Below are positions 1-64,000 of a stretch of DNA of 64,000 nucleotides, one piece after another. The translations under genes were made by a program, and so were the position numbers. Under the pieces are notes generated by a model. The model did not search any database, was not told the DNA's origin, and saw only the letters and a list, made by a program, of their open reading frames with translations. Origin of the DNA: an uncultured Chlorobiaceae bacterium (GTDB lineage: Bacteria; Bacteroidota; Chlorobiia; Chlorobiales; Chlorobiaceae); NCBI GenBank assembly GCA_903895195.1, contig CAITSZ010000032.1:1-64000 (forward strand). The letters run 5' to 3'. Within the stretch, counting starts at the first letter, position 1, and every line of letters starts with the position of its first letter.

Positions 1-46
1 CCTGCTTGGCCAGATCCATTCCAACAATATCGGTAAAGGCTATCAT
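1..46 (-). CDS. bchD: magnesium chelatase subunit D, 5' tip only (partial)
   Basis: Reading leftwards from an ATG at 46..44, the first 15 codons give MIAFTDIVGMDLAKQ, which resembles the start of the AAA+ domain of magnesium chelatase subunits I and D. The gene runs off the left edge. Its ATG shares one base with the bchI TAA stop (TAATG), so the two are translationally coupled. BchI, BchD and BchH together insert Mg2+ into protoporphyrin IX at the head of (bacterio)chlorophyll synthesis. With so few residues the BchD call leans on gene order. Confidence 0.7.
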   Translation of the reverse strand, partial: MIAFTDIVGMDLAKQ

Positions 47-1224
47 TATACTGCTTCTGCTTCTCCGAGGACTTTAGCGAGTTCACGATCAATTTTCTCC
101 CCCGCATCGAGTGTTTCAAGGGGATCCTTGCGCAGACGGTGGCGAAGACAGAGACCTGCAATCTCTTTGACGTGCTTCATGGTGACAACCGTCTCCCCGC
201 GGAAAGCGGCATGTGCATAAGCGGTACGGGTTATGGTGAGTTCACCACGGTGACCGTCAATGCCCAGATTCATGCAGAGCCTTGCTATATCGGTGAGAAC
301 AGCATCGGTCATGGTAACTTCAGGAAGCAGATCTTTTGCCTGCTGGATCTTTTTCTGAAGCTTGACCTGTTCGCGGTTATACTTTTTCATAAAGGCATCA
401 GGATCTTCGTCAAACTCACGGCGGCGTTTGACGATGTCCACTCTCTTGCCAATATCGAGAATAGTGATAATGCGCGCATGAAGACCGAAACGGTCAAGAA
501 GCTGGGGGCGGAGCTCTCCTTCCTCGGGGTTGCCGGAACCGACAAGAACGAAACGGGCAGGGTGGCGAATACTGATACCTTCGCGTTCAACAACGTTTTT
601 ACCGCTTGCGGCAACGTCGAGCAGAACGTCGACAAGATGGTCATCAAGGAGGTTAACCTCGTCAATATAGAGGAAGCCGCGGTTTGCCTGGGCAAGAAGG
701 CCGGGTTCAAATGCTTTTACACCGCTGGTAAGCGCCTGTTCGATATCGATAGTTCCGCAAACACGGTCTTCGGTAGCGCCAAGAGGAAGGTCAACAACCG
801 GAACAGGAATCTGTTCAGTCCGGATTGAAGCCGGGTCAATAGCCTGGGCTCCTTTTTTGCCTTCTTCATTTTCGAGATATTGCTCAGGAGTACGGTTATA
901 GGTATCGCCCTCTACCCTTTCGATCAGAGGAAGCACTTCGGCGAGCGCCCGGACAGTTGTGCTTTTTCCGGTACCCCTGTGGCCCATGACAAGCACCCCG
1001 CCAATTCTCGGATCAATGATATTGAGGATCAGACTGAGCTTCATTTCCTCCTGACCGACAATAGCTGTAAACGGGAAAGCAAGACCTGATGACTTCTTTT
1101 TGGCAGCAGGTTTTGCAGCTTTCTTTGGTGCCGGAGCTGTTGTAACCTTTGCATCCACCTTGACCTTTACCGCACTTGTTTTCTTTGCAGCAGTTTTTTT
1201 TGCAGCTGTTTCAGTCTGAGTCAT
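46..1224 (-). CDS. bchI: magnesium chelatase ATPase subunit I
   Basis: AAA+ ATPase subunit that powers Mg2+ insertion into protoporphyrin IX for bacteriochlorophyll synthesis, working in the cytoplasm with BchD and BchH. Visible: Walker A GHRGTGKST (about residues 81-89 from the chosen start), Walker B FLYIDEVN (about 184-191), and the RPQLLDRFGLHARI sensor region typical of BchI. The first 45 residues are a Lys/Ala-rich tail before the conserved FPFTAIVGQE start of the AAA+ core. I chose the ATG at 1224 (392 aa); an in-frame ATG at 1263 would add 13 residues, and neither has a clear Shine-Dalgarno. Directly coupled to bchD by a one-base overlap. Confidence 0.93.
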   Translation of the reverse strand: MTQTETAAKKTAAKKTSAVKVKVDAKVTTAPAPKKAAKPAAKKKSSGLAFPFTAIVGQEEMKLSLILNIIDPRIGGVLVMGHRGTGKSTTVRALAEVLPLIERVEGDTYNRTPEQYLENEEGKKGAQAIDPASIRTEQIPVPVVDLPLGATEDRVCGTIDIEQALTSGVKAFEPGLLAQANRGFLYIDEVNLLDDHLVDVLLDVAASGKNVVEREGISIRHPARFVLVGSGNPEEGELRPQLLDRFGLHARIITILDIGKRVDIVKRRREFDEDPDAFMKKYNREQVKLQKKIQQAKDLLPEVTMTDAVLTDIARLCMNLGIDGHRGELTITRTAYAHAAFRGETVVTMKHVKEIAGLCLRHRLRKDPLETLDAGEKIDRELAKVLGEAEAV

Positions 1225-1430
1225 AATTGATCGTTTAGTTGATACCTTCACCCCGTGAACCATGGAAAATCATTCACCGAAAAAGGCTTACTGTTTTAAA
1301 GATTTTCAATAATAGACATTGAATTTATGCTTTTAGAAAGACAATAGAAAATGCTTTTCCAAAACTTGGCAAGAGTATGAGACGTTTTTTTTGCCACGAC
1401 AATAAGCCATTTCCTCAACCGGCTGGTACT

Positions 1431-3095
1431 TTACTCCTGCAGAGCATTTTCCGCCGCCTCTTTTATGGTTTCAGAAAGGGTCGGATGGGCGTGTATGGTA
1501 TCGGCAAGGATTTCGGCGGTAACTGAAAGCCGTCTCGCCAGCGTTAGCTCCCCGATCAACTCAACCGCTCCGTGTCCTACAACATGGGCGCCCAGCAATC
1601 GACCATCAGCAGCGCTGAACACAAGTTTTACCAGCCCCTCAAGATTTCCAAAAGCATTTGCCTTGCCTGAAGCTGCAAACATTGAGCGACCAACCTTAAC
1701 CTTGTAACCGCGCTCTTCTGCCTCCTTTTCGCTGAGACCGATACTTGCAACTGAAGGTTCGGCATAGACACAGCGGGGTATCATGGAGTCATCAAGAGGA
1801 TGGGTGTGAGCGCCCGATATGGCTTTAACGGCTATTGCCGCTTCGGCAGAAGCCTTGTGGGCAAGAAGCATTCCTCCCCGGACATCACCGATCGCAAAAA
1901 TATGAGGGACAGAGGTTCTGCACTGACTGTCGGTCACAATAAATCCGCGCGCGCTTTCTACTCCGGCTTGTTCGAGACCAAGACCGCTGGTGTTGGCGGT
2001 TACGCCGATTGCGACGAGGAGGTAGTCGGCAGTCAGCAGTTGGCAGTCGGCAGGGGGAGGGAGTGCTGAGGGCTGAGGGGGAATTGGGCAGTTGGCAGTT
2101 GGCAGTGGGCAGTTGGCAGTTGGCAGTGGGCAGTTGGCAAGGGGGAGGGAAAGTGCTGAGTGCTGAGTGCTGGGTGCCGAGGGAAAACAGTTGGCAGTGG
2201 GCAGTGGGCAGTTGGCAGTGGGCAGTGGGCAGTTGGCAGTGGGCAGTGGGCAGTTGGCAGTGGGCAGTGGGCAGTTGGCAGTTGACAGTTGGGAGTCGTT
2301 TGGGTTGAGAATAAGATGGGCGGTCACTTTGTCGCTTTGTACGGTGACATTTTCGAGTTTTGCGTTTGTTGCTACTGTTATGCCTGCTTTCTGGAGTGAG
2401 CGTTTCAGGGCTTCGGCAATCTCTTCATCTTCGAGCGGAAGGAGCCTGGGCTGCAACTCCACCAGAGTCACGGTACTGCCGGCCATTGCGTAGAACCATG
2501 CCATTTCGACACCGATAGCTCCCCCGCCAACGACAATCATCGAGGCCGGAACTGACTTCATGGAAAGCGCTTCCCTGCTGGTGATAATGCAGTTTCCGTC
2601 GGGTTCAAGGCCTGGCAGGGTTCTGGGATTCGCTCCGGATGCAATAATAATATGACGGGCAGTTACACCGTCAACCTTAACACCGTCGCGAATAATATCA
2701 AGATCGCAGGGCGTGCGGAAGAGTGCCTCTCCCTGCCTGACGTCAACCCCCGCACGACGAAGCATGAAGGCGACTCCTTTGGACATTTTGAGTGCCACAT
2801 TACGACTGCGTTTAACGGCTTCAGCAAGATCGACAGTTCCGGGCTGCAGTTTGAGACCGAAGGTGGCTGCTTTATTAGATAGATCGAATACCTCCGCACT
2901 TCTCAAGAGGGCTTTGGTAGGAATACAGCCCCAGTTTATGCATACACCGCCCAGTGCAGCTTTTTCAATTATGCAGACCTTCATTCCTGCTTTGGCGGCC
3001 CGAAGTGCAGCTTCATAACCTCCGGGACCTGAACCGATAACGGCCAGGTCGAAGGTAAGACCCGGCTCTTCAGACGACTGTTGCATGGAATGCAT
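1431..3095 (-). CDS. lpdA: dihydrolipoamide dehydrogenase with in-frame repeat insertion
   Basis: FAD/NAD+ disulfide oxidoreductase, the E3 component of 2-oxoacid dehydrogenase or glycine cleavage complexes. Visible: FAD-binding GSGPGG near the N-terminus, redox pair [16 protein letters not shown]-binding [15 protein letters not shown]-binding AIGDVRGG, and the C-terminal dimerisation His in HAHPTLSE. It is 554 aa against the usual 465-475. The excess is about 90 residues (about 267-356; DNA 2025..2300) of STANCPLP-type peptide encoded by a heptanucleotide array. The array sits between VTAHLIL and LLVAIGV in the NAD-binding domain and keeps the frame. Removing it restores normal length. Divergent from the RluD-type gene. 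Confidence 0.9.
2025..2300. repeat. heptanucleotide array inside lpdA
   Basis: On the plus strand this is a mosaic of (GGCAGTT/G)n blocks, a purine-rich spacer (gggggagggaaa), and a short (GTGCTGA)n block. The order is roughly A - spacer - B - spacer - A - spacer - B - A, where A is GGCAGTN and B is GTGCTGA. The right part is a near-perfect 21-bp period, equal to three heptamers. The whole block is read without a stop by lpdA on the minus strand. Confidence 0.9.
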
Positions 3096-3170
3096 AGATA
3101 TGGTATGGTTTTGTTATACTTGTCTGGGTAAGAGCAGTGTTTAGCATTAAAAGTACTCAGGTTTCAGAAA

Positions 3171-4220
3171 ATGCAAAATCAGACAATCAAAAACGAATCA
3201 GAGCGAGAGATCGAAGAGGCTCTTGAACCGAAAAAAATCACCCTGCAGGTAAGCAAGATGCAGACCTCGATGCGTATTGACCAGTATCTGACGCAGCAGG
3301 TGGAAAATGCCACGCGCAACAAGGTTCAGGAGGCTATTGAGGATGGGCGTGTGCTTGTGAATGAAAAAGCGGTTAAATCAAATTACCGCATCAAATCGTG
3401 CGATCTGATAGAGTATACCATGCTGCGTCCGCCTGCCCCTGAACTTGCAGCGGAAGATATTCCGATTGCTATTATTTATGAGGATGAGGACATGATGGTG
3501 ATCAACAAGAAGCCCGGCATGGTGGTGCACCCTGCATTCGGTAACTGGACAGGCACTCTTGCTAACGCCATTCTTCACCATATCGGCAAAGAGGGAGATG
3601 AACTTGACAAATCAGAACTCCGTCCGGGCATTGTACACCGGCTCGACAAGAACACTTCGGGACTGATCATTGTTGCAAAAAATCCTGTTGCACTGCACCG
3701 CCTTGCACGCCAGTTCGCCGATCGCAAAGTGGTAAAAATATACAAGGCCATTGTGTGGGGGGTTCCCGCAATTGCGGCTGGCACCATTACAACCAATATC
3801 GGGCGATCAAGAAGAGACCGGAAGGTGATGGCGAACTTCCCTTATGAAGGAAAGGATGGCAAAACTGCGATTACGGACTATAGGGTGAGTGAAGATCTGC
3901 ACTGGTTTTCGGTACTGTCATTGACGCTGCACACGGGCCGTACCCATCAGATAAGGGCTCACATGCAGCACCTTGGTCACCAGATTCTTGGTGACGAAAC
4001 CTATGGTGGCGCAAGCATTCGCAATCTCCCGTTCAGCAAGAGCGAGGGTTTTGTCCTAAACTTACTCAAGCTGCTGCCGCGTCAGGCTCTGCATGCGGAG
4101 ATGCTTTCGTTTCATCAGCCGATGACCCATGAGCCACTGACATTCACTGCCCCGCTGCCGGAGGATATGCTCGGTGCTCTGGGGAAAATCCGCGCTGCTG
4201 TCGCTCAAGCTTCTCTCTGA
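3171..4220 (+). CDS. rluD: RluA/RluD-family rRNA pseudouridine synthase
   Basis: Converts uridines to pseudouridine in 23S rRNA (RluD-like) or a related RNA. Domains: a charged N-terminal tail of about 25 residues, an S4 RNA-binding domain (about 28-95, with MRIDQYL), then the catalytic domain with MVVNKKPGMVVHP-like motif I and the catalytic Asp in RPGIVHRLDKNTSGL. The conserved HTGRTHQIRAHM follows. 349 aa is normal for the family. The exact RNA target cannot be told from sequence alone. Transcribed away from lpdA, with about 75 bases between. Confidence 0.88.
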   Translation: MQNQTIKNESEREIEEALEPKKITLQVSKMQTSMRIDQYLTQQVENATRNKVQEAIEDGRVLVNEKAVKSNYRIKSCDLIEYTMLRPPAPELAAEDIPIAIIYEDEDMMVINKKPGMVVHPAFGNWTGTLANAILHHIGKEGDELDKSELRPGIVHRLDKNTSGLIIVAKNPVALHRLARQFADRKVVKIYKAIVWGVPAIAAGTITTNIGRSRRDRKVMANFPYEGKDGKTAITDYRVSEDLHWFSVLSLTLHTGRTHQIRAHMQHLGHQILGDETYGGASIRNLPFSKSEGFVLNLLKLLPRQALHAEMLSFHQPMTHEPLTFTAPLPEDMLGALGKIRAAVAQASL

Positions 4221-4327
4221 GGGGCAGCCAGCCTCTCCTTGACCCTAAGGGGGGGCACTTGCTTTTTTTCATCGATAAGAGTATCCTCACTATTACGCTG
4301 CTTTTATTCATTTTCGTAACCAATATT

Positions 4328-6523
4328 ATGAGCCTACGATACTCACTCTGTGCGATAACTTCCCTTTTTCTTCTTTCTCCCTTCATTGCGGCGGGTGCAG
4401 AACAGAATATTCTTGCTGCCCGTCCTGCTGCACCGCCTTTGTCGCCTGTGGTTGAAGAGTATTTTGGCACAAAAGTGACCGACAACTTCCGTTCGCTGGA
4501 GAAGCTTGATAACCCCCAGGTACAGAAGTGGATAAAAGAGCAGTCAGATGACGCAAAGGCAACCCTACAGAGAATCCCGGGGCGCAACCCGCTCATTGCA
4601 AAAATGCAGGATTTCGACAAACGGAAAGCCTCGAAAGTTTATAACCTCTCCATCACCAACAATAACCGGTATTTCTACCTGAAACAGACGCCGACGGACG
4701 AAACCGGCAAGCTCTTTTATCGCGACACCTTCAAGGGCAAAGAGACGCTTCTGTTTGATGCCCGGGCTTTTTTTGCCAAGAGCGGGAAAGAGTATGTCAT
4801 TAACGGAGTTTCATCCACTGAAAACGGATCGAAAATTGTTATTTCCGTATCGGCAAACGGATCTGAAGACAGCGTTCTGTTGATCATGGATGTCGCATCA
4901 AAAAAACTTTATCCCGAAAGAATTGACCGGTGCAGGTTTGCCTCACCCTCGTGGGTCAAGGATGGAATCGGGTTTCTTTACAACCGCATGCAGCCACTGG
5001 CTCACCCGGGACAGAACCCGCAGTATGACAGCAAAACCTTTCTGCACCGGACGGGCAGTGACCCATCATCCGACCGGGAGATCTTTTCAAAGGCGACAAA
5101 TCCGGAGCTGCAGATACGAAGTGAAGATATTCCGTCCGTCGATTATGACAGAAAGAGTGGCTACCTGTTTGCTGCAGTCTCAAACGTTGACCGGCGCCTG
5201 ACCATCTATTATGCACCGGTGGCAATGCTTCATGAGAAAAAAATATTATGGAAAAAGCTCTTTGCTCCTGAAGATGATATTCATGATTTTGCCACCACCA
5301 AGGATGAGCTCTACCTCTACACTCCGAAAAATGCATCACGCTTTAAGGTTGTGAAAACTTCGCTCAGGAACCCTGACATCGGCAATGCGACAACTGTTGT
5401 AGCCGAAGACCCAAAGGCAATGCTGACCTCTTTCGCGCTTACCAGGGACGGCCTCTATTACACACAATCGCTGAATGGGGTTGAAGCAAAGCTCTTCCGA
5501 AAAGCGAGCGGCGACACTAAAGAGAGAGAGCTCACGCTGCCGTTCAAGGCCGGCACGATAGGCCTCTCTTCGAAAGGATTCCTCTTTTCTGATCTCTGGA
5601 TAATTATAGCAGGGTGGAGCAACGACTATCGGAGGTATCGGTTTGATGCAGCGAAAAATGCATTCAGCAAGGAAACCCTTTCGTCAACTGCGGAATACCC
5701 GGAGTATAGTGATCTGGTTGTTGAGGAGCTGATGATCCCGTCGCACGACGGGGTTCAGGTGCCACTCTCACTTGTCTACAAAAAAGGGATGGAAAAAAAT
5801 GGCCGGAACCCGGCATTGATATATGGATACGGAGCATACGGAAAATCGATCACTCCTTTTTTCAGTCCCGGCATGCTGCTTTGGGCATATAAGGGCGGGG
5901 TTATGGCGTTTGCTCATGTAAGAGGAGGCGGAGAGTGCGGCGATGCCTGGCACACAGGGGGGATGAAAACTACAAAACCGAACACATGGAAAGATCTTAT
6001 CAGCTGCGCTGAATATCTTAAGAAAATGGGATATACGGGGAGTGGTAAAATAGCCATCAACGGAGCAAGTGCGGGGGGAATTCTTGTGGGCATGGCTCTT
6101 GCTGAACGGCCGGACCTCTTTGCCGCAGTAATTCCCCAGGTCGGCGCTTTGAACCCGCTGCGAGGTGAAGAGAGCCCCAATGGACCGGTGAACGTGCCTG
6201 AGTTCGGAACAGTTAAAAAAGAGGATGAGTGCAGGGCGCTCCTTGCCATGGACCCTTACCTCAACCTGAAGGATCATGTAAGCTACCCTGCAGCACTGGT
6301 CACCACTGGACTTAATGACCCGAGAGTCATTGCATGGCAACCGGCAAAATTTGCCGCCCGACTGCAGCAGGCAACGTCGTCCGGCAAACCAGTACTCTTT
6401 TTTGCTGACGATAAAGCGGGTCACGGCATGGGAAACAGCAAAACGAAGGAGTTTGAAACTCTTGCCGACGTCCTGAGCTTCGGACTATGGCAGACAGGGC
6501 ATCCGGAGTTTCAGGTACAGTGA
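4328..6523 (+). CDS. prolyl oligopeptidase family serine peptidase (S9A), exported
   Basis: S9A peptidase that cleaves short peptides, typically after proline. The N-terminal part is a beta-propeller domain and the C-terminal part an alpha/beta hydrolase. The catalytic triad is readable: Ser581 in NGASAGG, Asp664 in LNDPRV and His699 in AGHGMG, numbered from the chosen start. I start at the ATG at 4328, which gives a classic signal peptide (MSLRYSLCAITSLFLL..AAGA), so the enzyme is probably periplasmic. A TTG-started extension from 4259 is possible but would put a second hydrophobic stretch before the signal. Tail-to-tail overlap of 13 bases with the next gene. Confidence 0.88.
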   Translation: MSLRYSLCAITSLFLLSPFIAAGAEQNILAARPAAPPLSPVVEEYFGTKVTDNFRSLEKLDNPQVQKWIKEQSDDAKATLQRIPGRNPLIAKMQDFDKRKASKVYNLSITNNNRYFYLKQTPTDETGKLFYRDTFKGKETLLFDARAFFAKSGKEYVINGVSSTENGSKIVISVSANGSEDSVLLIMDVASKKLYPERIDRCRFASPSWVKDGIGFLYNRMQPLAHPGQNPQYDSKTFLHRTGSDPSSDREIFSKATNPELQIRSEDIPSVDYDRKSGYLFAAVSNVDRRLTIYYAPVAMLHEKKILWKKLFAPEDDIHDFATTKDELYLYTPKNASRFKVVKTSLRNPDIGNATTVVAEDPKAMLTSFALTRDGLYYTQSLNGVEAKLFRKASGDTKERELTLPFKAGTIGLSSKGFLFSDLWIIIAGWSNDYRRYRFDAAKNAFSKETLSSTAEYPEYSDLVVEELMIPSHDGVQVPLSLVYKKGMEKNGRNPALIYGYGAYGKSITPFFSPGMLLWAYKGGVMAFAHVRGGGECGDAWHTGGMKTTKPNTWKDLISCAEYLKKMGYTGSGKIAINGASAGGILVGMALAERPDLFAAVIPQVGALNPLRGEESPNGPVNVPEFGTVKKEDECRALLAMDPYLNLKDHVSYPAALVTTGLNDPRVIAWQPAKFAARLQQATSSGKPVLFFADDKAGHGMGNSKTKEFETLADVLSFGLWQTGHPEFQVQ

Positions 6524-7224
6524 CCTTTGAGGTATTGCTGGCGTTTCTCTTCGGGGAAACGCTCAATGGCGTATCGGAGCATGACTCTCGGCATAGTGCG
6601 GAAGTGCTTGCTTAAAAAGCCTTCCAACGCTGCAGGATCTCGTTTACCTAACTCTCTGAGCATCCAGCCTGTTGCTTTGTGCAGGAGTTCCTCCTTATCC
6701 TGAAGCAGCATTTCCGCTAACAGAATGGTGTCTGTGAACTCCCCCTGACGAATGAAATGCATGGTGGACAGGATGGCTATCCGGCGTTCCCAGAGGCTGC
6801 AGGAGTTGACAAGCTTGTAGAGCACAGAGCGATCACGGTACTCGAGAAACCGGCCGACAATGTGAGGGGCTGAAATATCAACCAGATCCCAGTTATTGAT
6901 ATGGCGAGTATGAGCAAGGTAGAGGTTGTAGATCTCTTCCTGATCGACCTCCCTGCCCCGCTTAAAGCGGCGCATCAGGAGCAGGAGAGCGAGGAGACGG
7001 TCTTCGTGCCAGGGGGAGGAGAGGAGCTGAATAATCTCAGGCAAGGGGGCATCATCAAGTGAGACTGAGAGCTTTCGCAGGAGGGGAACGCGAATTCCCC
7101 GAAAAAGGTCCCCTTCCCCGTACTCCCCTGCTCCTGTCTTGAAAAAACGTTGGGCAAACTGTGCCGCTTCAGGACTGGCCAAAGCTTCGAGACGTTTAGA
7201 GATGCGTGCTGCAGTAGATTCCAT
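6511..7224 (-). CDS. DNA alkylation repair protein, AlkD-like HEAT-repeat family
   Basis: 237 aa, all-helical. The FRGIRVPLLRKL start and the pattern (WHEDRLLALLLLM, NNWDLVDISAPHIVG, LLHKATGWMLRELGKRD) match AlkD-type HEAT-repeat DNA glycosylases. These excise N3/N7-alkylated bases without base flipping. Conserved Trp/Asp residues (NNWDLVD and the preceding SPWHEDR) are kept. It converges on the prolyl oligopeptidase gene and its start lies about 38 bases from the end of the ABC-F gene, in the same direction, so the two may be co-transcribed. Confidence 0.82.
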   Translation of the reverse strand: MESTAARISKRLEALASPEAAQFAQRFFKTGAGEYGEGDLFRGIRVPLLRKLSVSLDDAPLPEIIQLLSSPWHEDRLLALLLLMRRFKRGREVDQEEIYNLYLAHTRHINNWDLVDISAPHIVGRFLEYRDRSVLYKLVNSCSLWERRIAILSTMHFIRQGEFTDTILLAEMLLQDKEELLHKATGWMLRELGKRDPAALEGFLSKHFRTMPRVMLRYAIERFPEEKRQQYLKGHCT

Positions 7225-7262
7225 TGGTAGATGCTTGATATTTCAATCCAGCCTTATACCTG

Positions 7263-9155
7263 TTAAGCCTGTTCGGCAAGTTCACTCCATCGGGACATCT
7301 GTTTATCGAGCTGCTGCTGGATGCCCTGAAGCTCCGCGCCTAACTTCTGCTGGAGCTCAAAATCACCGCCGGCTGAAGCAAGACGTCCTGCAATTTCCGA
7401 CTGGCGGTTTTCAGCTTCCTGAATGGTGCGTTCAAGAGAGTCGAGTTCACGCTTCTCTTTACTGTTGAGACTACCGGACTTTGCTTTTGGAGCCACTGCC
7501 GGTTTTGGTGTCTCCAATGCTTTTTTTACGGGTTTTTTTTCGTTCTCAGCTTTTTCAGAGGCTTTCAGATCGAGATAAACGGTGTAGTTACCGGGGTAAC
7601 GACGGATTACACCATCAGCTTCAAAGGCGAAAATGTACTCAACGGTACGGTCAAGAAAATAACGGTCGTGACTGACGACGATAAGGCAGCCTGGATAGGT
7701 GTCGAGATAGTCTTCGAGCACGCGGAGAGTAGGGATATCAAGATCGTTGGTAGGCTCATCGAGAAGGAGCACATTCGGCGAATCGATAAGCTGCTTTAAA
7801 AGATAGAGCCGACGGCGCTCGCCACCTGAAAGGGTGCGGATATAGCTGTACTGGGTCGATGGAGCAAAGAGAAAGCGCTCAAGCATTTTGGAGGCAGAGA
7901 AGACCATACCGTCCTTGGTCTTGATCTGCTCGGCATGTTCCTGAATATATTCTATAACCCGTTTCGAGTCGTCGAGGCCCCGGCTCTGCTGATCGTAGTA
8001 GCCGATATTTACCGTTTTGCCAAGATCGATATGGCCGCTGTCGGGCTTGACGCGACCGGTAATCATATCGAAAAGGGTGGTTTTACCTGAACCGTTCGGT
8101 CCGATAATGCCAATACGGTCGCCCTTTTGCAGATGATACTCAAAGTTGTGGAGCAGTACTTTTTCGCCGTAGGATTTCGAAACCTTGTGAAACTCAATGA
8201 TTTTATCGCCCAGACGACCTGCACCAAAGCCGATTTCAAGCTCTTTCGCCTTCTCCTTTTTAGGGGCGTAGACAAGCGTTTCGGCCCGCAACATCCGGGC
8301 TTTCTGTTTCGTGGTACGAGCTTTGCAGCCTCCCCTCATCCAGTCGAGCTCCTGACGCACAAGGGCAGAGCGCTTGCGGTCATCGCGTATGGCCTGTTCT
8401 TCCTGTTCGGCTTTCTGAACCAGATAGCTCGAATATCCCCCGGTATAGGTGAGGGCTGTGCGGCCATCCATCTCTATCATCCGTGTAGCGACACGGTCGA
8501 GAAAATAACGGTCGTGGGTGATCAGAATAACGGCACCCTGATAGCGCCTGATATAGTTTTCGAGCCACTCAACGCTGTCGGCATCAAGATGGTTGGTCGG
8601 TTCATCGAGAATAAGGCCGTCACTCGGAACAACAAGCGCATGAGCCAGAGCAACCCGCTTGCGCTGACCACCGGAAAGCGTACCCATTTTTGCTTCAAGA
8701 TCGTAGAGTCCAAGCTTGCCGAGCACCGTTTTGGCGTTTGACTCAAGCTCCCAGGCACCGCAGACATCAAGCTCATGCGCAAGATGGCTCATACGGTCAA
8801 TCAGTGAAGGATCTTCGGTATGTTTCGTTTCAAGCTCTTTGCAGACCACCTCATATTCGTAGATGAGATCCATGACCTTGCCGCTTGACTTCAGAATAGC
8901 CTGAAGCACGGTATCCTCCGGCTCGAAGGGGGAATCCTGGGGGAGATAGGCAATCGTTCTCTGGTTAGCCACCATGACTTTACCCTTATCAGGTTTCTCA
9001 ACCCCGGCAAGTATCTTTAAAAGAGTACTTTTACCGCTGCCGTTCGCGCCGATAATACCAATCTTGTCGCGGTCATCTATGCCGAAAGAGACATCTTCGA
9101 ACAAGTGCTTAAGACCATATTTTTTTTCTAACCCTTCTACCGTCAACAGTATCAT
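7263..9155 (-). CDS. uup: ABC-F family ATPase, Uup-like
   Basis: Soluble protein with two ABC ATPase domains and no membrane segments, as in ABC-F proteins acting on ribosomes or DNA structures. Visible: first Walker A GANGSGKST, signature LSGGQRKRVALA, second Walker A GPNGSGKTT, signature LSGGERRRLYLL, Walker B LLLDEPTN, and an H-switch SHDRYFLD. A Lys/Glu-rich linker and a C-terminal coiled coil (last 80 or so residues, LERTIQEAENRQSEI) favour Uup over EttA. Shine-Dalgarno-like aggga lies just upstream of the ATG at 9155. Confidence 0.88.
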   Translation of the reverse strand: MILLTVEGLEKKYGLKHLFEDVSFGIDDRDKIGIIGANGSGKSTLLKILAGVEKPDKGKVMVANQRTIAYLPQDSPFEPEDTVLQAILKSSGKVMDLIYEYEVVCKELETKHTEDPSLIDRMSHLAHELDVCGAWELESNAKTVLGKLGLYDLEAKMGTLSGGQRKRVALAHALVVPSDGLILDEPTNHLDADSVEWLENYIRRYQGAVILITHDRYFLDRVATRMIEMDGRTALTYTGGYSSYLVQKAEQEEQAIRDDRKRSALVRQELDWMRGGCKARTTKQKARMLRAETLVYAPKKEKAKELEIGFGAGRLGDKIIEFHKVSKSYGEKVLLHNFEYHLQKGDRIGIIGPNGSGKTTLFDMITGRVKPDSGHIDLGKTVNIGYYDQQSRGLDDSKRVIEYIQEHAEQIKTKDGMVFSASKMLERFLFAPSTQYSYIRTLSGGERRRLYLLKQLIDSPNVLLLDEPTNDLDIPTLRVLEDYLDTYPGCLIVVSHDRYFLDRTVEYIFAFEADGVIRRYPGNYTVYLDLKASEKAENEKKPVKKALETPKPAVAPKAKSGSLNSKEKRELDSLERTIQEAENRQSEIAGRLASAGGDFELQQKLGAELQGIQQQLDKQMSRWSELAEQA

Positions 9156-9241
9156 ACCTTTCCCTCTTCCTTATCCTGTCTGATTATATATAAAAGCTTT
9201 ATCGATTTCGATATTGCGACGTTACGCAATAAAAACACAAC

Positions 9242-9351
9242 AAAAAACCCGGCAAAAATCCGGGCGATCAGTTGCTGACTACACACACGCCCCCTCTGTC
9301 AGTTCAATGCATCTGCGGTATACGGGGTGGATTCCGTTCACTCTGGTTCAG
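9242..9351 (-). ncRNA. candidate small RNA with own promoter-like and terminator elements
   Basis: On the minus strand a TTCACT - 17 bases - TATATT pair (TATATT at 9363..9358) looks like a sigma-70 promoter. About 100 bases downstream is a stem CCCGG/CCGGG (9264..9248) followed by six T's (9247..9242). No minus-strand gene lies upstream to use this terminator. The roughly 110-nt interval has no heptamer repeats and matches no RNA family I can recognise (not SRP RNA, tmRNA or an obvious 6S). This is inference from signals only. Confidence 0.3.
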
Positions 9352-9408
9352 CGGTGCAATATACTACTCCACAGGGTAAGAGTGAAACTTTATCCAATAG
9401 GAAAGATA

Positions 9409-9480
9409 GTGCTGAGTGCTGAGTTCTGAGTGCTGAGTGCTGAGTGCTGAGCGAGGATGAAGAAGTTGGCAGTTGGCAGG
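9409..9480. repeat. heptamer array, GTGCTGA block then GGCAGTT block
   Basis: Plus strand: about six GTGCTGA units, one with a gttctga variant, then a purine-rich spacer (cgaggatgaagaa) and two GGCAGTT units. Same modular build and same relative polarity as most other arrays in the window. Confidence 0.85.
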
Positions 9481-9537
9481 GAAATCAACTCTTTTGGCTC
9501 AATAAAAGTTGGTAATTTGCTGTGAATTACACATTTG

Positions 9538-9627
<90 letters not shown>

Positions 9628-9851
9628 ATTTTCCTCAGAACTCAGCACTATTTTCTGCTTCCTGCCCACTTTACTATTCTCTCGGGATAACTTTGGTTTT
9701 GTTGGGGTTCAGGAATCACCCCAACCTAAATAGGGGCGGATTGTTGGATCGAGCGGTGAATTATATTTTGCGGTAGGTTGTTGTAGTAAAATTGGATGGC
9801 ATTCTGTAATTTGCTTTACCACATATTTATAAATTTAAACTAACGTGAACG

Positions 9852-10448
9852 ATGAAACTCAAAGTACTCTTTATTGCGCTTCTTATGGTAATAGGGACTA
9901 GGGTGGCTACAGCAGAAGGCGATCCTTTTGAATCCAAGGTGAAAACAATCGAAGATCATGCAAGGGTCAAAAGCCTCAAGTATATCTCTTATGACCAGTG
10001 TTATGCAGATGCTCAGGATGAGGCAAAAAATGAAATGCTCTCTCGTAGTAAAGAGGCTGAATTACTTGATTCGGTTCCAAAGGGCGGCGTACTTCAACTT
10101 GAACTGCTCGGCAATGAATGGAGAATGGCTAACGGGCCCAACTGGACATACCTTATAACGGATGAAGCAGGAAATCAGCTCTTTCGCTCAAAAGGCAATT
10201 ACTACAATGAACCCGCTCCAGGTTATGAAGTCAGAAAAGATATTGTGCATACAACGTACGGAACCTATGTCACCCGCCAGGAAGCGCAAATCCCTCCTCA
10301 GAAAGATGACTGGGGAAGACCAGTTTACATAATGCGTGACCAGAAATCAATACATGTGAAACTGCCTGGCACTTTTAAGGTCTATATCATCGACAGCATC
10401 AACGATAACAGATGTGTTTACCTGATATCAAGAGGAAAGGGGAATTAA
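9852..10448 (+). CDS. hypothetical exported protein
   Basis: 198 aa, not recognised. An N-terminal signal peptide is clear (MKLKVLFIALLMVIGTRVATA, likely cleaved before EGDPF), so it is probably periplasmic or secreted. The mature part is mixed charged/polar with no repeats, one cysteine near the N-terminus (YDQCYAD) and one near the end (NDNRCVYL), and no membrane segment. It stands alone and ends at a strong bidirectional terminator. Confidence 0.75.
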   Translation: MKLKVLFIALLMVIGTRVATAEGDPFESKVKTIEDHARVKSLKYISYDQCYADAQDEAKNEMLSRSKEAELLDSVPKGGVLQLELLGNEWRMANGPNWTYLITDEAGNQLFRSKGNYYNEPAPGYEVRKDIVHTTYGTYVTRQEAQIPPQKDDWGRPVYIMRDQKSIHVKLPGTFKVYIIDSINDNRCVYLISRGKGN

Positions 10449-10486
10449 TTGAGCCCTGAGATTTGACGCTCGATTTTTTTATGCAA

Positions 10487-10533
10487 CAAAAACGGGAAGG
10501 CCGGGCATTCAATACCCGGCCTTCCCGTTTTTT
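10487..10533. terminator. strong bidirectional intrinsic terminator
   Basis: Perfect 15-bp GC-rich stem (aacgggaaggccggg at 10491..10505 paired with 10515..10529), a 9-base loop, A's before it and T's after it. It can end the exported-protein gene on the plus strand and the beta-barrel gene on the minus strand. Confidence 0.93.
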
Positions 10534-10550
10534 GTTTAGTGCTACAGGAA

Positions 10551-11189
10551 TCACTTCCTGCCAAGAGGAATAGACATTCCGACCATATAGGAAATTGCAC
10601 GACTGTGAATAGATTCAGAGTAATCAGCCGGATTTTCAACATTATCATTGTTGGTCAGTCCATGCATGTACATTACTTGTGCATAGAGAGACATATCCTT
10701 CATTACATATTGCAGACCGCCTCCGACGCAGAGTGAAATTTCTACTTTTTTCGAATCAGCCTTGTTGTCTTCCTGATCAGCGGGAATGAAGGAAGCTTTT
10801 TGTGTGGATGTTAAAAGAAACCCTATGCTTGGCCCTGCAAAATAATATGGCCGGACACATCCGGAATTGAAGGTATACCGAAGCAATACAGGGAACTCAA
10901 GATATTGGGATACCACTTTAACATCTTCATTGAAGCCGGTGATTGCTAAATCGCCGCCTTTTCTCAGATACATCCCTTGAACCTGAGCACTTAAAGATTC
11001 ATTTAACGGGACGTTTACAAAAAGTCCACATCCGAAATCCGGTCGTGATTTTTCTTCAAAAGGCTGATCAGGAACTATGTTGAACGAGGTGTGATTGATG
11101 CCTCCAAGAACACCTACATCAACTTGCGCCAATGCTTTTCCTGTAAAGGAAAAAAGCGCTACGGTAATGAGCAAAAGAACCTTTTTCAT
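10551..11189 (-). CDS. outer-membrane beta-barrel protein (PorT/OMP_b-brl-like)
   Basis: 212 aa with a signal peptide (MKKVLLLITVALFSFTGKALA-Q). The mature part shows alternating hydrophobic strands with an N-terminal VDVGVLGGINHTSFN and a middle FPVLLRYTF...YYFAGPSIGFLLTS, the pattern of small 8-stranded barrels common in Bacteroidetes/Chlorobi. The start at 11189 has an excellent aaaggag 7 bases upstream; a frame extension to 11228 is not needed. Function unknown beyond a likely outer-membrane location. Confidence 0.82.
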   Translation of the reverse strand: MKKVLLLITVALFSFTGKALAQVDVGVLGGINHTSFNIVPDQPFEEKSRPDFGCGLFVNVPLNESLSAQVQGMYLRKGGDLAITGFNEDVKVVSQYLEFPVLLRYTFNSGCVRPYYFAGPSIGFLLTSTQKASFIPADQEDNKADSKKVEISLCVGGGLQYVMKDMSLYAQVMYMHGLTNNDNVENPADYSESIHSRAISYMVGMSIPLGRK

Positions 11190-11434
11190 AAAAACTCCTT
11201 TTTTAGCAACGTTATGAATCAAAGACAAATAGTCACGAGATCACAAATAAATACTATAATCATATATACAAAGGGCACAGTTAAACACCTATTACTTATT
11301 TAAAGATAAATAAAATAGACATATTTTATACGGAAGCCGATTTTACGGCAATATGTCCTTTGGAAGAAGAATATGACTTATAGGACTTATATAATTTCGC
11401 AGTATAACAGTGATGGAAATACTAAGGAGTAAAC

Positions 11435-11639
11435 TTGGGCGTAATGAACCTTTCGGGTTTTAATGCTTGCGCTGTCTGCAATGCTGTCAGGAAAAAAAAT
11501 TCAGGTTAATCCTTATGAGATTGCCCGGCTTGCCGGTAACCTTGGTATTTCGACAACAGAGTTTATTGTCCGCTATACGGTGGAAAAGGGGGCCGCAAAC
11601 AAAACGTCGAACCAGATCAAGTGGGAAAAGCTGAAATAA
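11435..11639 (+). pseudogene. decayed YkgJ-like (CxxCxxCC) zinc/iron-cluster protein gene
   Basis: A Shine-Dalgarno aaggag (11424..11429) precedes TTG 11435 and ATG 11444, starting MNLSGF. The next frame (from 11464) reads CLRCLQCCQEKK, the F-x-C-x2-C-x2-CC signature of the YkgJ family. The third frame (from about 11499, after an A8 run) reads IQVNPYEIARLAGNLG and STTEFIVRYT, ending at TAA 11639. Each shift is by -1, so two single-base losses in one gene explain it, the second in the A8 tract. The remaining length (about 65 codons) is also far shorter than YkgJ proteins. Inactive remnant. Confidence 0.6.
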
Positions 11640-11674
11640 GGAGCGGAGAGGGCTGGTGAGTGAGGCCGGCCCTT

Positions 11675-12133
11675 TTATAGAAGTTTCCCTGCCCATGCTA
11701 TCAATGATGCATCGTCCATAGTATCCCACAATTCTGTATCGCCTTTACTCCATTCATCCAGGAGTTTTTGCTCAATTACCGCCTTATCCGGGGAAAAGGT
11801 GAAGGCTTCGAGTGGTGCGTTGTCAAAAGGTTGGATGGCCCAATATTGCACACCCGGTGCGGCATTGTTAAAAAGAAAGAGCTGTTCGTCTGGGGCAAGA
11901 TCGCTGTTGTCTGCTATGGTGCCGCTCTCTTTGGCTATTTCTGTTATTTCCCAGTACTCTGCTTCATTGTACTCTATTGGACCGATGAGTGGATCATATA
12001 CACGGAAATCGACGGTGATGAGGCCTGTATGGGTTACAATAAAATACCTGTGCCCGGAACTGGAGTATCCGCCATCGATAAGAAGGGGCTCTGGAATGGA
12101 TTTCAGGCGGGAAAGTGCGGTGGTTTTGTTCAT
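11675..12133 (-). CDS. hypothetical protein
   Basis: 152 aa from the ATG at 12133; a TTG four codons upstream is the alternative. Not recognised. Acidic, soluble, rich in aromatic residues, with HRYFIVTHTGLITVDFRVYD in the first third and WDTMDDASLIAWAGKLL at the end. No signal peptide or membrane segment. It converges on the YkgJ-like remnant. Confidence 0.65.
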   Translation of the reverse strand: MNKTTALSRLKSIPEPLLIDGGYSSSGHRYFIVTHTGLITVDFRVYDPLIGPIEYNEAEYWEITEIAKESGTIADNSDLAPDEQLFLFNNAAPGVQYWAIQPFDNAPLEAFTFSPDKAVIEQKLLDEWSKGDTELWDTMDDASLIAWAGKLL

Positions 12134-12297
12134 CTGGTTGCTCAATCCTCATTTAAGGGGGTAACTGTATTGCCAGCTATGGAAAAATAGGGATTATATA
12201 CCGATGTTGGGTTTTATGTTGACTGTTTTTTTTGATAAACTACGATTCAATTGTCCTGAGCCATTGATTTACTTCAAACCCTGCAGAAATAATTCGA

Positions 12298-12876
12298 ATG
12301 AGTGAAACGCAAATACATGATGTGGAGGAGTTGCTGGCATGGACCAATATCCCCGTGCCTGACGTAATGCACCATCTTCCTCGGCACCAGCAGCTGCAGG
12401 TAGCGTCATGGGCAAGCACTCTGGTTAGCCATAAAACTGAAGGTTTTGAAGATCTCTACAGTGCCATCAGCATGATTGTCAAGTATATCCCTCATTTTAT
12501 GGTTATTCCGCTGATGGTGGAGTATATCCGCCCACAGATTGCCGCAGGCGTTTGCAGAAAAATGGGTGTGGACCAGGCTACAGGATATGCCAACGACCTT
12601 CCGCTTGTATACTTCAGCGAGGTTTCTAAACATATCGATGCGGATATGATGGCGCTTATTCTTGAGAAAATGAAGAAGAATAACGTTGAAAAGTTTATCC
12701 TTTACGAACTTGAGAACCATCAGTTGCGTATGCTTGAAATTGCGCAGCATCTTAACGGGTACATTCTGGAGATTGTTGCAAAGAATGTGACGCTTCCGGA
12801 ATATGGAACCGATCTTGCAGATAACCCTTATAAAGAGGTTATCGACAACATCCGCGCCTTGCAGAAACAGCCTTGA
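12298..12876 (+). CDS. hypothetical helical protein
   Basis: 192 aa, not recognised. Almost entirely alpha-helical by composition, with short hydrophobic helices (HIDADMMALILEKMKK, NVEKFILYELENHQLRMLEI) spaced as in superhelical domains. The pattern faintly recalls the cytoplasmic N-domain of MgtE magnesium transporters but no diagnostic motif is present. No signal peptide. Stand-alone gene. Confidence 0.7.
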   Translation: MSETQIHDVEELLAWTNIPVPDVMHHLPRHQQLQVASWASTLVSHKTEGFEDLYSAISMIVKYIPHFMVIPLMVEYIRPQIAAGVCRKMGVDQATGYANDLPLVYFSEVSKHIDADMMALILEKMKKNNVEKFILYELENHQLRMLEIAQHLNGYILEIVAKNVTLPEYGTDLADNPYKEVIDNIRALQKQP

Positions 12877-12997
12877 CGCAAGCAGTGCCGGACACTTCTT
12901 CAACTGAGACCGACCTTTACCCCTGCAGAATGTGACGCTCTCCTTACGTGTTTACATCATTTTATCCTAAGCACTCAAGCGAGTTCTGCAGACCAGG

Positions 12998-13390
12998 TTA
13001 TGAGACAGCCTGATGCCCTATCATGGCCGCCACGCTGCAATAGGTCTCCATTGAAAGACGTACTGCTTTTTCAAGATCGGCATGTTTGCAATCCGGACTG
13101 CTAAGGCGGTAGTTGATCTGTATGGCGGTAAAGATCTTCGGGTGCTCTTCAGCCCTCTGTGCTTCAAGATCGACCTCAAGGGTAATCAGCTCTTTTCTCA
13201 TTTTTTTGAGGATGCTGATGATATCCATCATGGAACAGGCCGCGAGGGATTGAAGCACGACATCCATCGGAGAGGCAGCGGTCCCGCCCGGGCCCAAAAG
13301 CTCAGATGATGCATCAAATAAGGTTATGAGACCTTGATCATTTCTGCCGAGAAGAGGCAGCTTTTTATGAAAGCTTACAGTTGTATGCAT
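12998..13390 (-). CDS. OsmC/Ohr family peroxide-detoxification protein
   Basis: 130 aa. OsmC-like proteins reduce organic hydroperoxides with a pair of cysteines. Both are present: the first in SLAACSMMDI (helix start) and the second in ETYCSVAAM near the C-terminus. The GGTAASPMDVVLQSL stretch before the first Cys is characteristic. It fits the YhfA-like subgroup better than Ohr by length and motif spacing. Divergent from the queD-like gene. Confidence 0.85.
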   Translation of the reverse strand: MHTTVSFHKKLPLLGRNDQGLITLFDASSELLGPGGTAASPMDVVLQSLAACSMMDIISILKKMRKELITLEVDLEAQRAEEHPKIFTAIQINYRLSSPDCKHADLEKAVRLSMETYCSVAAMIGHQAVS

Positions 13391-13596
13391 GGGAGATTAT
13401 AACGGTTTTGCCGGAGGCAATCATCATCGGTAATTGTGCATGATGATGAAACTTATAAACAAGGGCACCGGTTAGTTGAACGGAATGAATAATAAAATCG
13501 AAAAGAGTACATTACGGCACAATGTCAATATTTGCGGCTTTTTTATGTTTGTACTTCTCAAGAGACGGCCAGAGAAAACAGATTTAAACACTCTTT

Positions 13597-14046
13597 ATGA
13601 ATGATCTTTTAGAGAGACCAAGGAAAGTCTACGTTTCAAGGAAAATAGAGTTCAATGCCGCTCATCGTCTTTTTAACCCAGATTTGCCGGATGATGAAAA
13701 CGTTGCAATTTATGGAAAATGCAGTAATAAACATGGCCACGGTCATAACTATCTGCTTGAAATTACTCTTTCCGGTATAGTTGACCGGACAACCGGGTTT
13801 CTGTTCGACCTGAAAGAGCTTAAAACTATTCTTGAAGAGGAGATAATCAACCGATTCGATCACAAGCACCTGAATCATGATGTGGCGGAACTGCAGAAGT
13901 GCGTACCGACAACTGAAGTGCTCTGTGTGCTTGTTTGGGATATACTCGAAGAACGATTGGGTAACATACTTAACCGGGAGCTTGCTCTCCATGAAGTCAA
14001 AATTTATGAAACAGGAAAAAATTCAGTCTGCTATCTCGGCGAGTAA
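13597..14046 (+). CDS. queD: 6-pyruvoyl-tetrahydropterin synthase / QueD family
   Basis: 149 aa. Zn-dependent enzyme converting dihydroneopterin triphosphate to 6-carboxy-tetrahydropterin (QueD, queuosine pathway) or 6-pyruvoyl-tetrahydropterin (PTPS). Zn ligands are visible: His in FNAAHRL and two in HGHGHNY, with the catalytic Cys in [14 protein letters not shown]. The C-terminal [15 protein letters not shown] holds the conserved Glu. It overlaps the start of folE by 56 bases, so substrate supply and use are coupled. Green sulfur bacteria also make biopterin glycosides, so a PTPS role is a real alternative. Confidence 0.85.
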
Positions 14047-14677
14047 CGTTTTGCCTTCGGGCAGGGGGAGCTGCTGCGACGATGATGATTGCCTTATAGA
14101 TATACCTGAAAACGAACCTCTTATTATCGGCGGGATGCAGGATGCTGTAGCGGCAATGCTTGAAGGGATTGGTGAGGATCCCGGGCGGGAAGGACTGCTG
14201 AAAACTCCTGAACGGGTTGCCAAGTCGCTTCGTTTTCTCACTAAAGGGTACCGGGAGAACCCTGAGGAACTGCTTAAAAATGCACTCTTTACCGAGAGTT
14301 ATGATGAAATGGTGCTGGTAAAGGATATTGATATTTTTTCGATGTGCGAGCATCACATGCTTCCTTTTTTCGGCAAGGCGCATGTGGCCTATATTCCTGA
14401 CGGTAAAATTGTAGGCCTTTCAAAACTTGCCCGGGTGGTTGAGGTATTTGCCAGACGGCTGCAGGTGCAGGAACGGCTTACGCAGCAGATAAGGGATGCC
14501 ATACAGAGCGTCCTCTGCCCCAAAGGGGTTGGCGTGGTGATTGAGGCCCGGCATATGTGTATGGTGATGCGTGGCGTTGAGAAGCTGAATTCAATAACGA
14601 CAACTTCTGCGATGTCGGGACAATTCATCAGCTCGCAGTCGACGAGGGGGGAGTTTTTGAGGCTGATTAAACCGTGA
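13991..14677 (+). CDS. folE: GTP cyclohydrolase I (type IA)
   Basis: 228 aa. Converts GTP to 7,8-dihydroneopterin triphosphate, the entry to folate, biopterin and queuosine synthesis. Zn ligands: Cys and His in MCEHHMLPF and a later Cys in HMCMVMRG. Also visible are [15 protein letters not shown] and [20 protein letters not shown]. Start at 13991 chosen (gggag 11 bases upstream); ATG 14006 is an alternative. The start lies inside queD. The N-terminal 25 residues include an unusual CCDDDDC cluster. Confidence 0.92.
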
Positions 14678-14686
14678 AGGAAAATA

Positions 14687-14751
14687 GTTGGCAGTGGGCA
14701 GTCGGCAGTTGAAGAATGGAGTGCTGAGGGACGAGTGCTGAGTGCTGAGTT
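14687..14751. repeat. heptamer array, plus orientation
   Basis: GGCAGTN units, a gaagaatgga spacer, then GTGCTGA units with an interposed gggacga. Starts about 10 bases after the folE stop. Mirror image of the array at 14872..14979. Confidence 0.88.
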
Positions 14752-14836
14752 GGGGAATAGGACTTATACCATTTAGTGAACTGGGAGATTTCTCACTGCG
14801 TTTCGAAACGACAGTTGGGAGGGTTAAGGAGTAAGG

Positions 14837-14870
14837 GCGGAATGACTGGTGGTTGTCATTCCGCTTTTTT
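14837..14870 (+). terminator. intrinsic terminator of the queD-folE unit
   Basis: Ten-base stem gcggaatgac / gtcattccgc with an 8-base loop and six T's. It lies between two oppositely oriented repeat arrays. Confidence 0.88.
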
Positions 14871-14871
14871 G

Positions 14872-14979
14872 TTGCCAACTGCCCACTGCATACTGATTTC
14901 ACTTCTTCACTCAGCACTCAGCACTCAGCACTCGTCCCTCAGCACTGTTTTCTCCTGCCCACTGCCAACTGCCTACTGA
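14872..14979. repeat. heptamer array, minus orientation
   Basis: Reads on the minus strand as GGCAGTN units, a gaaaaca-type spacer, GTGCTGA units, a second spacer and further GGCAGTN units. It ends 3 bases from the stop codon of the hydrogenase protease gene. Confidence 0.88.
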
Positions 14980-14981
14980 TT

Positions 14982-15455
14982 TTACTCGGTTAGCCAGCCT
15001 TCGATGATTACTCTGCCCTCGGCTACTGCTTCGGGGAGGAGAAGATTGAGTTCGGGGCTTAGGCCGATGTTCATTTCGAGATCTTTCGGGGGGGCTCCTA
15101 TCATGACTATTTCTTTTGGCATTTTGCCGTGGAGTTTGGCTATGCCGAGCATTTCGCTGAAGCCCATCTGGTGGGAGGACATTTTGCGATGGATAAAGTC
15201 GGGAAGTTCATCGTTGCGGTAGACATAGACCCGGCGGTCGTAGTCGAGGGGGATCAGTGCGTCAAAAACTATGACGGCGTCGGCTGATTCGATGAAGTCG
15301 AGCAGGTATATCCCTTGGGTTCCTCCATCAATGAAGTGAACGGTGTCGGGAAATGCGGAGGTTTCCTGCAGCGAGTTGAGTGCTGAGACACCGAATCCCT
15401 CGTCGCCATAGAGAACGTTGCCCAGCCCGAGGATATTGATACGATTATACTTCAC
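14982..15455 (-). CDS. hupD: [NiFe]-hydrogenase maturation protease
   Basis: 157 aa from the GTG at 15455. HyaD/HupD-type endopeptidase that trims the large-subunit C-terminus after Ni insertion. Metal-sensing acidic residues are present: Glu in GNVLYGDEGFGV, Asp in VIVFDALIP and His in MSSHQMGF. Longer in-frame starts (TTG at 15506) would lie inside the terminator stem, so I reject them. Downstream of hupC in the same direction but behind a terminator. The stop codon lies next to a heptamer array. Confidence 0.87.
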   Translation of the reverse strand: MKYNRINILGLGNVLYGDEGFGVSALNSLQETSAFPDTVHFIDGGTQGIYLLDFIESADAVIVFDALIPLDYDRRVYVYRNDELPDFIHRKMSSHQMGFSEMLGIAKLHGKMPKEIVMIGAPPKDLEMNIGLSPELNLLLPEAVAEGRVIIEGWLTE

Positions 15456-15481
15456 TTGAAAATTTTGTTTGATTGTAACAA

Positions 15482-15524
15482 AATAAAAAGCCCATCGCGG
15501 GAGCAACTCTCCCCTGCAATGGGC
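15482..15524 (-). terminator. intrinsic terminator/attenuator between hupC and hupD
   Basis: Minus strand: a GC-rich imperfect stem of about 14 bp (GCCCATTGCAGGGGAG with GCTCCCGCGATGGGC) followed by TTTTTATTTT. It would lower or separate protease expression from the structural operon. Confidence 0.8.
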
Positions 15525-15561
15525 CTATAAAGTGTTGCCAAGGCCGAGATGTTTATAAGGA

Positions 15562-15582
15562 GGGCGACCACAAGGGTCGCCC
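15562..15582. repeat. short palindrome gggcgacc...ggtcgccc
   Basis: Perfect 8-bp inverted repeat with a 5-base loop just after the hupC stop. From memory, palindromes of this kind (GTAGGGGCGACC-type) are scattered between genes in many bacteria; only the palindrome itself is seen here. Confidence 0.6.
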
Positions 15583-15596
15583 CTACGGTGTTTGAA

Positions 15597-16280
15597 TCAG
15601 ACTGGCTCTTCCTCGACCTTGTGTTTGTAACCGGTAATGATAGAAGAGGTTACACTGGTACGGTCGACCACATCATGACGGAAAACGGCATAAAGGTGCA
15701 TAATGAGGTAGATCGGGAAAATCCATGCCATAAGATGATGCGCCCAATGCAGAGTGTAGCTGCCACCTAAAAGAGGTATCATCCACCCGAACCAGAAGGA
15801 ATTGAATCCGCCAGGGTTGTTTTCGCCGTACATGGCAAGGCCGGAAAAGATCATGAAGCTCGAGCCGCAGAATATGAACAGAAAGTGGGCTAAAGCTGCA
15901 ACAGGGTTATGCCCGACATAGTTCGGCTCTTCTGTACGCATAAACAGATAAGACTCTACCTGCTCGCGGAATGACTGGCCCCACCACGAAGGGGACCATG
16001 GTCTGAAACCACCGAATCTTGCGTATTTATCATTACCGAAGACCGCCCAGTACATGCGAAAAAGAAAGTTGGCGGCAAAAATAAATGCTGATGCGAAATG
16101 GATATACCTCCACCAGGACATTCCCTTGTAAAAGACCGCTTCGCCGAGAGGCGGATTGAACAAAGGATAGGCGATATACAGTCCGGTTACAAAGAGAGCG
16201 ACTGTGCATAAGGCGTTAATCCAGTGATACAATCTGACCGGCAGCCTCCATACGTAGATTTCTTCAATTATTCTCCCCAT
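15597..16280 (-). CDS. hupC: Ni/Fe-hydrogenase b-type cytochrome subunit
   Basis: 227 aa, four to five membrane helices. It anchors HupSL at the membrane and passes electrons from H2 to quinone through two b hemes. Candidate heme-ligand histidines: YHWIN in helix 1, WRYIHFASAF in helix 2, and HWAHHLMAW plus IMHLYAVFRHD in the last helices. Only 12 bases from hupL, so one transcript. A terminator follows. Confidence 0.9.
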   Translation of the reverse strand: MGRIIEEIYVWRLPVRLYHWINALCTVALFVTGLYIAYPLFNPPLGEAVFYKGMSWWRYIHFASAFIFAANFLFRMYWAVFGNDKYARFGGFRPWSPSWWGQSFREQVESYLFMRTEEPNYVGHNPVAALAHFLFIFCGSSFMIFSGLAMYGENNPGGFNSFWFGWMIPLLGGSYTLHWAHHLMAWIFPIYLIMHLYAVFRHDVVDRTSVTSSIITGYKHKVEEEPV

Positions 16281-16292
16281 GACAGGCTCCTT

Positions 16293-18011
16293 TTAAACGA
16301 TTTTAACCGATGTGATCTCGTTTCCGTTCATATCAAAGAGATGAGAGGCGCAGGCCAGGCACGGATCGAAAGAGTGCACAGTTCTGAGAATCTCAAGCGG
16401 CTGTTCTGGATTGATCATTGGTGTACCCTTGAGGGCCGACTCGTATGCTCCTGAATTGCCGTTCGCGTCTCGAGGAGAGGCATTCCAGGTGGAAGGCACA
16501 ACAATCTGGTACTCCTTGATCTTCTGGTCCTTGATGTGAATCCAGTGACCGAGAGAACCACGAGGGGCTTCGGTATAGCCGAATCCCTTGCACTCTGCAG
16601 GCCAGGTGGACGGATCCCAGCGATCGCTGTTGAATGTACGGTAATCACCTGTTTTGATATTGGCGACGAGCTGATCGTAGTAGTGGCGCATGAAGCCGGC
16701 AGTCTGCTTGCACTCAATGCCTCTTGCTGCCGTACGACCAAGCGTTGAAAAGAGCGCCTCGGGACCTACCTGAAGCTTTGAAAGCACGAGCCCAACGGTA
16801 TCCTTGATCATTGGATCACCCTTGGCATAGGCAATCAGAACACGGGCAAGCGGGCCAACCTCCATTGGATGATTTTTCCAGCGGGGGGTCTTGAGCCAGC
16901 TGTATTTTTTGTCGGTGTCAAGGTGCTCGAACGGTGGCTTTGGTCCGGTATATTTAGGGCTGGTCTCTCCATCCCACGGGTGAAGTCCCTTGCCGTCACC
17001 CTTTGAGTAGGTGTACCAGCTATGGCTGACCTCTTCAGTAACCTGTGAAGCGTCCCTTGGATCGACATCGATAACTGTCTTGAGATCCTTGTTGAGAATT
17101 GCGCCTCGTGGCCAAAGCAGTGTTTTGAAATCGGCAAGCGAGCTTTCAGGGAAATCGCCGTAGCTGAGATAGTTGCCGAGACCGCCGCCGTGGAGCCATC
17201 CCTTGTAGTAGCCGGCAATGGCAATAAGATCAGGGATGTAGACCTGGTCGATAAAGGTAGTGGTGTCGTCAATGATTTTTTTAATCATCGAGAGACGCTC
17301 GATATTGATGGCAGTATCTTTGTTGGGATCGATAGCACATGCCATACCGCCAACCAGATAGTTCGGATGAGGGTTCTTGCCGCCGAAAATAGTGTGGATC
17401 TTTACAATCTCTTTCTGGAATTCAAGGGCTTCAAGATAGTGGGCAACAGCAAGAAGGTTGACTTCCGGCGGCAGCTTGTAGGCGGGATGGCCCCAGTAGC
17501 CGTTGGAGAAAATGCCGAGCTGACCGCTTTCTACAAATCCTACAAGGCGCTGCTGCAGATCCTTGAAGTAGCCTGGAGATGATTTTGGCCATGAGGAGAT
17601 GCTTTGCGCTACGACAGAAGTCTGTTTCGGATCGGCTTTCAGGGCACTGACAACATCGACCCAGTCAAGCGCATGAAGATGGTAAAAGTGAACAAGGTGG
17701 TCCTGGGTTACCTGTGTGGCATTCATCAGGTTTCTGATGATACAGGCATTAGTTGGAATATCGATACCAAGAGCATCCTCAACGCAACGTACCGAGGCAA
17801 GAGCATGCACAGTGGTGCAGACACCGCAGATACGCTCGGTGAACGCCCATGCGTCTCTCGGGTCGCGGCCTTTGAGAATGACCTCAATGCCACGCCACAT
17901 GGTACCGCTGCTGTAGGCTTCTTCTATGACATTGCTATCGTTCAGCTTTGCTTCTATTCTAAGATGCCCCTCTATACGGGGAATTGGATCAACAACTATT
18001 TTTTTGGCCAT
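16293..18011 (-). CDS. hupL: [NiFe]-hydrogenase large subunit (uptake, group 1)
   Basis: 572 aa catalytic subunit holding the NiFe(CN)2CO site. Ni ligands are visible: RICGVC (Cys62, Cys65) and DPCLACASH near the C-terminus. The tail after the His (LFDMNGNEITSVKIV) is the 15-residue peptide removed by the HupD-type protease. The protein is periplasm-facing and carried across with HupS on its Tat signal. 14 bases separate it from hupS. Confidence 0.94.
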   Translation of the reverse strand: MAKKIVVDPIPRIEGHLRIEAKLNDSNVIEEAYSSGTMWRGIEVILKGRDPRDAWAFTERICGVCTTVHALASVRCVEDALGIDIPTNACIIRNLMNATQVTQDHLVHFYHLHALDWVDVVSALKADPKQTSVVAQSISSWPKSSPGYFKDLQQRLVGFVESGQLGIFSNGYWGHPAYKLPPEVNLLAVAHYLEALEFQKEIVKIHTIFGGKNPHPNYLVGGMACAIDPNKDTAINIERLSMIKKIIDDTTTFIDQVYIPDLIAIAGYYKGWLHGGGLGNYLSYGDFPESSLADFKTLLWPRGAILNKDLKTVIDVDPRDASQVTEEVSHSWYTYSKGDGKGLHPWDGETSPKYTGPKPPFEHLDTDKKYSWLKTPRWKNHPMEVGPLARVLIAYAKGDPMIKDTVGLVLSKLQVGPEALFSTLGRTAARGIECKQTAGFMRHYYDQLVANIKTGDYRTFNSDRWDPSTWPAECKGFGYTEAPRGSLGHWIHIKDQKIKEYQIVVPSTWNASPRDANGNSGAYESALKGTPMINPEQPLEILRTVHSFDPCLACASHLFDMNGNEITSVKIV

Positions 18012-18025
18012 GAGCTACTCCTGGA

Positions 18026-19111
18026 TTAGTCTTTGTCGTTATCTTCACTGCCTGATTTTGCCTTTTTTACCGCTGTAACTGCTGCATGCGCGGCTGCACC
18101 TGCTGCTGCTGCACCGACGGCGATGACTCCGATCTTGTCGGCATTACTGTCACTGCCGAGGAATGGAACTTCGGCAAGTCTGGTGTAGAAAGGCCCCTTA
18201 TCCCAGAAGTTCGGCTCGGAACAGCCGATGCATGGATGACCGGAACCGATGGGGAAACTGGTTCCGCCGTTCCACTGTATTTTTGAACAAGAGTTATAGG
18301 TGGTCGGGCCTTTGCATCCCATCTTGTAGAGGCACCAGCCTTTTCTGGTTGCTTCATCATCAAAGCTTCTGACAAACTGACCTGCCTCAAAAAATGCACG
18401 ACGATAGCATTTGTCGTGAATCCTTGTGTTGTAGAATGCTTTTGGACGACCGAAGCGGTCGAGTTCAGGAAGGGTACCGAATGTATGGAAGTGTGTGACG
18501 ACGCCGGTCATAACCTCAGAGATAGGCGGACAACCCGGCACTTTGACGATGGGCTTGTCCTTGATAATATCGGAAATAGGGACTGCTCCTGATGGATTAG
18601 GATGTGCATTCTGTACGCAGCCGAATGATGCACAGGCTCCCCAGGCTATAATTGCTGCAGCATCGGCAGCCGTCTCTTTAACAGTGTTGAGGAATGAATC
18701 GCCCCCTACCATACAATACACGCCATCATCTTTAGTGGAGATGTTGCCTTCAATAGCAAGGATGTATTTTCCCTTGTAATCTTTCATGGTCTTGCGACGA
18801 ACATCTTCAAGCTGATGGCCGGCAGCTGCACTGAGCACGTCATCGTAATCAAGGGAGATCATGTTGAAGATGAGATCTTCAATAGTGGGGTGTGAAGAGC
18901 GGATAAATGATTCGGAACAGCAGGTACACTCAAGACCATGGAGCCATATGACAGGTGTTCGTGGTTTTTTTTCCATGGCCTCAACAATGCTTGGCACCAT
19001 CGAGGGAGAGAGGCCGAGATAGACAGAGGTAAGAGAGCAGAACTTCAGAAAATCCCTGCGGCTTACTCCTCCGGCCTTGAACACTTCGGCAAAGGACTGA
19101 TTGCTTTGCAT
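18026..19111 (-). CDS. hupS: [NiFe]-hydrogenase small subunit with extra proximal-cluster cysteines
   Basis: 361 aa Fe-S subunit. A Tat signal is present (SRRDFLKF, residues 17-24) followed by a hydrophobic stretch. The proximal cluster region reads LECTCCSES (Cys62, 64, 65) and [11 protein letters not shown] (Cys160, Cys165). The extra cysteines at 64 and 165 are those that build the [4Fe-3S] cluster of O2-tolerant group 1d enzymes. Medial/distal ligands lie in [26 protein letters not shown] and [11 protein letters not shown]. First gene of hupSLC. Confidence 0.93.
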
Positions 19112-19504
19112 TTTACCTCCGTTTTATAAAAATCAGATTATCAGAAAGCAAATTGTACTAATATTGTTAGGAATGTAATGGAATATACCGAAAAGGTTAG
19201 CGGCTATTGACAGAAAAGCAATTACTTACGAAAATAACAATTGTTCATTACAATACCATGAGAAATCAGTTGGCGGGTTTCGAAGTGCTGAGGGACGAGG
19301 GACGAGGGACGAGTGCTGAGTGCTGAGTTCTGAGGGACGAGTGCTGAGTGCTGAGTGCTGAGTGCTGAGTGCTGGGTGTTGAGGGCTGAGTGCTGAGATT
19401 GAGGAGAGTGGGCAAGTGAAAGCAAGACAGTTGGCAGTTGGCAGTGGGCAGTGGGCAGTTGGCAAGGGGGGATTGAATGCGGTTGGCATTGGGATTAGTT
19501 TATT
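19112..19504. other. hupS upstream region plus heptamer array
   Basis: The first 130 or so bases should hold the hup promoter (AT-rich, no element I would commit to). A long heptamer array follows, and then the 3' end of the methyltransferase-like gene. No gene seen. Confidence 0.7.
19284..19466. repeat. heptamer array at left edge of accessory block
   Basis: Plus strand: (GTGCTGA)n with gggacga variants (about 18 units), a purine-rich spacer (gaggagagtgggcaagtgaaagcaagaca), then (GGCAGTT/G)n. The right end of the accessory block carries the same modules at 35535..35636. Confidence 0.9.
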
Positions 19505-20200
19505 CTAATAGAGGTATGGAATAACCCGCCGAGTTTGCGCTGCGTAGGCTTCATATTCGGGAAAAGAATCTTTTAAGACTTGTTCTTCGTAGTGTATACG
19601 TGCAAACTGCATCGCCGTCTGCGCAATAAAAAGAAGTACTGCCTGCCATGAAAGAAAATTGATTACAGTTCCAAGAATTGCAAGCATTTCGATCAAATAT
19701 AACGGATGACGCACTATTGAATAAGGACCACGCGTCACAAGCTTTCGTCCTTCCGGCAGAATCGAAAAAGAACGCCCGAGCCAGAACAATATCCACACGG
19801 CAAGTATGTTGCTCACAATAATAAGAAAACAAGATAAAATGCGCGCCCATAAAGGCAAATCTTCGCATGGCCCTATCAGTATCAACGGCAATAGCATAAA
19901 GGCTCCCAGAATTGAAGCTATTGCAGGTTTTGTGCCCGCAAATTTAGTAACTGCAGGCAAACGTACCACGTAAAGCACTGCAACTGTCAAGGAATATAGA
20001 GCCATTGAAAAACCGGAGAGTGCATTACTTATAAAGTAAATTTGCGGTAAGTGGGGATCAAAACCTTTCAGGTGTTTTATGCCATATTGCAGACAAAGCA
20101 CTGCTGAAAAGGCGAAATACCCCCCGAGCAGAGATCGGACTAAACAATCCCGCCAGAAAGCAGAACTTTGATTTTTATTTTTTTTATTCGAAACAGACAT
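19505..20200 (-). CDS. isoprenylcysteine carboxyl methyltransferase-like membrane protein
   Basis: 231 aa with several membrane helices. The C-terminal half carries the ICMT/PEMT SAM-binding pattern: LVTRGPYSIVRHPLYLIEM, then a membrane hairpin and the acidic HYEEQVLKDSFPEYEAYAAQTRRVIP end. Bacterial members of this family have no settled substrate. It is the last gene of the tad-direction block and overlaps the end of the GT87 gene by 17 bases. Confidence 0.75.
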   Translation of the reverse strand: MSVSNKKNKNQSSAFWRDCLVRSLLGGYFAFSAVLCLQYGIKHLKGFDPHLPQIYFISNALSGFSMALYSLTVAVLYVVRLPAVTKFAGTKPAIASILGAFMLLPLILIGPCEDLPLWARILSCFLIIVSNILAVWILFWLGRSFSILPEGRKLVTRGPYSIVRHPLYLIEMLAILGTVINFLSWQAVLLFIAQTAMQFARIHYEEQVLKDSFPEYEAYAAQTRRVIPYLY

Positions 20201-21389
20201 CAAGCACGCCTCCCGTATCTTTTTTTGAAACCGGCGCAGCCCGCCGGACCGTTATCCACAATAGGCTGCAAAGCACCAGAGGCCCGATCTGGACACTCGA
20301 AGCTACAGCTATCGGTGCAATCAGCATCGGCAAAGACCATGCAGCTACCAGCACTTCACGCTCTCCACGCAGCCAACCGTTACGAAGCCCGTTCATTGCA
20401 AGCCATGCGATGGGGAAGGCTAACCATGCCAGGTCGGAATCAAATACGTATGGGCTGACCAGAAAGGTTGCAGTCATCAGGGCTGCACCCCGCAAATTCC
20501 AGTCCTGGCAACGGCGCCACACACGCAATACGACGATCACGGCCCCCGCAGCAACAATACAATGGACAACGTAGGCCTCTCGGACAGGAATTCCGAGCTG
20601 ACGAGCGAAAGCAAACATAGAGGGTGTTTTCGGCCAAAGAAAAGATCCGTTTTCCAGTAATAGTCGCGCATAGCCAAGATTTGCGAGGAATCTCGTCAGT
20701 ACAGCGGTTCCCAGAATGCCGGTACCAAGGGCCGTAAAAGTGATTGCTGTCACGGCGGCAGTTATAAATGTTCGCCACGCTCCAATAGCGATTAATGCAA
20801 CTGGAAATAGAAGAGCAAGGTGAGGCTTGATAGCAAGCAGGCCGATGAATAGCCCAGACAGTAAAGGCCTTCGCTCAACGCAGAGCAGTGCTGCACCAGC
20901 GATAGCTGCTGTCAGGAATGCGTTCTGGCCTTGTATGAGGGTTATCCACAATCCGGAAAAAGCGGCGAGGCACCACATCGCAGTGCTGCCTCGGACGATG
21001 CTGCGCAACACCAGGATATAGGCGCCCAGAGTTGACAACATGAAGGTCCAGTATGCGGCTATGTAGGGCAGTAACGCCAAGGGAAGAACAACAAGGTAGA
21101 ACGAAGGTGGGTATAACCATACATAAACGACTCGCGATTCTGGTACTGCAATTTGCTGGGCCTTGAATAGTAAACCAATGCTGTAGGCATCTTGAGCATG
21201 TCCTGCCAAGGCAATATGAGATGCAGCCCATAAGTGAATAAAGTCGGCACCAAGCGGATTCCCATTCAGGTCAACAATATTTTTCGACCTAAAAACCCAC
21301 GCCAGGCAAATTATAAGAAATAGAGCAAGAATGATGCGGGGATAGATTGAGAGGCGCTCTTGATTAAGCCAATGCGCGTGTGCTTTCAT
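20184..21389 (-). CDS. GT87-type (DUF2029) integral-membrane glycosyltransferase
   Basis: 401 aa, about ten membrane helices. Near the N-terminus LGADFIHLWAASHIAL places an Asp after the first helix, as in GT-C enzymes that use polyprenyl-phosphate mannose or arabinose. The family match (PPSFYLVVLPLALLPY, then QGQNAFLTAAIAGAALL) is to GT87 proteins. Its place beside the pilus genes suggests envelope or pilus glycosylation (inference). Confidence 0.75.
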   Translation of the reverse strand: MKAHAHWLNQERLSIYPRIILALFLIICLAWVFRSKNIVDLNGNPLGADFIHLWAASHIALAGHAQDAYSIGLLFKAQQIAVPESRVVYVWLYPPSFYLVVLPLALLPYIAAYWTFMLSTLGAYILVLRSIVRGSTAMWCLAAFSGLWITLIQGQNAFLTAAIAGAALLCVERRPLLSGLFIGLLAIKPHLALLFPVALIAIGAWRTFITAAVTAITFTALGTGILGTAVLTRFLANLGYARLLLENGSFLWPKTPSMFAFARQLGIPVREAYVVHCIVAAGAVIVVLRVWRRCQDWNLRGAALMTATFLVSPYVFDSDLAWLAFPIAWLAMNGLRNGWLRGEREVLVAAWSLPMLIAPIAVASSVQIGPLVLCSLLWITVRRAAPVSKKDTGGVLDVCFE

Positions 21390-21497
21390 GGTACCTTCCC
21401 TATATTTCGCATTGTTTCATGCTCATTGATTTCAGTCAGTCTCAGCAGTGATTTTTGGGTTATGCCGTGGGGCTCAGCGCTCCAGGGAATAAGCAGC

Positions 21498-22202
21498 CTA
21501 CAAGCCCCATAAAAGTGCCGCCACCACTATGGCAGGACCAAATGGCCACTCGGCCTCGGAGCTAAGGCCTTTGAAACGGCGCCACAACAAATACCAGACG
21601 ACGGTAAGCAGACTGGCCCACAACACTACGTAAAGCACGCCGACCATGCCCCACCAGGTGGCAAGTGCAGCCAGGAGTTTGAGGTCACCACCACCGATAC
21701 CACTTTCGCCTTTGATGCGTTGGAAGAGCCAGGCAAGCCCGCCCATAAGGCCCAGCACCACGAAGGCCGATGCTGCACTAACGAGGAGGTTGTGGGGGGT
21801 AAACCCGGCATAACTGCTGGCCAGGCCCGCCACTCCCAGCGGCAGGACAACCAAGTCCGGCAACATGGTAGTGTCCCAGTCAATGAGGGCGAGCAACACC
21901 AGAGTGCTGGCCAAACCGGCCCCTGACAGCACAGCCCAGAATGCCGGGTGGCAGGCGGTGTCGGCCGCATAGGCCCACAAGCAGGCGTTGACCAACGGCA
22001 CCCACAAGCGTCGGAAGAGTGGAACGGGCTGCTTCACGCCACCGCCGGGGCCATGCCATGCGTTACAGGGGTCTTTGGCGCCCTGCAAAACTTTGCGTGG
22101 AATGATGCGGGCCAAGGGCACCAACCACAAACCAACCCACGCACCGGCCAACCACCACGGCCAGTGTGCCCAGAGGAGTCGCAACATGTAGCTCAGGCTC
22201 AT
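21498..22202 (-). CDS. prepilin peptidase of the Tad locus (TadV/CpaA/PilD-like)
   Basis: 234 aa, multi-spanning A24 aspartyl peptidase that cleaves Flp and pseudopilin leaders. Catalytic Asp residues: ALIDWDTTMLPD and GIGGGDLKLLAAL. It is longer than usual CpaA (about 170 aa) and has a PilD-like N-terminal extension, yet without the CxxC pairs of classical PilD. N-methylation by this protein is therefore doubtful. Only 7 bases from tadC, and rich in GC compared with the flanking hup and nuo genes. Confidence 0.83.
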   Translation of the reverse strand: MSLSYMLRLLWAHWPWWLAGAWVGLWLVPLARIIPRKVLQGAKDPCNAWHGPGGGVKQPVPLFRRLWVPLVNACLWAYAADTACHPAFWAVLSGAGLASTLVLLALIDWDTTMLPDLVVLPLGVAGLASSYAGFTPHNLLVSAASAFVVLGLMGGLAWLFQRIKGESGIGGGDLKLLAALATWWGMVGVLYVVLWASLLTVVWYLLWRRFKGLSSEAEWPFGPAIVVAALLWGL

Positions 22203-22209
22203 GGCGGGC

Positions 22210-23142
22210 TTATTTGAAGGCTTGAATAACCTGAATGATTGCCGGCCCCAGCAGCACCATCATGAGCGTCGGGAAAATAAACAAGATGAGCGGCACCAGC
22301 ATTTTGACGGACATTTTGGCGGCAAGCTCTTCGGCGCGCTGGGTGCGGCGTGAGCGCATCATGTCGGACTGCACCCGCAGCGATTCGGCCAGACTGGTGC
22401 CGAATTTTTCGGCCTGTATGAGCATGGAGACGAGGTCTTCCAGGTCTTCGAGGAGTGAGCGCAGTGCCAGGTTGCGAAAGGCTTCGATGCGGGTCGCGCC
22501 GGCGCGCATTTCGAGAGCTGAGAGGTAAAACTCCTGGGCCAGGTCGGGGTTGGTGTAGGTCATTTCGTGCGATATGCGGGCTATGGCGGCATCTATGCTC
22601 ATGCCTGACTCGGTGCAGATGACCATGAGGTCGATCATGTCGGGCAGGCTGCTGCGCATGCGTTCGATACGCTTTTTTGTGATGAGGCGCAGCAGCAATT
22701 CGGGCAGGTAGTAGCCTGCTGCAGCTGTGAGGAGCACGAACAACAAGCCGAGAGCGAAGGTGATTTGGTGCTGGGTCAAATACAGAAACAAAGCCAGTAA
22801 GAGCGGCAGCACCACTGAGAGCAGGGTTTTGACGGCGAAGTAGTACTGAGGTGCTGTTTTGTTGCGAATGCCGGCTTGCAAAAACTTGATTTGAACGCTG
22901 GAGCTTTGCCACCCTTCTTCCGGGAGTGAGAGTTTAGAGAGGATGTTGATAACTGTGGCTACTTTATGGGTGTTGGTCGTTTTGGACAAGGAGGTATCGG
23001 CCGTTGCCCTGCCTTGGCGAATGATTTGGGTGAGGCGTTTTTGGAGGGCGTTGCCAAAAGCGAAATTGTACAACGCAAGCACAACCAGGGCGACAGCGGT
23101 CCCCGAGAGCACGATGGTTATAATTTTCAGGATGGCTTGCAT
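22210..23142 (-). CDS. tadC: Tad pilus inner-membrane platform protein TadC
   Basis: 310 aa GspF-type (T2SSF) membrane protein. The cytoplasmic helical domain MRSSLPDMIDLMVICTESGMSIDAAI is typical of TadC, flanked by paired N- and C-terminal membrane helices (LALFLYLTQHQ; LVPLILFIFPTLMMVLLGPAII). With TadB it forms the platform that CpaF turns or pushes to build the Flp pilus. 18 bases from tadB. Confidence 0.87.
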   Translation of the reverse strand: MQAILKIITIVLSGTAVALVVLALYNFAFGNALQKRLTQIIRQGRATADTSLSKTTNTHKVATVINILSKLSLPEEGWQSSSVQIKFLQAGIRNKTAPQYYFAVKTLLSVVLPLLLALFLYLTQHQITFALGLLFVLLTAAAGYYLPELLLRLITKKRIERMRSSLPDMIDLMVICTESGMSIDAAIARISHEMTYTNPDLAQEFYLSALEMRAGATRIEAFRNLALRSLLEDLEDLVSMLIQAEKFGTSLAESLRVQSDMMRSRRTQRAEELAAKMSVKMLVPLILFIFPTLMMVLLGPAIIQVIQAFK

Positions 23143-23160
23143 GGTGACGGATGGATAGGG

Positions 23161-24117
23161 TTAAACCTTTATTTTGACGATGCGGTTGAGCAGAAAGAAG
23201 CCGACAGACATGAGCCCGCCTCCGATGAGGATGAGGGTATGGCCCTGGGAAGTGGTAAAGAGCACCCCCATGTAGCCGGGGTTTATGAGCCCCAGAATAC
23301 CGCCGAGCGCAAACGGCATACTGCCCAGTACCCATTCTGATGCGCGTCCCTCGGCTGAGAGCGTGCGAATTTTGCCGCGCAGTTTGATGCGTTCGCGTAA
23401 GGTTCCGGCCAATCCATCGAGTAGTTCTGTGAGGTTGCCGCCAGTTTCGTGCTGGATCTTGAGCGAGATAACAAAGAAATTGAGGTCGTAGCTTTGAACG
23501 CGATCGGCGAGCTGGTCAATGGCGTCTTTGAAGGGGATGCCGAAGGAGATTTCATCGAAAACGGTTTTGAATTCGTGACCTATGGGGTCGGGGAACTCCT
23601 TGCCTACCATGCCGATGGCCGAAGTAAGGCCGTGGCCGGCGCGCATTGCGCGCGCGATGTAGTCGAGCGTTTCCGGAAGTTTGTCTCCGAAGGCCTCGCG
23701 ACGTTTGTTGGATTGTCGAGACAACCACAGAACCGGCGTGCTGGCGATGCCGACGGCAAGCACGAGCAGGAGAAGGAGGTTGGTTTTGAGCAGGAGTCCC
23801 AGCACCGCAACAGCGGTAAACAAGGCGAGCATGAGGCCCATTAAGCGCCGGGGAGTGAGCCGGCTGTGGGAGCGTTTGACCAGGTTTTCGAGTTGCTCAA
23901 ATGTTCGGAAGCGTGAGCGCAGCCAGATTTCGAGTGCACTGTCATGCGCGGTACTGAGGCTTTGCCCACCCAGCTGAACGGCATTGTGGATGGCCTGCAA
24001 GCGCTTTTTTTTTGCCTGGCTGCGGCGGTCGAAAAAGTGGGCCCACACCCAATAGAGCAGCAGCATGATGAGCATGAGTGACGCAAAAGCAGTGAATGGT
24101 ATCAAAAACGTTGTCAT
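23161..24117 (-). CDS. tadB: Tad pilus inner-membrane platform protein TadB
   Basis: 318 aa, partner of TadC. N-terminal membrane helix, basic linker (RRSQAKKKRLQ), two further helices around 115-150, the T2SSF core KLPETLDYIARAMRAGHGLTSAI, and two C-terminal helices. The core's ISLKIQHETGGNLTELLDGLAGTLRER segment is highly characteristic of TadB. Separated from cpaF by 14 bases. Confidence 0.87.
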   Translation of the reverse strand: MTTFLIPFTAFASLMLIMLLLYWVWAHFFDRRSQAKKKRLQAIHNAVQLGGQSLSTAHDSALEIWLRSRFRTFEQLENLVKRSHSRLTPRRLMGLMLALFTAVAVLGLLLKTNLLLLLVLAVGIASTPVLWLSRQSNKRREAFGDKLPETLDYIARAMRAGHGLTSAIGMVGKEFPDPIGHEFKTVFDEISFGIPFKDAIDQLADRVQSYDLNFFVISLKIQHETGGNLTELLDGLAGTLRERIKLRGKIRTLSAEGRASEWVLGSMPFALGGILGLINPGYMGVLFTTSQGHTLILIGGGLMSVGFFLLNRIVKIKV

Positions 24118-24131
24118 AATGTGCTCATAGG

Positions 24132-25589
24132 TTAGTCGTTGGGGCCGGGGTCGAAGATACCGTCACTGAGGCTGATGCCGTAGGTGCGGAATTTTTCAGA
24201 GACTTTGGGGCGAAGGCCCGTGGCTCTGAATATTCCCTGCACAGATCCTCCAGGGCTGGTGCCAGTGCGCTTGAAGGAAAAGATTTCCTGGGTGGTTATG
24301 ATATCGCCTTCCATACCGCTGATTTCTTCGATGCTGGTGATCTTGCGGGTACCGTCATTGAGTCGTGTGGCCTGAACGATAAAGTGAATCGACGAGGCAA
24401 TGAGCTGGCGCAGGGCTTTGCTGGGTATAGTGAGGCCTCCCATGCCCACCAGATTTTCGAGCCGGGCCAGCGCATCCCGCGGGGTGTTGGCGTGAATGGT
24501 GGTGAGCGAACCCTCGTGCCCGGTGTTCATGGCTTGCAGCATGTCGATAACCTCGGCACTACGAACCTCGCCCAGCACGATGCGGTCGGGCCTCATGCGC
24601 AGGCAGTTTTTCACAAGTGCGCGCATGGTGATTTCGCCTTTACCTTCGATGTTTGGTGTACGCGTTTCCAGGCGAATGACGTGATCCTGCTGAAGCTGCA
24701 GTTCGGCAGTGTCTTCGATGGTGACGATGCGTTCGTCGGTGGGAATATAGCTCGAGAAAATGTTGAGCAGCGTGGTTTTACCCGTACCGGTGCCACCGGA
24801 AATTATGATGTTGCACTTGACTTTAACCAGAGCTGACAAGAGTTCGGCCATCGGGGCAGTAAGTGTGTTTTTTTGAATGAGGTCGCTCATCTGCAGGGGC
24901 ACAACCGAAAAGCGCCGAATAGTGAGGACTGGACCATTGAGAGCCAATGGCGGAATAATGGCGTTGACACGCGACCCATCGGGCAGGCGGGCATCGGCCA
25001 TGGGGGTGGATTCATCGATGCGCCGTCCCACACGAGAGACGATTTTGTCGATGATTTTCATCAGGTGTGCATCGTCGTTGAAGCGGATGTCGGTGAGTTG
25101 AATGCGTCCGCTTTTTTCGACATAGACCTTTTGGTAGCCGTTGACCATGATTTCAGAAATGGTGGGGTCGGCCAGCAATGGCTCCAAAGGGCCCAGACCC
25201 ATGATTTCGTTTGTGAGGTCGGCCACCAATTTGGCGCGCTCCTGGTTATTGAGGCGGGTGGAGTCTTCTTCGATAAGCGTGATAAGCAAAACCCCAAGCT
25301 CTTTGCGCAGCTGCTCGGGAGTCAGGCTTTCGATGGAGTTGAGGTCGATGCGGGTAAGCAGCTTTTGGTGCAGCTTCAATTTTGTCGCGTAATAGTCAAC
25401 CCCCGGTGATGCTGTGGTTTTTATCGCCGGTGCCGCTGCCGGCAAAGGTGGAGCCTCAACCACATGAGCTTGTGACGGCGCCTCAATGGTTGCTGGCACC
25501 TCAGTGCTTGCTGGCACCGATGGAGGTGGTGCTGCAACCCGTTTGGTGGAGAGGTTCCAGAGAGCTATTTGATCTTTAAGCGTTGCCAT
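24132..25589 (-). CDS. cpaF: Tad pilus secretion ATPase CpaF/TadA
   Basis: 485 aa type II/IV secretion hexameric ATPase that powers Flp pilus assembly. Walker [11 protein letters not shown], Asp box [10 protein letters not shown], Walker [12 protein letters not shown] and the His box [18 protein letters not shown] are all intact. The N-terminal 60 residues are Pro/Ala-rich and unlike the core. It overlaps the 3' end of cpaE by 25 bases, so translation is probably coupled. Confidence 0.92.
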
Positions 25590-26710
25590 AGCGAGAGTTT
25601 ACGATGAGTGGAGCCTGTGAGATTCGCAGCCCAGTCAACGATTGTGTTGGAAAGTTTGGATTTTGGTGCCACTTGGAGGAAGGGCTGACCAATCAAGAGG
25701 GATTCCTGCACGGCTTCTACGTCGGAGGGGAAAGTATGGTTGATTGGCCTGCCTATGACTTTTTCGATTTCGATAGTGGAGAGGGGAACACTTTTGTCAG
25801 CACGGTTGAGGATGATTTCAATGTGCGACATGGGTGTTTCAAATTCCTTCCAGAGTTTGAGGAGTTGGCTCGCCCGGCGCAGCGAGGGCAGCGATGGGGT
25901 TAATACGATACAGAATTCGTTAAGGTGCTCGAGAACCCAGACGCCGACCTGATCGAAAGATGAGCCAAAGTCAAGCAGAATGTAGTCGTAAAAGTTGGTG
26001 GCAATGTGAATGAGTTCGCTCACGCGATCGGGTTCGATTCGAATGATTTTTTCGAACGTGGTGGGAGAGGGGATGAGGTCGAGCCTGGGGTTGAGGTGCT
26101 GCACCATGCTGTCGAGCAGCGAAAGGTCGAGCCGGTCGGATTGAGTGGAAATATCCGCCAGATCCTGAGGGTGGTTATCTCCGGTGAGGTACATGTCGAG
26201 GTCGCCAAAGGGTAATGAGATATCGACAGCAAGCACACGGGTGCCGGCCTCTTGTGAGAGAGCAAAGGCTAAGTTGGCTGCAATGAAAGAGCTGCCATCC
26301 CCCCCTTTGGAAGAGACAAATCCAAAAACCTGACCCTGCCTTGTGCTGGCACCTTTGGATCGAAGGTGAACGCGTTCGATAACTTGCCGTATGGTTTCGG
26401 AAGCGCTGTCGACAATGACGTCACGCACACCTGCGCGCATAAGAGATAACAAAAGTTCGGGCTGTGCTTGCGGGTGAAGGGTCGCAATGGCGGATTGCGG
26501 TAGAGCGAGACAGAGTTTCTCTACCTCTTGAAGGTATTGCGGCTCGGTGGGTTCAAAGCCCACGAGAAATACGAGGTCGGGTTTTTGTGCTGTGAGTTGG
26601 CCCACCATAACCTGTGGCCCGCCCACCAGTCGGACTACCTGGTGTTGACCAAGTTCAAGTTGTTTATCGGGAACCTCCCAAGGCCGGGGAGAGTAAGTAA
26701 CAATATTCAT
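25565..26710 (-). CDS. cpaE: Tad pilus localisation ATPase CpaE/TadZ
   Basis: 381 aa. N-terminal atypical receiver-like domain (ALPQSAIATLHPQ, LMRAGVRDVIVDS) followed by a MinD/ParA-like ATPase. The deviant Walker A is SSKGGDGSSF, with Ser replacing the usual Lys-Thr pair, while the first Lys typical of ParA-type P-loops is kept. TadZ variants with altered P-loops are known. The protein places the Tad machine at the cell pole. The start is 43 bases from the tadG stop. Confidence 0.85.
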   Translation of the reverse strand: MNIVTYSPRPWEVPDKQLELGQHQVVRLVGGPQVMVGQLTAQKPDLVFLVGFEPTEPQYLQEVEKLCLALPQSAIATLHPQAQPELLLSLMRAGVRDVIVDSASETIRQVIERVHLRSKGASTRQGQVFGFVSSKGGDGSSFIAANLAFALSQEAGTRVLAVDISLPFGDLDMYLTGDNHPQDLADISTQSDRLDLSLLDSMVQHLNPRLDLIPSPTTFEKIIRIEPDRVSELIHIATNFYDYILLDFGSSFDQVGVWVLEHLNEFCIVLTPSLPSLRRASQLLKLWKEFETPMSHIEIILNRADKSVPLSTIEIEKVIGRPINHTFPSDVEAVQESLLIGQPFLQVAPKSKLSNTIVDWAANLTGSTHRKLSLWQRLKIK

Positions 26711-26753
26711 CTGTGTTTATTGGTCCAGTATGGGTGGAGTGTAGGCTCTCATG

Positions 26754-27977
26754 TTATTCAACCAACTGCGCATGATTTCCTGGTAACGATGTTATTGATG
26801 TTATTGGATAATCAGTTCTATCAATCGTAAATTCGCTACCGTTTATACTGATTTGTTTACCTACAACAGAACCATTTACTGTAATTTGACTGCCATTAAT
26901 AAAAACACTGCCATTGGGGGCGTACAGTACCCCGTTCAGGTTATAATTACTACCATTAATGTATATACTTCCGTTTTTGGAATAAAAGCATACCTGACTG
27001 CTGAGTGAGGCTACACCACTGCCATTTATAGAAATATTGCCGTCTGCCATAACAGTTCCTGTAGTTGTAAATGAAGAGCCATTTACCGTGATAGTGCCTG
27101 GACTTCCCTGAACGTAAATCGGATCTGAAGTAATACTGCTTCCATTAATGGTTTTGGTACCGGTATACGTTTGATTAACTGCCGCTGCCGCTGCGGCTAT
27201 AGAAGCACTGAAATCCGGCATACTTATAACTCTTTGATCATTGGGTAATGTTGACCCTATATCAATATTGCTGCCATTCGTTGTAACAGTTCCTTTAGCT
27301 TCTGCTGCGCCGGTAACAGTAATCGAACTACCATTGATGTTTAGATTTTTATTGCTATGAATTGAGCCTTTTATATTGTAAGTACTGCCATTTATACTCA
27401 AATTATTTGAAGTGCTGCCGGAATATATTGCATAGTCAAAAGGACCACCTGCACCGGTTAATATGGAAATGGCACTTGCTTGAACGTTGCTGTTGGCAAT
27501 GCCCAGAATCGGGGCGAAAAACAACTGCAATGGGCCGTTGTTTTGGGTGCTGGAGATAGCAACCGTGACCTTGATAGCGGGGACATCTCCTGCAACGGGT
27601 ACGCCGGCTGAGGGACGCAGACCGAGCGAGGGGTTTTGGATGTTCCAGAATCCCGTTTCAATGAGCGCATCATGAATCGGTGCAGCATTAGCAGAGTTGC
27701 TTCGTGCTAAATCCAGTGCAGTGGCCGTGGCCGCTGACCAGTTGTACGGAGTGTCCGAAGGCCCGGGGGGGGGCTGCGTGTTGCTGAGTGAACTAGAGCC
27801 GCCGAGAGCAGCTGCGTCGACCGCATTTTGAAGTTCGACCTTGGTCAGGTTGATGCGAGCCAGATCAACCGCCAAAGCGGCACAGCCCAGGAGCACCGGT
27901 AAGCAAATGGCAAACCAAATGGCGACTCCGCCACGCTGGCCTTTCAGCAGTTTGATGATGTGGTGTGACCGTGCCAT
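26754..27977 (-). CDS. TadG-like pilus protein with NGS-repeat beta-solenoid region
   Basis: 407 aa. The N-terminus is Tad-type: a basic start, then the membrane anchor GGVAIWFAICLPVLLGCAAL and the conserved VDLARINLTKVELQNAVDAAALGG. From about residue 180 the sequence is a series of short strands of the form xIxINGSxxxIxG. Twelve N-G-S triplets are present, plus other N-x-S/T sites. The repeating strand-turn pattern suggests a beta-solenoid surface domain in place of the usual vWA domain. The repeat unit is visible in DNA as recurrent attaatggnagt (coding strand). Confidence 0.8.
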   Translation of the reverse strand: MARSHHIIKLLKGQRGGVAIWFAICLPVLLGCAALAVDLARINLTKVELQNAVDAAALGGSSSLSNTQPPPGPSDTPYNWSAATATALDLARSNSANAAPIHDALIETGFWNIQNPSLGLRPSAGVPVAGDVPAIKVTVAISSTQNNGPLQLFFAPILGIANSNVQASAISILTGAGGPFDYAIYSGSTSNNLSINGSTYNIKGSIHSNKNLNINGSSITVTGAAEAKGTVTTNGSNIDIGSTLPNDQRVISMPDFSASIAAAAAAVNQTYTGTKTINGSSITSDPIYVQGSPGTITVNGSSFTTTGTVMADGNISINGSGVASLSSQVCFYSKNGSIYINGSNYNLNGVLYAPNGSVFINGSQITVNGSVVGKQISINGSEFTIDRTDYPITSITSLPGNHAQLVE

Positions 27978-27979
27978 GG

Positions 27980-28423
27980 TTATTCGAGCATCATGGTGGT
28001 TTGGGCCGAAATCGAAAGGCCAGAAACAACGTAGAGTCCGGTGTAATTGACGCTGGCCGAGACTGTCAGTTTTCCGTCACCGATCGGATCAGCATTAAAA
28101 GTGATGTTCGGGGTCATGGCACTCCCAAAGGAGATGAGGTTGTTTTGACAGGCATTCGTAACAGCGGTGGTGGCGCTGCTCTTGGTGATGGAGTTGGTCC
28201 GACCAGCGACGTATTTGGCTCCAGCGCGCGCGCCCTCCCGGGTGGCCATGGTGAGCACGGTTTTGTCATACAGGGCTATAGAAAAAGAGATCGCCCCAAA
28301 GAGGAGAGCCAGAAACACGGGCAGGATGAGCGCAAATTCGACCAGCACACTGCCCTTTTGAGATTGTGCGTGCTTCGTTGTCTTGGCCTGATGCATGGCA
28401 CTACGAGCGCGCATGGTTGTCAT
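27980..28423 (-). CDS. tadE: TadE-like pseudopilin
   Basis: 147 aa. A basic leader is followed by QKGSVLVEFALILPVFLALLFGAI, the TadE-family prepilin-like motif with the conserved Glu after the cleavage Gly. Then come LYDKTVLTMATREGARAGAKY and a small beta-rich C-terminal domain. Likely a minor pseudopilin processed by the local prepilin peptidase. It overlaps the cpaC stop by 4 bases and lies 2 bases from tadG. Confidence 0.87.
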   Translation of the reverse strand: MTTMRARSAMHQAKTTKHAQSQKGSVLVEFALILPVFLALLFGAISFSIALYDKTVLTMATREGARAGAKYVAGRTNSITKSSATTAVTNACQNNLISFGSAMTPNITFNADPIGDGKLTVSASVNYTGLYVVSGLSISAQTTMMLE

Positions 28424-29430
28424 TTTACACCTGAACCTTTAAGCTTTCCGTCGATGAAAAGCTCTTTTTGAGTAGGCGGGATAAACCTGTCGGTGGGGAG
28501 CTCAGGCGCAGAGTCGCTGGCTTTAACCAGGGTTGGACGAATAATAACCATGAGTTCGGTAGTTTCAGAATTCTTCTGGGTGTGTCGAAATAGCGCTCCG
28601 AGAAGGGGGATTTGACCGAGCAAGGGCACGGCCTGGATAACTTCAGTGAGATTGTCGCGCAGCAGGCCGCCAATAACAAGGTTTTCACCCTCGTTCATTT
28701 GGACCGTGGTGGAAACGGTGCTGGTTTTAAAGGCGGGCAAAGTGCTTGTGCCTAAAGCTGTGACTGGTTCAGAGACCTCGGGTGCAACCTTGAGCGAGAT
28801 ACGACCGGCATCCAGCACTGTGGGTGTAAATCGCAAACCTACACCATAGGTGCGTTCGACATAGTCGACTGAACCGTTGGCACCGACTGTGGGCGTATAA
28901 ATTTTGCCGCCGACCAGGAAGTACCCTTCTTGACCACTCATAGCGACAATGGTGGGTTCTGCCAGGATTTTAATCAAACTGTGTTTTTGCTCGGCTTCCA
29001 CTTGAAGCTTGTTGCCAACTGTGGTGTTGAGATTGGGGTCCCAGCGGGCTTGCAGCAAGAGGTTGAGCGTGGCGTTATTGACAAACCCTGTCATGAGGCT
29101 GCCTTGGGTAGTGCCAAAGCCTTTCGTAAAGCCGAGGCCTAAACTTTCGATATAGGACCTGGAAACTTCAGCAACGCGGACTTCAAGCCGGACTTGCTGC
29201 GGGTCGCGGACTTTGAGGAGGTTGACGAGCCCTGGTATGCTGGCAGGTGCAGCAGAGCCAGGGGTAGAGGCACTATTGGCAGCGTCAGAGTTGCCGGGCA
29301 GGGGCAGAAGATGCGGGAACACTGTTGGCCTTGCCAGGCATGCTGGCAGTTGCCGCTGAACCAAGGGCAGAAAGACTATTGGCCAGGCCATACGCGCCGG
29401 CAGTTGCAGCAGAGCCTGTGGTCGATGCAT
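28420..29430 (-). CDS. cpaC: Tad secretin CpaC/RcpA, C-terminal part (downstream of a frameshift)
   Basis: Carries the secretin core: QQVRLEVRVAEVSRSYIESL, then EGYFLVGGKIYTPT and the secretin signature QIPLLGALFRHTQKNSETTE. These form the outer-membrane pore of the Flp pilus. Its N-terminal 40 or so residues are out-of-frame readthrough of the linker. The real domain begins near NSASTPGSAAPASIPG. It has no independent start signal, so expression depends on the upstream fragment. Joined across one base shift near 29285..29330 it gives a normal CpaC of about 510 aa. Confidence 0.82.
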   Translation of the reverse strand: MHRPQALLQLPARMAWPIVFLPLVQRQLPACLARPTVFPHLLPLPGNSDAANSASTPGSAAPASIPGLVNLLKVRDPQQVRLEVRVAEVSRSYIESLGLGFTKGFGTTQGSLMTGFVNNATLNLLLQARWDPNLNTTVGNKLQVEAEQKHSLIKILAEPTIVAMSGQEGYFLVGGKIYTPTVGANGSVDYVERTYGVGLRFTPTVLDAGRISLKVAPEVSEPVTALGTSTLPAFKTSTVSTTVQMNEGENLVIGGLLRDNLTEVIQAVPLLGQIPLLGALFRHTQKNSETTELMVIIRPTLVKASDSAPELPTDRFIPPTQKELFIDGKLKGSGVK

Positions 29431-29938
29431 TATTGGTCAGGGTGGATTCGGGGTTGACACCCGGAAGCGTGCCACCCAAATACGCTGTTACCAGGCGGTA
29501 GACGGTTTCTGCAGCCAGGGCGTCAGATACAGAGCCGGCCAGTACCAACGCAGGCCCCCAGGCGAAAATCTGAATGTCGGTCTCTTTAGGCAAGACGACC
29601 TTCAACATGACTTTTATGGGGTTGATGCTGCGGCTGACTTGCAGCGGTGTAGAGGTAAAGCTGCCTGTCCGGTCCCAGACAATAAGATTGGTTGCGCCTG
29701 GTTTTTTACCCAGCAGATAGAGCTCGGTGGGGTTAAGCATAATATAGTCAGCCACTTCGGGGTTGCCCACAGCAACTCGTGTAATTGGTCGTTCGAGCCT
29801 GTAAACCCTGGATTCGCCAACAGACACAAGGTAGATCGAGGGAGAGGCCACCAGGGACAAGGGGAAGATGCAGGCAAGCAACATCAGAGTACTCATCCTG
29901 CAGGTCAAACGCTTTAGGCATGTCAAATCCATGTGCAT
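29285..29938 (-). CDS. cpaC: Tad secretin CpaC/RcpA, N-terminal part (ends in a frameshift)
   Basis: 217 aa. Signal peptide (LMLLACIFPLSLVAS), then the pilotin-like/BON domain with YRLERPITRVAVGNPEVADY and GKKPGATNLIVWD typical of CpaC. From about residue 165 the linker consists of degenerate 18-residue units (NNASTTGSAATAGAYGLA, NSLSALGSAATASMPGKA, ...). In the third unit the frame runs into a TGA, while the fourth unit continues in the frame of the C-terminal part. Either the gene is broken or the sequence has a one-base error. Confidence 0.8.
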   Translation of the reverse strand: MHMDLTCLKRLTCRMSTLMLLACIFPLSLVASPSIYLVSVGESRVYRLERPITRVAVGNPEVADYIMLNPTELYLLGKKPGATNLIVWDRTGSFTSTPLQVSRSINPIKVMLKVVLPKETDIQIFAWGPALVLAGSVSDALAAETVYRLVTAYLGGTLPGVNPESTLTNNASTTGSAATAGAYGLANSLSALGSAATASMPGKANSVPASSAPARQL

Positions 29939-29961
29939 GTCGGTTAGGGTGTGGCTACAGG

Positions 29962-30759
29962 TTAACGGCTGGTGCCACGAATCTCTTCGAGTCCAAGGCT
30001 TTGACGCGAAGGGGCTACCACATTGCGGGCAGGAGGTCCCGCTTGTGCCGACGGCAAAGAGGTGGTTGCACCAGCGGACCTGGTATTCATAATATCTGCC
30101 AGACGTACACCCGGGGAGTTTATTACGCGGGTATCGAGTTCGTTGCGCAAGACGAGAGAAAGCACCCCGATGTTGCGGGCAAGATCGAGCTTTTCAGATT
30201 CGAGCGGTGTTAGCTCGAGGGTTACAGCATTAACCACTTTAGGTTTATTGAGGTCTGCAGTGGTTTCCTGTGCCACGGCCAATACTTTGATGCGCGACAG
30301 CACTGTTCGCGAAAAAGGCTGTTGGTCAGCGTCTTTGCTGTTAACCAAAACATCCACGTAGCTACCTGGAAGGGCAAATCCGGCAACAGCAATCACCTCG
30401 TTTACATGGACTGTAATGGCACGCTTGCCTTCCGGAATGAGCGAGGATAAACCGCCTGTCGCATTTTTAGGGGCCAGTTTGCCAGGTAAAACGGGCTCCC
30501 CCGGAATCATGGAGACTCTGGCAATTCGACCTACAACTGTTGCGGTGCTGGTGGATGCATCGAGTGGAACGACTGAGCCGGGCCAATCGATGCTCTTGAT
30601 TTGATCAGCAGTAATAGCTTTGCCGGCTTCAATTGGCTGCTCAACGATGACGACCCTGGACCCCGAAGTTTGGGGAACGCTCATCCAGCGGGCGGCGAAA
30701 AATGCTCCAATCGCCCCCAGAGTGAGCGCGACGGCGAGAGCGACGACTGGTAGTTTCAC
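29962..30759 (-). CDS. cpaB: Tad pilus assembly protein CpaB/RcpC
   Basis: 265 aa. N-terminal membrane anchor (VVALAVALTLGAIGAFFA), then a SAF domain (VVIVEQPIEAGKAITADQI) and the RcpC-type core with IPEGKRAITVHVNEV and AGFALPGSYVDVLV. Acts in the periplasm with the secretin. The start is GTG at 30759. It follows a flp gene by 29 bases. A duplicated stub of its 5' end lies at 30995..31114. Confidence 0.88.
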   Translation of the reverse strand: MKLPVVALAVALTLGAIGAFFAARWMSVPQTSGSRVVIVEQPIEAGKAITADQIKSIDWPGSVVPLDASTSTATVVGRIARVSMIPGEPVLPGKLAPKNATGGLSSLIPEGKRAITVHVNEVIAVAGFALPGSYVDVLVNSKDADQQPFSRTVLSRIKVLAVAQETTADLNKPKVVNAVTLELTPLESEKLDLARNIGVLSLVLRNELDTRVINSPGVRLADIMNTRSAGATTSLPSAQAGPPARNVVAPSRQSLGLEEIRGTSR

Positions 30760-30788
30760 TGCTTAAGCTGTAAAAGAGTTATTAATTC

Positions 30789-30947
30789 CTAAAGAGCGGT
30801 CCCGATATTGGTAAAAATAGATGTCAAAGTAGTTCCAAGAGTTGTAAGAGCTGTAATCGCAACAACAGCAACCAAAGCAGCAATCAAGGCGTACTCGATC
30901 ATGGTTACGCCTTTTTGTGATTTAATGGAGATAATTTTGTTCCTCAT
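30789..30947 (-). CDS. flp: Flp-type pilin (copy 2, next to cpaB)
   Basis: 52 aa. MRNKIISIKSQKG/VTMIEYALIAALVAVVAI is the Flp prepilin: short basic leader, cleavage after Gly, then the Glu-Tyr pair and a hydrophobic helix. The C-terminal part is TALTTLGTTLTSIFTNIGTAL. A gaggtga Shine-Dalgarno lies 6 bases before the ATG. It differs from copy 1 mainly in the leader and at a few residues of the tail, so the two arose by tandem duplication. Confidence 0.92.
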   Translation of the reverse strand: MRNKIISIKSQKGVTMIEYALIAALVAVVAITALTTLGTTLTSIFTNIGTAL

Positions 30948-30994
30948 AGCTTCACCTCACAATTAGTTCTCCCCTGCAATACGATTTATCAAGA

Positions 30995-31114
30995 TCAATA
31001 CAGCCTGCTTGTGATAGGTGTAAAAGTATCGGCAAAATCACCTCCAACAAGAGTGAGATCTCCCATCGCCCCCAGAGCGAGCGCGATGGAGAGAGCAACA
31101 ACTGTCAGTTTCAC
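30995..31114 (-). pseudogene. duplicated 5' stub of cpaB
   Basis: GTG at 31114 opens 39 codons. The first 18 (VKLTVVALSIALALGAMG) match the start of cpaB, and the rest (DLTLVGGDFADTF...) do not, ending at TGA. With copy 1 of flp in front of it, the flp-cpaB order is repeated, so the tandem duplication carried the start of cpaB along. It could still be translated as a small membrane peptide. Confidence 0.75.
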
Positions 31115-31143
31115 GGCTTAGGCTGCAAAAGAGTTACTAATTC

Positions 31144-31314
31144 CTAAAGGGCGGTTGTGATATTGGTAAAAATAGATGTCAACTTAGTCCCGACAGTTGT
31201 AAGGGCTGTAATCGCAACAACAGCAACCAAAGCAGCAATCAAGGCGTACTCGATCATGGTTACGCCTTTTTGCGATTTGGTGGAGAAGATTTTGTTCATC
31301 ATAGTGTTCATCAT
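31144..31314 (-). CDS. flp: Flp-type pilin (copy 1)
   Basis: 56 aa. The leader MMNTMMNKIFSTKSQKG is followed by the same VTMIEYALIAALVAVVAI helix as copy 2, with the tail TALTTVGTKLTSIFTNITTAL. Start region gaggtgaaacc-ATGATG. Several in-frame ATGs (31314, 31311, 31302) are possible. First gene of the tad block and the likely major pilin. Confidence 0.9.
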   Translation of the reverse strand: MMNTMMNKIFSTKSQKGVTMIEYALIAALVAVVAITALTTVGTKLTSIFTNITTAL

Positions 31315-32153
31315 GGTTTCACCTCACAATTATTATTTTGATTCTTTTAGATAAACAAATTTAATATACACAGTAAGCATGTCGCATATATTAAATATAT
31401 AGTAAAACATTTATTATCCCTAATCGAAGAGCATTTTTTCTGAGCCTCATGCTCCAGTCTTGCCATAGCTGGTTCTGCACACTACCTCCTTAATCAATAG
31501 GTTTTTTTAAGATCAATTACATTGCCATGAAATCAATAAAAAGGGCTGATCCTTTTACTCTTATTTATACAAGCTCTTAAGAGATATAGATCACAGTGTG
31601 TATTATTTATAAGGGCAATTTGAAAGTTACAGTGCGCATAGTTGTGCGATTTTGTGTGCAAGAACCCTCTACTGGTTTCATATAATTTATTGATCGATAT
31701 AAAAGCTCCGCACTGTTCAGTCACCGCTGAATTTTAGTTAATTAACGATTACGCACACACCTAAAAGCAGTTATTGAGATCTGCTATATATTTCCAGAAT
31801 TATTCTCAATACCTTCCGCCATTTCTAATCAGCAAATATCGCGCCATCGATTAAGCTCAACGCAGTGCATTCGTACTATCACCACAATGGACAAAACCGT
31901 CGAGCTTTCGATTTAACTTTAAAGCAGAGAAGATTTTCGACAAGCTGCAGTTGGATATACCTGGGGAGAGCACCATATTTTTTTCATACATTAAAGCAGA
32001 GAGTTAACAAATATTCTCAAGGGGCCTTGATTACTATCAGAAATTTGTAATAGTGATACATTGGAAGCGGGTGCTGCCATCGGCAGTTTCAAAAGGTTCA
32101 GGCGGTCAGGTAAAGAAGCTTGATAGACTGGAAACCATTAGAGAGAGCTGAAA
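31315..32153. other. AT-rich non-coding interval between divergent flp and GT-C genes
   Basis: 839 bases, clearly more AT-rich than the pilus genes. It should hold the flp promoter on the minus strand, but I see no element I would name. A 42-codon open frame (ending TGA 32151, ...DYYQKFVIVIHWKRVLPSA...) precedes the GT-C start; it has no recognised similarity and no start signal. Otherwise nothing. Confidence 0.6.
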
Positions 32154-34004
32154 ATGAGCAGAATGAAGATGGAAATACCTGCAGAAAGCCAGAATGGATA
32201 TCATCCTATATTTATAGTCATAGTGATTTTATTCGTTCATGTTGCCATTTTCATCACTAATCGGGAGGCTATTTTAAATCAAATTACAATACGCGATTTT
32301 GATGGTTACTGGCATCTATTAAGAGTTGAGAATTTATATAGTTCTGGCAATATTTACGATACTACTCTATCCAGAAGTAATGCTCCATATGGCGAAAGCA
32401 GTCACTGGACAAGAGCCTTTGATTTCATATTATATGCCGGCGCATATGCTGGATCCTTTTTGGTTGATTTTAAAGCGGCTCTATTCTGGTGGGCTACGAT
32501 TGTTAACCCGGTTTTACATGTATTGTCGTTTCTTGTTCTTTTCTGGGGTTTACGGGATTTAATTGGAGATATACGCGCCTCTCTTTTCGGGATCCTTTTG
32601 CCTTTTCAACCGTTTTTGACTTCAGTTTTTAATATAGGCGTGCCTGATCACCATGGCAGCCTTATTTTTATTTTTTCTGTGTTTATAGCTTTGGTTGTGA
32701 AATCAGTTTTGAATGGAAATCTGAAATTGTTTTCCATCTGCGGCATCGCAGGAGGCATCTCAATCTGGTTTGGCATTGAATGCATTGCAGTGGTTCTAAT
32801 CGCCCTTTCCTTCTTTGGTCTTATATGGGCGCTTGAGGGCAGGAGTTATCAATGGAAGAATTTCCTATTCTCTGTCTTTTTATTAGCAACAACTTTTTTG
32901 ACGATGTTCATTGATACAAGATCTGATGACATAATGAAGATCGAATTCGATCGTCGCTCCATGGTTCATGTTTTTCTATGGCTCACTACGACAGCTTTTT
33001 GGGCCATTATCGCTCTCGTGAGCAAAGGCACCAACCTCCTGGAAAAGAAATTCGGTCGAATCATTGCAGCAACAATAGGAGTCGCAGCTTCTATTTTGCT
33101 GATGCTGGAGCTATTTCCCCTGTTTTTTAAAAATCCCCTTTCTGTAGTAGACCCAGCAATCCAATTTATCTATTTGAATGACACCACTGAGTTTACCGGA
33201 TTATTTTCCGCACCTAACAATTTATCGGAAATCCCTATTGCATATTGGGCAATGACACTCCCTGGAATACCTCTCAGTATTATTCTCGCATTGCGGAGTT
33301 ATGCAAAAGAAAGGGAGGCTTGGATATTTATAACCCTTATAAATATCGTCTTTATTATTATGTCAGCCTTGACGTTACGCATGATTACATACGCAGTTTT
33401 ATGTTCTTTCATTCCCATCTCTTATGCCATCTCCCTCCCCTTTATTCTTATTACCAGAAATTTTGGTCAGCCATATAATGTGATAGTCAGAAGCGCGTTT
33501 ATTGTAGCTTGCTGTTTTGGTTGTCTACTGCCTGCCATAGCATTTGACTCTAATAACAATAAGATGTTAATAAGTGATAGAAAGTTTTTATATCAGATTT
33601 GTCAATATCTTAACGATGATCCATTTTTTGAAAAAAGAAGCCAGCGAATACTTACGAGTATCAACCTGGGCCCTTTACTACTTTATAAAACCCATCACGA
33701 AGTGATCGGCACACCATCACATCGCAATGTTTCAGGGATACTCGATACCTATTTCGTCATGAACGCACTACGTGAGGAGGATGCCCATAGAATTATTCGT
33801 CGCAGGGGTATAGAGGCAATACTAATAGGTCGACCAAAAGATGGGATTGGAGATTATTTTATCCATAACATCAAACACATTAAAGAATCAGATGATATTT
33901 TTCACCACCAGCTTTGGAATGGAAAGATTCCTGCATGGCTTAAAGTATATGCAGTCTCAAAATCTCTCGAAGGGAATATCAAAGTATTCAAGGTTGTAGA
34001 TTAA
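32154..34004 (+). CDS. STT3/AglB-like GT-C membrane glycosyltransferase
   Basis: 616 aa, about eleven membrane helices and a small soluble C-terminal domain. GT-C features shared with oligosaccharyltransferases: IRDFDGYWHLLRVENL (Asp pair after helix 1), PYGESSHWTRAFD, and PDHHGSL (DHH motif). The WWDYG peptide-binding motif of STT3/PglB is not seen in the tail, so it may glycosylate something other than a sequon or be a distant relative. A short gap of 35 bases leads to the GT2 gene. Low GC compared with neighbours. Confidence 0.68.
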   Translation: MSRMKMEIPAESQNGYHPIFIVIVILFVHVAIFITNREAILNQITIRDFDGYWHLLRVENLYSSGNIYDTTLSRSNAPYGESSHWTRAFDFILYAGAYAGSFLVDFKAALFWWATIVNPVLHVLSFLVLFWGLRDLIGDIRASLFGILLPFQPFLTSVFNIGVPDHHGSLIFIFSVFIALVVKSVLNGNLKLFSICGIAGGISIWFGIECIAVVLIALSFFGLIWALEGRSYQWKNFLFSVFLLATTFLTMFIDTRSDDIMKIEFDRRSMVHVFLWLTTTAFWAIIALVSKGTNLLEKKFGRIIAATIGVAASILLMLELFPLFFKNPLSVVDPAIQFIYLNDTTEFTGLFSAPNNLSEIPIAYWAMTLPGIPLSIILALRSYAKEREAWIFITLINIVFIIMSALTLRMITYAVLCSFIPISYAISLPFILITRNFGQPYNVIVRSAFIVACCFGCLLPAIAFDSNNNKMLISDRKFLYQICQYLNDDPFFEKRSQRILTSINLGPLLLYKTHHEVIGTPSHRNVSGILDTYFVMNALREEDAHRIIRRRGIEAILIGRPKDGIGDYFIHNIKHIKESDDIFHHQLWNGKIPAWLKVYAVSKSLEGNIKVFKVVD

Positions 34005-34039
34005 CGTGGATACAATTCATTGAAAAGAAAGATTAAACA

Positions 34040-35542
34040 ATGAATCAGAAACATAGGATTTTAATTTTTATAGTCGCCTACAATGCAGAAAAGACGATTA
34101 GAAACGTCTTAATGCGAATCCCTTCTGATCTTCTCGACCAATACGAGACCGAAGTCTTGATTATTGACGATAAATCATATGACGATACTGTGTTACGCTG
34201 CTTTTCGGCAATCAAAAGCAGCCAAATCAAATTCAAGACCCATGTTTTGATAAACCCTGAGAATCAGGGATATGGTGGAAATCAGAAGATCGGCTATCAA
34301 TTCGCTATTGAGAGAGATTTCGACTGCGTAGCACTACTCCATGGCGATGGCCAATATGACCCGAAATGCCTCCTGGATTTGATAAAACCTGTTATAAATG
34401 GCGAGGCTGATGCAGTATTTGGATCAAGAATGCTGACAACGTTCGGGGCGCTTAAAGGAGGCATGCCTCTCTATAAATATGCTGGTAACAAAATTCTGAC
34501 TTTTTTTCAGAATTTTGTTTTAAAAACCTCTCTCAGCGAGTTTCACTCTGGCTACAGGGTTTACTCAATAAAGGCCTTGAAGCAAATACCCTTTCATTTA
34601 AATACCTGCAGTTTTCATTTTGATACCGAAATAATAATCCAATTACTGTTTTTTGGATTCCGTATTGCAGAGCGCCCCATACCAACATTTTATGGGGATG
34701 AAATTTCCTATGTGAATGGGCTGAGGTATGCTTTTGATGTAGTCATTACCACAATTAAAGCCAGGGTGCAGCACCTTGGTGTTTTTTACGAGAGAAAGTT
34801 TGACATTTCTACCCGGCATAGTTGCAGCCGGCAGTATGAGGACAAACTTGACATGGAGAGTCCGTCTCAGCGCACGCTAAACAGAATCCCCCACAGTTCT
34901 AAAGTTCTTGATTTACGCTGCGGATCAGGGGCTCTTTTGAAAGAGCTAAGCAAGAAATCCTGTCGTGTATGCGGCGTAGACAACGTCTCCCCGCGCGAAG
35001 AAGATAAGCTCACTTTTCCTTTTTACCAGTGCGACCTTAATTATGAAGGGTTACCAATAAACCCTGGCGATTACGATTTTATACTTATGCATGATCTGAT
35101 TGAACACCTGGCCAAGCCAGAGACTTTTCTTGAAAACATATACTTCGCCTGCCGTTTTTCTCCTGATTCCAAGATCATTGCCAGCACAGCTAATATTGCT
35201 TTCTTCCCGATTAGAATTATGCTTTTATTGGGTCAGTTTAACTACGGAAAGAGGGGGATATTAGATATGACGCATACTCGTTTATTTACCTTCAAAACTT
35301 TCAAAAGACTATTTGAACAAGGAGGCTTTGATGTCATACACATGGAAGGTATTCCAGCTCCCATTACACTGGCGTTAGGTGCTAACCAAATCTCAGAATG
35401 GATTACGGCAGTAAACAGTTGGCTGATCTATCTGAGTCGTTCTCTTTTTTCATATCAGATTTATCTGGTAGCTAAACCCAAACGCTCATTGATGCTTTTA
35501 CTGAAAGAGGCAAGGGATAAAGGGGATGAAAGAAAGTGCTGA
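34040..35542 (+). CDS. GT2 glycosyltransferase fused to SAM methyltransferase domain
   Basis: 500 aa. Residues 1-240 are a GT2 enzyme like dolichyl-/polyprenyl-phosphate sugar synthases: VAYNAEKTIRNVLMRIP, LIIDDKSYDDT, ALLHGDGQYDP (DxD-like) and FGSRML. Residues from about 285 are a class I methyltransferase: VLDLRCGSGALL, then DYDFILMHDLIEHLAKPETFL. In motif I the first Gly of DxGxGxG is Arg (DLRCGSG). It likely makes a lipid-linked sugar for the preceding GT-C protein. The TGA stop is part of a GTGCTGA repeat unit. Confidence 0.78.
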   Translation: MNQKHRILIFIVAYNAEKTIRNVLMRIPSDLLDQYETEVLIIDDKSYDDTVLRCFSAIKSSQIKFKTHVLINPENQGYGGNQKIGYQFAIERDFDCVALLHGDGQYDPKCLLDLIKPVINGEADAVFGSRMLTTFGALKGGMPLYKYAGNKILTFFQNFVLKTSLSEFHSGYRVYSIKALKQIPFHLNTCSFHFDTEIIIQLLFFGFRIAERPIPTFYGDEISYVNGLRYAFDVVITTIKARVQHLGVFYERKFDISTRHSCSRQYEDKLDMESPSQRTLNRIPHSSKVLDLRCGSGALLKELSKKSCRVCGVDNVSPREEDKLTFPFYQCDLNYEGLPINPGDYDFILMHDLIEHLAKPETFLENIYFACRFSPDSKIIASTANIAFFPIRIMLLLGQFNYGKRGILDMTHTRLFTFKTFKRLFEQGGFDVIHMEGIPAPITLALGANQISEWITAVNSWLIYLSRSLFSYQIYLVAKPKRSLMLLLKEARDKGDERKC

Positions 35543-35636
35543 GTGAAGAGGGAAGAGAAGAGAGTTGGCAGTGGGCAGTGGGCAGATGGCAGTTCTCGAA
35601 GTTCGGGAGACTGCCTACTGCCAATTGCCTGCTACT
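35535..35636. repeat. heptamer array at right edge of accessory block, with inverted arm
   Basis: Plus strand: one GTGCTGA unit, a purine spacer (aagagggaagagaagaga), GGCAGTN units, then a short loop and GGCAGTN units in reverse (actgcctactgcc). The two arms can fold into a hairpin and may end both the GT2 and nuoN transcripts. It begins inside the stop codon of the GT2 gene and ends within 5 bases of the nuoN stop. Confidence 0.88.
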
Positions 35637-35639
35637 TGT

Positions 35640-37175
35640 TCAGTGGAGTTTGAGGCCGAAGAGGGCTGATCCGTATTTGGCGAAGTCGGCCAGGGGCTGG
35701 AAGAAGAGGCCGAAGTAGATGGTTAGGAACATCAGGGCGGCCATGATGATGTTTGGGAGCAGGCCGGGGTTCATGTTTTTTTCTTCGGATGAGGGTGATT
35801 CGCGAAGGTACATGTTGAGGGGAATCAGCATGTAGTAGTATAGGGAGATCACGCTTGTCATGATGCCGATGAGGGCGATCCAGAGGTAGATTGAGCCTTT
35901 GGATAGCAGTGCGGAGAAGATCATCAGTTTGCCGATGAAGCCGAAGGTCGGTGGAAGACCTACGAGTGAGATCAGGAATACTGTCAGGGCTGCTCCTGCA
36001 AGTGGCATTTTTTTGCCCAGGCCGCGGTAGTCTTCGAGGTTTTCACTGCCTGTTTTGTTGGCTATCTGAATGACGACATAGAAGGCTCCGAAGTTCATGA
36101 GAAAATAGGAGAGCAAATAGAGCAGTGTGGCTTGTGTGCCGAACGCATCCATGACAATGACGCCGAGCAGGAGGTAGCCTGCATGGGCAATGGATGAGTA
36201 TGCAAGCAGTCGTTTAACGTTTTTTTGCCAGAGCGCTACGACGTTGCCGTAGATCATGGATGCGACAGAGATAATGATGAGAAGCGATACCCAGTTGAGG
36301 CCAAGAATATCCTCATATACCGGTCCACCATGCGGTACTGCCAGGTAGAAAAAGCGCATGAGAAGAGCAAAACCAGCAGCTTTTGATGCTACGGAAAGAT
36401 AGGCTGTGATAGGAGTAGGTGCACCTTCGTAAACATCGGGTGCCCAGAAATGAAATGGAACAGCACCGATTTTATAACCGAAACCTGCAAGTATAAGAAG
36501 TGTTGCAAGAATCATCACCACAGGGTCGTAGCCATGCAGAGAGAGCGCGGAAGAGATGTTGATGAGATTGGTCTCTCCAGTCAGTCCGTAGATAAGCGAA
36601 AAGCCGTAAACCATAAGGCCTGATGATACCGCTCCGTAGACCAGATATTTAAGCGCTGCTTCTGAGGAGCGGGGGTTGCGTTTGAAATAACCGGTAAGAA
36701 TGAAGGCCGAGAAACTGACGAGCTCCATGGAAAGGAAGATCATCATCATATCGGCTGATGATGCCATCATGATCATACCGATGACCATTGCGACAATGAG
36801 CGCGTAGTACTCGCCCATACTTTTCACTTCACTCTCGAACTGGTCGTCAGCCATCGTTATAATGACAGCCAGCATTCCGGAGAGAACAAAGAAGTATTTA
36901 AAGAAGATGGCAAATTCATCGAGCACGTACATCCCGAAGAAGATCTCTTCGGCAGGCATGAACTGCTGCCTGAAGATGAAGTATATGCTGCCAGCCAGAC
37001 CGAGAAGGGTTGAGATGGATAGCAGATTGTTTTTTTTGCCTTTAGCAACGAGATCGATAACGATCAGAAGCATAAAAAGCACGGATAGATAGATTTCAGG
37101 TATAAAGAATTCAACGCTCAGCGTTATACTTGCGATGATACTTTGAATTTCAGCACCTGATGGCAGCTCGAACAT
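35640..37175 (-). CDS. nuoN: NADH-quinone oxidoreductase-type complex I subunit N
   Basis: 511 aa antiporter-like membrane subunit, proton-pumping arm. About 14 helices. Conserved Lys/Glu positions in the Proton_antipo_M core are visible (MMIFLSMELVSFSAFILTGY, AVPFHFWAPDVYEGAPTPITAYLS, KNVKRLLAYSSIAHAGYLL). Last gene of the nuo operon. Its stop abuts a heptamer array. Confidence 0.93.
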   Translation of the reverse strand: MFELPSGAEIQSIIASITLSVEFFIPEIYLSVLFMLLIVIDLVAKGKKNNLLSISTLLGLAGSIYFIFRQQFMPAEEIFFGMYVLDEFAIFFKYFFVLSGMLAVIITMADDQFESEVKSMGEYYALIVAMVIGMIMMASSADMMMIFLSMELVSFSAFILTGYFKRNPRSSEAALKYLVYGAVSSGLMVYGFSLIYGLTGETNLINISSALSLHGYDPVVMILATLLILAGFGYKIGAVPFHFWAPDVYEGAPTPITAYLSVASKAAGFALLMRFFYLAVPHGGPVYEDILGLNWVSLLIIISVASMIYGNVVALWQKNVKRLLAYSSIAHAGYLLLGVIVMDAFGTQATLLYLLSYFLMNFGAFYVVIQIANKTGSENLEDYRGLGKKMPLAGAALTVFLISLVGLPPTFGFIGKLMIFSALLSKGSIYLWIALIGIMTSVISLYYYMLIPLNMYLRESPSSEEKNMNPGLLPNIIMAALMFLTIYFGLFFQPLADFAKYGSALFGLKLH

Positions 37176-37226
37176 AATTCTCTACAGTTTATTCTTTTAC
37201 CTCATTCTAACAATAATAAATAATCT

Positions 37227-38855
37227 CTACCTGATCGCCAGCGGTGTGAGCACTTCTACAAGCTTGTTAACGCTTGAGGTTATCATGCCGAGGATGGGCA
37301 TCGGATAGATACCGAGGAAAATAGTGATAACGACAAGTGGCACAAGCATGGTCAGTTCACGTGCGTCAAGGTCAATTTTGCCTTTCCAGTCGTGGAAGTG
37401 AATGTGTTCGTGACCATCTGCACCTATTTCAAGATCGTATGCAGCATCTGCTTTTCGCTTTCCAAGGAAGACCCTCTGGAGTGACCAGAGCAGATAGGCA
37501 GCACCGAATACTATACCAAGAACAGAGACCATAGCAATGTAGCGTGTTGTTATGGAGCTGAATGCACCGACAAAGACGAAGGCTTCGGAGATAAATCCGC
37601 TGAGGCCTGGAAGACCAAGAGATGCAAACCATGCAATGGTGACAACAGCTGTGTAGACCGGCATGTAGGATGCAAGGCCACCGAATTTGTCGATCTGACG
37701 GGTATGCGCACGATCGTAGATGACACCGACGAGAAGGAAGAGCATGGCTGTAATGGTGCCGTGGTTGAACATCTGGTAGAGTGCTCCAACCATTCCTTCG
37801 CTGTTGCCTGCTGCAAGACCGAGAAGAACATAGCCCATGTGACTGATGGATGAGTATGCAACCATCTTTTTAAGATCCTGCTGTGCGAGGGCGCAGAACG
37901 CTCCATAGATAATGTTGATGGCACCGAAAATACCGATGATGTACATGGAGGCATGAAAGACTTCCGGGAAAAGAGGGAAGTTGATACGCATCATCCCGTA
38001 GGTACCGAGCTTCAGCAGCACGCCGGCAAGAATAACTGAAATAGGAGTTGGTGCTTCGACGTGAGCATCGGGCAGCCAGGTATGGAACGGGAACATCGGA
38101 ACCTTGATAGCAAAGCCTACAAAAAGAACCGCAAAGGCGATGTAACGCCACATGGCATTTTGAGGCCCGAGAATTGCATCCTGAATATAGTTTGCCTGAT
38201 TTGCCATTGCCACAAGACTGAAGGTGTGGTTGCCGGTGACAGGGTCGATAACGCTGAAATAGAGGCCGATCATGACGAGTAGCATGAATACAGAGCCGAA
38301 CAGTGTATAGAGGAAGAACTTGATGGCTGCATATTCACGGTTAGGGCCACCCCATATACCGATGAGGAAGTACATAGGAAGCAGCATGAGTTCCCAGAAG
38401 ACATAGAACAGAAAGAAGTCGAGCGCTACAAAACAGCCCATCATCGCGGAAGCGAGCAGGTTGTAGAGAATAAAATATCCTTTTACCTGTTTCTGGATAG
38501 TCCAGCTTGAAAGAACACCTATGGCCGAAACAAGGGCTGTCAGGATGATCATGGTAACGGATATGCCGTCGACACCAAGGAAGTACTCGATGTTCAGCGA
38601 GGCGAGACCGCCAAGCTTCAGACCGATCCACGGCAGTTTTTCAACGAACTGGAAAGAACCGAGAGGACTACCTCCGGGACCTGCTGTTATTCCAGGCAGT
38701 GAGGGATCGTAAGCTCGCCAGATCAGAACTGCAACCACTCCCTGGGCAAGAGCCGCAAGCAATGAAACAATTCTGATTATCTGCTTTTGCGATGAAGGCA
38801 CGGCAAGAATAATCAGTCCGGCAATAATGGGCAGAAAAACAATTAAACTCAGCAT
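37227..38855 (-). CDS. nuoM: complex I subunit M
   Basis: 542 aa antiporter-like membrane subunit. Key segments: FFLFYVFWELMLLPMYFLIG, KVPMFPFHTWLPDAHVEAPT and QDLKKMVAYSSISHMGYVLLG. Slightly long in the C-terminal cytoplasmic loop (GADGHEHIHFHDWKGKID), which is His-rich. 51 bases from nuoN. Confidence 0.94.
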   Translation of the reverse strand: MLSLIVFLPIIAGLIILAVPSSQKQIIRIVSLLAALAQGVVAVLIWRAYDPSLPGITAGPGGSPLGSFQFVEKLPWIGLKLGGLASLNIEYFLGVDGISVTMIILTALVSAIGVLSSWTIQKQVKGYFILYNLLASAMMGCFVALDFFLFYVFWELMLLPMYFLIGIWGGPNREYAAIKFFLYTLFGSVFMLLVMIGLYFSVIDPVTGNHTFSLVAMANQANYIQDAILGPQNAMWRYIAFAVLFVGFAIKVPMFPFHTWLPDAHVEAPTPISVILAGVLLKLGTYGMMRINFPLFPEVFHASMYIIGIFGAINIIYGAFCALAQQDLKKMVAYSSISHMGYVLLGLAAGNSEGMVGALYQMFNHGTITAMLFLLVGVIYDRAHTRQIDKFGGLASYMPVYTAVVTIAWFASLGLPGLSGFISEAFVFVGAFSSITTRYIAMVSVLGIVFGAAYLLWSLQRVFLGKRKADAAYDLEIGADGHEHIHFHDWKGKIDLDARELTMLVPLVVITIFLGIYPMPILGMITSSVNKLVEVLTPLAIR

Positions 38856-38896
38856 GTTCCGTATCTGTAAGTTTTCAGATTAAAAGTAAATCCCTC

Positions 38897-41200
38897 TTAA
38901 TAGATCAGTCGTGTAAAATAAAAGACAAAATAACCGAAGACAACAGCAAGCAGCATGACAACATAGGTCTGAACCTTGCCTGTCTGAAGTTTTCGTAAAA
39001 CCGCACCTGTGGTGTTTACAGAGAATGCTGTAAAGTTCACCAGACCATCAACGACATATTTGTCGAAGCTGTTGTTTGCGAATGCAAGATTCTTGACAAT
39101 GAGAGCAACACCGTTGACAAATCCGTCTATAATATTGGTATCAAACCATGCGAGCATTTTCGAAAGGAGCATAGAGCCCTTTATAAACGTTGCATCGTAG
39201 ATTTCGTCCCAGTACCACTTGTTTAGCGAAAAGAGGTAGAGTGGACGAATCGCTTCAGCTGTTTTGTCGGGGTCAATGATTTTAAAGACAAATACTACAC
39301 CGGCCAAACTGATTCCAAGGATCACCATGATGCTTGAAATATATATTGCAGGGAAATGGGCTGCGTGCGATCCATGAGCGAGTTCAGCCTGACGCTCGTT
39401 TGTAAGTGCTGAGTGCTGAGTGTTGAGTGCTGAGTGTTGGCCTTCGGTTGCCGACTGCTGACTGCTTACTGCCGACTTTTGGGGTTCAAGTGCTGAGTGC
39501 TGAGTGCTGAGTGCTGAGTGTTGGCCTTCGGTTGCCGACTGCTGACTGCCTACTGCTGACTTTTGGGGTTCGGTTGCTGTCTGGTAACTGCCTACTACTG
39601 TTGCGGGGGTTTGGATCATTTTCATGAACCAGCCTTGGGCTCCGTCTAAGGGGTTCGGGGAGTAGACGAAGAATACTGATAGGGCTGCCAGAATTACGAG
39701 TGGGGCTCTCATGTTCCAGGAGACTTCGTGAACTTCATGAGCGGAGTGATGAAGGTCGTTGTGCGCGTCGTGTGCAGCATGAGCATGATGTGCGCCATGA
39801 AGATCATCGGCGGGCTTGAGGTGTGTGCGGCTTTCACCGAAGAATACAAGCCAGATCTGGCGACCCATATAGAAGGCCGTGAGCATGGCGGAAAAGAATC
39901 CGAGAACAGGAATAAGATAGTATACACCACCGCCTTCTACTTTGGCAAAGCCGATCGCTCCGGCAAGAATGGCATCTTTACTCATAAAGCCGCTGGTTAG
40001 AGGCAGACCGGCAAGAGCAAGCGTGGCGAGCGTGAAGGTTGCAAAGGTCCATGGCATGTGTTTGCGGAGACCGCCCATCCAGCGCATGTCCTGCTCGTGA
40101 TGCATGGCATGGATGATAGCGCCTGAACCAAGGAAAAGACAGGCTTTGAAAAATGCGTGTGTAACAAGGTGGAAGAGGGCTGCTGAGTATGCTCCTACAC
40201 CAAGACCGAGCACCATGTAGCCGAGCTGGGAAACGGTAGAGTACGCCAGAACCCTTTTGATATCGTTCTGGGTAATGGCTATTGTCGCTGCCATAAAGGC
40301 GGTGAATGCACCGATAAAGGCTATTACATGGAGAGCATCGGGCGTAAGAAGTACAAAGATACGGGCAACGAAATATACTCCTGCTGCAACCATTGTCGCT
40401 GCATGGATAAGGGCTGAAACCGGGGTCGGGCCTTCCATAGCATCCGGAAGCCAGATATGCAGAGGGAACTGAGCGGATTTACCGACGCAACCCATAAAGA
40501 GAAGAAGACCGGCAGCGGTGAGCCAGGCGTTTGACATTGCAAACTTCCCTGCTGCCAGGTTCAGATAGATCTCGGTAAAGCTGAAGGTATGGAACTGGGA
40601 GTAGAGAATAAGAATGCCGAGCCACATGCCGATATCGCCTACGCGATTGGCAAGAAAGGCTTTTTTCTGAGCATCGGCGGCACTGTCTTTTTCAAAAAAG
40701 AACCCTATAAGAAGGTAAGATGAGAGACCGACAAGTTCCCAGAAGATATAGATAGAAAAGAGGTTATCGGAAAGCACAATACCGAGCATGGAGAAGGTGA
40801 AGATTCCAAGAAATGCAAAATACCTTCCGTAGTTTTTGTCACCGGCCATGTATCCGGTGGAGTAGAGATGAACGAGGAGGCTGATGAGCGTGACCATCGC
40901 CAGCATGATCGCTGTAAGGTTGTCGATCACAATGCCCATCTTGATCTGCAGCGGGCCTATGCCGGGCACTTTGCCAAGGTCAATCCAGGTAAAATCCCAT
41001 GCAACTTTGAATGCCGGATCATAAGTCTGCACAATAACGGTCCAGAAGATATAGGCCGATATCGCAAATGCTGTACCAAGTATTCCCACCCCTACAAAAT
41101 CGCCACTGCGTGGAAGCCTGCGATTAAAGAAGATAAGAATGACAAACGAGAGCAGCGGCAGCAGCAGTACGACTATTGATAACTGAATTAAACTGTGCAT
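38897..41200 (-). CDS. nuoL: complex I subunit L with in-frame repeat insertion
   Basis: 767 aa against about 610-700 expected. Core motifs: IFWELVGLSSYLLIGFFF, AQFPLHIWLPDAMEGPTPVSA and NDIKRVLAYSTVSQLGYM. After the antiporter core there is a His-rich stretch (LHGAHHAHAAHDAHNDLHH). From about residue 534 to 599 come two 28-residue tandem copies (EPQKSAVGSQQSATEGQHSA...) encoded by a heptamer-derived array. The C-terminal lateral helix and last membrane helix are intact beyond it (NKWYWDEIYDATFIKG), so the protein probably remains functional. Confidence 0.93.
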   Translation of the reverse strand: MHSLIQLSIVVLLLPLLSFVILIFFNRRLPRSGDFVGVGILGTAFAISAYIFWTVIVQTYDPAFKVAWDFTWIDLGKVPGIGPLQIKMGIVIDNLTAIMLAMVTLISLLVHLYSTGYMAGDKNYGRYFAFLGIFTFSMLGIVLSDNLFSIYIFWELVGLSSYLLIGFFFEKDSAADAQKKAFLANRVGDIGMWLGILILYSQFHTFSFTEIYLNLAAGKFAMSNAWLTAAGLLLFMGCVGKSAQFPLHIWLPDAMEGPTPVSALIHAATMVAAGVYFVARIFVLLTPDALHVIAFIGAFTAFMAATIAITQNDIKRVLAYSTVSQLGYMVLGLGVGAYSAALFHLVTHAFFKACLFLGSGAIIHAMHHEQDMRWMGGLRKHMPWTFATFTLATLALAGLPLTSGFMSKDAILAGAIGFAKVEGGGVYYLIPVLGFFSAMLTAFYMGRQIWLVFFGESRTHLKPADDLHGAHHAHAAHDAHNDLHHSAHEVHEVSWNMRAPLVILAALSVFFVYSPNPLDGAQGWFMKMIQTPATVVGSYQTATEPQKSAVGSQQSATEGQHSALSTQHSALEPQKSAVSSQQSATEGQHSALNTQHSALTNERQAELAHGSHAAHFPAIYISSIMVILGISLAGVVFVFKIIDPDKTAEAIRPLYLFSLNKWYWDEIYDATFIKGSMLLSKMLAWFDTNIIDGFVNGVALIVKNLAFANNSFDKYVVDGLVNFTAFSVNTTGAVLRKLQTGKVQTYVVMLLAVVFGYFVFYFTRLIY
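39404..39598. repeat. heptamer array inside nuoL, with 84-bp tandem duplication
   Basis: Plus strand: GTGCTGA units with gtgttga variants, then reversed A-type units (gactgctgactgcctactgc) and ttttggggttc. The composite is present twice with an 84-bp period, i.e. 28 codons. Unlike the other arrays, A and B modules lie on opposite strands here. Confidence 0.9.
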
Positions 41201-41263
41201 GTTCTTTTGAAATGTTTACTCGAATAAAATTAAAACCCCAGGATACTACGACGACTCGCCTTT

Positions 41264-41581
41264 TTACTCTTTCATTGTATCTATACTGGAAACATCGACA
41301 CTCTTGAATATTTTGAAAATGTTGATCACGATTGCAAGAGCGATAGCTGCTTCGGCAGCCGCAATAACGATAACGAAGAGAGAGAACATCACGCCACCCA
41401 TTCCTCCGTTATATTTGGAAAAAGCGAGAAAATTGATGTTCGCGGCATTAAGAATAAGTTCAACACCCATGAGAACAACAATGGCGTTCTTGCGGGTCAT
41501 GACGGCGAAGAGTCCGAACCCGAGAAGAAAGACCGATATGGTGAGGTAATGGTTGAGCCCTATGGGAATCAAATGTTCCAT
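41264..41581 (-). CDS. nuoK: complex I subunit K
   Basis: 105 aa, three membrane helices. Conserved Glu residues sit inside helices 2 and 3: VLMGVELILNAANINFLAF and VIVIAAAEAAIALAIVI. Part of the proton path. Between nuoJ (12 bases) and nuoL. Confidence 0.94.
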   Translation of the reverse strand: MEHLIPIGLNHYLTISVFLLGFGLFAVMTRKNAIVVLMGVELILNAANINFLAFSKYNGGMGGVMFSLFVIVIAAAEAAIALAIVINIFKIFKSVDVSSIDTMKE

Positions 41582-41592
41582 GTTAATAATAC

Positions 41593-42117
41593 TTATAAGT
41601 TGTTGTTGTCGGGCTTGTCGAAGCGTGCAAGAAATGCTGCGCCGATAAGTGCTGCAAGCAGCAGTATGGAGACCATTTCAAACGGAAGCACATAGTGCGA
41701 CATGGTTTCGAAGCCGATGCGCTCGACAAGGCTGCCGTGAAGCTGGGTTTCGGATGGCTTCCATGTGTGCGTGGTATAAAAGGTATAGAGTAAGGCTGCG
41801 ATCGTACCGGCAAGGATGAGTGTTCCGGGTATGATGTGCAGGACGTCACTTTTGAGCTCTGTATTCATGATGCCTTTGGTAAACATGACACCGAAGAGAA
41901 GGAGGACAAGGATACCGCCGACATAGACCACAACCTGGGTAACGGCAAGAAAATCGGCACTCAGAAAGACGTAAAGAGCCGCCACTCCAAAAAATGTAAA
42001 CAGGAGCGAGAATGCGGAGTAGATAACATTGCGCGAAAAAACAACAAATGCGGCAGAGAATACCGTTAAGGCCGCAAAGAGATAGAAAATGACTGTGTAT
42101 GTCGGGCTGTTCATCAT
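41593..42117 (-). CDS. nuoJ: complex I subunit J
   Basis: 174 aa, five membrane helices. Helix 3 region FLAVTQVVVYVGGILVLLLF contains the pi-bulge segment with the conserved Tyr and Gly residues. 8 bases from nuoI. Confidence 0.93.
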   Translation of the reverse strand: MMNSPTYTVIFYLFAALTVFSAAFVVFSRNVIYSAFSLLFTFFGVAALYVFLSADFLAVTQVVVYVGGILVLLLFGVMFTKGIMNTELKSDVLHIIPGTLILAGTIAALLYTFYTTHTWKPSETQLHGSLVERIGFETMSHYVLPFEMVSILLLAALIGAAFLARFDKPDNNNL

Positions 42118-42125
42118 AATAGTGG

Positions 42126-42764
42126 TTATTCTCCGTCGGATTTTGGTTCTTCCTGAGGCGCGGCCTGTGCTGCTTCAGCTGCCTTTCTTTCTTTTTCGGC
42201 CTGGGCCTTTGCCTGAATTTCGGCAAGCTTATTACGCTTGGATTCTGCTTCGAGACGGGTGAGGTTTCCGAAATGATAGAGCATGTTGCTGCGATCGAAC
42301 TCTGAAAAGTCACTGACCGGTGTGTGTACAAGACATTCTGTCGGGCATACGGTGGCACACATGCCGCATGTCATGCATTTTGCCACATCAATGTCAAAAA
42401 CAGGAACCCAGAACTTTTTCTGTTGTCCGTCGGATGTTTTTCCGCAAAGCGCCATATCGTCGGGCGCAACTTTGATAGTTTCGATTGTGATGCAGGATAT
42501 CGGACATGCCCGTTCGCACTGGCCGCATCCGATACAATCCTCAATGGCGTTGTAGAGCCGGTAGCGTCCGTTCTTCGGCGTAGGGATTACCTCGCGAGGG
42601 TATTGCAGGGTCACAAGACCATCTACCTGACGGAAATAGTCGACATCATCAACACCGGCATCGCCTTTGCGATTGAGAGCATTGAAAAAATGCTTCAGGG
42701 TGATTCCCAAGCCGGTCGCTATGGTGACTGCTCCGGTTTTTATATTCCTGAAATACTCACTCAT
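42126..42764 (-). CDS. nuoI: complex I subunit I, 2x[4Fe-4S] ferredoxin-like
   Basis: 212 aa. Two CxxCxxCxxxCP motifs: CIGCGQCERACPISC and CMTCGMCATVCPTEC, binding clusters N6a and N6b. The C-terminal 40 residues form a charged Ala/Glu/Lys tail (KAQAEKERKAAEAAQAA) beyond the usual end. Without NuoEFG this subunit is the likely electron entry surface. Confidence 0.95.
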   Translation of the reverse strand: MSEYFRNIKTGAVTIATGLGITLKHFFNALNRKGDAGVDDVDYFRQVDGLVTLQYPREVIPTPKNGRYRLYNAIEDCIGCGQCERACPISCITIETIKVAPDDMALCGKTSDGQQKKFWVPVFDIDVAKCMTCGMCATVCPTECLVHTPVSDFSEFDRSNMLYHFGNLTRLEAESKRNKLAEIQAKAQAEKERKAAEAAQAAPQEEPKSDGE

Positions 42765-42808
42765 AATCTGTACGTCATTACTTTCCTACAATTGACTGTT
42801 GAACTCTC

Positions 42809-43927
42809 TTAAGGAACAAATATTACCCAGATGGCCGTAAGCACGAAGCTTACAAAAGCAAAGGGGGTCAAGACCTTCCAGCATAGGTACATCAGCTGGT
42901 CGACCCTTAAACGGGGAAGCGTCCAGCGAAGCCACATCTGCACAAAAATAAAGAAGAACCCTTTCATGATAATCCAGAACGCACCCCAGACCGGACCGTT
43001 GGTCCATGCATTGAGAGCGAAAGAGCCGATATCGGGGAGCGGAGAATTCCAGCCACCTAAGAATACTATAGAAATAATAGCTGAAACCATAAACATGCTG
43101 CCGTATTCAGCAAGGAAAATAACGGCAAACTTCATTCCTGAGTATTCGGTGAAATAACCTGCTACCAGCTCGGATTCCGCCTCGGGAATATCGAAAGGTG
43201 CACGGTTGACTTCGGCAAGAGAAGCGATAAAGTAGATGAGAAACGGGAGCCATGCAATTGGCGATTGAAAGAGAAAGAAGTGTGCAAATCCGTAGGAGCC
43301 TGACTGAAGCATGGTGATCTTCTGCATATCAAGGGTACCGGCCATCATGGCACCGCACAGAAGGGCTATTGCAGCCGGAATTTCATAACTGACAATCTGG
43401 GCAACGCTGCGGACAGCTCCATAGAGTGACCATTTGTTGTTTGACCCCCAGCCTGCAGCAAGAATACCTACAACTTCAATAGCGACAATGCCGATGGCAA
43501 AAAAGAGACCGACATTGAGACTTGCACCTATAAATGCTGAGCTGAAAGGCAGTACGGCATAAGCTAAAAATGAGCCGACAAAAAGAATACCGGGCCCGAT
43601 AACAAAGAGAAACTTATCGGCTGAAGTCGGAACGATGTCCTCTTTCTGGAGAAGCTTGAGAATATCGGCAATGGTCTGAAGGATACCCCATTTACCAACT
43701 TCCATGGGACCAAGACGATCCTGCATGAAGGCGGAAATCTTGCGTTCACCGTAGACGCCGTAGGTAAGCGAGTAGAGTGCAATAAAGACGAGGGGGATGG
43801 CGGCAAGAATTACCAACCCGAGAGGCAGGCCCATTGGAGTGAATCCTACTAAAGCTTCGGACCAGGCATTGAGACTGTTACCCATAAGTAAAGGCATGCT
43901 GATGTGAGGCAATGGTGTTAAAATCAT
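42809..43927 (-). CDS. nuoH: complex I subunit H
   Basis: 372 aa, eight membrane helices. Signature [19 protein letters not shown], then [19 protein letters not shown] and [24 protein letters not shown] around the quinone channel. The start overlaps the nuoD stop by 4 bases. Confidence 0.95.
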
Positions 43928-45126
43928 CTGTCAACCTCCCCGAGGACGATATCGATGCTGCCTATAATGGCGACAAGATCGGGGATCAACTGACCTTTAG
44001 AAAGGTCTTTCATCGCTGAAAGATTAACGAAACAGGAGGAACGTGCCTTACAGCGTAGTGGTTTGGTTGATTTTCCATCACTCTGGATATAAAAACCAAG
44101 CTCCCCACGAGGGTTTTCGGCACGACCATAGACTTCGCCTGCTTTTGGACGAACACGCTTTGGAACTGCTGACCTTGCATTGAAGCCTTCTGCAGATGGC
44201 ATTTTATCGATGCACTGCTCGATAATCTTGAGGCTTTCGTCCATTTCAAGAGCACGGACAAGATGGCGTGAGAGACAGTCGCCAATATCGGAGACCTTGC
44301 CATCAGGCACCGGCACTTCAAAATCGAGCTCGGGATAGACTGAATAAGGATCGTTCCGTCTCAAATCCCATTTGACACCGGAACCGCGAAGCATAGGGCC
44401 TGACCAGCCATAGTTGATGGCAACGTCGGCCGGCATGATGCCGATACCGCGGGTACGTTTGACGAAGATTTCGTTTTCGGTGAGAAGTTTGTAGAGCTCA
44501 ACTGTTTTTGGTCTGAAGTAGGTGACGAACTCCATGACCCGCTTGCTGAAATCAGCGGGAACATCGTAGGCAAGTCCGCCGACCCATATATAGTTATAGA
44601 GCATTCGTGCGCCGGAAGCCCACTCAAGAAGGCTGAGGATGATTTCGCGGTCACGGAAGCAGAAGAGAAATGGTGTAAATGCGCCAAGATCGATTCCATA
44701 GGTGCCGATGGCAACGAGATGCGAGGCTATTCTGTTCAGCTCGGCAACGATAACCCTGATAAATTCGACACGGCGGGGAATTTCGACATCAAGAAGCTTT
44801 TCAACGGTAATGGCGTAGGCAAACTCGCTGTTCATGCCTGCCAGATAGTCGAGACGGTCGGTGTAGGGGACAATGGCCGGGTAATCTACATTTTCGCAAC
44901 ACTTTTCGAAACAGCGGTGGAGGTAGCCGAGATAAGGTTCGGCATGGGTAACAACCTCTCCATCTGTAAGACATTCCAGTTTAAGAACACCGTGGGTTGA
45001 AGGGTGCTGAGGACCCATGGCGAGAACCATCTGTTCTGTCTGAAGGTCCTTTTCGAGGATAACGACGTTGTTGCCTTTTCGGGTAACCCTGACTGAACCC
45101 ATTCCAGCTATATCTAATTCCTGCAT
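43924..45126 (-). CDS. nuoD: complex I subunit D (49-kDa homologue)
   Basis: 400 aa. [15 protein letters not shown] carries the quinone-site His; [16 protein letters not shown] and the C-terminal [19 protein letters not shown] are family hallmarks. Homologue of hydrogenase large subunits but without Ni-binding cysteines. Separate from nuoC (no CD fusion). Confidence 0.95.
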
Positions 45127-45157
45127 ACGTGAGCTGCTTTTACTATTGAAAACACTG

Positions 45158-45676
45158 TTAGTAGGGCACCTTGATTCCGTGATAACTCTCCTGAACCTTA
45201 TAGTCCTTCAGTAGAGGATGGCCTTCCCAGTCGTCAGGGCAGAGTATCCGCCGCATATCGGGATGAGAAGAAAAGAGCATACCGAACAAGTCATACGCCT
45301 CTCTTTCGTGCCAGTTTGCTGTATGCCAGACTCCGGCAACACTCGGGATTGATCCACCCGTGCGGGCACACTTGACCTTGACGGCGATTTTATGATTGAG
45401 TTGGCCGAGAGATTCGAGATTACAGACAATTCCCACCTTATCTTCCGATTGATAATCAACGCCTGAAAGGCAAGCCATGTAATTGAACTTAAGCTTGGGA
45501 TTATCGCGCATGAAGAGTGCTATTTCAGGCCACACCGCTGTATCGAGAACCTCAAAAAACGGCATGGTTTCGTTGGCATCGAAAGCCGTAACGGCATCGC
45601 CAAATTTATCGTGGATAATGGCGTATGCTGCAGCGCTTTGCTGAACCGAGTGCGATAAAACATGTCCTTCTTCCAT
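45158..45676 (-). CDS. nuoC: complex I subunit C (30-kDa homologue)
   Basis: 172 aa. Core [18 protein letters not shown], then [33 protein letters not shown], the diagnostic 30-kDa motif. Binds NuoD in the peripheral arm. 31 bases from nuoD. Confidence 0.94.
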
Positions 45677-45701
45677 CTCTGTGGTATGCCTGTTTATTTA
45701 A

Positions 45702-46271
45702 TTATGCGTGAGCAACCTTACGTTCAGTCTCAATAACAGACTGAGGATCGACACTTTTTTCTGCAAGTTTTTTCAGTGCGTCAGCCCTTGAAATACCGAT
45801 CTGCTCCATACGAATCAACTCCTGGACCTTCATGAGACCGCCGATAAGCGATTCGGGCCTTGGAGGGCAGCCCGGGACGTATACATCAACGGGAATAATC
45901 CGGTCAACTCCCTTGAGTACATGGTATCCGTGTTCCCAGTAAGGACCGCCGCAGTTGGAACAGCTTCCCATTGAGAGAACATAACGGGGTTCGGGCATCT
46001 GCTCGTAAAGACGTATAACCCGTTCTGCCATTTTCATGGTTACCGTACCGGCTACTATCATGAGATCGGACTGACGGGGAGAGGAGCGAGGAAAAATACC
46101 GAAGCGTTCGAGATCATAATTTGATGCATTGGTGGCCATCATCTCAATAGCACAACAGGCAAGACCAAAACCCATTGGCCAGAGTGAGGATAAACGGGCC
46201 CAGTTAAGCACGTTGTCGACCGATGTTACCAGCACATTATGCTTTGTTATCCCGGCATCAAGTAAACCCAT
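45702..46271 (-). CDS. nuoB: complex I subunit B (PSST homologue, cluster N2)
   Basis: 189 aa. Cluster N2 ligands: tandem Cys in [12 protein letters not shown], then [12 protein letters not shown] and VPGCPPRPE. Last Fe-S centre before quinone. The gene lies between nuoA and nuoC. Confidence 0.95.
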
Positions 46272-46299
46272 AACGCAAAAAGAATAAGGTGATTAGTAT

Positions 46300-46740
46300 T
46301 TAAGCCCTTTCGGAGGCTGATTGTGCAGAGTGAAATTCAGGCATCTGCGGCATCGAAGGAATATTCGGAGTGGGCCTTACCCAATCCAGATCACCTTTTA
46401 CCCAGGCGTACGCAAGTCCGAGAACAAGAATACCCGCAAAAACAAGAGCCTCTACAAGAGCAAACACGCCAAGCTGCTTGAACACTGTCGCCCAAGGGTA
46501 GAGAAAAACAACCTCAACGTCAAAAATGATAAAGATAAGGGCGACGACATAAAACCTGATATTGAACTTGACCCATGCGCTGCCTACAGCCTCTTCGCCG
46601 CATTCATAGGTTGAGTTTTTAGCTGGATTGGGTCTTTGGGGGCGGAGCATGCGGGCTGTCAGGTAACCTCCGACAACAAAAACTATACCGAGGGCAAGGA
46701 AAGCAAAGACATTGCCAAAATTACTCAGCGTAGTATCCAT
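46300..46740 (-). CDS. nuoA: complex I subunit A
   Basis: 146 aa from the ATG at 46740 (a TTG at 46752 would add four residues). Three membrane helices; [24 protein letters not shown] with the conserved Cys of the TM1-2 loop is diagnostic. First gene of the operon nuoABCDHIJKLMN, in which nuoE, F and G are missing. Confidence 0.93.
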
Positions 46741-46902
46741 GTGTATTGCCAATTTGTGTTAATCCCGGTCTCAAAACCGAAAATTCTTCTTTCCTGCAAC
46801 GTTCTTAAATGCAGGTGGGCAAATATAAAAAAAAATTCATTTGGACACAGAAAAAATCCGGCTTTTTTTTGTTTTGTTGGGGTTCAGGAACTTTTTGAGG
46901 CC

Positions 46903-47154
46903 TTACTCGTTCTTGCTGTGGAATTTAGTGCCAAGATGCCCGAAGAGCTTTAATAATAAGTAGGTCATAAACAGCACAACAAGCAGAATTAACCCTTGCG
47001 TAACCGAAGAGGAGCCTGTAAGAGTAAACAGTAGAGGAGTGAGAAGGGGTATGAGCAGTATCCAGATGATCGGAGCCCATGCAATGCCGACCATAACAGG
47101 AAGTCCGGTTTTCATAAACCGTTTTTTTTGATCTGAATCAGTAAATAGTTTCAT
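46903..47154 (-). CDS. small membrane protein of unknown function
   Basis: 83 aa, two hydrophobic segments (VGIAWAPIIWILLIPLLTPL and GLILLVVLFMTYLLLKLFG) with charged ends. Not recognised. It starts 8 bases after the TPR gene, as the last gene of the PAP2-ferrochelatase-TPR unit. Confidence 0.65.
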   Translation of the reverse strand: MKLFTDSDQKKRFMKTGLPVMVGIAWAPIIWILLIPLLTPLLFTLTGSSSVTQGLILLVVLFMTYLLLKLFGHLGTKFHSKNE

Positions 47155-47162
47155 GGCAGTTC

Positions 47163-47792
47163 TTAAAAAAAGAGAGTTCCGATTTGTTCGGCCAAAGCGG
47201 CATCCAGGGTTTTCAAGTGTTCATACTCCTTTTTCAACCCTTTCATATCGCCTCTCGAAAGATAGTACATGGCCATTTTGCAATGAGCTTCAGGGTTTTC
47301 CGGTTCAAGTTCTATTGCTTTTTCAAAAGCTTCTTTTGCCTTGTCAACTTCTCCGAGGTCAAGGTAGGCATCGCCTAAAACACAGTAAATGCCGGTAAAT
47401 GCGGGATCGACCTCCAGCCCTTTTTTAAGGGTCTTGAGGGCCATCTCCTCCTTGCCGAGAGTAAACTGAACGAAGCCAAGATGTTTGTAGGCCAGCATGC
47501 AGCCGGGATCGAGTACGATGGTTTTCAGAAGATCACACCCTGCTTTACGGTAGTTGCTCATCGAGAGATACGTTACCGCACGCGCATAGAGGGTTCGGGG
47601 GTCGCGACGTTTGAGCTGGATGCAACGATCGAGCAGCTCAAGCGCTTCGGTGTTCTGCTGGCAGTCAATATAGATCAACGCCAGTTTATAGAGAATGCCG
47701 GTATTGTCGGGCTCTTGCTTAAGTGCCGCTTCCAGCTCCTCTCTCGGTGTGTCGTCAACAGCATTCAAGGGTTGTATGTTTTTATGGTTCAT
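47163..47792 (-). CDS. tetratricopeptide repeat protein
   Basis: 209 aa from the ATG at 47792. Four to five TPR units from about residue 30 (e.g. GILYKLALIYIDCQQNTEAL, AFTGIYCVLGDAYLDLGEVD, PEAHCKMAMYYLSRGDMKG). No signal peptide, so probably a cytoplasmic scaffold. The reading frame is open further upstream into the ferrochelatase gene but MNHKNIQ is the first sensible start. Overlaps the ferrochelatase stop by 11 bases. Confidence 0.82.
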   Translation of the reverse strand: MNHKNIQPLNAVDDTPREELEAALKQEPDNTGILYKLALIYIDCQQNTEALELLDRCIQLKRRDPRTLYARAVTYLSMSNYRKAGCDLLKTIVLDPGCMLAYKHLGFVQFTLGKEEMALKTLKKGLEVDPAFTGIYCVLGDAYLDLGEVDKAKEAFEKAIELEPENPEAHCKMAMYYLSRGDMKGLKKEYEHLKTLDAALAEQIGTLFF

Positions 47793-48843
47793 GGTCAAGA
47801 CTTTCGAAGGCTTTCTGGAATTTACTGAAGGTTTGAAGCTCTTCAAGCACCTTACCCGACAGCCATTGACCGAATTCCGGAGAGTCGTTAATACATCTGA
47901 CATATTGAAAGATTGGAAATCCGGCAGCTTCAAGCTTTTTGAAGGCATCATATTCAGTTTCGCTATTATCGGCGAAAAAGCCATAGGGAAACATGACGAC
48001 TGCATCGTAGCCCTCTTCCTTGAACTCCAGAAGTGCTTTTTCGATGGTGTCGGCCATCCACTCCCCGCCTGTTGAATGGTTCATGCAGCCCTGACGCACA
48101 TCAGTAAATATATTACGGGGGTCAGCCATGATTTTTCGCTTCATACAATCAAAAAAGGCTATAGTCTCTTCGAGTCCGGTAAAGACTTTTGGAGTGTTTC
48201 CTTTACGATCCTTGACAAGTGTGCCATGGATGGCCAGAACAAGACCGATTTTACCTTTTGATTGACGCACAGCCGTTGACAACTGTTTGAAAAGATAGTC
48301 AATGTAGAGAGTGTGGAGACGATCATCTTTCCATAGCTTGCTTAGAACCTTTACTCTGGCAAAGGCGCTGTCGGCATAGACATCAATAACCATCTGACAG
48401 GCGACACCGCAGGAAAAGGAAGATTCAACAGGAATCATGGGAACTACTACAACACCGTCATACGTTGACTGCAGCTCCAGAAGCAGATCGTCGAGATAGG
48501 GAGGAACAAAATAATAGGCATCAACTACCCTGACTTCAGCCTTTGAAAGAAAGGGATTCGAGCTGCCCGCAATACAATCTGCCAGTCTCTTTGACTGAGA
48601 GCGGTTGATTGCAAGGAGAGTTGAACGGTAACGGTTCAGCTTCCAGTTGATATAATGCTTTGTCGAACGGTAATCAGCAATAAAATAGATCATTGCTGTT
48701 GGAATTTTTACAATCTGACGGGTGACGACTTTGAGAATTCGCCTTGAGCACGGCCACAAGTTGCGGACTGTAAGCTTTTCAACTTCTCCGTAGGTGGTGA
48801 CAACAACAGCATATTTTTTTTTGTTCACAATCCTGTCCACCAT
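47782..48843 (-). CDS. hemH: ferrochelatase family protein (HemH-like)
   Basis: 353 aa. Ferrochelatases insert Fe2+ into proto- or coproporphyrin. Visible: N-terminal YAVVVTTYGEVE, the catalytic His in VLAIHGTLVKDRKG, and the C-terminal FPYGFFADNSETEYD with the conserved Glu. Sequence is divergent from the E. coli and B. subtilis types and lacks the usual GGPxSP start, so another chelatase role is possible. The ATG lies inside the stop region of the upstream PAP2-like gene (19-base overlap). Confidence 0.75.
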   Translation of the reverse strand: MVDRIVNKKKYAVVVTTYGEVEKLTVRNLWPCSRRILKVVTRQIVKIPTAMIYFIADYRSTKHYINWKLNRYRSTLLAINRSQSKRLADCIAGSSNPFLSKAEVRVVDAYYFVPPYLDDLLLELQSTYDGVVVVPMIPVESSFSCGVACQMVIDVYADSAFARVKVLSKLWKDDRLHTLYIDYLFKQLSTAVRQSKGKIGLVLAIHGTLVKDRKGNTPKVFTGLEETIAFFDCMKRKIMADPRNIFTDVRQGCMNHSTGGEWMADTIEKALLEFKEEGYDAVVMFPYGFFADNSETEYDAFKKLEAAGFPIFQYVRCINDSPEFGQWLSGKVLEELQTFSKFQKAFESLDHEP

Positions 48844-49418
48844 TTTAACTCAGCATACATGACGGCAAAACCAACAATACCGCCGACGAGTGTCTGCATG
48901 AAATTATGAGCTTTCAGGAAAATTCGCGACCACATGAGCAGCGGAACAAAAAGGAGACACAATAACGCAACAGCACCGAACTGCATGAAAAGCAGCGCAA
49001 TAGATGAGGAGAAGGTGAAGAGATGGATGCTGATTTTCCACTGAAGGGTGACGAGAAGAATAAAGACCATGTTGACGGCATTGAAAAGCAGAATGCCTGT
49101 CAAGAGTTTAGGGGGATGAAGAGTCTTCATAAACTCGTACCCGAGAGCATTGACGGCAACCAAAACGAGCAGAGGAAGAAAGCGCTGTTCACGGAAGGGA
49201 ATATTGAAATCTGAAATTTTTCCTATTTTTTTCAGGCCGGAAATCAGAAAGATGGGAACAATGGTACTGGAAAAAAAGAGAACCGTCAGGTATGCGCCAC
49301 TGTTGACGTCATTGCCATACCCTCTCATCACTATTGCATAATAAGCTACCGGCGCAACCACAACCGGACTGATTACCCATGAAATAAAGTTTGCAAAGCG
49401 GTGTCGGTCAAACTGCAT
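48825..49418 (-). CDS. PAP2-superfamily-like membrane protein
   Basis: 197 aa from MQFDRHRF at 49418; the frame is open to 49508. Five to six membrane helices. A degenerate PAP2 (lipid phosphatase) pattern is seen late in the protein: KISIHLFTFSSSIALLF in place of PSGH, then SRIFLKAHNFMQTLVGG in place of SRxxxxxHxxxD. The nucleophile region is thus conserved only in part, and activity is uncertain. First gene of a four-gene overlapping unit. Confidence 0.6.
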   Translation of the reverse strand: MQFDRHRFANFISWVISPVVVAPVAYYAIVMRGYGNDVNSGAYLTVLFFSSTIVPIFLISGLKKIGKISDFNIPFREQRFLPLLVLVAVNALGYEFMKTLHPPKLLTGILLFNAVNMVFILLVTLQWKISIHLFTFSSSIALLFMQFGAVALLCLLFVPLLMWSRIFLKAHNFMQTLVGGIVGFAVMYAELKWWTGL

Positions 49419-49527
49419 GGGCTGAAAACGATAAACGAATGTGGAGATTTTAGCGTAAAACGCCGCAAAAGTATGTTGAAATATAGTTTTTATTAAAATT
49501 AAAACCACGTATATTCTTGTTCTGTAA

Positions 49528-49610
49528 TGCGAGAGTGGTGAAATTGGTATACACGCTAGTCTTAGGAACTAGTGCCGTGAGGCGTGAGGGTTCGAGTCCC
49601 TTCTCTCGCA
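49528..49610 (+). tRNA. tRNA-Leu (anticodon TAG)
   Basis: Acceptor gcgagag/ctctcgc, D arm with ggtatacacg, anticodon stem ctagt/actag around loop cttagga (TAG), long variable arm typical of tRNA-Leu, and T loop gttcgagtc. The 3' CCA is not encoded (acg follows). 83 nt. Confidence 0.96.
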
Positions 49611-49626
49611 CGCCTTACAAATGAAT

Positions 49627-49711
49627 GCCAAAGTGGCGGAACTGGTAGACGCGCTGGACTCAAAATCCAGTGAGTGAATAACTCGTGTGGGTTCGATTCC
49701 CATCTTTGGTA
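49627..49711 (+). tRNA. tRNA-Leu (anticodon CAA)
   Basis: Acceptor gccaaag/ctttggt, anticodon stem ctgga/tccag around loop ctcaaaa (CAA), long variable arm tgagtgaataactcg, and T loop gttcgattc. Here the discriminator A is followed by an encoded CCA (49712..49714). Separated from the first tRNA-Leu by 16 bases, so probably co-transcribed. Confidence 0.96.
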
Positions 49712-49743
49712 CCACATCAACAACCAATCTGGACATACCCACC

Positions 49744-50259
49744 ATGCATAGAATGTATTCACCGTGGCGTGAAGTGTATATGCAGTCATTCAAGGATGAA
49801 AAGCAACCTGGTGAGGCAGGGAAATCTGTATTTGCCGATCTACCTCCAGAAGAGGATGAAAAACGGTTTGTCCTTTACAGGGGAAAAACGTGCTTCATCA
49901 TCATGAACCTCTACCCCTATAACTGCGGACACCTTATGGTGATTCCCTATCTTCAGACTCCTGACCTGTCAGATCTCGACCGTGAGACGAAACTGGAGGT
50001 GATGGAGCTTACCGACCTTTCCATCAAGGCACTGAAACGTACTCTCAGACCTCAAGGGTTCAATGTTGGCGCCAATATGGGCAAGGTTGCCGGTGGCAGC
50101 GTTGACACGCATATCCATTTTCATATCGTTCCACGCTGGGAAGGTGACACCAACTTTATGCCTGTTCTTGCAGATGCCAAAGTGCTCAGCAATGATATGA
50201 ACTCCACCTATACAAACCTGAAAAAGGCTTTCGCTGACCTCACACAGGGAGAAGAGTAA
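49744..50259 (+). CDS. HIT family protein (Ap4A phosphorylase/hydrolase-like)
   Basis: 171 aa from ATG 49744; longer frames would run into the tRNA. Histidine triad HIHFHIV at residues 123-129, preceded by NVGANMGKVAGGSVDTH. YPYNCGHLMVIP is the typical upstream HIT strand. Nucleotide hydrolase or transferase acting on dinucleoside polyphosphates or adenylated products. Confidence 0.88.
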   Translation: MHRMYSPWREVYMQSFKDEKQPGEAGKSVFADLPPEEDEKRFVLYRGKTCFIIMNLYPYNCGHLMVIPYLQTPDLSDLDRETKLEVMELTDLSIKALKRTLRPQGFNVGANMGKVAGGSVDTHIHFHIVPRWEGDTNFMPVLADAKVLSNDMNSTYTNLKKAFADLTQGEE

Positions 50260-50275
50260 CGCTCTTTACGGTGGA

Positions 50276-51205
50276 ATGGAAACAGTTCCCTGCCCTATCA
50301 CTGGCTCGAAAGAGTTTACCCCTTATCTTCAGGTTCCCGACCGTTTTGACAGTTCCGGAAAAGCGGATTGGAATCTTGTTCGTTCAAGTGCTTCAGGGCT
50401 CATTATGCTCAATCCACGTCCGGAGAGCGCTGAAATAGCCCGGCATTACCGCAGCCCGGAGTATGACCCCTATCGCCACAACCTGAACAGTTCGTCCTTC
50501 AAAGAGAGGGCCTACCTTGCTGCACAAACTCTCCTTCTCGGCTATCGAGCAGAAATCATTTTGAAAGGATGGGTCAAACCGAGAGAAGAGCTGTCGGTTC
50601 TTGAAATCGGGTGTTCCACGGGTAACCTTCTCAATTATTTTCACCGCCATGGTGTGCCGATCAAAAACCTTACCGGGGTTGAGCCTGATGATGATGCCGC
50701 ACGGCATGCGCGGGAGTTTTTCGGGCTGAACATTTTCCCTTCAATTGCAGAGGAGATCGCTGAGAAGAAAACATTTGACCGCATTGTGCTCTGGCATACG
50801 CTGGAGCATATTCACACCATCAATGAAACTCTCCATGAAGTTGTTTCTCAACTGAAGCCGGACGGTGTGGTTGTTATTGCACTGCCAAATCCGGCTGGTT
50901 TTGATGCAGAGTATTATCGGGAGAACTGGATCGCATGGGATGCGCCACGACATCTCTATCACTTTTTGCCGGAAACGCTTGAAAAACTGCTGGGATTGCA
51001 TGGATTGAGGGTTTTTAAGCGGCAGCCTTATTTTCCGGACTCGGTGTATAATATTTTGCATAGCGAAGCGCTGCGCTCCAAGAGGGGGAAAAAAAGAGTT
51101 AATGCTCTCAGGATTTTAACCCTTCTCGGAAGAGCAGCTCTTTATGCTTTTAAGGGTGGAGCGAGGAGTTCGAGCGTTGTTTATTATGCTGAAAGAAAGT
51201 GGTGA
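50276..51205 (+). CDS. class I SAM-dependent methyltransferase
   Basis: 309 aa. N-terminal segment CPITGSKEFTPYLQVPDRFD is the zinc-ribbon-like region of the O-antigen/lipid-type methyltransferases. Motif I VLEIGCSTGNLLNYF, motif II-like ADP Asp GVEPDDDAARHA and ALPNPAGFDAEYY follow. Substrate unknown; a surface polysaccharide or lipid is possible. The stop TGA lies in gtggtga, a variant of the GTGCTGA unit. 16 bases from the HIT gene. Confidence 0.8.
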   Translation: METVPCPITGSKEFTPYLQVPDRFDSSGKADWNLVRSSASGLIMLNPRPESAEIARHYRSPEYDPYRHNLNSSSFKERAYLAAQTLLLGYRAEIILKGWVKPREELSVLEIGCSTGNLLNYFHRHGVPIKNLTGVEPDDDAARHAREFFGLNIFPSIAEEIAEKKTFDRIVLWHTLEHIHTINETLHEVVSQLKPDGVVVIALPNPAGFDAEYYRENWIAWDAPRHLYHFLPETLEKLLGLHGLRVFKRQPYFPDSVYNILHSEALRSKRGKKRVNALRILTLLGRAALYAFKGGARSSSVVYYAERKW

Positions 51206-51533
51206 GTGGAAAGAGAAAAACATAGGACTAATGGGCCCGATAGGGCTTATACAGCTTCAACCTCATAAATTTCAGCGACTGTACTGTCAAGCAAAACCGA
51301 CTGTTCTCTTATCTCAATGATAAGTTCTTTTAAATTCTCGATTGTTATGACGCCACTCATCACAAAAAATTTAATCGTTTCATTTCAGGTCTAATCCTAG
51401 GAAATGGGTTATAAACTCCCCTAATATTGAGGTCGTGCGAGAGCCTGCTGATGCAGCAAGTACACTTAGTCATGAGCGTCCCCTAGCTTGTCACTCAGCA
51501 CTCAGCCCTCAGTACTTTCTTTCTGCCCACTGC
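51206..51533. other. interval with ORF6N remnant and heptamer array
   Basis: Contains a CCTATAGG-type element (51221..51252), a truncated ORF6N-like reading frame on the minus strand, about 130 bases with no recognisable content, and a heptamer array that runs into the tolC stop. Confidence 0.7.
51247..51360 (-). pseudogene. truncated ORF6N-domain protein remnant
   Basis: 37 codons: MSGVITIENLKELIIEIREQ, then SVLLDSTVAEIYEVEAV and TAA. This matches the start of ORF6N domains (I..IR.Q.V.LD..LAE.Y.VE), which are found on phage and mobile-element proteins. The rest of the domain (normally ..TKRLNEQVKRN) is gone. The stop falls where a CCTATAGG-type repeat begins, so the repeat may mark the break point. 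Confidence 0.45.
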
Positions 51534-51556
51534 CTACTGGTGACTGGTGACTGCCG
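51492..51556. repeat. heptamer array supplying the tolC stop codon
   Basis: Minus strand: a short A module (gactgg variants), TAGGCAGTGGGCAG, a gaaagaaagta spacer, and GTGCTGA-type units. The TAG at 51536..51534 that ends the TolC-like gene is part of a TAGGCAG heptamer. Confidence 0.85.
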
Positions 51557-52910
51557 GCCTTCCCAGGGCTTTGTCGAGCTGGATGGAGGCGACTAGGTAG
51601 TCGTATAGTGCCTGGAGGTGGTTGGTTTTGGCTTTGTTGAGCTGGAGTTCGGCGTCGGTTAGTTCGAGGCGGGAGCCGATGCCTTCTTTGAAGCGGAGGA
51701 GGGATATGTTGTATCCGCGTTCTGCTACACTGATGGTTTTGGATTGAACTTCAATTCTTTTTTGTGATTCGCGGAAGTTCAGGAGCCGAACCTCTACTTC
51801 GGCTCGGATATTGGCTTTGAGATCTTCTACCCTTGTCCGTGTCTGCAGCTGGGATATTTTGGCCTGTTCAACTTGTGAACTGGTTCGGAATCCGGTAAAT
51901 ATGGGCAGTGAAACCTGAAGTCCTACGGCTGAAGAGACCGGCCAGCGGGACTGGATAGTCTTGACATTATCGTTAAATGCTGTCTGGGTTTCAAGCTGTC
52001 CGAAGGCGGTGATAACAGGGTAATGCTCGGCCCGGGCAGCGCTGACTTTTTCGCCTTCCGCCTGTACCTGAAGAGATATCTGGCGCAGATCTGGCCTTGC
52101 GTCAATTGCTTCCTGGTATGCTGCTGCGATATCTTTGGGGTAGGTGGCTGAGGAGAGATCAAGCTTTCCTGAAAGAACAATCGTGCTGTCGAGAGGAATA
52201 CCAATAGCGTTTTTAAGCTTTGTCGCGGTTGTTGCCACACGATTTTCTGCCTGAATGAGATCGGGTCGGAGATTTTCGACGGAAAGATAGGCTTTGAGGG
52301 TATCGATATCTGCAGCTACACCCTGGCGGAACTTTGCCCTGGTATCTTTTCTTGATTGTTCCCAGCGTGCTATGCTTTGCTCAATGAGCTTCAGCTGATC
52401 TCTTGAGATGAGGGCATCGTAATAGGACATTTTGATGTCGGCAATGACAGTTGCTTCGCTGTTGCGATAGGCCTCGTTACTCATTTTTCGGAGAATGCCT
52501 GCGGCCTTGATTCCAGCAAACGCGGATCCGTTAAAGAGTGCCTGACGAAGGGTAAGAGTGGCAGTCGCCGCATTATCGGCACTGATGACTAGAGGAATAA
52601 ATGAATTTCCAGTCCCTCCGCTCAAAATATCAGGAAAAAACAAGACTGAGGGTTTCAGTGAGCGGGTGTAGGTAAAGTCAGATGTTAGCTGCGGCAGCAC
52701 CTTTGCCCATGTTTCGCGGATTTTCTGGGAGGTCATATCGCGCTCCAGCCTTGCTATTTCAAGGGTTCTGCTTCTTTCGAGCCCGATATGAACGGCGTCG
52801 TCAAGGGTCAGCGAGCTATTTGCAGGAAGAGCGGCAGCATGGATTGGAGAAAATGCAGTCAGAAAGAGAATCGGCACTACAAAAAAAAGTATCTGGCGGA
52901 ACCTGTTCAT
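51534..52910 (-). CDS. TolC-family outer-membrane efflux protein
   Basis: 458 aa with a signal peptide (ILFFVVPILFLTAFSPIHA). Two OEP repeats with long coiled-coil helices: ALPANSSLTLDDAVHIGLERS opens the first, and SLRFKEGIGSRLEL-like LLRFKEGIGSRLELTDAELQ closes the second. Forms a trimeric channel for tripartite efflux or type I secretion, but no inner-membrane partner is encoded nearby. The last residues (AVTSHQ) are coded by a heptamer array. Confidence 0.88.
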   Translation of the reverse strand: MNRFRQILFFVVPILFLTAFSPIHAAALPANSSLTLDDAVHIGLERSRTLEIARLERDMTSQKIRETWAKVLPQLTSDFTYTRSLKPSVLFFPDILSGGTGNSFIPLVISADNAATATLTLRQALFNGSAFAGIKAAGILRKMSNEAYRNSEATVIADIKMSYYDALISRDQLKLIEQSIARWEQSRKDTRAKFRQGVAADIDTLKAYLSVENLRPDLIQAENRVATTATKLKNAIGIPLDSTIVLSGKLDLSSATYPKDIAAAYQEAIDARPDLRQISLQVQAEGEKVSAARAEHYPVITAFGQLETQTAFNDNVKTIQSRWPVSSAVGLQVSLPIFTGFRTSSQVEQAKISQLQTRTRVEDLKANIRAEVEVRLLNFRESQKRIEVQSKTISVAERGYNISLLRFKEGIGSRLELTDAELQLNKAKTNHLQALYDYLVASIQLDKALGRPAVTSHQ

Positions 52911-53001
52911 AAAAGAGTCTGTCTTGATGAAAGAATAACTGACGATACCGACTGGGATAAGGAACAGCCTGAATATAAAAAAGTGATCGGTTTTGTAAGA
53001 A

Positions 53002-54342
53002 TCATGAACGGTAACGTTCGCTCCATAGGAGTCCGAGACGTTCCCTTATATATTTTTCCCGACCTTCATCTCCGGGACGGTAATATGCCTTCGGATCAAG
53101 ACCATCAGGGAAGTATTGCTGCTCGACAAAATGCCCGGGATAGCCATGGGGGTACTGATAGCCTTCACCATATCCTTCGGCTTTCATGAGTTTGGTCGGA
53201 GCGTTGCGCAGGTGAAGCGGAACCCTCAGCTGCTGCATTGATCGGGCTTCACTCATTGCTTCATTGATGCCCTTATAGCTTGCATTTGATTTCGGGGCTG
53301 AAGCAAGGTAGGTAACGCCATGCGCCAGATTAATTCGTGCCTCCGGTAAGCCGATCATTGCCACTGCCTGGAAGACTGATACCGCAAGAGTGATGGCATA
53401 AGGGTCGGCATTGCCGATATCTTCACTCGCAAAAATAACCATGCGCCGTGCTATAAATTTCGGGTCTTCACCTCCTTCAAGCATGCGGGCAAGCCAGAAG
53501 AGTGCCGCATCGGGATCTGAACCCCGCATCGATTTGATAAAGGCGGAAATGATATCGTAGTGGTTGTCGCCTCCTTTATCATAGACCGGTGCACTGTGCT
53601 GGAGCGCAACCTGAAGCACTTCCCTGTTCAAAACCATTTTTGGAAGACCTTTGGGCATGAGGGAGACCGCGGCTTCAACAGCGTTCAGTGCTTTGCGTGC
53701 ATCTCCTCCTGAAAACTGCAGAAGAAAATCAAGGTCGGCAATTTCAACAGAGAGGTCTCTAAAGAGTTTGTCTTCCTTGAGTGCCCGGTGAATGACTGCG
53801 TCTATCTCTTCTGGACCCAGGGGGTTGAGAATATAGACCTGCATCCGGCTCAAGAGTGCGGCATTAACCTCAAAGGAGGGGTTTTCGGTTGTTGCTCCTA
53901 TGAGCACTATAAGCCCCTGCTCTATAGCATGAAGCAGTGTATCCTGCTGGGTTTTGTTAAACCGGTGAATTTCATCGATAAAGAGAAGCGTCCTCTTGCC
54001 TGTGTGTCTTGATTTTTCGGCATTTTCAAGCGCCTTGCGGACATCCTTGACCCCTGAATCAATCGCGGATAACTGTTCGAATCGATAGCTGAGCGAAGAG
54101 GCGCAGATTTCGGCGAGGGTGGTTTTACCCGATCCCGGAGGACCCCAGAAAATCATTGACGGCATTGTACCGCCTGCAAGGAATTTGCGAAGGGGTCCAT
54201 TTGGGCCGACCAGATGTTCCTGCCCTGCCATATCGTCGAGAGTTCGAGGACGAACACGTTCGGCAAGGGGTTGAAAGTAATCTTTTTCGCCCTGTGTTTC
54301 GGAAAAGCCGAAAAGATCAGAGTCCATGTTCAGGGTATCCAT
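53002..54342 (-). CDS. rarA: replication-associated recombination protein A (RarA/MgsA)
   Basis: 446 aa AAA+ ATPase acting at stalled replication forks. Walker [15 protein letters not shown], Walker [17 protein letters not shown], sensor 1 GATTENPSF, then the C-terminal MgsA tetramerisation domain ([21 protein letters not shown]). Starts at 54342 or 54327 are both possible; 54342 lies 5 bases downstream of the riboflavin synthase stop. Confidence 0.93.
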
Positions 54343-54347
54343 ACTAT

Positions 54348-55004
54348 TTAAAATCCGTGTTCCCGAAGCCATAGGTCATCAATGCGTGACGGAGGAAGAG
54401 CTGAAGAGGAGGGCGCTGCAAGCTGCCGGGCGACATATTTGCCAAGAATGTCAAACTCGAGATTTACCCGGCTTCCCGTATGCAGGGAGTGAAGGGTGGT
54501 GTGTGCAAAGGTATAGGGTATAATGGCTACAGCAAAAAGGAGTGCATCGAGCCTGGCTACGGTTAAACTTATGCCGTCAATGGTTATTGAGCCTGCAGAG
54601 ACAATGAAGGGAGAGAATGCTTCAGGAAATGCCACCCAGAGTTCACGGCTTGAGCCCAGCTCCCTGATTTCGTGCACAACTGCCGCACAGTCAACATGGC
54701 CGAGCACAAAATGACCGCCAAGACGGTCAACTGGGCGAACTGCCCGTTCCAGATTAACCTGAGAGCCGTTACGTAAAGAGCCAAGTGTTGTTTTGGCGAG
54801 CGTTTCTTCGACAGTGTCGACCTCAAACCACCCCTCGCCAACAGCTACAACTGTCTGGCAGGCACCGCTCAGGCTGACGCTTTCGTCAATGGAGAGTGTA
54901 CTGAACTCACTGGAATTACCATAGTGTACGCGGAGCCGCAAACCGCCATTTCGCTTTGCAACTCCGGCAATCTTCCCGACATCCTTGATAATTCCGGTAA
55001 ACAT
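54348..55004 (-). CDS. ribE: riboflavin synthase, alpha subunit
   Basis: 218 aa from [10 protein letters not shown] at 55004. Two lumazine-binding repeats, each starting MFTGII-like or [21 protein letters not shown] in the first and [12 protein letters not shown] in the second. Makes riboflavin from two 6,7-dimethyl-8-ribityllumazines. A GTG five codons upstream (55019) is less likely. Confidence 0.94.
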
Positions 55005-55144
55005 TTCAGATAGTTTCACTTAAAGAAATGAACGGAATCCCGAGAGGCATCAGATCCCGCATTGACTTTTTAATATATAACGCTTACCGGTTGCCAGCAA
55101 GAGTTCCTTCCTGACAGTACATTTTCTGCCGGGAAGAGGACTAT

Positions 55145-55645
55145 TTATCCTAAAACCTTGAGGGCCGCACTGTAGTCGGGCTCTTCAACAATTTCACTGA
55201 CCTGCTGGGTATAACGCACTATACCATCGGCATCAATAATCACAATAGCGCGGGAAAGAAGTCCTTTCAATGGTCCGTTAGCAATGGTGACGCCGTACTC
55301 ATGACCGAATTCAGGTGAACGGAACACTGAAAGCGATACAACATTTTTCAAGCCTTCGGTTTCGCAGAAACGTTTATGGGCAAAGGGGAGGTCAGCGGAA
55401 ATACAGAGTACAACCGTGTTATCGAGTGAAGATGCATCCTGGTTAAAGCGCCTGACTGATGACGCACAGACCGGAGTGTCAAGACTTGGGAAAATGTTAA
55501 GAACAAGCCGTTTACCTGCAAAATCGGCCGGACCTGCTTCGGAAAGATCGGTTTTTACCAGACAGAAAAACGGTGCCTCTGTTCCTTTTGCAGGGAGTGT
55601 ACCTACAGTTTCAAAAGGATTTCCTTTGAGCGTGATATTTGCCAT
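55145..55645 (-). CDS. tpx: thiol peroxidase (Tpx, atypical 2-Cys peroxiredoxin)
   Basis: 166 aa. Peroxidatic Cys in [17 protein letters not shown] and the resolving Cys in [11 protein letters not shown], the Tpx spacing. N-terminal [12 protein letters not shown] is also diagnostic. Reduces H2O2 and alkyl hydroperoxides in the cytoplasm or periplasm (no signal peptide seen). Confidence 0.95.
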
Positions 55646-55770
55646 AACAAGCAGTTATTAAAGGTTTATGATGATCATGTATTAAAAAAACGTTTCTACT
55701 GACAGCCAATAGCCTAACAACATCGGAGGCAATAAAGAAGTTCACCAAAAGATATAGTATTTATAACGGC

Positions 55771-56016
55771 TTACCCGGGTAAAACCTGATAATAACCGCC
55801 TACCGTGACCACCTGGAGAGGATAGTCAAACAAGGAGGAGAGTGTGCTGGATGATAAAATATCGGTTTTGCTGCCATCGCCCACAATCCGGCCGAGAATT
55901 GCTGTACTGTATCCTGCTTCGATTGTCAGCGAAAAGTCCTTGAAAACACAGGTTGTTCCAGAGTAGGCTGTTACCCTGTGAATATCTATGCTATTCTCTT
56001 TCCTTTGTTGAGTCAT
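55771..56016 (-). pseudogene. ABC transporter ATPase gene with central deletion
   Basis: 81 codons against about 250. Codons 1-42 are the start of an ABC ATPase up to the first Gly of Walker A (..FKDFSLTIEAGYSTAILG). The next codons jump to the C-terminal end (RIVGDGSKTDILSSSTLSSLF...GGYYQVLPG). Everything from the P-loop Lys to the signature, Walker B and H-loop is gone, while the frame is preserved. It cannot bind ATP. TAATG coupling with the doxX-like stop is retained. Confidence 0.8.
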
Positions 56017-56432
56017 TATTTCCAGAGACCGCCGCCATGTGAGGCGCTATAGCGTCCAGCACCGAAAAAGAAGACAGCAAGTGCTCCAAAGAGGTAGAGT
56101 GCCTGGAGTTCAAGGGCATAACCGCCATGTTCAGTTACTGAAAAGAGCTCTTTGGTATGAACAAGATAAACAGCCATAGCCATGACAAAAACCTGCAGAA
56201 GAGCGGCCGGCCTTGTATAGATGCCCAACACCATAAAAAGAGGCGCAATAAGCTCGCCGATAAGAATGCCATGGGAGAGATAGCCCGGAAGCTTTGCCTG
56301 AACAAGCAACTGCGTGACAAAAGCGTATCCGTGCTGGAGCTTATTAAGTCCATGAAAAAGCATGAGGGAGCCTACAGTAACCCGCAGGATCAACTTTCCA
56401 AAATCACTGTTATTGACCATACGCTCAAGCAT
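56016..56432 (-). CDS. DoxX family membrane protein
   Basis: 138 aa from ATG 56432, which has aaaaggag 8 bases upstream. Four membrane helices; LILRVTVGSLMLFHGLNKLQHG and LIGELIAPLFMVLGIYTRPAALL are the DoxX pattern. Role unclear, often linked to redox or sulfur metabolism. Coupled to the decayed ABC gene. Confidence 0.85.
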   Translation of the reverse strand: MLERMVNNSDFGKLILRVTVGSLMLFHGLNKLQHGYAFVTQLLVQAKLPGYLSHGILIGELIAPLFMVLGIYTRPAALLQVFVMAMAVYLVHTKELFSVTEHGGYALELQALYLFGALAVFFFGAGRYSASHGGGLWK

Positions 56433-56528
56433 TGGGAATCTCCTTTTGGTGTATTTTTTTATCATTATACCTCAGGTTTTTGTAATGCTTTTATTCATTC
56501 GATTGAATGAGTCCGCGCTTTTTCATAG

Positions 56529-57629
56529 TCACTTGAGAAGATAAGCTTCAAGCAGCAGATCACTTCCGAAAAATCGCGGTGCCTCAAATTGCAGATTGAC
56601 TGCCTCGTCGGGCACAGTGATACCGAGCTGTGCAAAAGAACTCAAGCCGTCACCACCGAAAAGCTTTGGAGCAATAAACATATAGATTTTATCAACAAGC
56701 TTTTCGACAATAAATGCCGCCGACAGGCGGCTCCCGCCTTCAACCATCACTGAAAGAATATTGCGGCTATGCAGTTCATGAAGCACCTGGCGAAGATCGA
56801 GTTTTTCGGAACGCTCATTGACGAACAAAACCGTCACGCCGATTTGCCTTAACTGCTCCACTTTCGGCAATCCGGAACACAACGATGAAGCAAAGAGAAT
56901 CGTTTCGGCCTCGGAACCAAAAATTTTTGCAGTTGGCGGCACCTGTAACTGACGATCGAGAACTACACGAAGAGGATTGCGCCCGGAAGAGTGCCTGACG
57001 GTAAGCAGAGCATCGTCAGCACAAACAGTAGCCTCACCTATAATGACTGCGTCGTAGATGCTCCGAAGGTGGTGAACCTCTTTTCTTGCATGTTCGCCTG
57101 TAATCCATTGGGATGCGCCTTGAGATGTTGCAATTTTGCCGTCAAGTGTCTCGGCCAGTTTAAGGGCAACGAAAGGCATTCCGGTGGTATGACTTGTAAT
57201 AAATGCCTCGTTGAGTTTTTTGCTTTCGGCTTCAAGAACCCCTTCTGTGACCTCTATACCTGCGGCAATCAGCTTAGCGGTACCTTTTCCTGCTACAGCA
57301 ACATGAGGATCACGGCATCCAATGACAACCCGGGGTATCCCCTTCTCAATAATAAGATCGCTGCAGGGAGGGGTTTTTCCAAAATGGGAACATGGTTCAA
57401 GATTGACATATAAGGTGGAGCGATGAAGCAATGCCTGATTGGAGACAGAGGCAATGGCGTTAACTTCAGCGTGAGGGCCGCCAAACTTCTGGTGGAAGCC
57501 TTCTCCGATAATTTCGCCGTTGCAGACAATAACCGAGCCCACCATAGGATTCGGGCTCACACTGCCGGCACCCTCGGAAGCAAGTTGCAGACAACGGCGC
57601 ATATAGAGAAGATGATCGCTCTTTGACAT
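56529..57629 (-). CDS. ribD: bifunctional riboflavin biosynthesis deaminase/reductase
   Basis: 366 aa. N-terminal deaminase with Zn ligands in GPHAEVNAIA and EPCSHFGKTPPCSDLI; C-terminal NADPH reductase with ALKLAETLDGKIAT, SQWITGEHAR and VMVEGGSRL. Both steps of the early riboflavin pathway, so it shares a pathway with ribE 1.5 kb away but not an obvious operon. 3 bases from the dCMP-deaminase-like gene. Confidence 0.95.
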   Translation of the reverse strand: MSKSDHLLYMRRCLQLASEGAGSVSPNPMVGSVIVCNGEIIGEGFHQKFGGPHAEVNAIASVSNQALLHRSTLYVNLEPCSHFGKTPPCSDLIIEKGIPRVVIGCRDPHVAVAGKGTAKLIAAGIEVTEGVLEAESKKLNEAFITSHTTGMPFVALKLAETLDGKIATSQGASQWITGEHARKEVHHLRSIYDAVIIGEATVCADDALLTVRHSSGRNPLRVVLDRQLQVPPTAKIFGSEAETILFASSLCSGLPKVEQLRQIGVTVLFVNERSEKLDLRQVLHELHSRNILSVMVEGGSRLSAAFIVEKLVDKIYMFIAPKLFGGDGLSSFAQLGITVPDEAVNLQFEAPRFFGSDLLLEAYLLK

Positions 57630-57632
57630 CGG

Positions 57633-58172
57633 TCAACCTTGCGGAGTTTCAGCCACAGTGACCTGAACCAGCTTGATGCCGGATAGCCGGAGAAGTTCGT
57701 CGATATGCTCTATCTTATAGGGTTTAAGATAATAGATAGTTTTTATACCCACATTAATCAGCACTTTAAGACAGTGAATACAGGGGCTGGCGGTAATATA
57801 GATATCGGAATTCTGTATGGAGACCCCATGCTTGGCGGCCTGCGCAATAGCGTTGATTTCCGCATGAATAGTGTTAACGCAATTCTCTTCGACAGTTCCA
57901 TCAGGATGGGTGCTGCGGTAAATACGGCAGTTGCTGTCGTTACAGTGAGGAAGTCCGGAAGGGGCCCCGTTGTATCCGGTTGAAAGAATACTGTGATCCC
58001 TTACAATAACCGCGCCTATATGACCACGGGTACAGGTGGCCCTGCGGGAAATAAGCTGAGCGACACTCATGAAGTATTCATGCCAGCCCAGGCGCTTTTC
58101 CGGCTCTGAACTGCTATGACATTCATCACCCGAGCAGCAGCATCCCGCTATACTTTCTTCCGACATATCCAT
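57633..58172 (-). CDS. dCMP deaminase family protein
   Basis: 179 aa. Zn ligands: [11 protein letters not shown] and [31 protein letters not shown] and [13 protein letters not shown] identify the dCMP/ComEB branch. Supplies dUMP for dTMP synthesis. The N-terminus has an unusual Cys-rich tail ([12 protein letters not shown]) before the family core. Confidence 0.9.
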
Positions 58173-58357
58173 AGTGTTTAGTACATTATTATTGCAGTTT
58201 TTCCTGATGGCTATTTTATGCAGTACGTAGCTGTTATCAGGAATTGCCGCTTCGCTTTTGGTGTATAATTTACTCTTTTTCCGGATGTTTATTGCTTTGA
58301 CTTCCCCACTCTTCGCATCAAAGAGTTAAACGGAGCTGAAATAAGATTGAGATTAAG

Positions 58358-59095
58358 ATGAAAACAGGCTTTTTTCAGGCAAAACGGTATGCTCTTTTTC
58401 TGCTTGTATCGTATCTCTTTACAGGTTGCGCTGCAGAGAGTCCGGTTCTTTATCAGGGGGATCTGCAGAAAATGTATCACAGCGCTGTTGTCGATGCAGA
58501 AATGGCTATACCATCCAAAATATCGAAAAATCTTGTTGCGATTGTTCCCTCAAACCCTGAGCTGGTCTGGAAAAACAAGGGTGACGCACAGAATGCGCGC
58601 ATACTTGTTGTAACGTGGACAGACTTTAAAGGTTATGATGACAAAATCGGTCAGTCGGTCGACCTTACAAGAGAGGTCTGGGTCACCACAGCACCGGAGC
58701 TGAAGAACTTCTGCAAATCGCTGAAGGGAGAAAGGACATTACGACTTGAACAGCTGTTGGGACTTCCTCCGAAAGCAGGGAAAACCAGGTTTGTTGAGAT
58801 GTGGGTTAAGCCCGGCGACCTGTTCAGACCAAGTGCAGACCCTGAGATCAGCGACAGTGAGGCTGAAGTAGAGTTCCGGATATCGAATAAATTTGTGAAG
58901 GTGAGCGACGAGTATATAAAATGGTACAATGACTTGAAGAAGCTGTCATACGGAGCAAACGGATATCCATGGACCAGGCTTGGTTATACCTATGACTGGG
59001 GAATAAACCAGTCTCACATTGGATTAAGTGAATTTGTCATTATGCCCGGGGCAACTGTGGAGATCGATGGAATTTCATCTACGAAGGACTATTAG
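58358..59095 (+). CDS. hypothetical lipoprotein-like protein
   Basis: 245 aa. N-terminal hydrophobic stretch ending LFTGC (Cys24), a possible though imperfect lipobox. The mature domain is rich in aromatic residues and has no recognised motif (ILVVTWTDFKGYDDKIGQS, MWVKPGDLFRPSADPEI). Not recognised, but clean coding bias. Followed by a CCTATAGG-type repeat. Confidence 0.75.
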   Translation: MKTGFFQAKRYALFLLVSYLFTGCAAESPVLYQGDLQKMYHSAVVDAEMAIPSKISKNLVAIVPSNPELVWKNKGDAQNARILVVTWTDFKGYDDKIGQSVDLTREVWVTTAPELKNFCKSLKGERTLRLEQLLGLPPKAGKTRFVEMWVKPGDLFRPSADPEISDSEAEVEFRISNKFVKVSDEYIKWYNDLKKLSYGANGYPWTRLGYTYDWGINQSHIGLSEFVIMPGATVEIDGISSTKDY

Positions 59096-59096
59096 C

Positions 59097-59147
59097 GGGG
59101 CCTATACGACCTATGGGACCTATAGGACTTATAGGCCCTATGAAATA
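59097..59147. repeat. CCTATAGG-type decamer-like repeat
   Basis: Plus strand: cctatacgac / ctatgggac / ctataggact / tataggccct. Four or so imperfect 9-10-base units. Related pieces occur at 14757..14772 and 51221..51252. It lies between a stop codon and the epimerase stop. Confidence 0.7.
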
Positions 59148-59150
59148 ATT

Positions 59151-60158
59151 TTAGAGTTTGTAGTAGTCGCGGTACCAGGTTATAAACCGCTTGATGCCCT
59201 GCTGGACTGTGGTTTCGGGTTTGTAGTTGACGTCCTGCATGAGCTGATCTACGTCGGCGTAGGTGTCGGGGACGTCGCCGGGCTGCATTGGAAGGAACTC
59301 TTTTTCGGCGGTTCGGCCAAGTTCGTGCTCGATAGCCCCGATGTAGTCCATGAGATTAACGGGACTGCTGTTGCCGATGTTGTATACCCGCCAGGGGGCA
59401 CGGCTTGAGCCTGGATCGGGGTTAAGGCCTGTCCAGTCAGGATTGGGTTCTGCAACATGATCAAGCGTCCTTATTACTCCTTCAGAAATATCATCGACGA
59501 AGGTAAAGTCGCGCCGGTGGTTGCCGTAATTGAAAACCTGGATCGGCTTGTTGTTTACAATGGCATCTGTAAAAAGAAAGAGGGCCATGTCAGGCCTGCC
59601 CCAGGGGCCGTAGACGGTAAAAAAGCGAAGACCGGTGGTAGGCAGATTATAGAGGTGACTGTAGGTATGCGCCATAAGCTCGTTGGCCTTTTTGCTGGCG
59701 GCGTAAAGAGAGAGTGGATGATCGACATTGTCATGCACTGAAAAGGGCATGGTCTCGTTTGCTCCGTAGACCGAACTTGATGAGGCGTAAACCAGATGCT
59801 TCACCCCGTTATGGCGGCACCCTTCGAGAATATTGAGAAAACCGAGAATATTGCTGTTGATATAGGCATGGGGGTTGATGAGGGAGTATCGCACCCCTGC
59901 CTGTGCGGCAAGATTGACCACCCGATCAAAAGCAGCTGTGCGAAAAAGTTCTTCGACAGTGTCGCGGTCGGCAATATCGGCTTTTAGAAACGTGAAGCCC
60001 TCATAAGGCAACAGCATGGCAAGCCGAGCCTCTTTAAGTGAAACATCGTAGTAGTCATTCATGTTATCGATGCCGGTTACCCTGTCACCACGCTCAAGCA
60101 GCTGTCGGCAGACATGAAACCCTATAAAGCCGGCAGCGCCGGTCACCAGTATATGCAT
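59151..60158 (-). CDS. NAD-dependent UDP-sugar epimerase (UDP-glucuronate 4-epimerase type)
   Basis: 335 aa extended SDR. NAD motif [30 protein letters not shown] is characteristic of UDP-GlcA 4-epimerases (LpsL/CapI). Catalytic Tyr in [12 protein letters not shown] and Ser in [26 protein letters not shown] follows. Provides UDP-galacturonate for surface polysaccharide. Confidence 0.88.
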
Positions 60159-60367
60159 CGCTTTTTATCGTTAAAACGTTACTGTTGCTCCATGTTAGTT
60201 CTGAACACTGTATGATAAACACATTTCATCACCCTGACAAGGGAAAAAATATGGCTGCGTGAGTAACTTTTTTAGGACTTTATTACTAAAATCCGAAATT
60301 ATTTAAGTATATAGGAGCTGTTAAGAGTAATGAAAGCCGTTCTACATAAACAAGAAGGATTACCTGT

Positions 60368-61816
60368 ATGAGTCGCTTTTTTGAGCGATATGAAGCAGAA
60401 GCCAGCCGTTTTTTTGATGAGGTTATCTCAAAAGACGGAACGCCCCGGGCTCACTACGATAAACTGCTTCATCGCTTCGGCCAGTTTTCGATTGACGATA
60501 TAAAAGCCCGCCGCGAAATTGTTAACATTTTTTTTCGTAATCAGGGTATCACCTTTACAGTGTATGGTGAGGATGAAGGTGTCGAGCGAATTTTTCCGTT
60601 TGATCTGATACCAAGAGTTGTGCCTGCACATGAATGGCAGAGCATCGAAAAAGGTCTGATTCAAAGAATTACAGCACTTAATGCGTTCCTGCACGATATC
60701 TATCACACCCAGAAAATCCTTAAAGACAAAATCATTCCTCCTGAACTGATTCTCGGCAGTCAGCATTTCATAAGGGAATTTGTCGGGGTTAACCCTCCTC
60801 TCGGAATTTATATTCATGTCACCGGAAGTGATATCATTCGCGATAAAGAGGGTGACTATATGGTGCTTGAAGACAACCTGCGCACTCCAAGCGGCGTCTC
60901 CTACATGCTGCAAAACCGGCAGGCGATGAAGCGGGCATTTCCAGTACTTTTTGACAAATACAAGATCCGGCCTATCGATAACTATCCGCAGGAACTTCTC
61001 CGCACCCTGCAGGAAATCAGCCCGAATACGCGCCGCGAACCGAACGTTGTGGTTCTTACTCCAGGCATATACAACTCGGCATACTTCGAGCACAGTTTCC
61101 TTGCCAGGCAGATGGGCATTGAGCTGACAGAAGGAAAAGATCTGGTTGTGAACAACAATAAGGTCTACACAAGAACGACCAGAGGCCTCGAACGGGTTGA
61201 TGTGATCTACAGAAGAGTTGATGATGCCTTTATTGATCCGCTTGTGTTCCGTCCTGAATCGAAACTCGGTGTGGCAGGTCTTGTGAATGCCTACCGGAAA
61301 GGAAATGTTACGCTTGCCAATGCGATAGGTACGGGAGTGGCGGATGACAAGGTCATCTACAGCTTTGTTCCTGCAATCATCAAATACTACCTCGGCGAGG
61401 ATCCGATTCTGAAAAATGTGCCAACCTGGCTGGCGAGCAACCCTTCTGACCTTAAATATATTCTTGAAAACCTTGGCTCGCTGGTTGTAAAGGCTGCCAA
61501 TGAATCGGGAGGATACGGCATGCTGGTCGGACCGGAGTCAACAATTGAGCAGCAGGAGAAATTTGCCGAGATGATCGTTGCCAATCCGCGTAACTATATT
61601 GCCCAGCCGACCATTTCGCTGTCGCGTCATCCAAGCTTTTCCAATGACAGTGATCTTTATGGCTGTCACATCGACCTTCGCCCCTATGTTTTGTATGGTA
61701 AAACAGTTACTATAGTCCCAGGAGGACTGACAAGAGTTGCTCTCAAGCGTGGCTCTCTGGTGGTCAATTCCTCTCAAGGTGGAGGCAGCAAGGATACCTG
61801 GGTTGTCGATGAATAA
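60368..61816 (+). CDS. circularly permuted ATP-grasp type 2 protein
   Basis: 482 aa. RPTLLDYD-like segments are replaced by [38 protein letters not shown] and [20 protein letters not shown], the CP-ATP-grasp (DUF404/407) hallmarks. Predicted amide-bond ligase of unknown substrate. First of three consecutive genes (ATP-grasp, alpha-E, transglutaminase). Start has aaggat 8 bases upstream. Confidence 0.88.
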
Positions 61817-61835
61817 ACACTAATTTCTGATTATC

Positions 61836-62909
61836 ATGTTAAGCCGTGTTGCCGAATCCCTGTTCTGGATGAGTCGTTATTTTGAACGGGCTGAAAACAC
61901 AGCAAGGTTCCTCGACGTCAATTTCAACCTGCTGCTCGACCTTAATAGAATTACCCATGTAGAGAATCCAAGCTACTGGGTGGCACTTATTCTTGTAACC
62001 AGCGACAAGGAGCGCTTTAACTCCCTCTATAACGAATACTCTGCTCATTCGGTTACTGATTATCTTGTATTCAATAAAGATAACCCGAACTCGATAACGT
62101 CATGTATAAGCCTGGCCAGGGAAAATGCGCGAAGCATTATTGAGAGCATATCAAGCGAAATGTGGGAGCAGGTCAATAACCTCTATCACTATCTGCAGAG
62201 TATCAATCCGCAGTTCGTCCATAACAACCCCTACGGGTTTTATAAAGAGATCAAAAACGCTTCACATCTTTTTCAGGGAATAACGGACAACACATTCTCT
62301 CATAATGAGGGGTGGGATTTCATTCAAATTGCAAAGTACCTTGAACGTACCGACAATATTGCCCGACTGATTGATGTGAAGTACCACATGCTGCTTTCTG
62401 AAGCACAGAGCCAGCCTGAAATCGTTGAAGGCTCGGAGGATATCATTCAATGGATGGCGGTACTGAAAAGCTGCAGCGCTTTGGAGGCATTCCGAAAAGT
62501 TTACCTTTCAAAAATTGATCCTGACAACATCCTTCGTTTTCTCATTTTAGATCGAACATTTCCTCGCAGCATCAACTTTTCTGTATGCGCAGCTGAAGAC
62601 GCCTTATGGCGTATATCGGGCAGTTCGCGTCATCGTTATGTCAATAACGCTGATCGGCTGATCGGGAAGCTGGAGGCTGAGTTAAGCTATACTGCAATTG
62701 AAGATATTTTTTCCAGAGGATTGCATCATTACCTTGAAGACCTGGAGCAGCGGTTAGTAAAAGTAGGAGAGCAGGTGCACCTGACCTATTTTGCTTATCA
62801 CACCCCGGAAATCGAATCGCCGGACATTGCTGAAGCCCTTCCATTTACAGGAATCGGCGGAGGACGTGCCAATTGGAGCCAGGCACAGCAGCATCAGCAG
62901 CAGCAATAA
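61836..62909 (+). CDS. alpha-E domain protein
   Basis: 357 aa, all helical. MLSRVAESLFWMSRYFERAE is the diagnostic start; VAKYLERTDNIARLID-like IAKYLERTDNIARLIDVKYH marks the second conserved block. The family always travels with CP-ATP-grasp and transglutaminase genes and its activity is unknown. Gln-rich tail (AQQHQQQQ). 19 bases from the ATP-grasp gene. Confidence 0.88.
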   Translation: MLSRVAESLFWMSRYFERAENTARFLDVNFNLLLDLNRITHVENPSYWVALILVTSDKERFNSLYNEYSAHSVTDYLVFNKDNPNSITSCISLARENARSIIESISSEMWEQVNNLYHYLQSINPQFVHNNPYGFYKEIKNASHLFQGITDNTFSHNEGWDFIQIAKYLERTDNIARLIDVKYHMLLSEAQSQPEIVEGSEDIIQWMAVLKSCSALEAFRKVYLSKIDPDNILRFLILDRTFPRSINFSVCAAEDALWRISGSSRHRYVNNADRLIGKLEAELSYTAIEDIFSRGLHHYLEDLEQRLVKVGEQVHLTYFAYHTPEIESPDIAEALPFTGIGGGRANWSQAQQHQQQQ

Positions 62910-62932
62910 CCGGACATATAATACTTAAGACT

Positions 62933-63751
62933 ATGATTTTAAAAGTTGAACACTCTACACTGTTTGAATATGATAATCCAATCTATGAAACAGCTACTGA
63001 GGTAAGGCTTCACCCTGACAACAATAAGGCGGCTCTTCAGCGATGCGCAAGCTTCAATCTTCAAGTCGACCCTCCTGTAACCATTTTTGAATACACCGAT
63101 TTTTACGGGAACATTGTCAATCACTTCAACCTGCTTCAGAGTCATAAAAAGGTGAAGATTGTTGCGACCTCCGTCGTTGAAACCGGTATCGGCCGTAGTG
63201 CAACCACCGAAAATGATGCTATTTTTCTCATCGATTATTCATGCCAGAGTCGCTATGTGCATTTTGATCAGGCGATACGTGATTTCACATCCCGTTTTGC
63301 TACCGATACCGACAGTTTTCAGCTTTCCGAGTCAATATGCCAGCATATCAACGAGTCATTTATCTACGAACCGGGAGTGACTGACGTTCATAGTACCAGC
63401 GCTGTCGTCATGGCGCTCGGACGTGGCGTTTGTCAGGATTTTGCCCATATCATGCTTGCCACTTGCCGCTACCTTGGCGTTCCTGCGCGATATGTCAGCG
63501 GATACCTTTATGGTGGCAGCACTCCGGATGGACGGGATGAAGCGTCCCACGCATGGTGTGAAGTATATTGCGGCAAGGAAAAAGGCTGGATCGGTATGGA
63601 TCCGACACACAGCACACTTTTTGTTGATGAGAGGTATATTAAAATCGGTTCAGGAAGAGACTATGATGACGTCCCACCGGTACGAGGAACCTATAAAGGC
63701 GATGGGCAGGAAAAGCTCAGTGTATCGGTCAAAGTAAGCTCCATGGAGTGA
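62933..63751 (+). CDS. transglutaminase-like cysteine protease/transferase
   Basis: 272 aa from ATG 62933. Bacterial transglutaminase-like N-terminal domain (STLFEYDNPIYETATEVRL) and core with Cys in GRGVCQDFAHIM, His in EASHAWCEVY and Asp in GMDPTHS. Likely cleaves or forms isopeptide/amide bonds on the product of the two upstream genes. Ends at a palindromic terminator. Confidence 0.9.
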   Translation: MILKVEHSTLFEYDNPIYETATEVRLHPDNNKAALQRCASFNLQVDPPVTIFEYTDFYGNIVNHFNLLQSHKKVKIVATSVVETGIGRSATTENDAIFLIDYSCQSRYVHFDQAIRDFTSRFATDTDSFQLSESICQHINESFIYEPGVTDVHSTSAVVMALGRGVCQDFAHIMLATCRYLGVPARYVSGYLYGGSTPDGRDEASHAWCEVYCGKEKGWIGMDPTHSTLFVDERYIKIGSGRDYDDVPPVRGTYKGDGQEKLSVSVKVSSME

Positions 63752-63774
63752 ACGTGCAACTTCGCTAAATCCCA

Positions 63775-63813
63775 TTTTCCCCGACATACAGCTATCATGT
63801 CTGTCGGGGAAAA
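63775..63813. terminator. bidirectional terminator between convergent genes
   Basis: Perfect 12-bp inverted repeat ttttccccgaca / tgtcggggaaaa with a 15-base spacer. It contains T4 and A4 ends and lies between the transglutaminase and the receiver-domain gene. Confidence 0.75.
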
Positions 63814-63827
63814 GAGAAGGCCAATGC

Positions 63828-64000
63828 TTAGGGAACAACAAGAATCGGGTTTATAAGCTTCTTGATTTTTACTGTCAAATCATTCATTGAAAAAGGCTTC
63901 TTTATAACGCCCACTCCCTCGTCCACCGAGCAGTATCGGGCTGTCATATCGTTATGATCATCTGAAATAAACAGGGTTTTCAGCTTAGGACATATCGAAA
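63828..64000 (-). CDS. receiver-domain protein, C-terminal end (partial)
   Basis: The last 57 codons, running in from the right edge, read LKTLFISDDHNDMTARY, then DEGVGVIKKPFSMNDLTVKIKKLINPILVVP and TAA. This is strand 4 to helix 5 of a CheY-like receiver domain with the conserved Lys-Pro (KKPFS). The FISDDHND region and a tail right at the C-terminus suggest the attached receiver of a hybrid histidine kinase, but a single-domain response regulator is possible. Confidence 0.65.
   Translation of the reverse strand, partial: SICPKLKTLFISDDHNDMTARYCSVDEGVGVIKKPFSMNDLTVKIKKLINPILVVP

Follow-up and report, generated by a model that had tools for sequence, protein, structure and literature searches.

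The lpd locus and its heptanucleotide array

The window, meaning the whole stretch of 64,000 nucleotides that was analysed, comes from a draft assembly of 49 contigs, in which array lengths may be off by whole repeats. Near its start lies lpd, which encodes dihydrolipoyl dehydrogenase (E3). The gene sits between two conserved neighbours, both present in the window and in 10/10 related loci searched. We take these to be a bchI-type magnesium chelatase gene and an rluD-type pseudouridine synthase gene.

46..1263, minus strand: presumed bchI-type magnesium chelatase gene
1431..3095, minus strand: lpd, dihydrolipoyl dehydrogenase (E3), 554 aa, reading frame open through the array, TIGR01350
2022..2042, minus strand: CAACTGCTGACTGCCGACTAC, end of the array, equal to the loop codons of the array-free relative L040 save the last base (loop comparison)
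2037..2285, minus strand: insert relative to L040, the nearest array-free relative; 249 nt, 83 codons (loop codons and DNA comparison)
2085..2296, minus strand: heptanucleotide mosaic of CCAACTG/CCCACTG units (PLPTANC), a CACTCAG block (STQHSAL) and C/T-rich spacers (Tandem Repeats Finder, sequence)
3171..4220, plus strand: presumed rluD-type pseudouridine synthase gene

The original observation, an in-frame mosaic heptanucleotide array inside an intact lpd, was confirmed. The reading frame stayed open for all 554 aa, so the array is read without a stop, and the encoded peptide is a chain of PLPTANC-type and STQHSAL-type units, both as the preliminary description had stated. Tandem Repeats Finder placed the array at 2085–2296 (period 21, 10.4 copies, score 200) and, in a second call, at 2085–2282 (period 7, 28.1 copies). 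The insert boundaries (2037–2285) were set by alignment with L040, and a duplicated CCAACTG bounds the 249 nt on both sides. The span given earlier (2025–2300) covers this insert, but its size is 83 rather than about 90 residues. Between two conserved anchors the window has 114 codons and L040 has 31, a difference of 83. The L040 protein (L040:3001-4413) has 471 aa, equal to 554 − 83, which bears out the claim that the total minus the insert gives a normal E3 length.

The flanking E3 sequence had been described as intact, and this held. The protein scored 493.8 bits against TIGR01350, exceeding the cut-off (408.8) despite the insert. Residues 16–260 and 351–552 aligned to residues 5–247 and 254–455 of 1ebd chain A, and the alignment broke at 260|351, corresponding to 1ebd residues 247|254. 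The array had also been placed in the NAD-binding domain; more exactly, its loop lies beside the NAD-binding part (PF00070, residues 186–258).

Selection and predicted fold of the E3 core

Residues C52, C57, H535, H537 and E542 were invariant in a 31-row alignment. They match the CxxxxC redox disulfide and the C-terminal His-Glu pair, which we take to be motifs of E3. The assignment to the dihydrolipoyl dehydrogenase class follows the TIGR01350 cut-off and these catalytic residues, and the activity is predicted. The dN/dS of the lpd core was 0.078–0.097 between the window and seven relatives. In the comparisons with L039 and L040, lpd (0.089 and 0.094) slightly exceeded both neighbours (rluD: 0.083 and 0.074, bchI: 0.066 and 0.062). 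Judged by these ratios, lpd outside the array is under purifying selection.

An AlphaFold2 model of the window lpd had a mean pLDDT of 82.6, with 362 of the 554 residues at 90 or above. The pLDDT fell below 50 at residues 1–8 and 267–344, the latter between strands 256–263 and 352–356. The ten best PDB matches of the model were E3 enzymes (TM-score by target 0.92–0.94). Modelling of the loop had been proposed as a check, and it gave a low-confidence loop between two strands of a confident E3 core. The core is thus predicted to fold as an E3 with a disordered insert that extends a beta-hairpin loop.

The loop in related species

The lpd half upstream of the array was searched in 61 genomes of the family and 65 of the genus. 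Since this query lies upstream of the array, lpd genes with out-of-frame arrays were detectable as well. A manual count gave matches above 300 bits to this lpd in 45/65 genus genomes and no such match in the other 20, nine of which are listed as at least 97% complete. The loop was inspected in 37 of the 45 genus orthologs. Outside this inspection lay nine loci with lpd open frames of 477–513 aa (G003, G015, G017, G033, G039, G067, G068, G084 and the second G065 copy). One set of loop rows comprised 30 loci, window included, and another had 30 loci besides the window, including three from other phyla. Array-free loops were counted over 31 rows (L068 left out), and their length was 30 or 31 codons in every row.

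Loop arrays were found in four species, all in frame: the window (+83 codons), L039 (+43), L041 (+30) and L054 (+32). L039, L054 and the array-free L040 correspond to genomes G041, G055 and G037, L041 is taken as G077, and the window's own genome is G000. The array units differed among the four species. The four insert peptides contained no lysine or arginine, had 9, 0, 2 and 2 cysteines and shared no common length. Comparison with Chlorobiaceae E3, also proposed earlier, turned up no frameshift and no relative sharing a long insert without repeats. The same description had called E3 a core metabolic enzyme. The E3 identity stands, but the wording calls for a caveat because the genome has a second lpd paralogue and 20 genus genomes lack a match above the threshold.

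The array bearers are four species of a five-species Chlorobiaceae clade; the fifth, L040, is nested among them and has no array. In a tree of bchI, rluD and the lpd core, the window, L039, L040 and L054 formed a clade (support 100/100), with L041 as its sister (99/98 on three genes, 91/92 on the flanking genes alone). Forcing the four array bearers together without L040 was rejected by the AU test (p = 4e-29 with three genes, 4.7e-7 with the flanking genes), so the history of the array involved at least two changes. A group of the window, L039 and L054 was not rejected (p = 0.24 and 0.31), so the array may have been gained once and lost once, or gained twice.

The loop DNA of L040 is one mismatch away from three heptamers, and that of L042, array-free and outside the clade, three mismatches. 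The background minimum was six mismatches in 775 windows of the same genes, and the array-free loop of the distant L136 had five. A deletion between the window's two CCAACTG copies would yield the L040 loop almost exactly. The L040 loop may thus be the contraction product of a lost array; alternatively, the L040 and L042 loops possibly represent a pre-existing seed of heptamers.

Arrays elsewhere in the genome and in the genus

The window's own genome had 148 matches to the first search pattern (CTGCCNN × 3) and 109 to the second (CACTCAG), with none in the reversed controls. Because of these controls, and because arrays occur in the same loop of three other species, the repeats are more than chance. 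Within the genus, the first pattern was found in 13/65 genomes and the second in 22/65; reversed controls over the 65 genomes gave three single matches and none, respectively. Counts (first, second pattern) were highest in G078 (384, 170), G000 and G055 (131, 111), followed by G041 (45, 64), G077 (34, 13) and G037 (23, 6). Lower counts were seen in G033 (16, 0), G009 (0, 16), G051 (0, 16), G054 (9, 4), G035 (9, 3) and G015 (11, 0), and most remaining genomes had no match to either pattern. G037, the species without an lpd array, carries a smaller array load than the lpd-array bearers. In the G078 assembly (80% complete) no lpd ortholog was found, and this genome is absent from the lpd tree. 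A distant-mode search of a plasmid collection gave no match to the lpd array.

A partial census of arrays covered 362,326 bases of own sequence, namely the window and 29 further stretches, 28 of which had been chosen for listed array matches. It yielded 55 array segments, 10 of them counted inside genes. The window contributed the following besides lpd.

9408..9627: two heptamer arrays (9408–9451, 9538–9627), spanned by no ORF of at least 120 aa with 20 aa on both sides
14908..14946: heptamer array, likewise without such an ORF
19311..19464: heptamer arrays (19311–19397, 19428–19464), likewise without such an ORF
38900..41200, minus strand: nuoL, complex I chain 5, start codon uncertain (PF00361 281.2 bits, PF00662 68 bits)
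39400..39600, minus strand: heptamer array inside the NuoL linker, the second one in frame in the window (repeat calls, relatives)

The gene-borne segments lie in lpd, nuoL, a cysteine desulfurase gene (two segments), the E2 acyltransferase gene and genes for an Eco57I-type methylase, a GDP-fucose-synthase-like epimerase, a PAS histidine kinase and a histidine kinase ATPase domain; the tenth is in a 590-residue ORF without a Pfam match. The label 'rare' therefore did not survive: eight recognisable genes of this genome have in-frame arrays, and relatives show the same for E2 and NuoL. As to an intergenic-type repeat, 45 of the 55 segments lay outside any recognised gene. These 45 were checked for spanning ORFs of at least 120 aa; several shorter spanning ORFs exist.

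The arrays of lpd, E2 and the histidine kinase ATPase domain lie between stretches of recognised domain sequence, and that of NuoL between stretches conserved in relatives. For the desulfurase, methylase, epimerase and PAS kinase, the array precedes the first Pfam domain found, so translation of these four arrays rests on the open frame. In fatty acid hydroxylase and pyrophosphatase ORFs the array also precedes the domain, near the ORF start, and these were not counted as gene-borne.

Some of these loci have features of their own. At L141:832-5546 (contig C5), a gene for a type 2 encapsulin shell protein that includes a cyclic-nucleotide-binding domain (PF19307 389.7 bits, PF00027 46.1 bits) adjoins the cysteine desulfurase gene and one for a hexapeptide-repeat protein. 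The desulfurase has a long N-terminal region with the two in-frame heptamer segments, presumably the cargo-loading part for the encapsulin. In the epimerase (L154:8932-10044, C17), the Pfam domain begins where the CACTCAG array stops; there is no methionine between the two, so the start would lie upstream and the repeats would be included. In L146:2804-3421 (C6), an in-frame heptamer segment (residues 97–110) lies inside the PF02518 ATPase domain (residues 77–199) of the histidine kinase. Closely spaced CACTCAG pairs on opposite strands, resembling inverted repeats with a short centre, occur at C3:3156-3370, C17:81848-82094 and C5:208773-208984.

E2 and NuoL linkers across species

The linker of E2 acyltransferases is naturally flexible and of low complexity. 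By eye, the linker between the lipoyl and E3-binding domains was heptamer-encoded in 5 of 30 E2 loci (window, G055, G078, G037 and G041); the other 25 had ordinary low-complexity linkers rich in Ala, Pro and Glu. For NuoL, 30 loci gave 29 rows, L183 being without a row and the L193 row breaking off in the linker; the genomes of these two loci (G053 and G079) had no match to either heptamer pattern. A heptamer-like linker was present in five of the 29 rows, namely the window, G055, G041, G037 (degenerate) and G045, the last of which falls outside the five-species clade. The remaining rows had other low-complexity linkers. As far as the aligned sequences go, the repeats took the place of existing linkers in NuoL and E2 and lengthened a compact loop in lpd.

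Counting one genome per species, all 14 array-bearing copies had open frames (four lpd, five E2, five NuoL). Out-of-frame copies were detectable because the searches used sequence upstream of the array for lpd and NuoL and downstream of it for E2. Because of shared ancestry the 14 copies are not 14 independent events, although array lengths still differ among species.

Reading frame and turnover of the arrays

Since 7 and 3 share no factor, all three frames of a heptamer array give one and the same seven-residue repeat. Entry in any phase thus gives the same peptide, and only the net length remains under constraint. CCAACTG, CCCACTG and CCGACTG are free of stop codons on both strands and CCTACTG and CACTCAG on one strand only; the orientations occurring in these genes contain no stop codon.

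The lpd array was matched at 88% over 159 bases by L150:3619-3774, an array without a long spanning ORF, and by other own arrays at 84–88% over 140–160 bases in the best cases. None of five longer junction strings taken from the lpd array (at least 16 bases) was found elsewhere in 362 kb of own sequence, and hence a block copy from another own locus is unsupported.

In the 492 bases flanking the lpd array, L039 and L054 diverge by 0.150; the regions to either side gave 0.037 and 0.028. Both states were seen in other species at 45 of the 74 differing sites near the array, and at 25/58 and 22/47 sites on the two sides. This pattern fits an exchange of the array and its flanks by recombination. 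The dS between these species was 0.251 for lpd, 0.092 for rluD and 0.063 for bchI, with dN/dS of 0.188, 0.150 and 0.018. The raised lpd divergence likewise fits recombination and could include some relaxation. The array was also considered as a general hotspot of recombination or mutation and rejected as such: NuoL showed no peak, and E2 one only in and next to the linker.

Gene-borne arrays possibly show slightly more 21-bp periodicity than the others. With the larger of lags 7 and 14 subtracted from lag 21, the medians were −0.05 for coding arrays (n = 16) and −0.11 for others (n = 24; one-sided p = 0.014). When lag 21 was instead scored as a bump relative to lags 14 and 28, the medians were 0.030 and 0.002 (p = 0.0025, or 0.025 with one value per gene). 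This excess is only suggestive because the bump measure was chosen post hoc and the coding arrays are not independent.

Interpretation and alternatives

We consider it probable that a repeat expansion specific to this lineage underlies the insert and that flexible protein segments tolerate it. A heptanucleotide family with CCNACTG and CACTCAG units would have multiplied in this Chlorobiaceae branch, and the lpd insert would be a piece of it, tolerated in genes where the protein is flexible. Slippage and recombination would turn the arrays over in unit type, length and presence, and selection would purge versions that break the frame. We infer that the protein is made with its loop and that the loop would have no function of its own.

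A loop with a selected function, such as partner binding or redox chemistry via its cysteines, would be in keeping with an array in four of the five clade species and with the heptamer linker of E2, the usual partner of E3, in these species. The preliminary description had likewise called the repeat 'domesticated'. However, neither sequence, length, charge nor cysteine content is conserved, and in the own genome the E2 gene adjoins the other lpd paralogue (C5), not the array-bearing one. Since the insert varies among species and the nested L040 has none, tolerance fits better than selected function, which we regard as improbable; calling the insert 'domesticated' goes beyond these observations.

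Loss or gain of heptamers could also shift the frame and turn lpd off and on, as at contingency loci. One heptamer step does alter the frame, and even the sister species L039 and L054 have differently composed arrays, but with every array-bearing lpd, E2 and NuoL copy open, in a survey of one genome per species where out-of-frame copies would show, such a phase-variable switch is very improbable. A decaying pseudogene or an assembly artefact might be suspected in a draft assembly with collapse-prone repeats and a second lpd. Against this stand arrays in the assemblies of four species, all open, an lpd dN/dS of about 0.09 and invariant catalytic residues, which together make decay or artefact extremely improbable.

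Tolerated repeat expansion, the reading preferred here, could be taken further. A spreading heptamer might act as a general writer of flexible segments, entering in any phase and recurrently rewriting loops and linkers of E3, E2, NuoL and the encapsulin-linked desulfurase, and so supplying new, fast-evolving protein sequence. We offer this wider idea tentatively, at somewhat below an even chance. In either form, repeat DNA appears, from the genomes compared, to have been turned into protein sequence in this green sulfur bacterial branch. It gives an opportunity to test, in free-living bacteria, how repeat DNA becomes protein. Close relatives have one loop with an array, with a different array or with none, so that enzymes with and without the loop can be compared. 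Such comparisons can address whether spreading DNA repeats give rise to low-complexity segments of proteins, and whether these are put to use or just tolerated.

Comparison with known systems

In the literature on heptamer and tandem repeats in Chlorobium, Chlorobi and green sulfur bacteria, with subscription journals poorly covered, no description of these arrays was found. Heptamers in ORFs and in-frame selfish elements are already known elsewhere. Compared with ordinary E2 linkers, those of the five species are built from heptamer-array codons instead of the Ala/Pro/Glu-rich codons of the 25 other loci. Simple sequence repeats at contingency loci, for example in Haemophilus influenzae, are also tandem, lie in or near genes and change length by slippage, and they concern surface structures. 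In contrast, the 14 copies described here, from one genome per species, included no off-state, and their targets are metabolic.

In Beggiatoaceae, TAACTGA heptanucleotide repeats lie mostly between genes, with some in ORFs (PMC4679880). According to the accessible part of that paper, those in ORFs chiefly affect the ends of proteins or proteins of unassigned function, an RNA polymerase beta-prime-like protein being the one exception, and the stop-free orientation is discussed. The Chlorobiaceae arrays resemble this family as tandem 7-bp units of a bacterial genome, some of them inside ORFs. They differ in their units (CCNACTG and CACTCAG) and, as far as the accessible account of TAACTGA extends, in that several metabolic enzymes have them in loops or linkers and that they are seen again in related species. 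Rickettsia palindromic elements, of about 150 bp, occur in frame in non-structured segments of unrelated metabolic genes, as the accessible parts of two papers describe (PMC10969869, PMC2996958). They share with the present arrays the presence of in-frame repeat DNA inside protein-coding genes. Measured against those partial descriptions, the Chlorobiaceae repeats differ in being head-to-tail arrays with periods of 7 and 21, in having units that are not self-complementary and in changing length and unit type between species.
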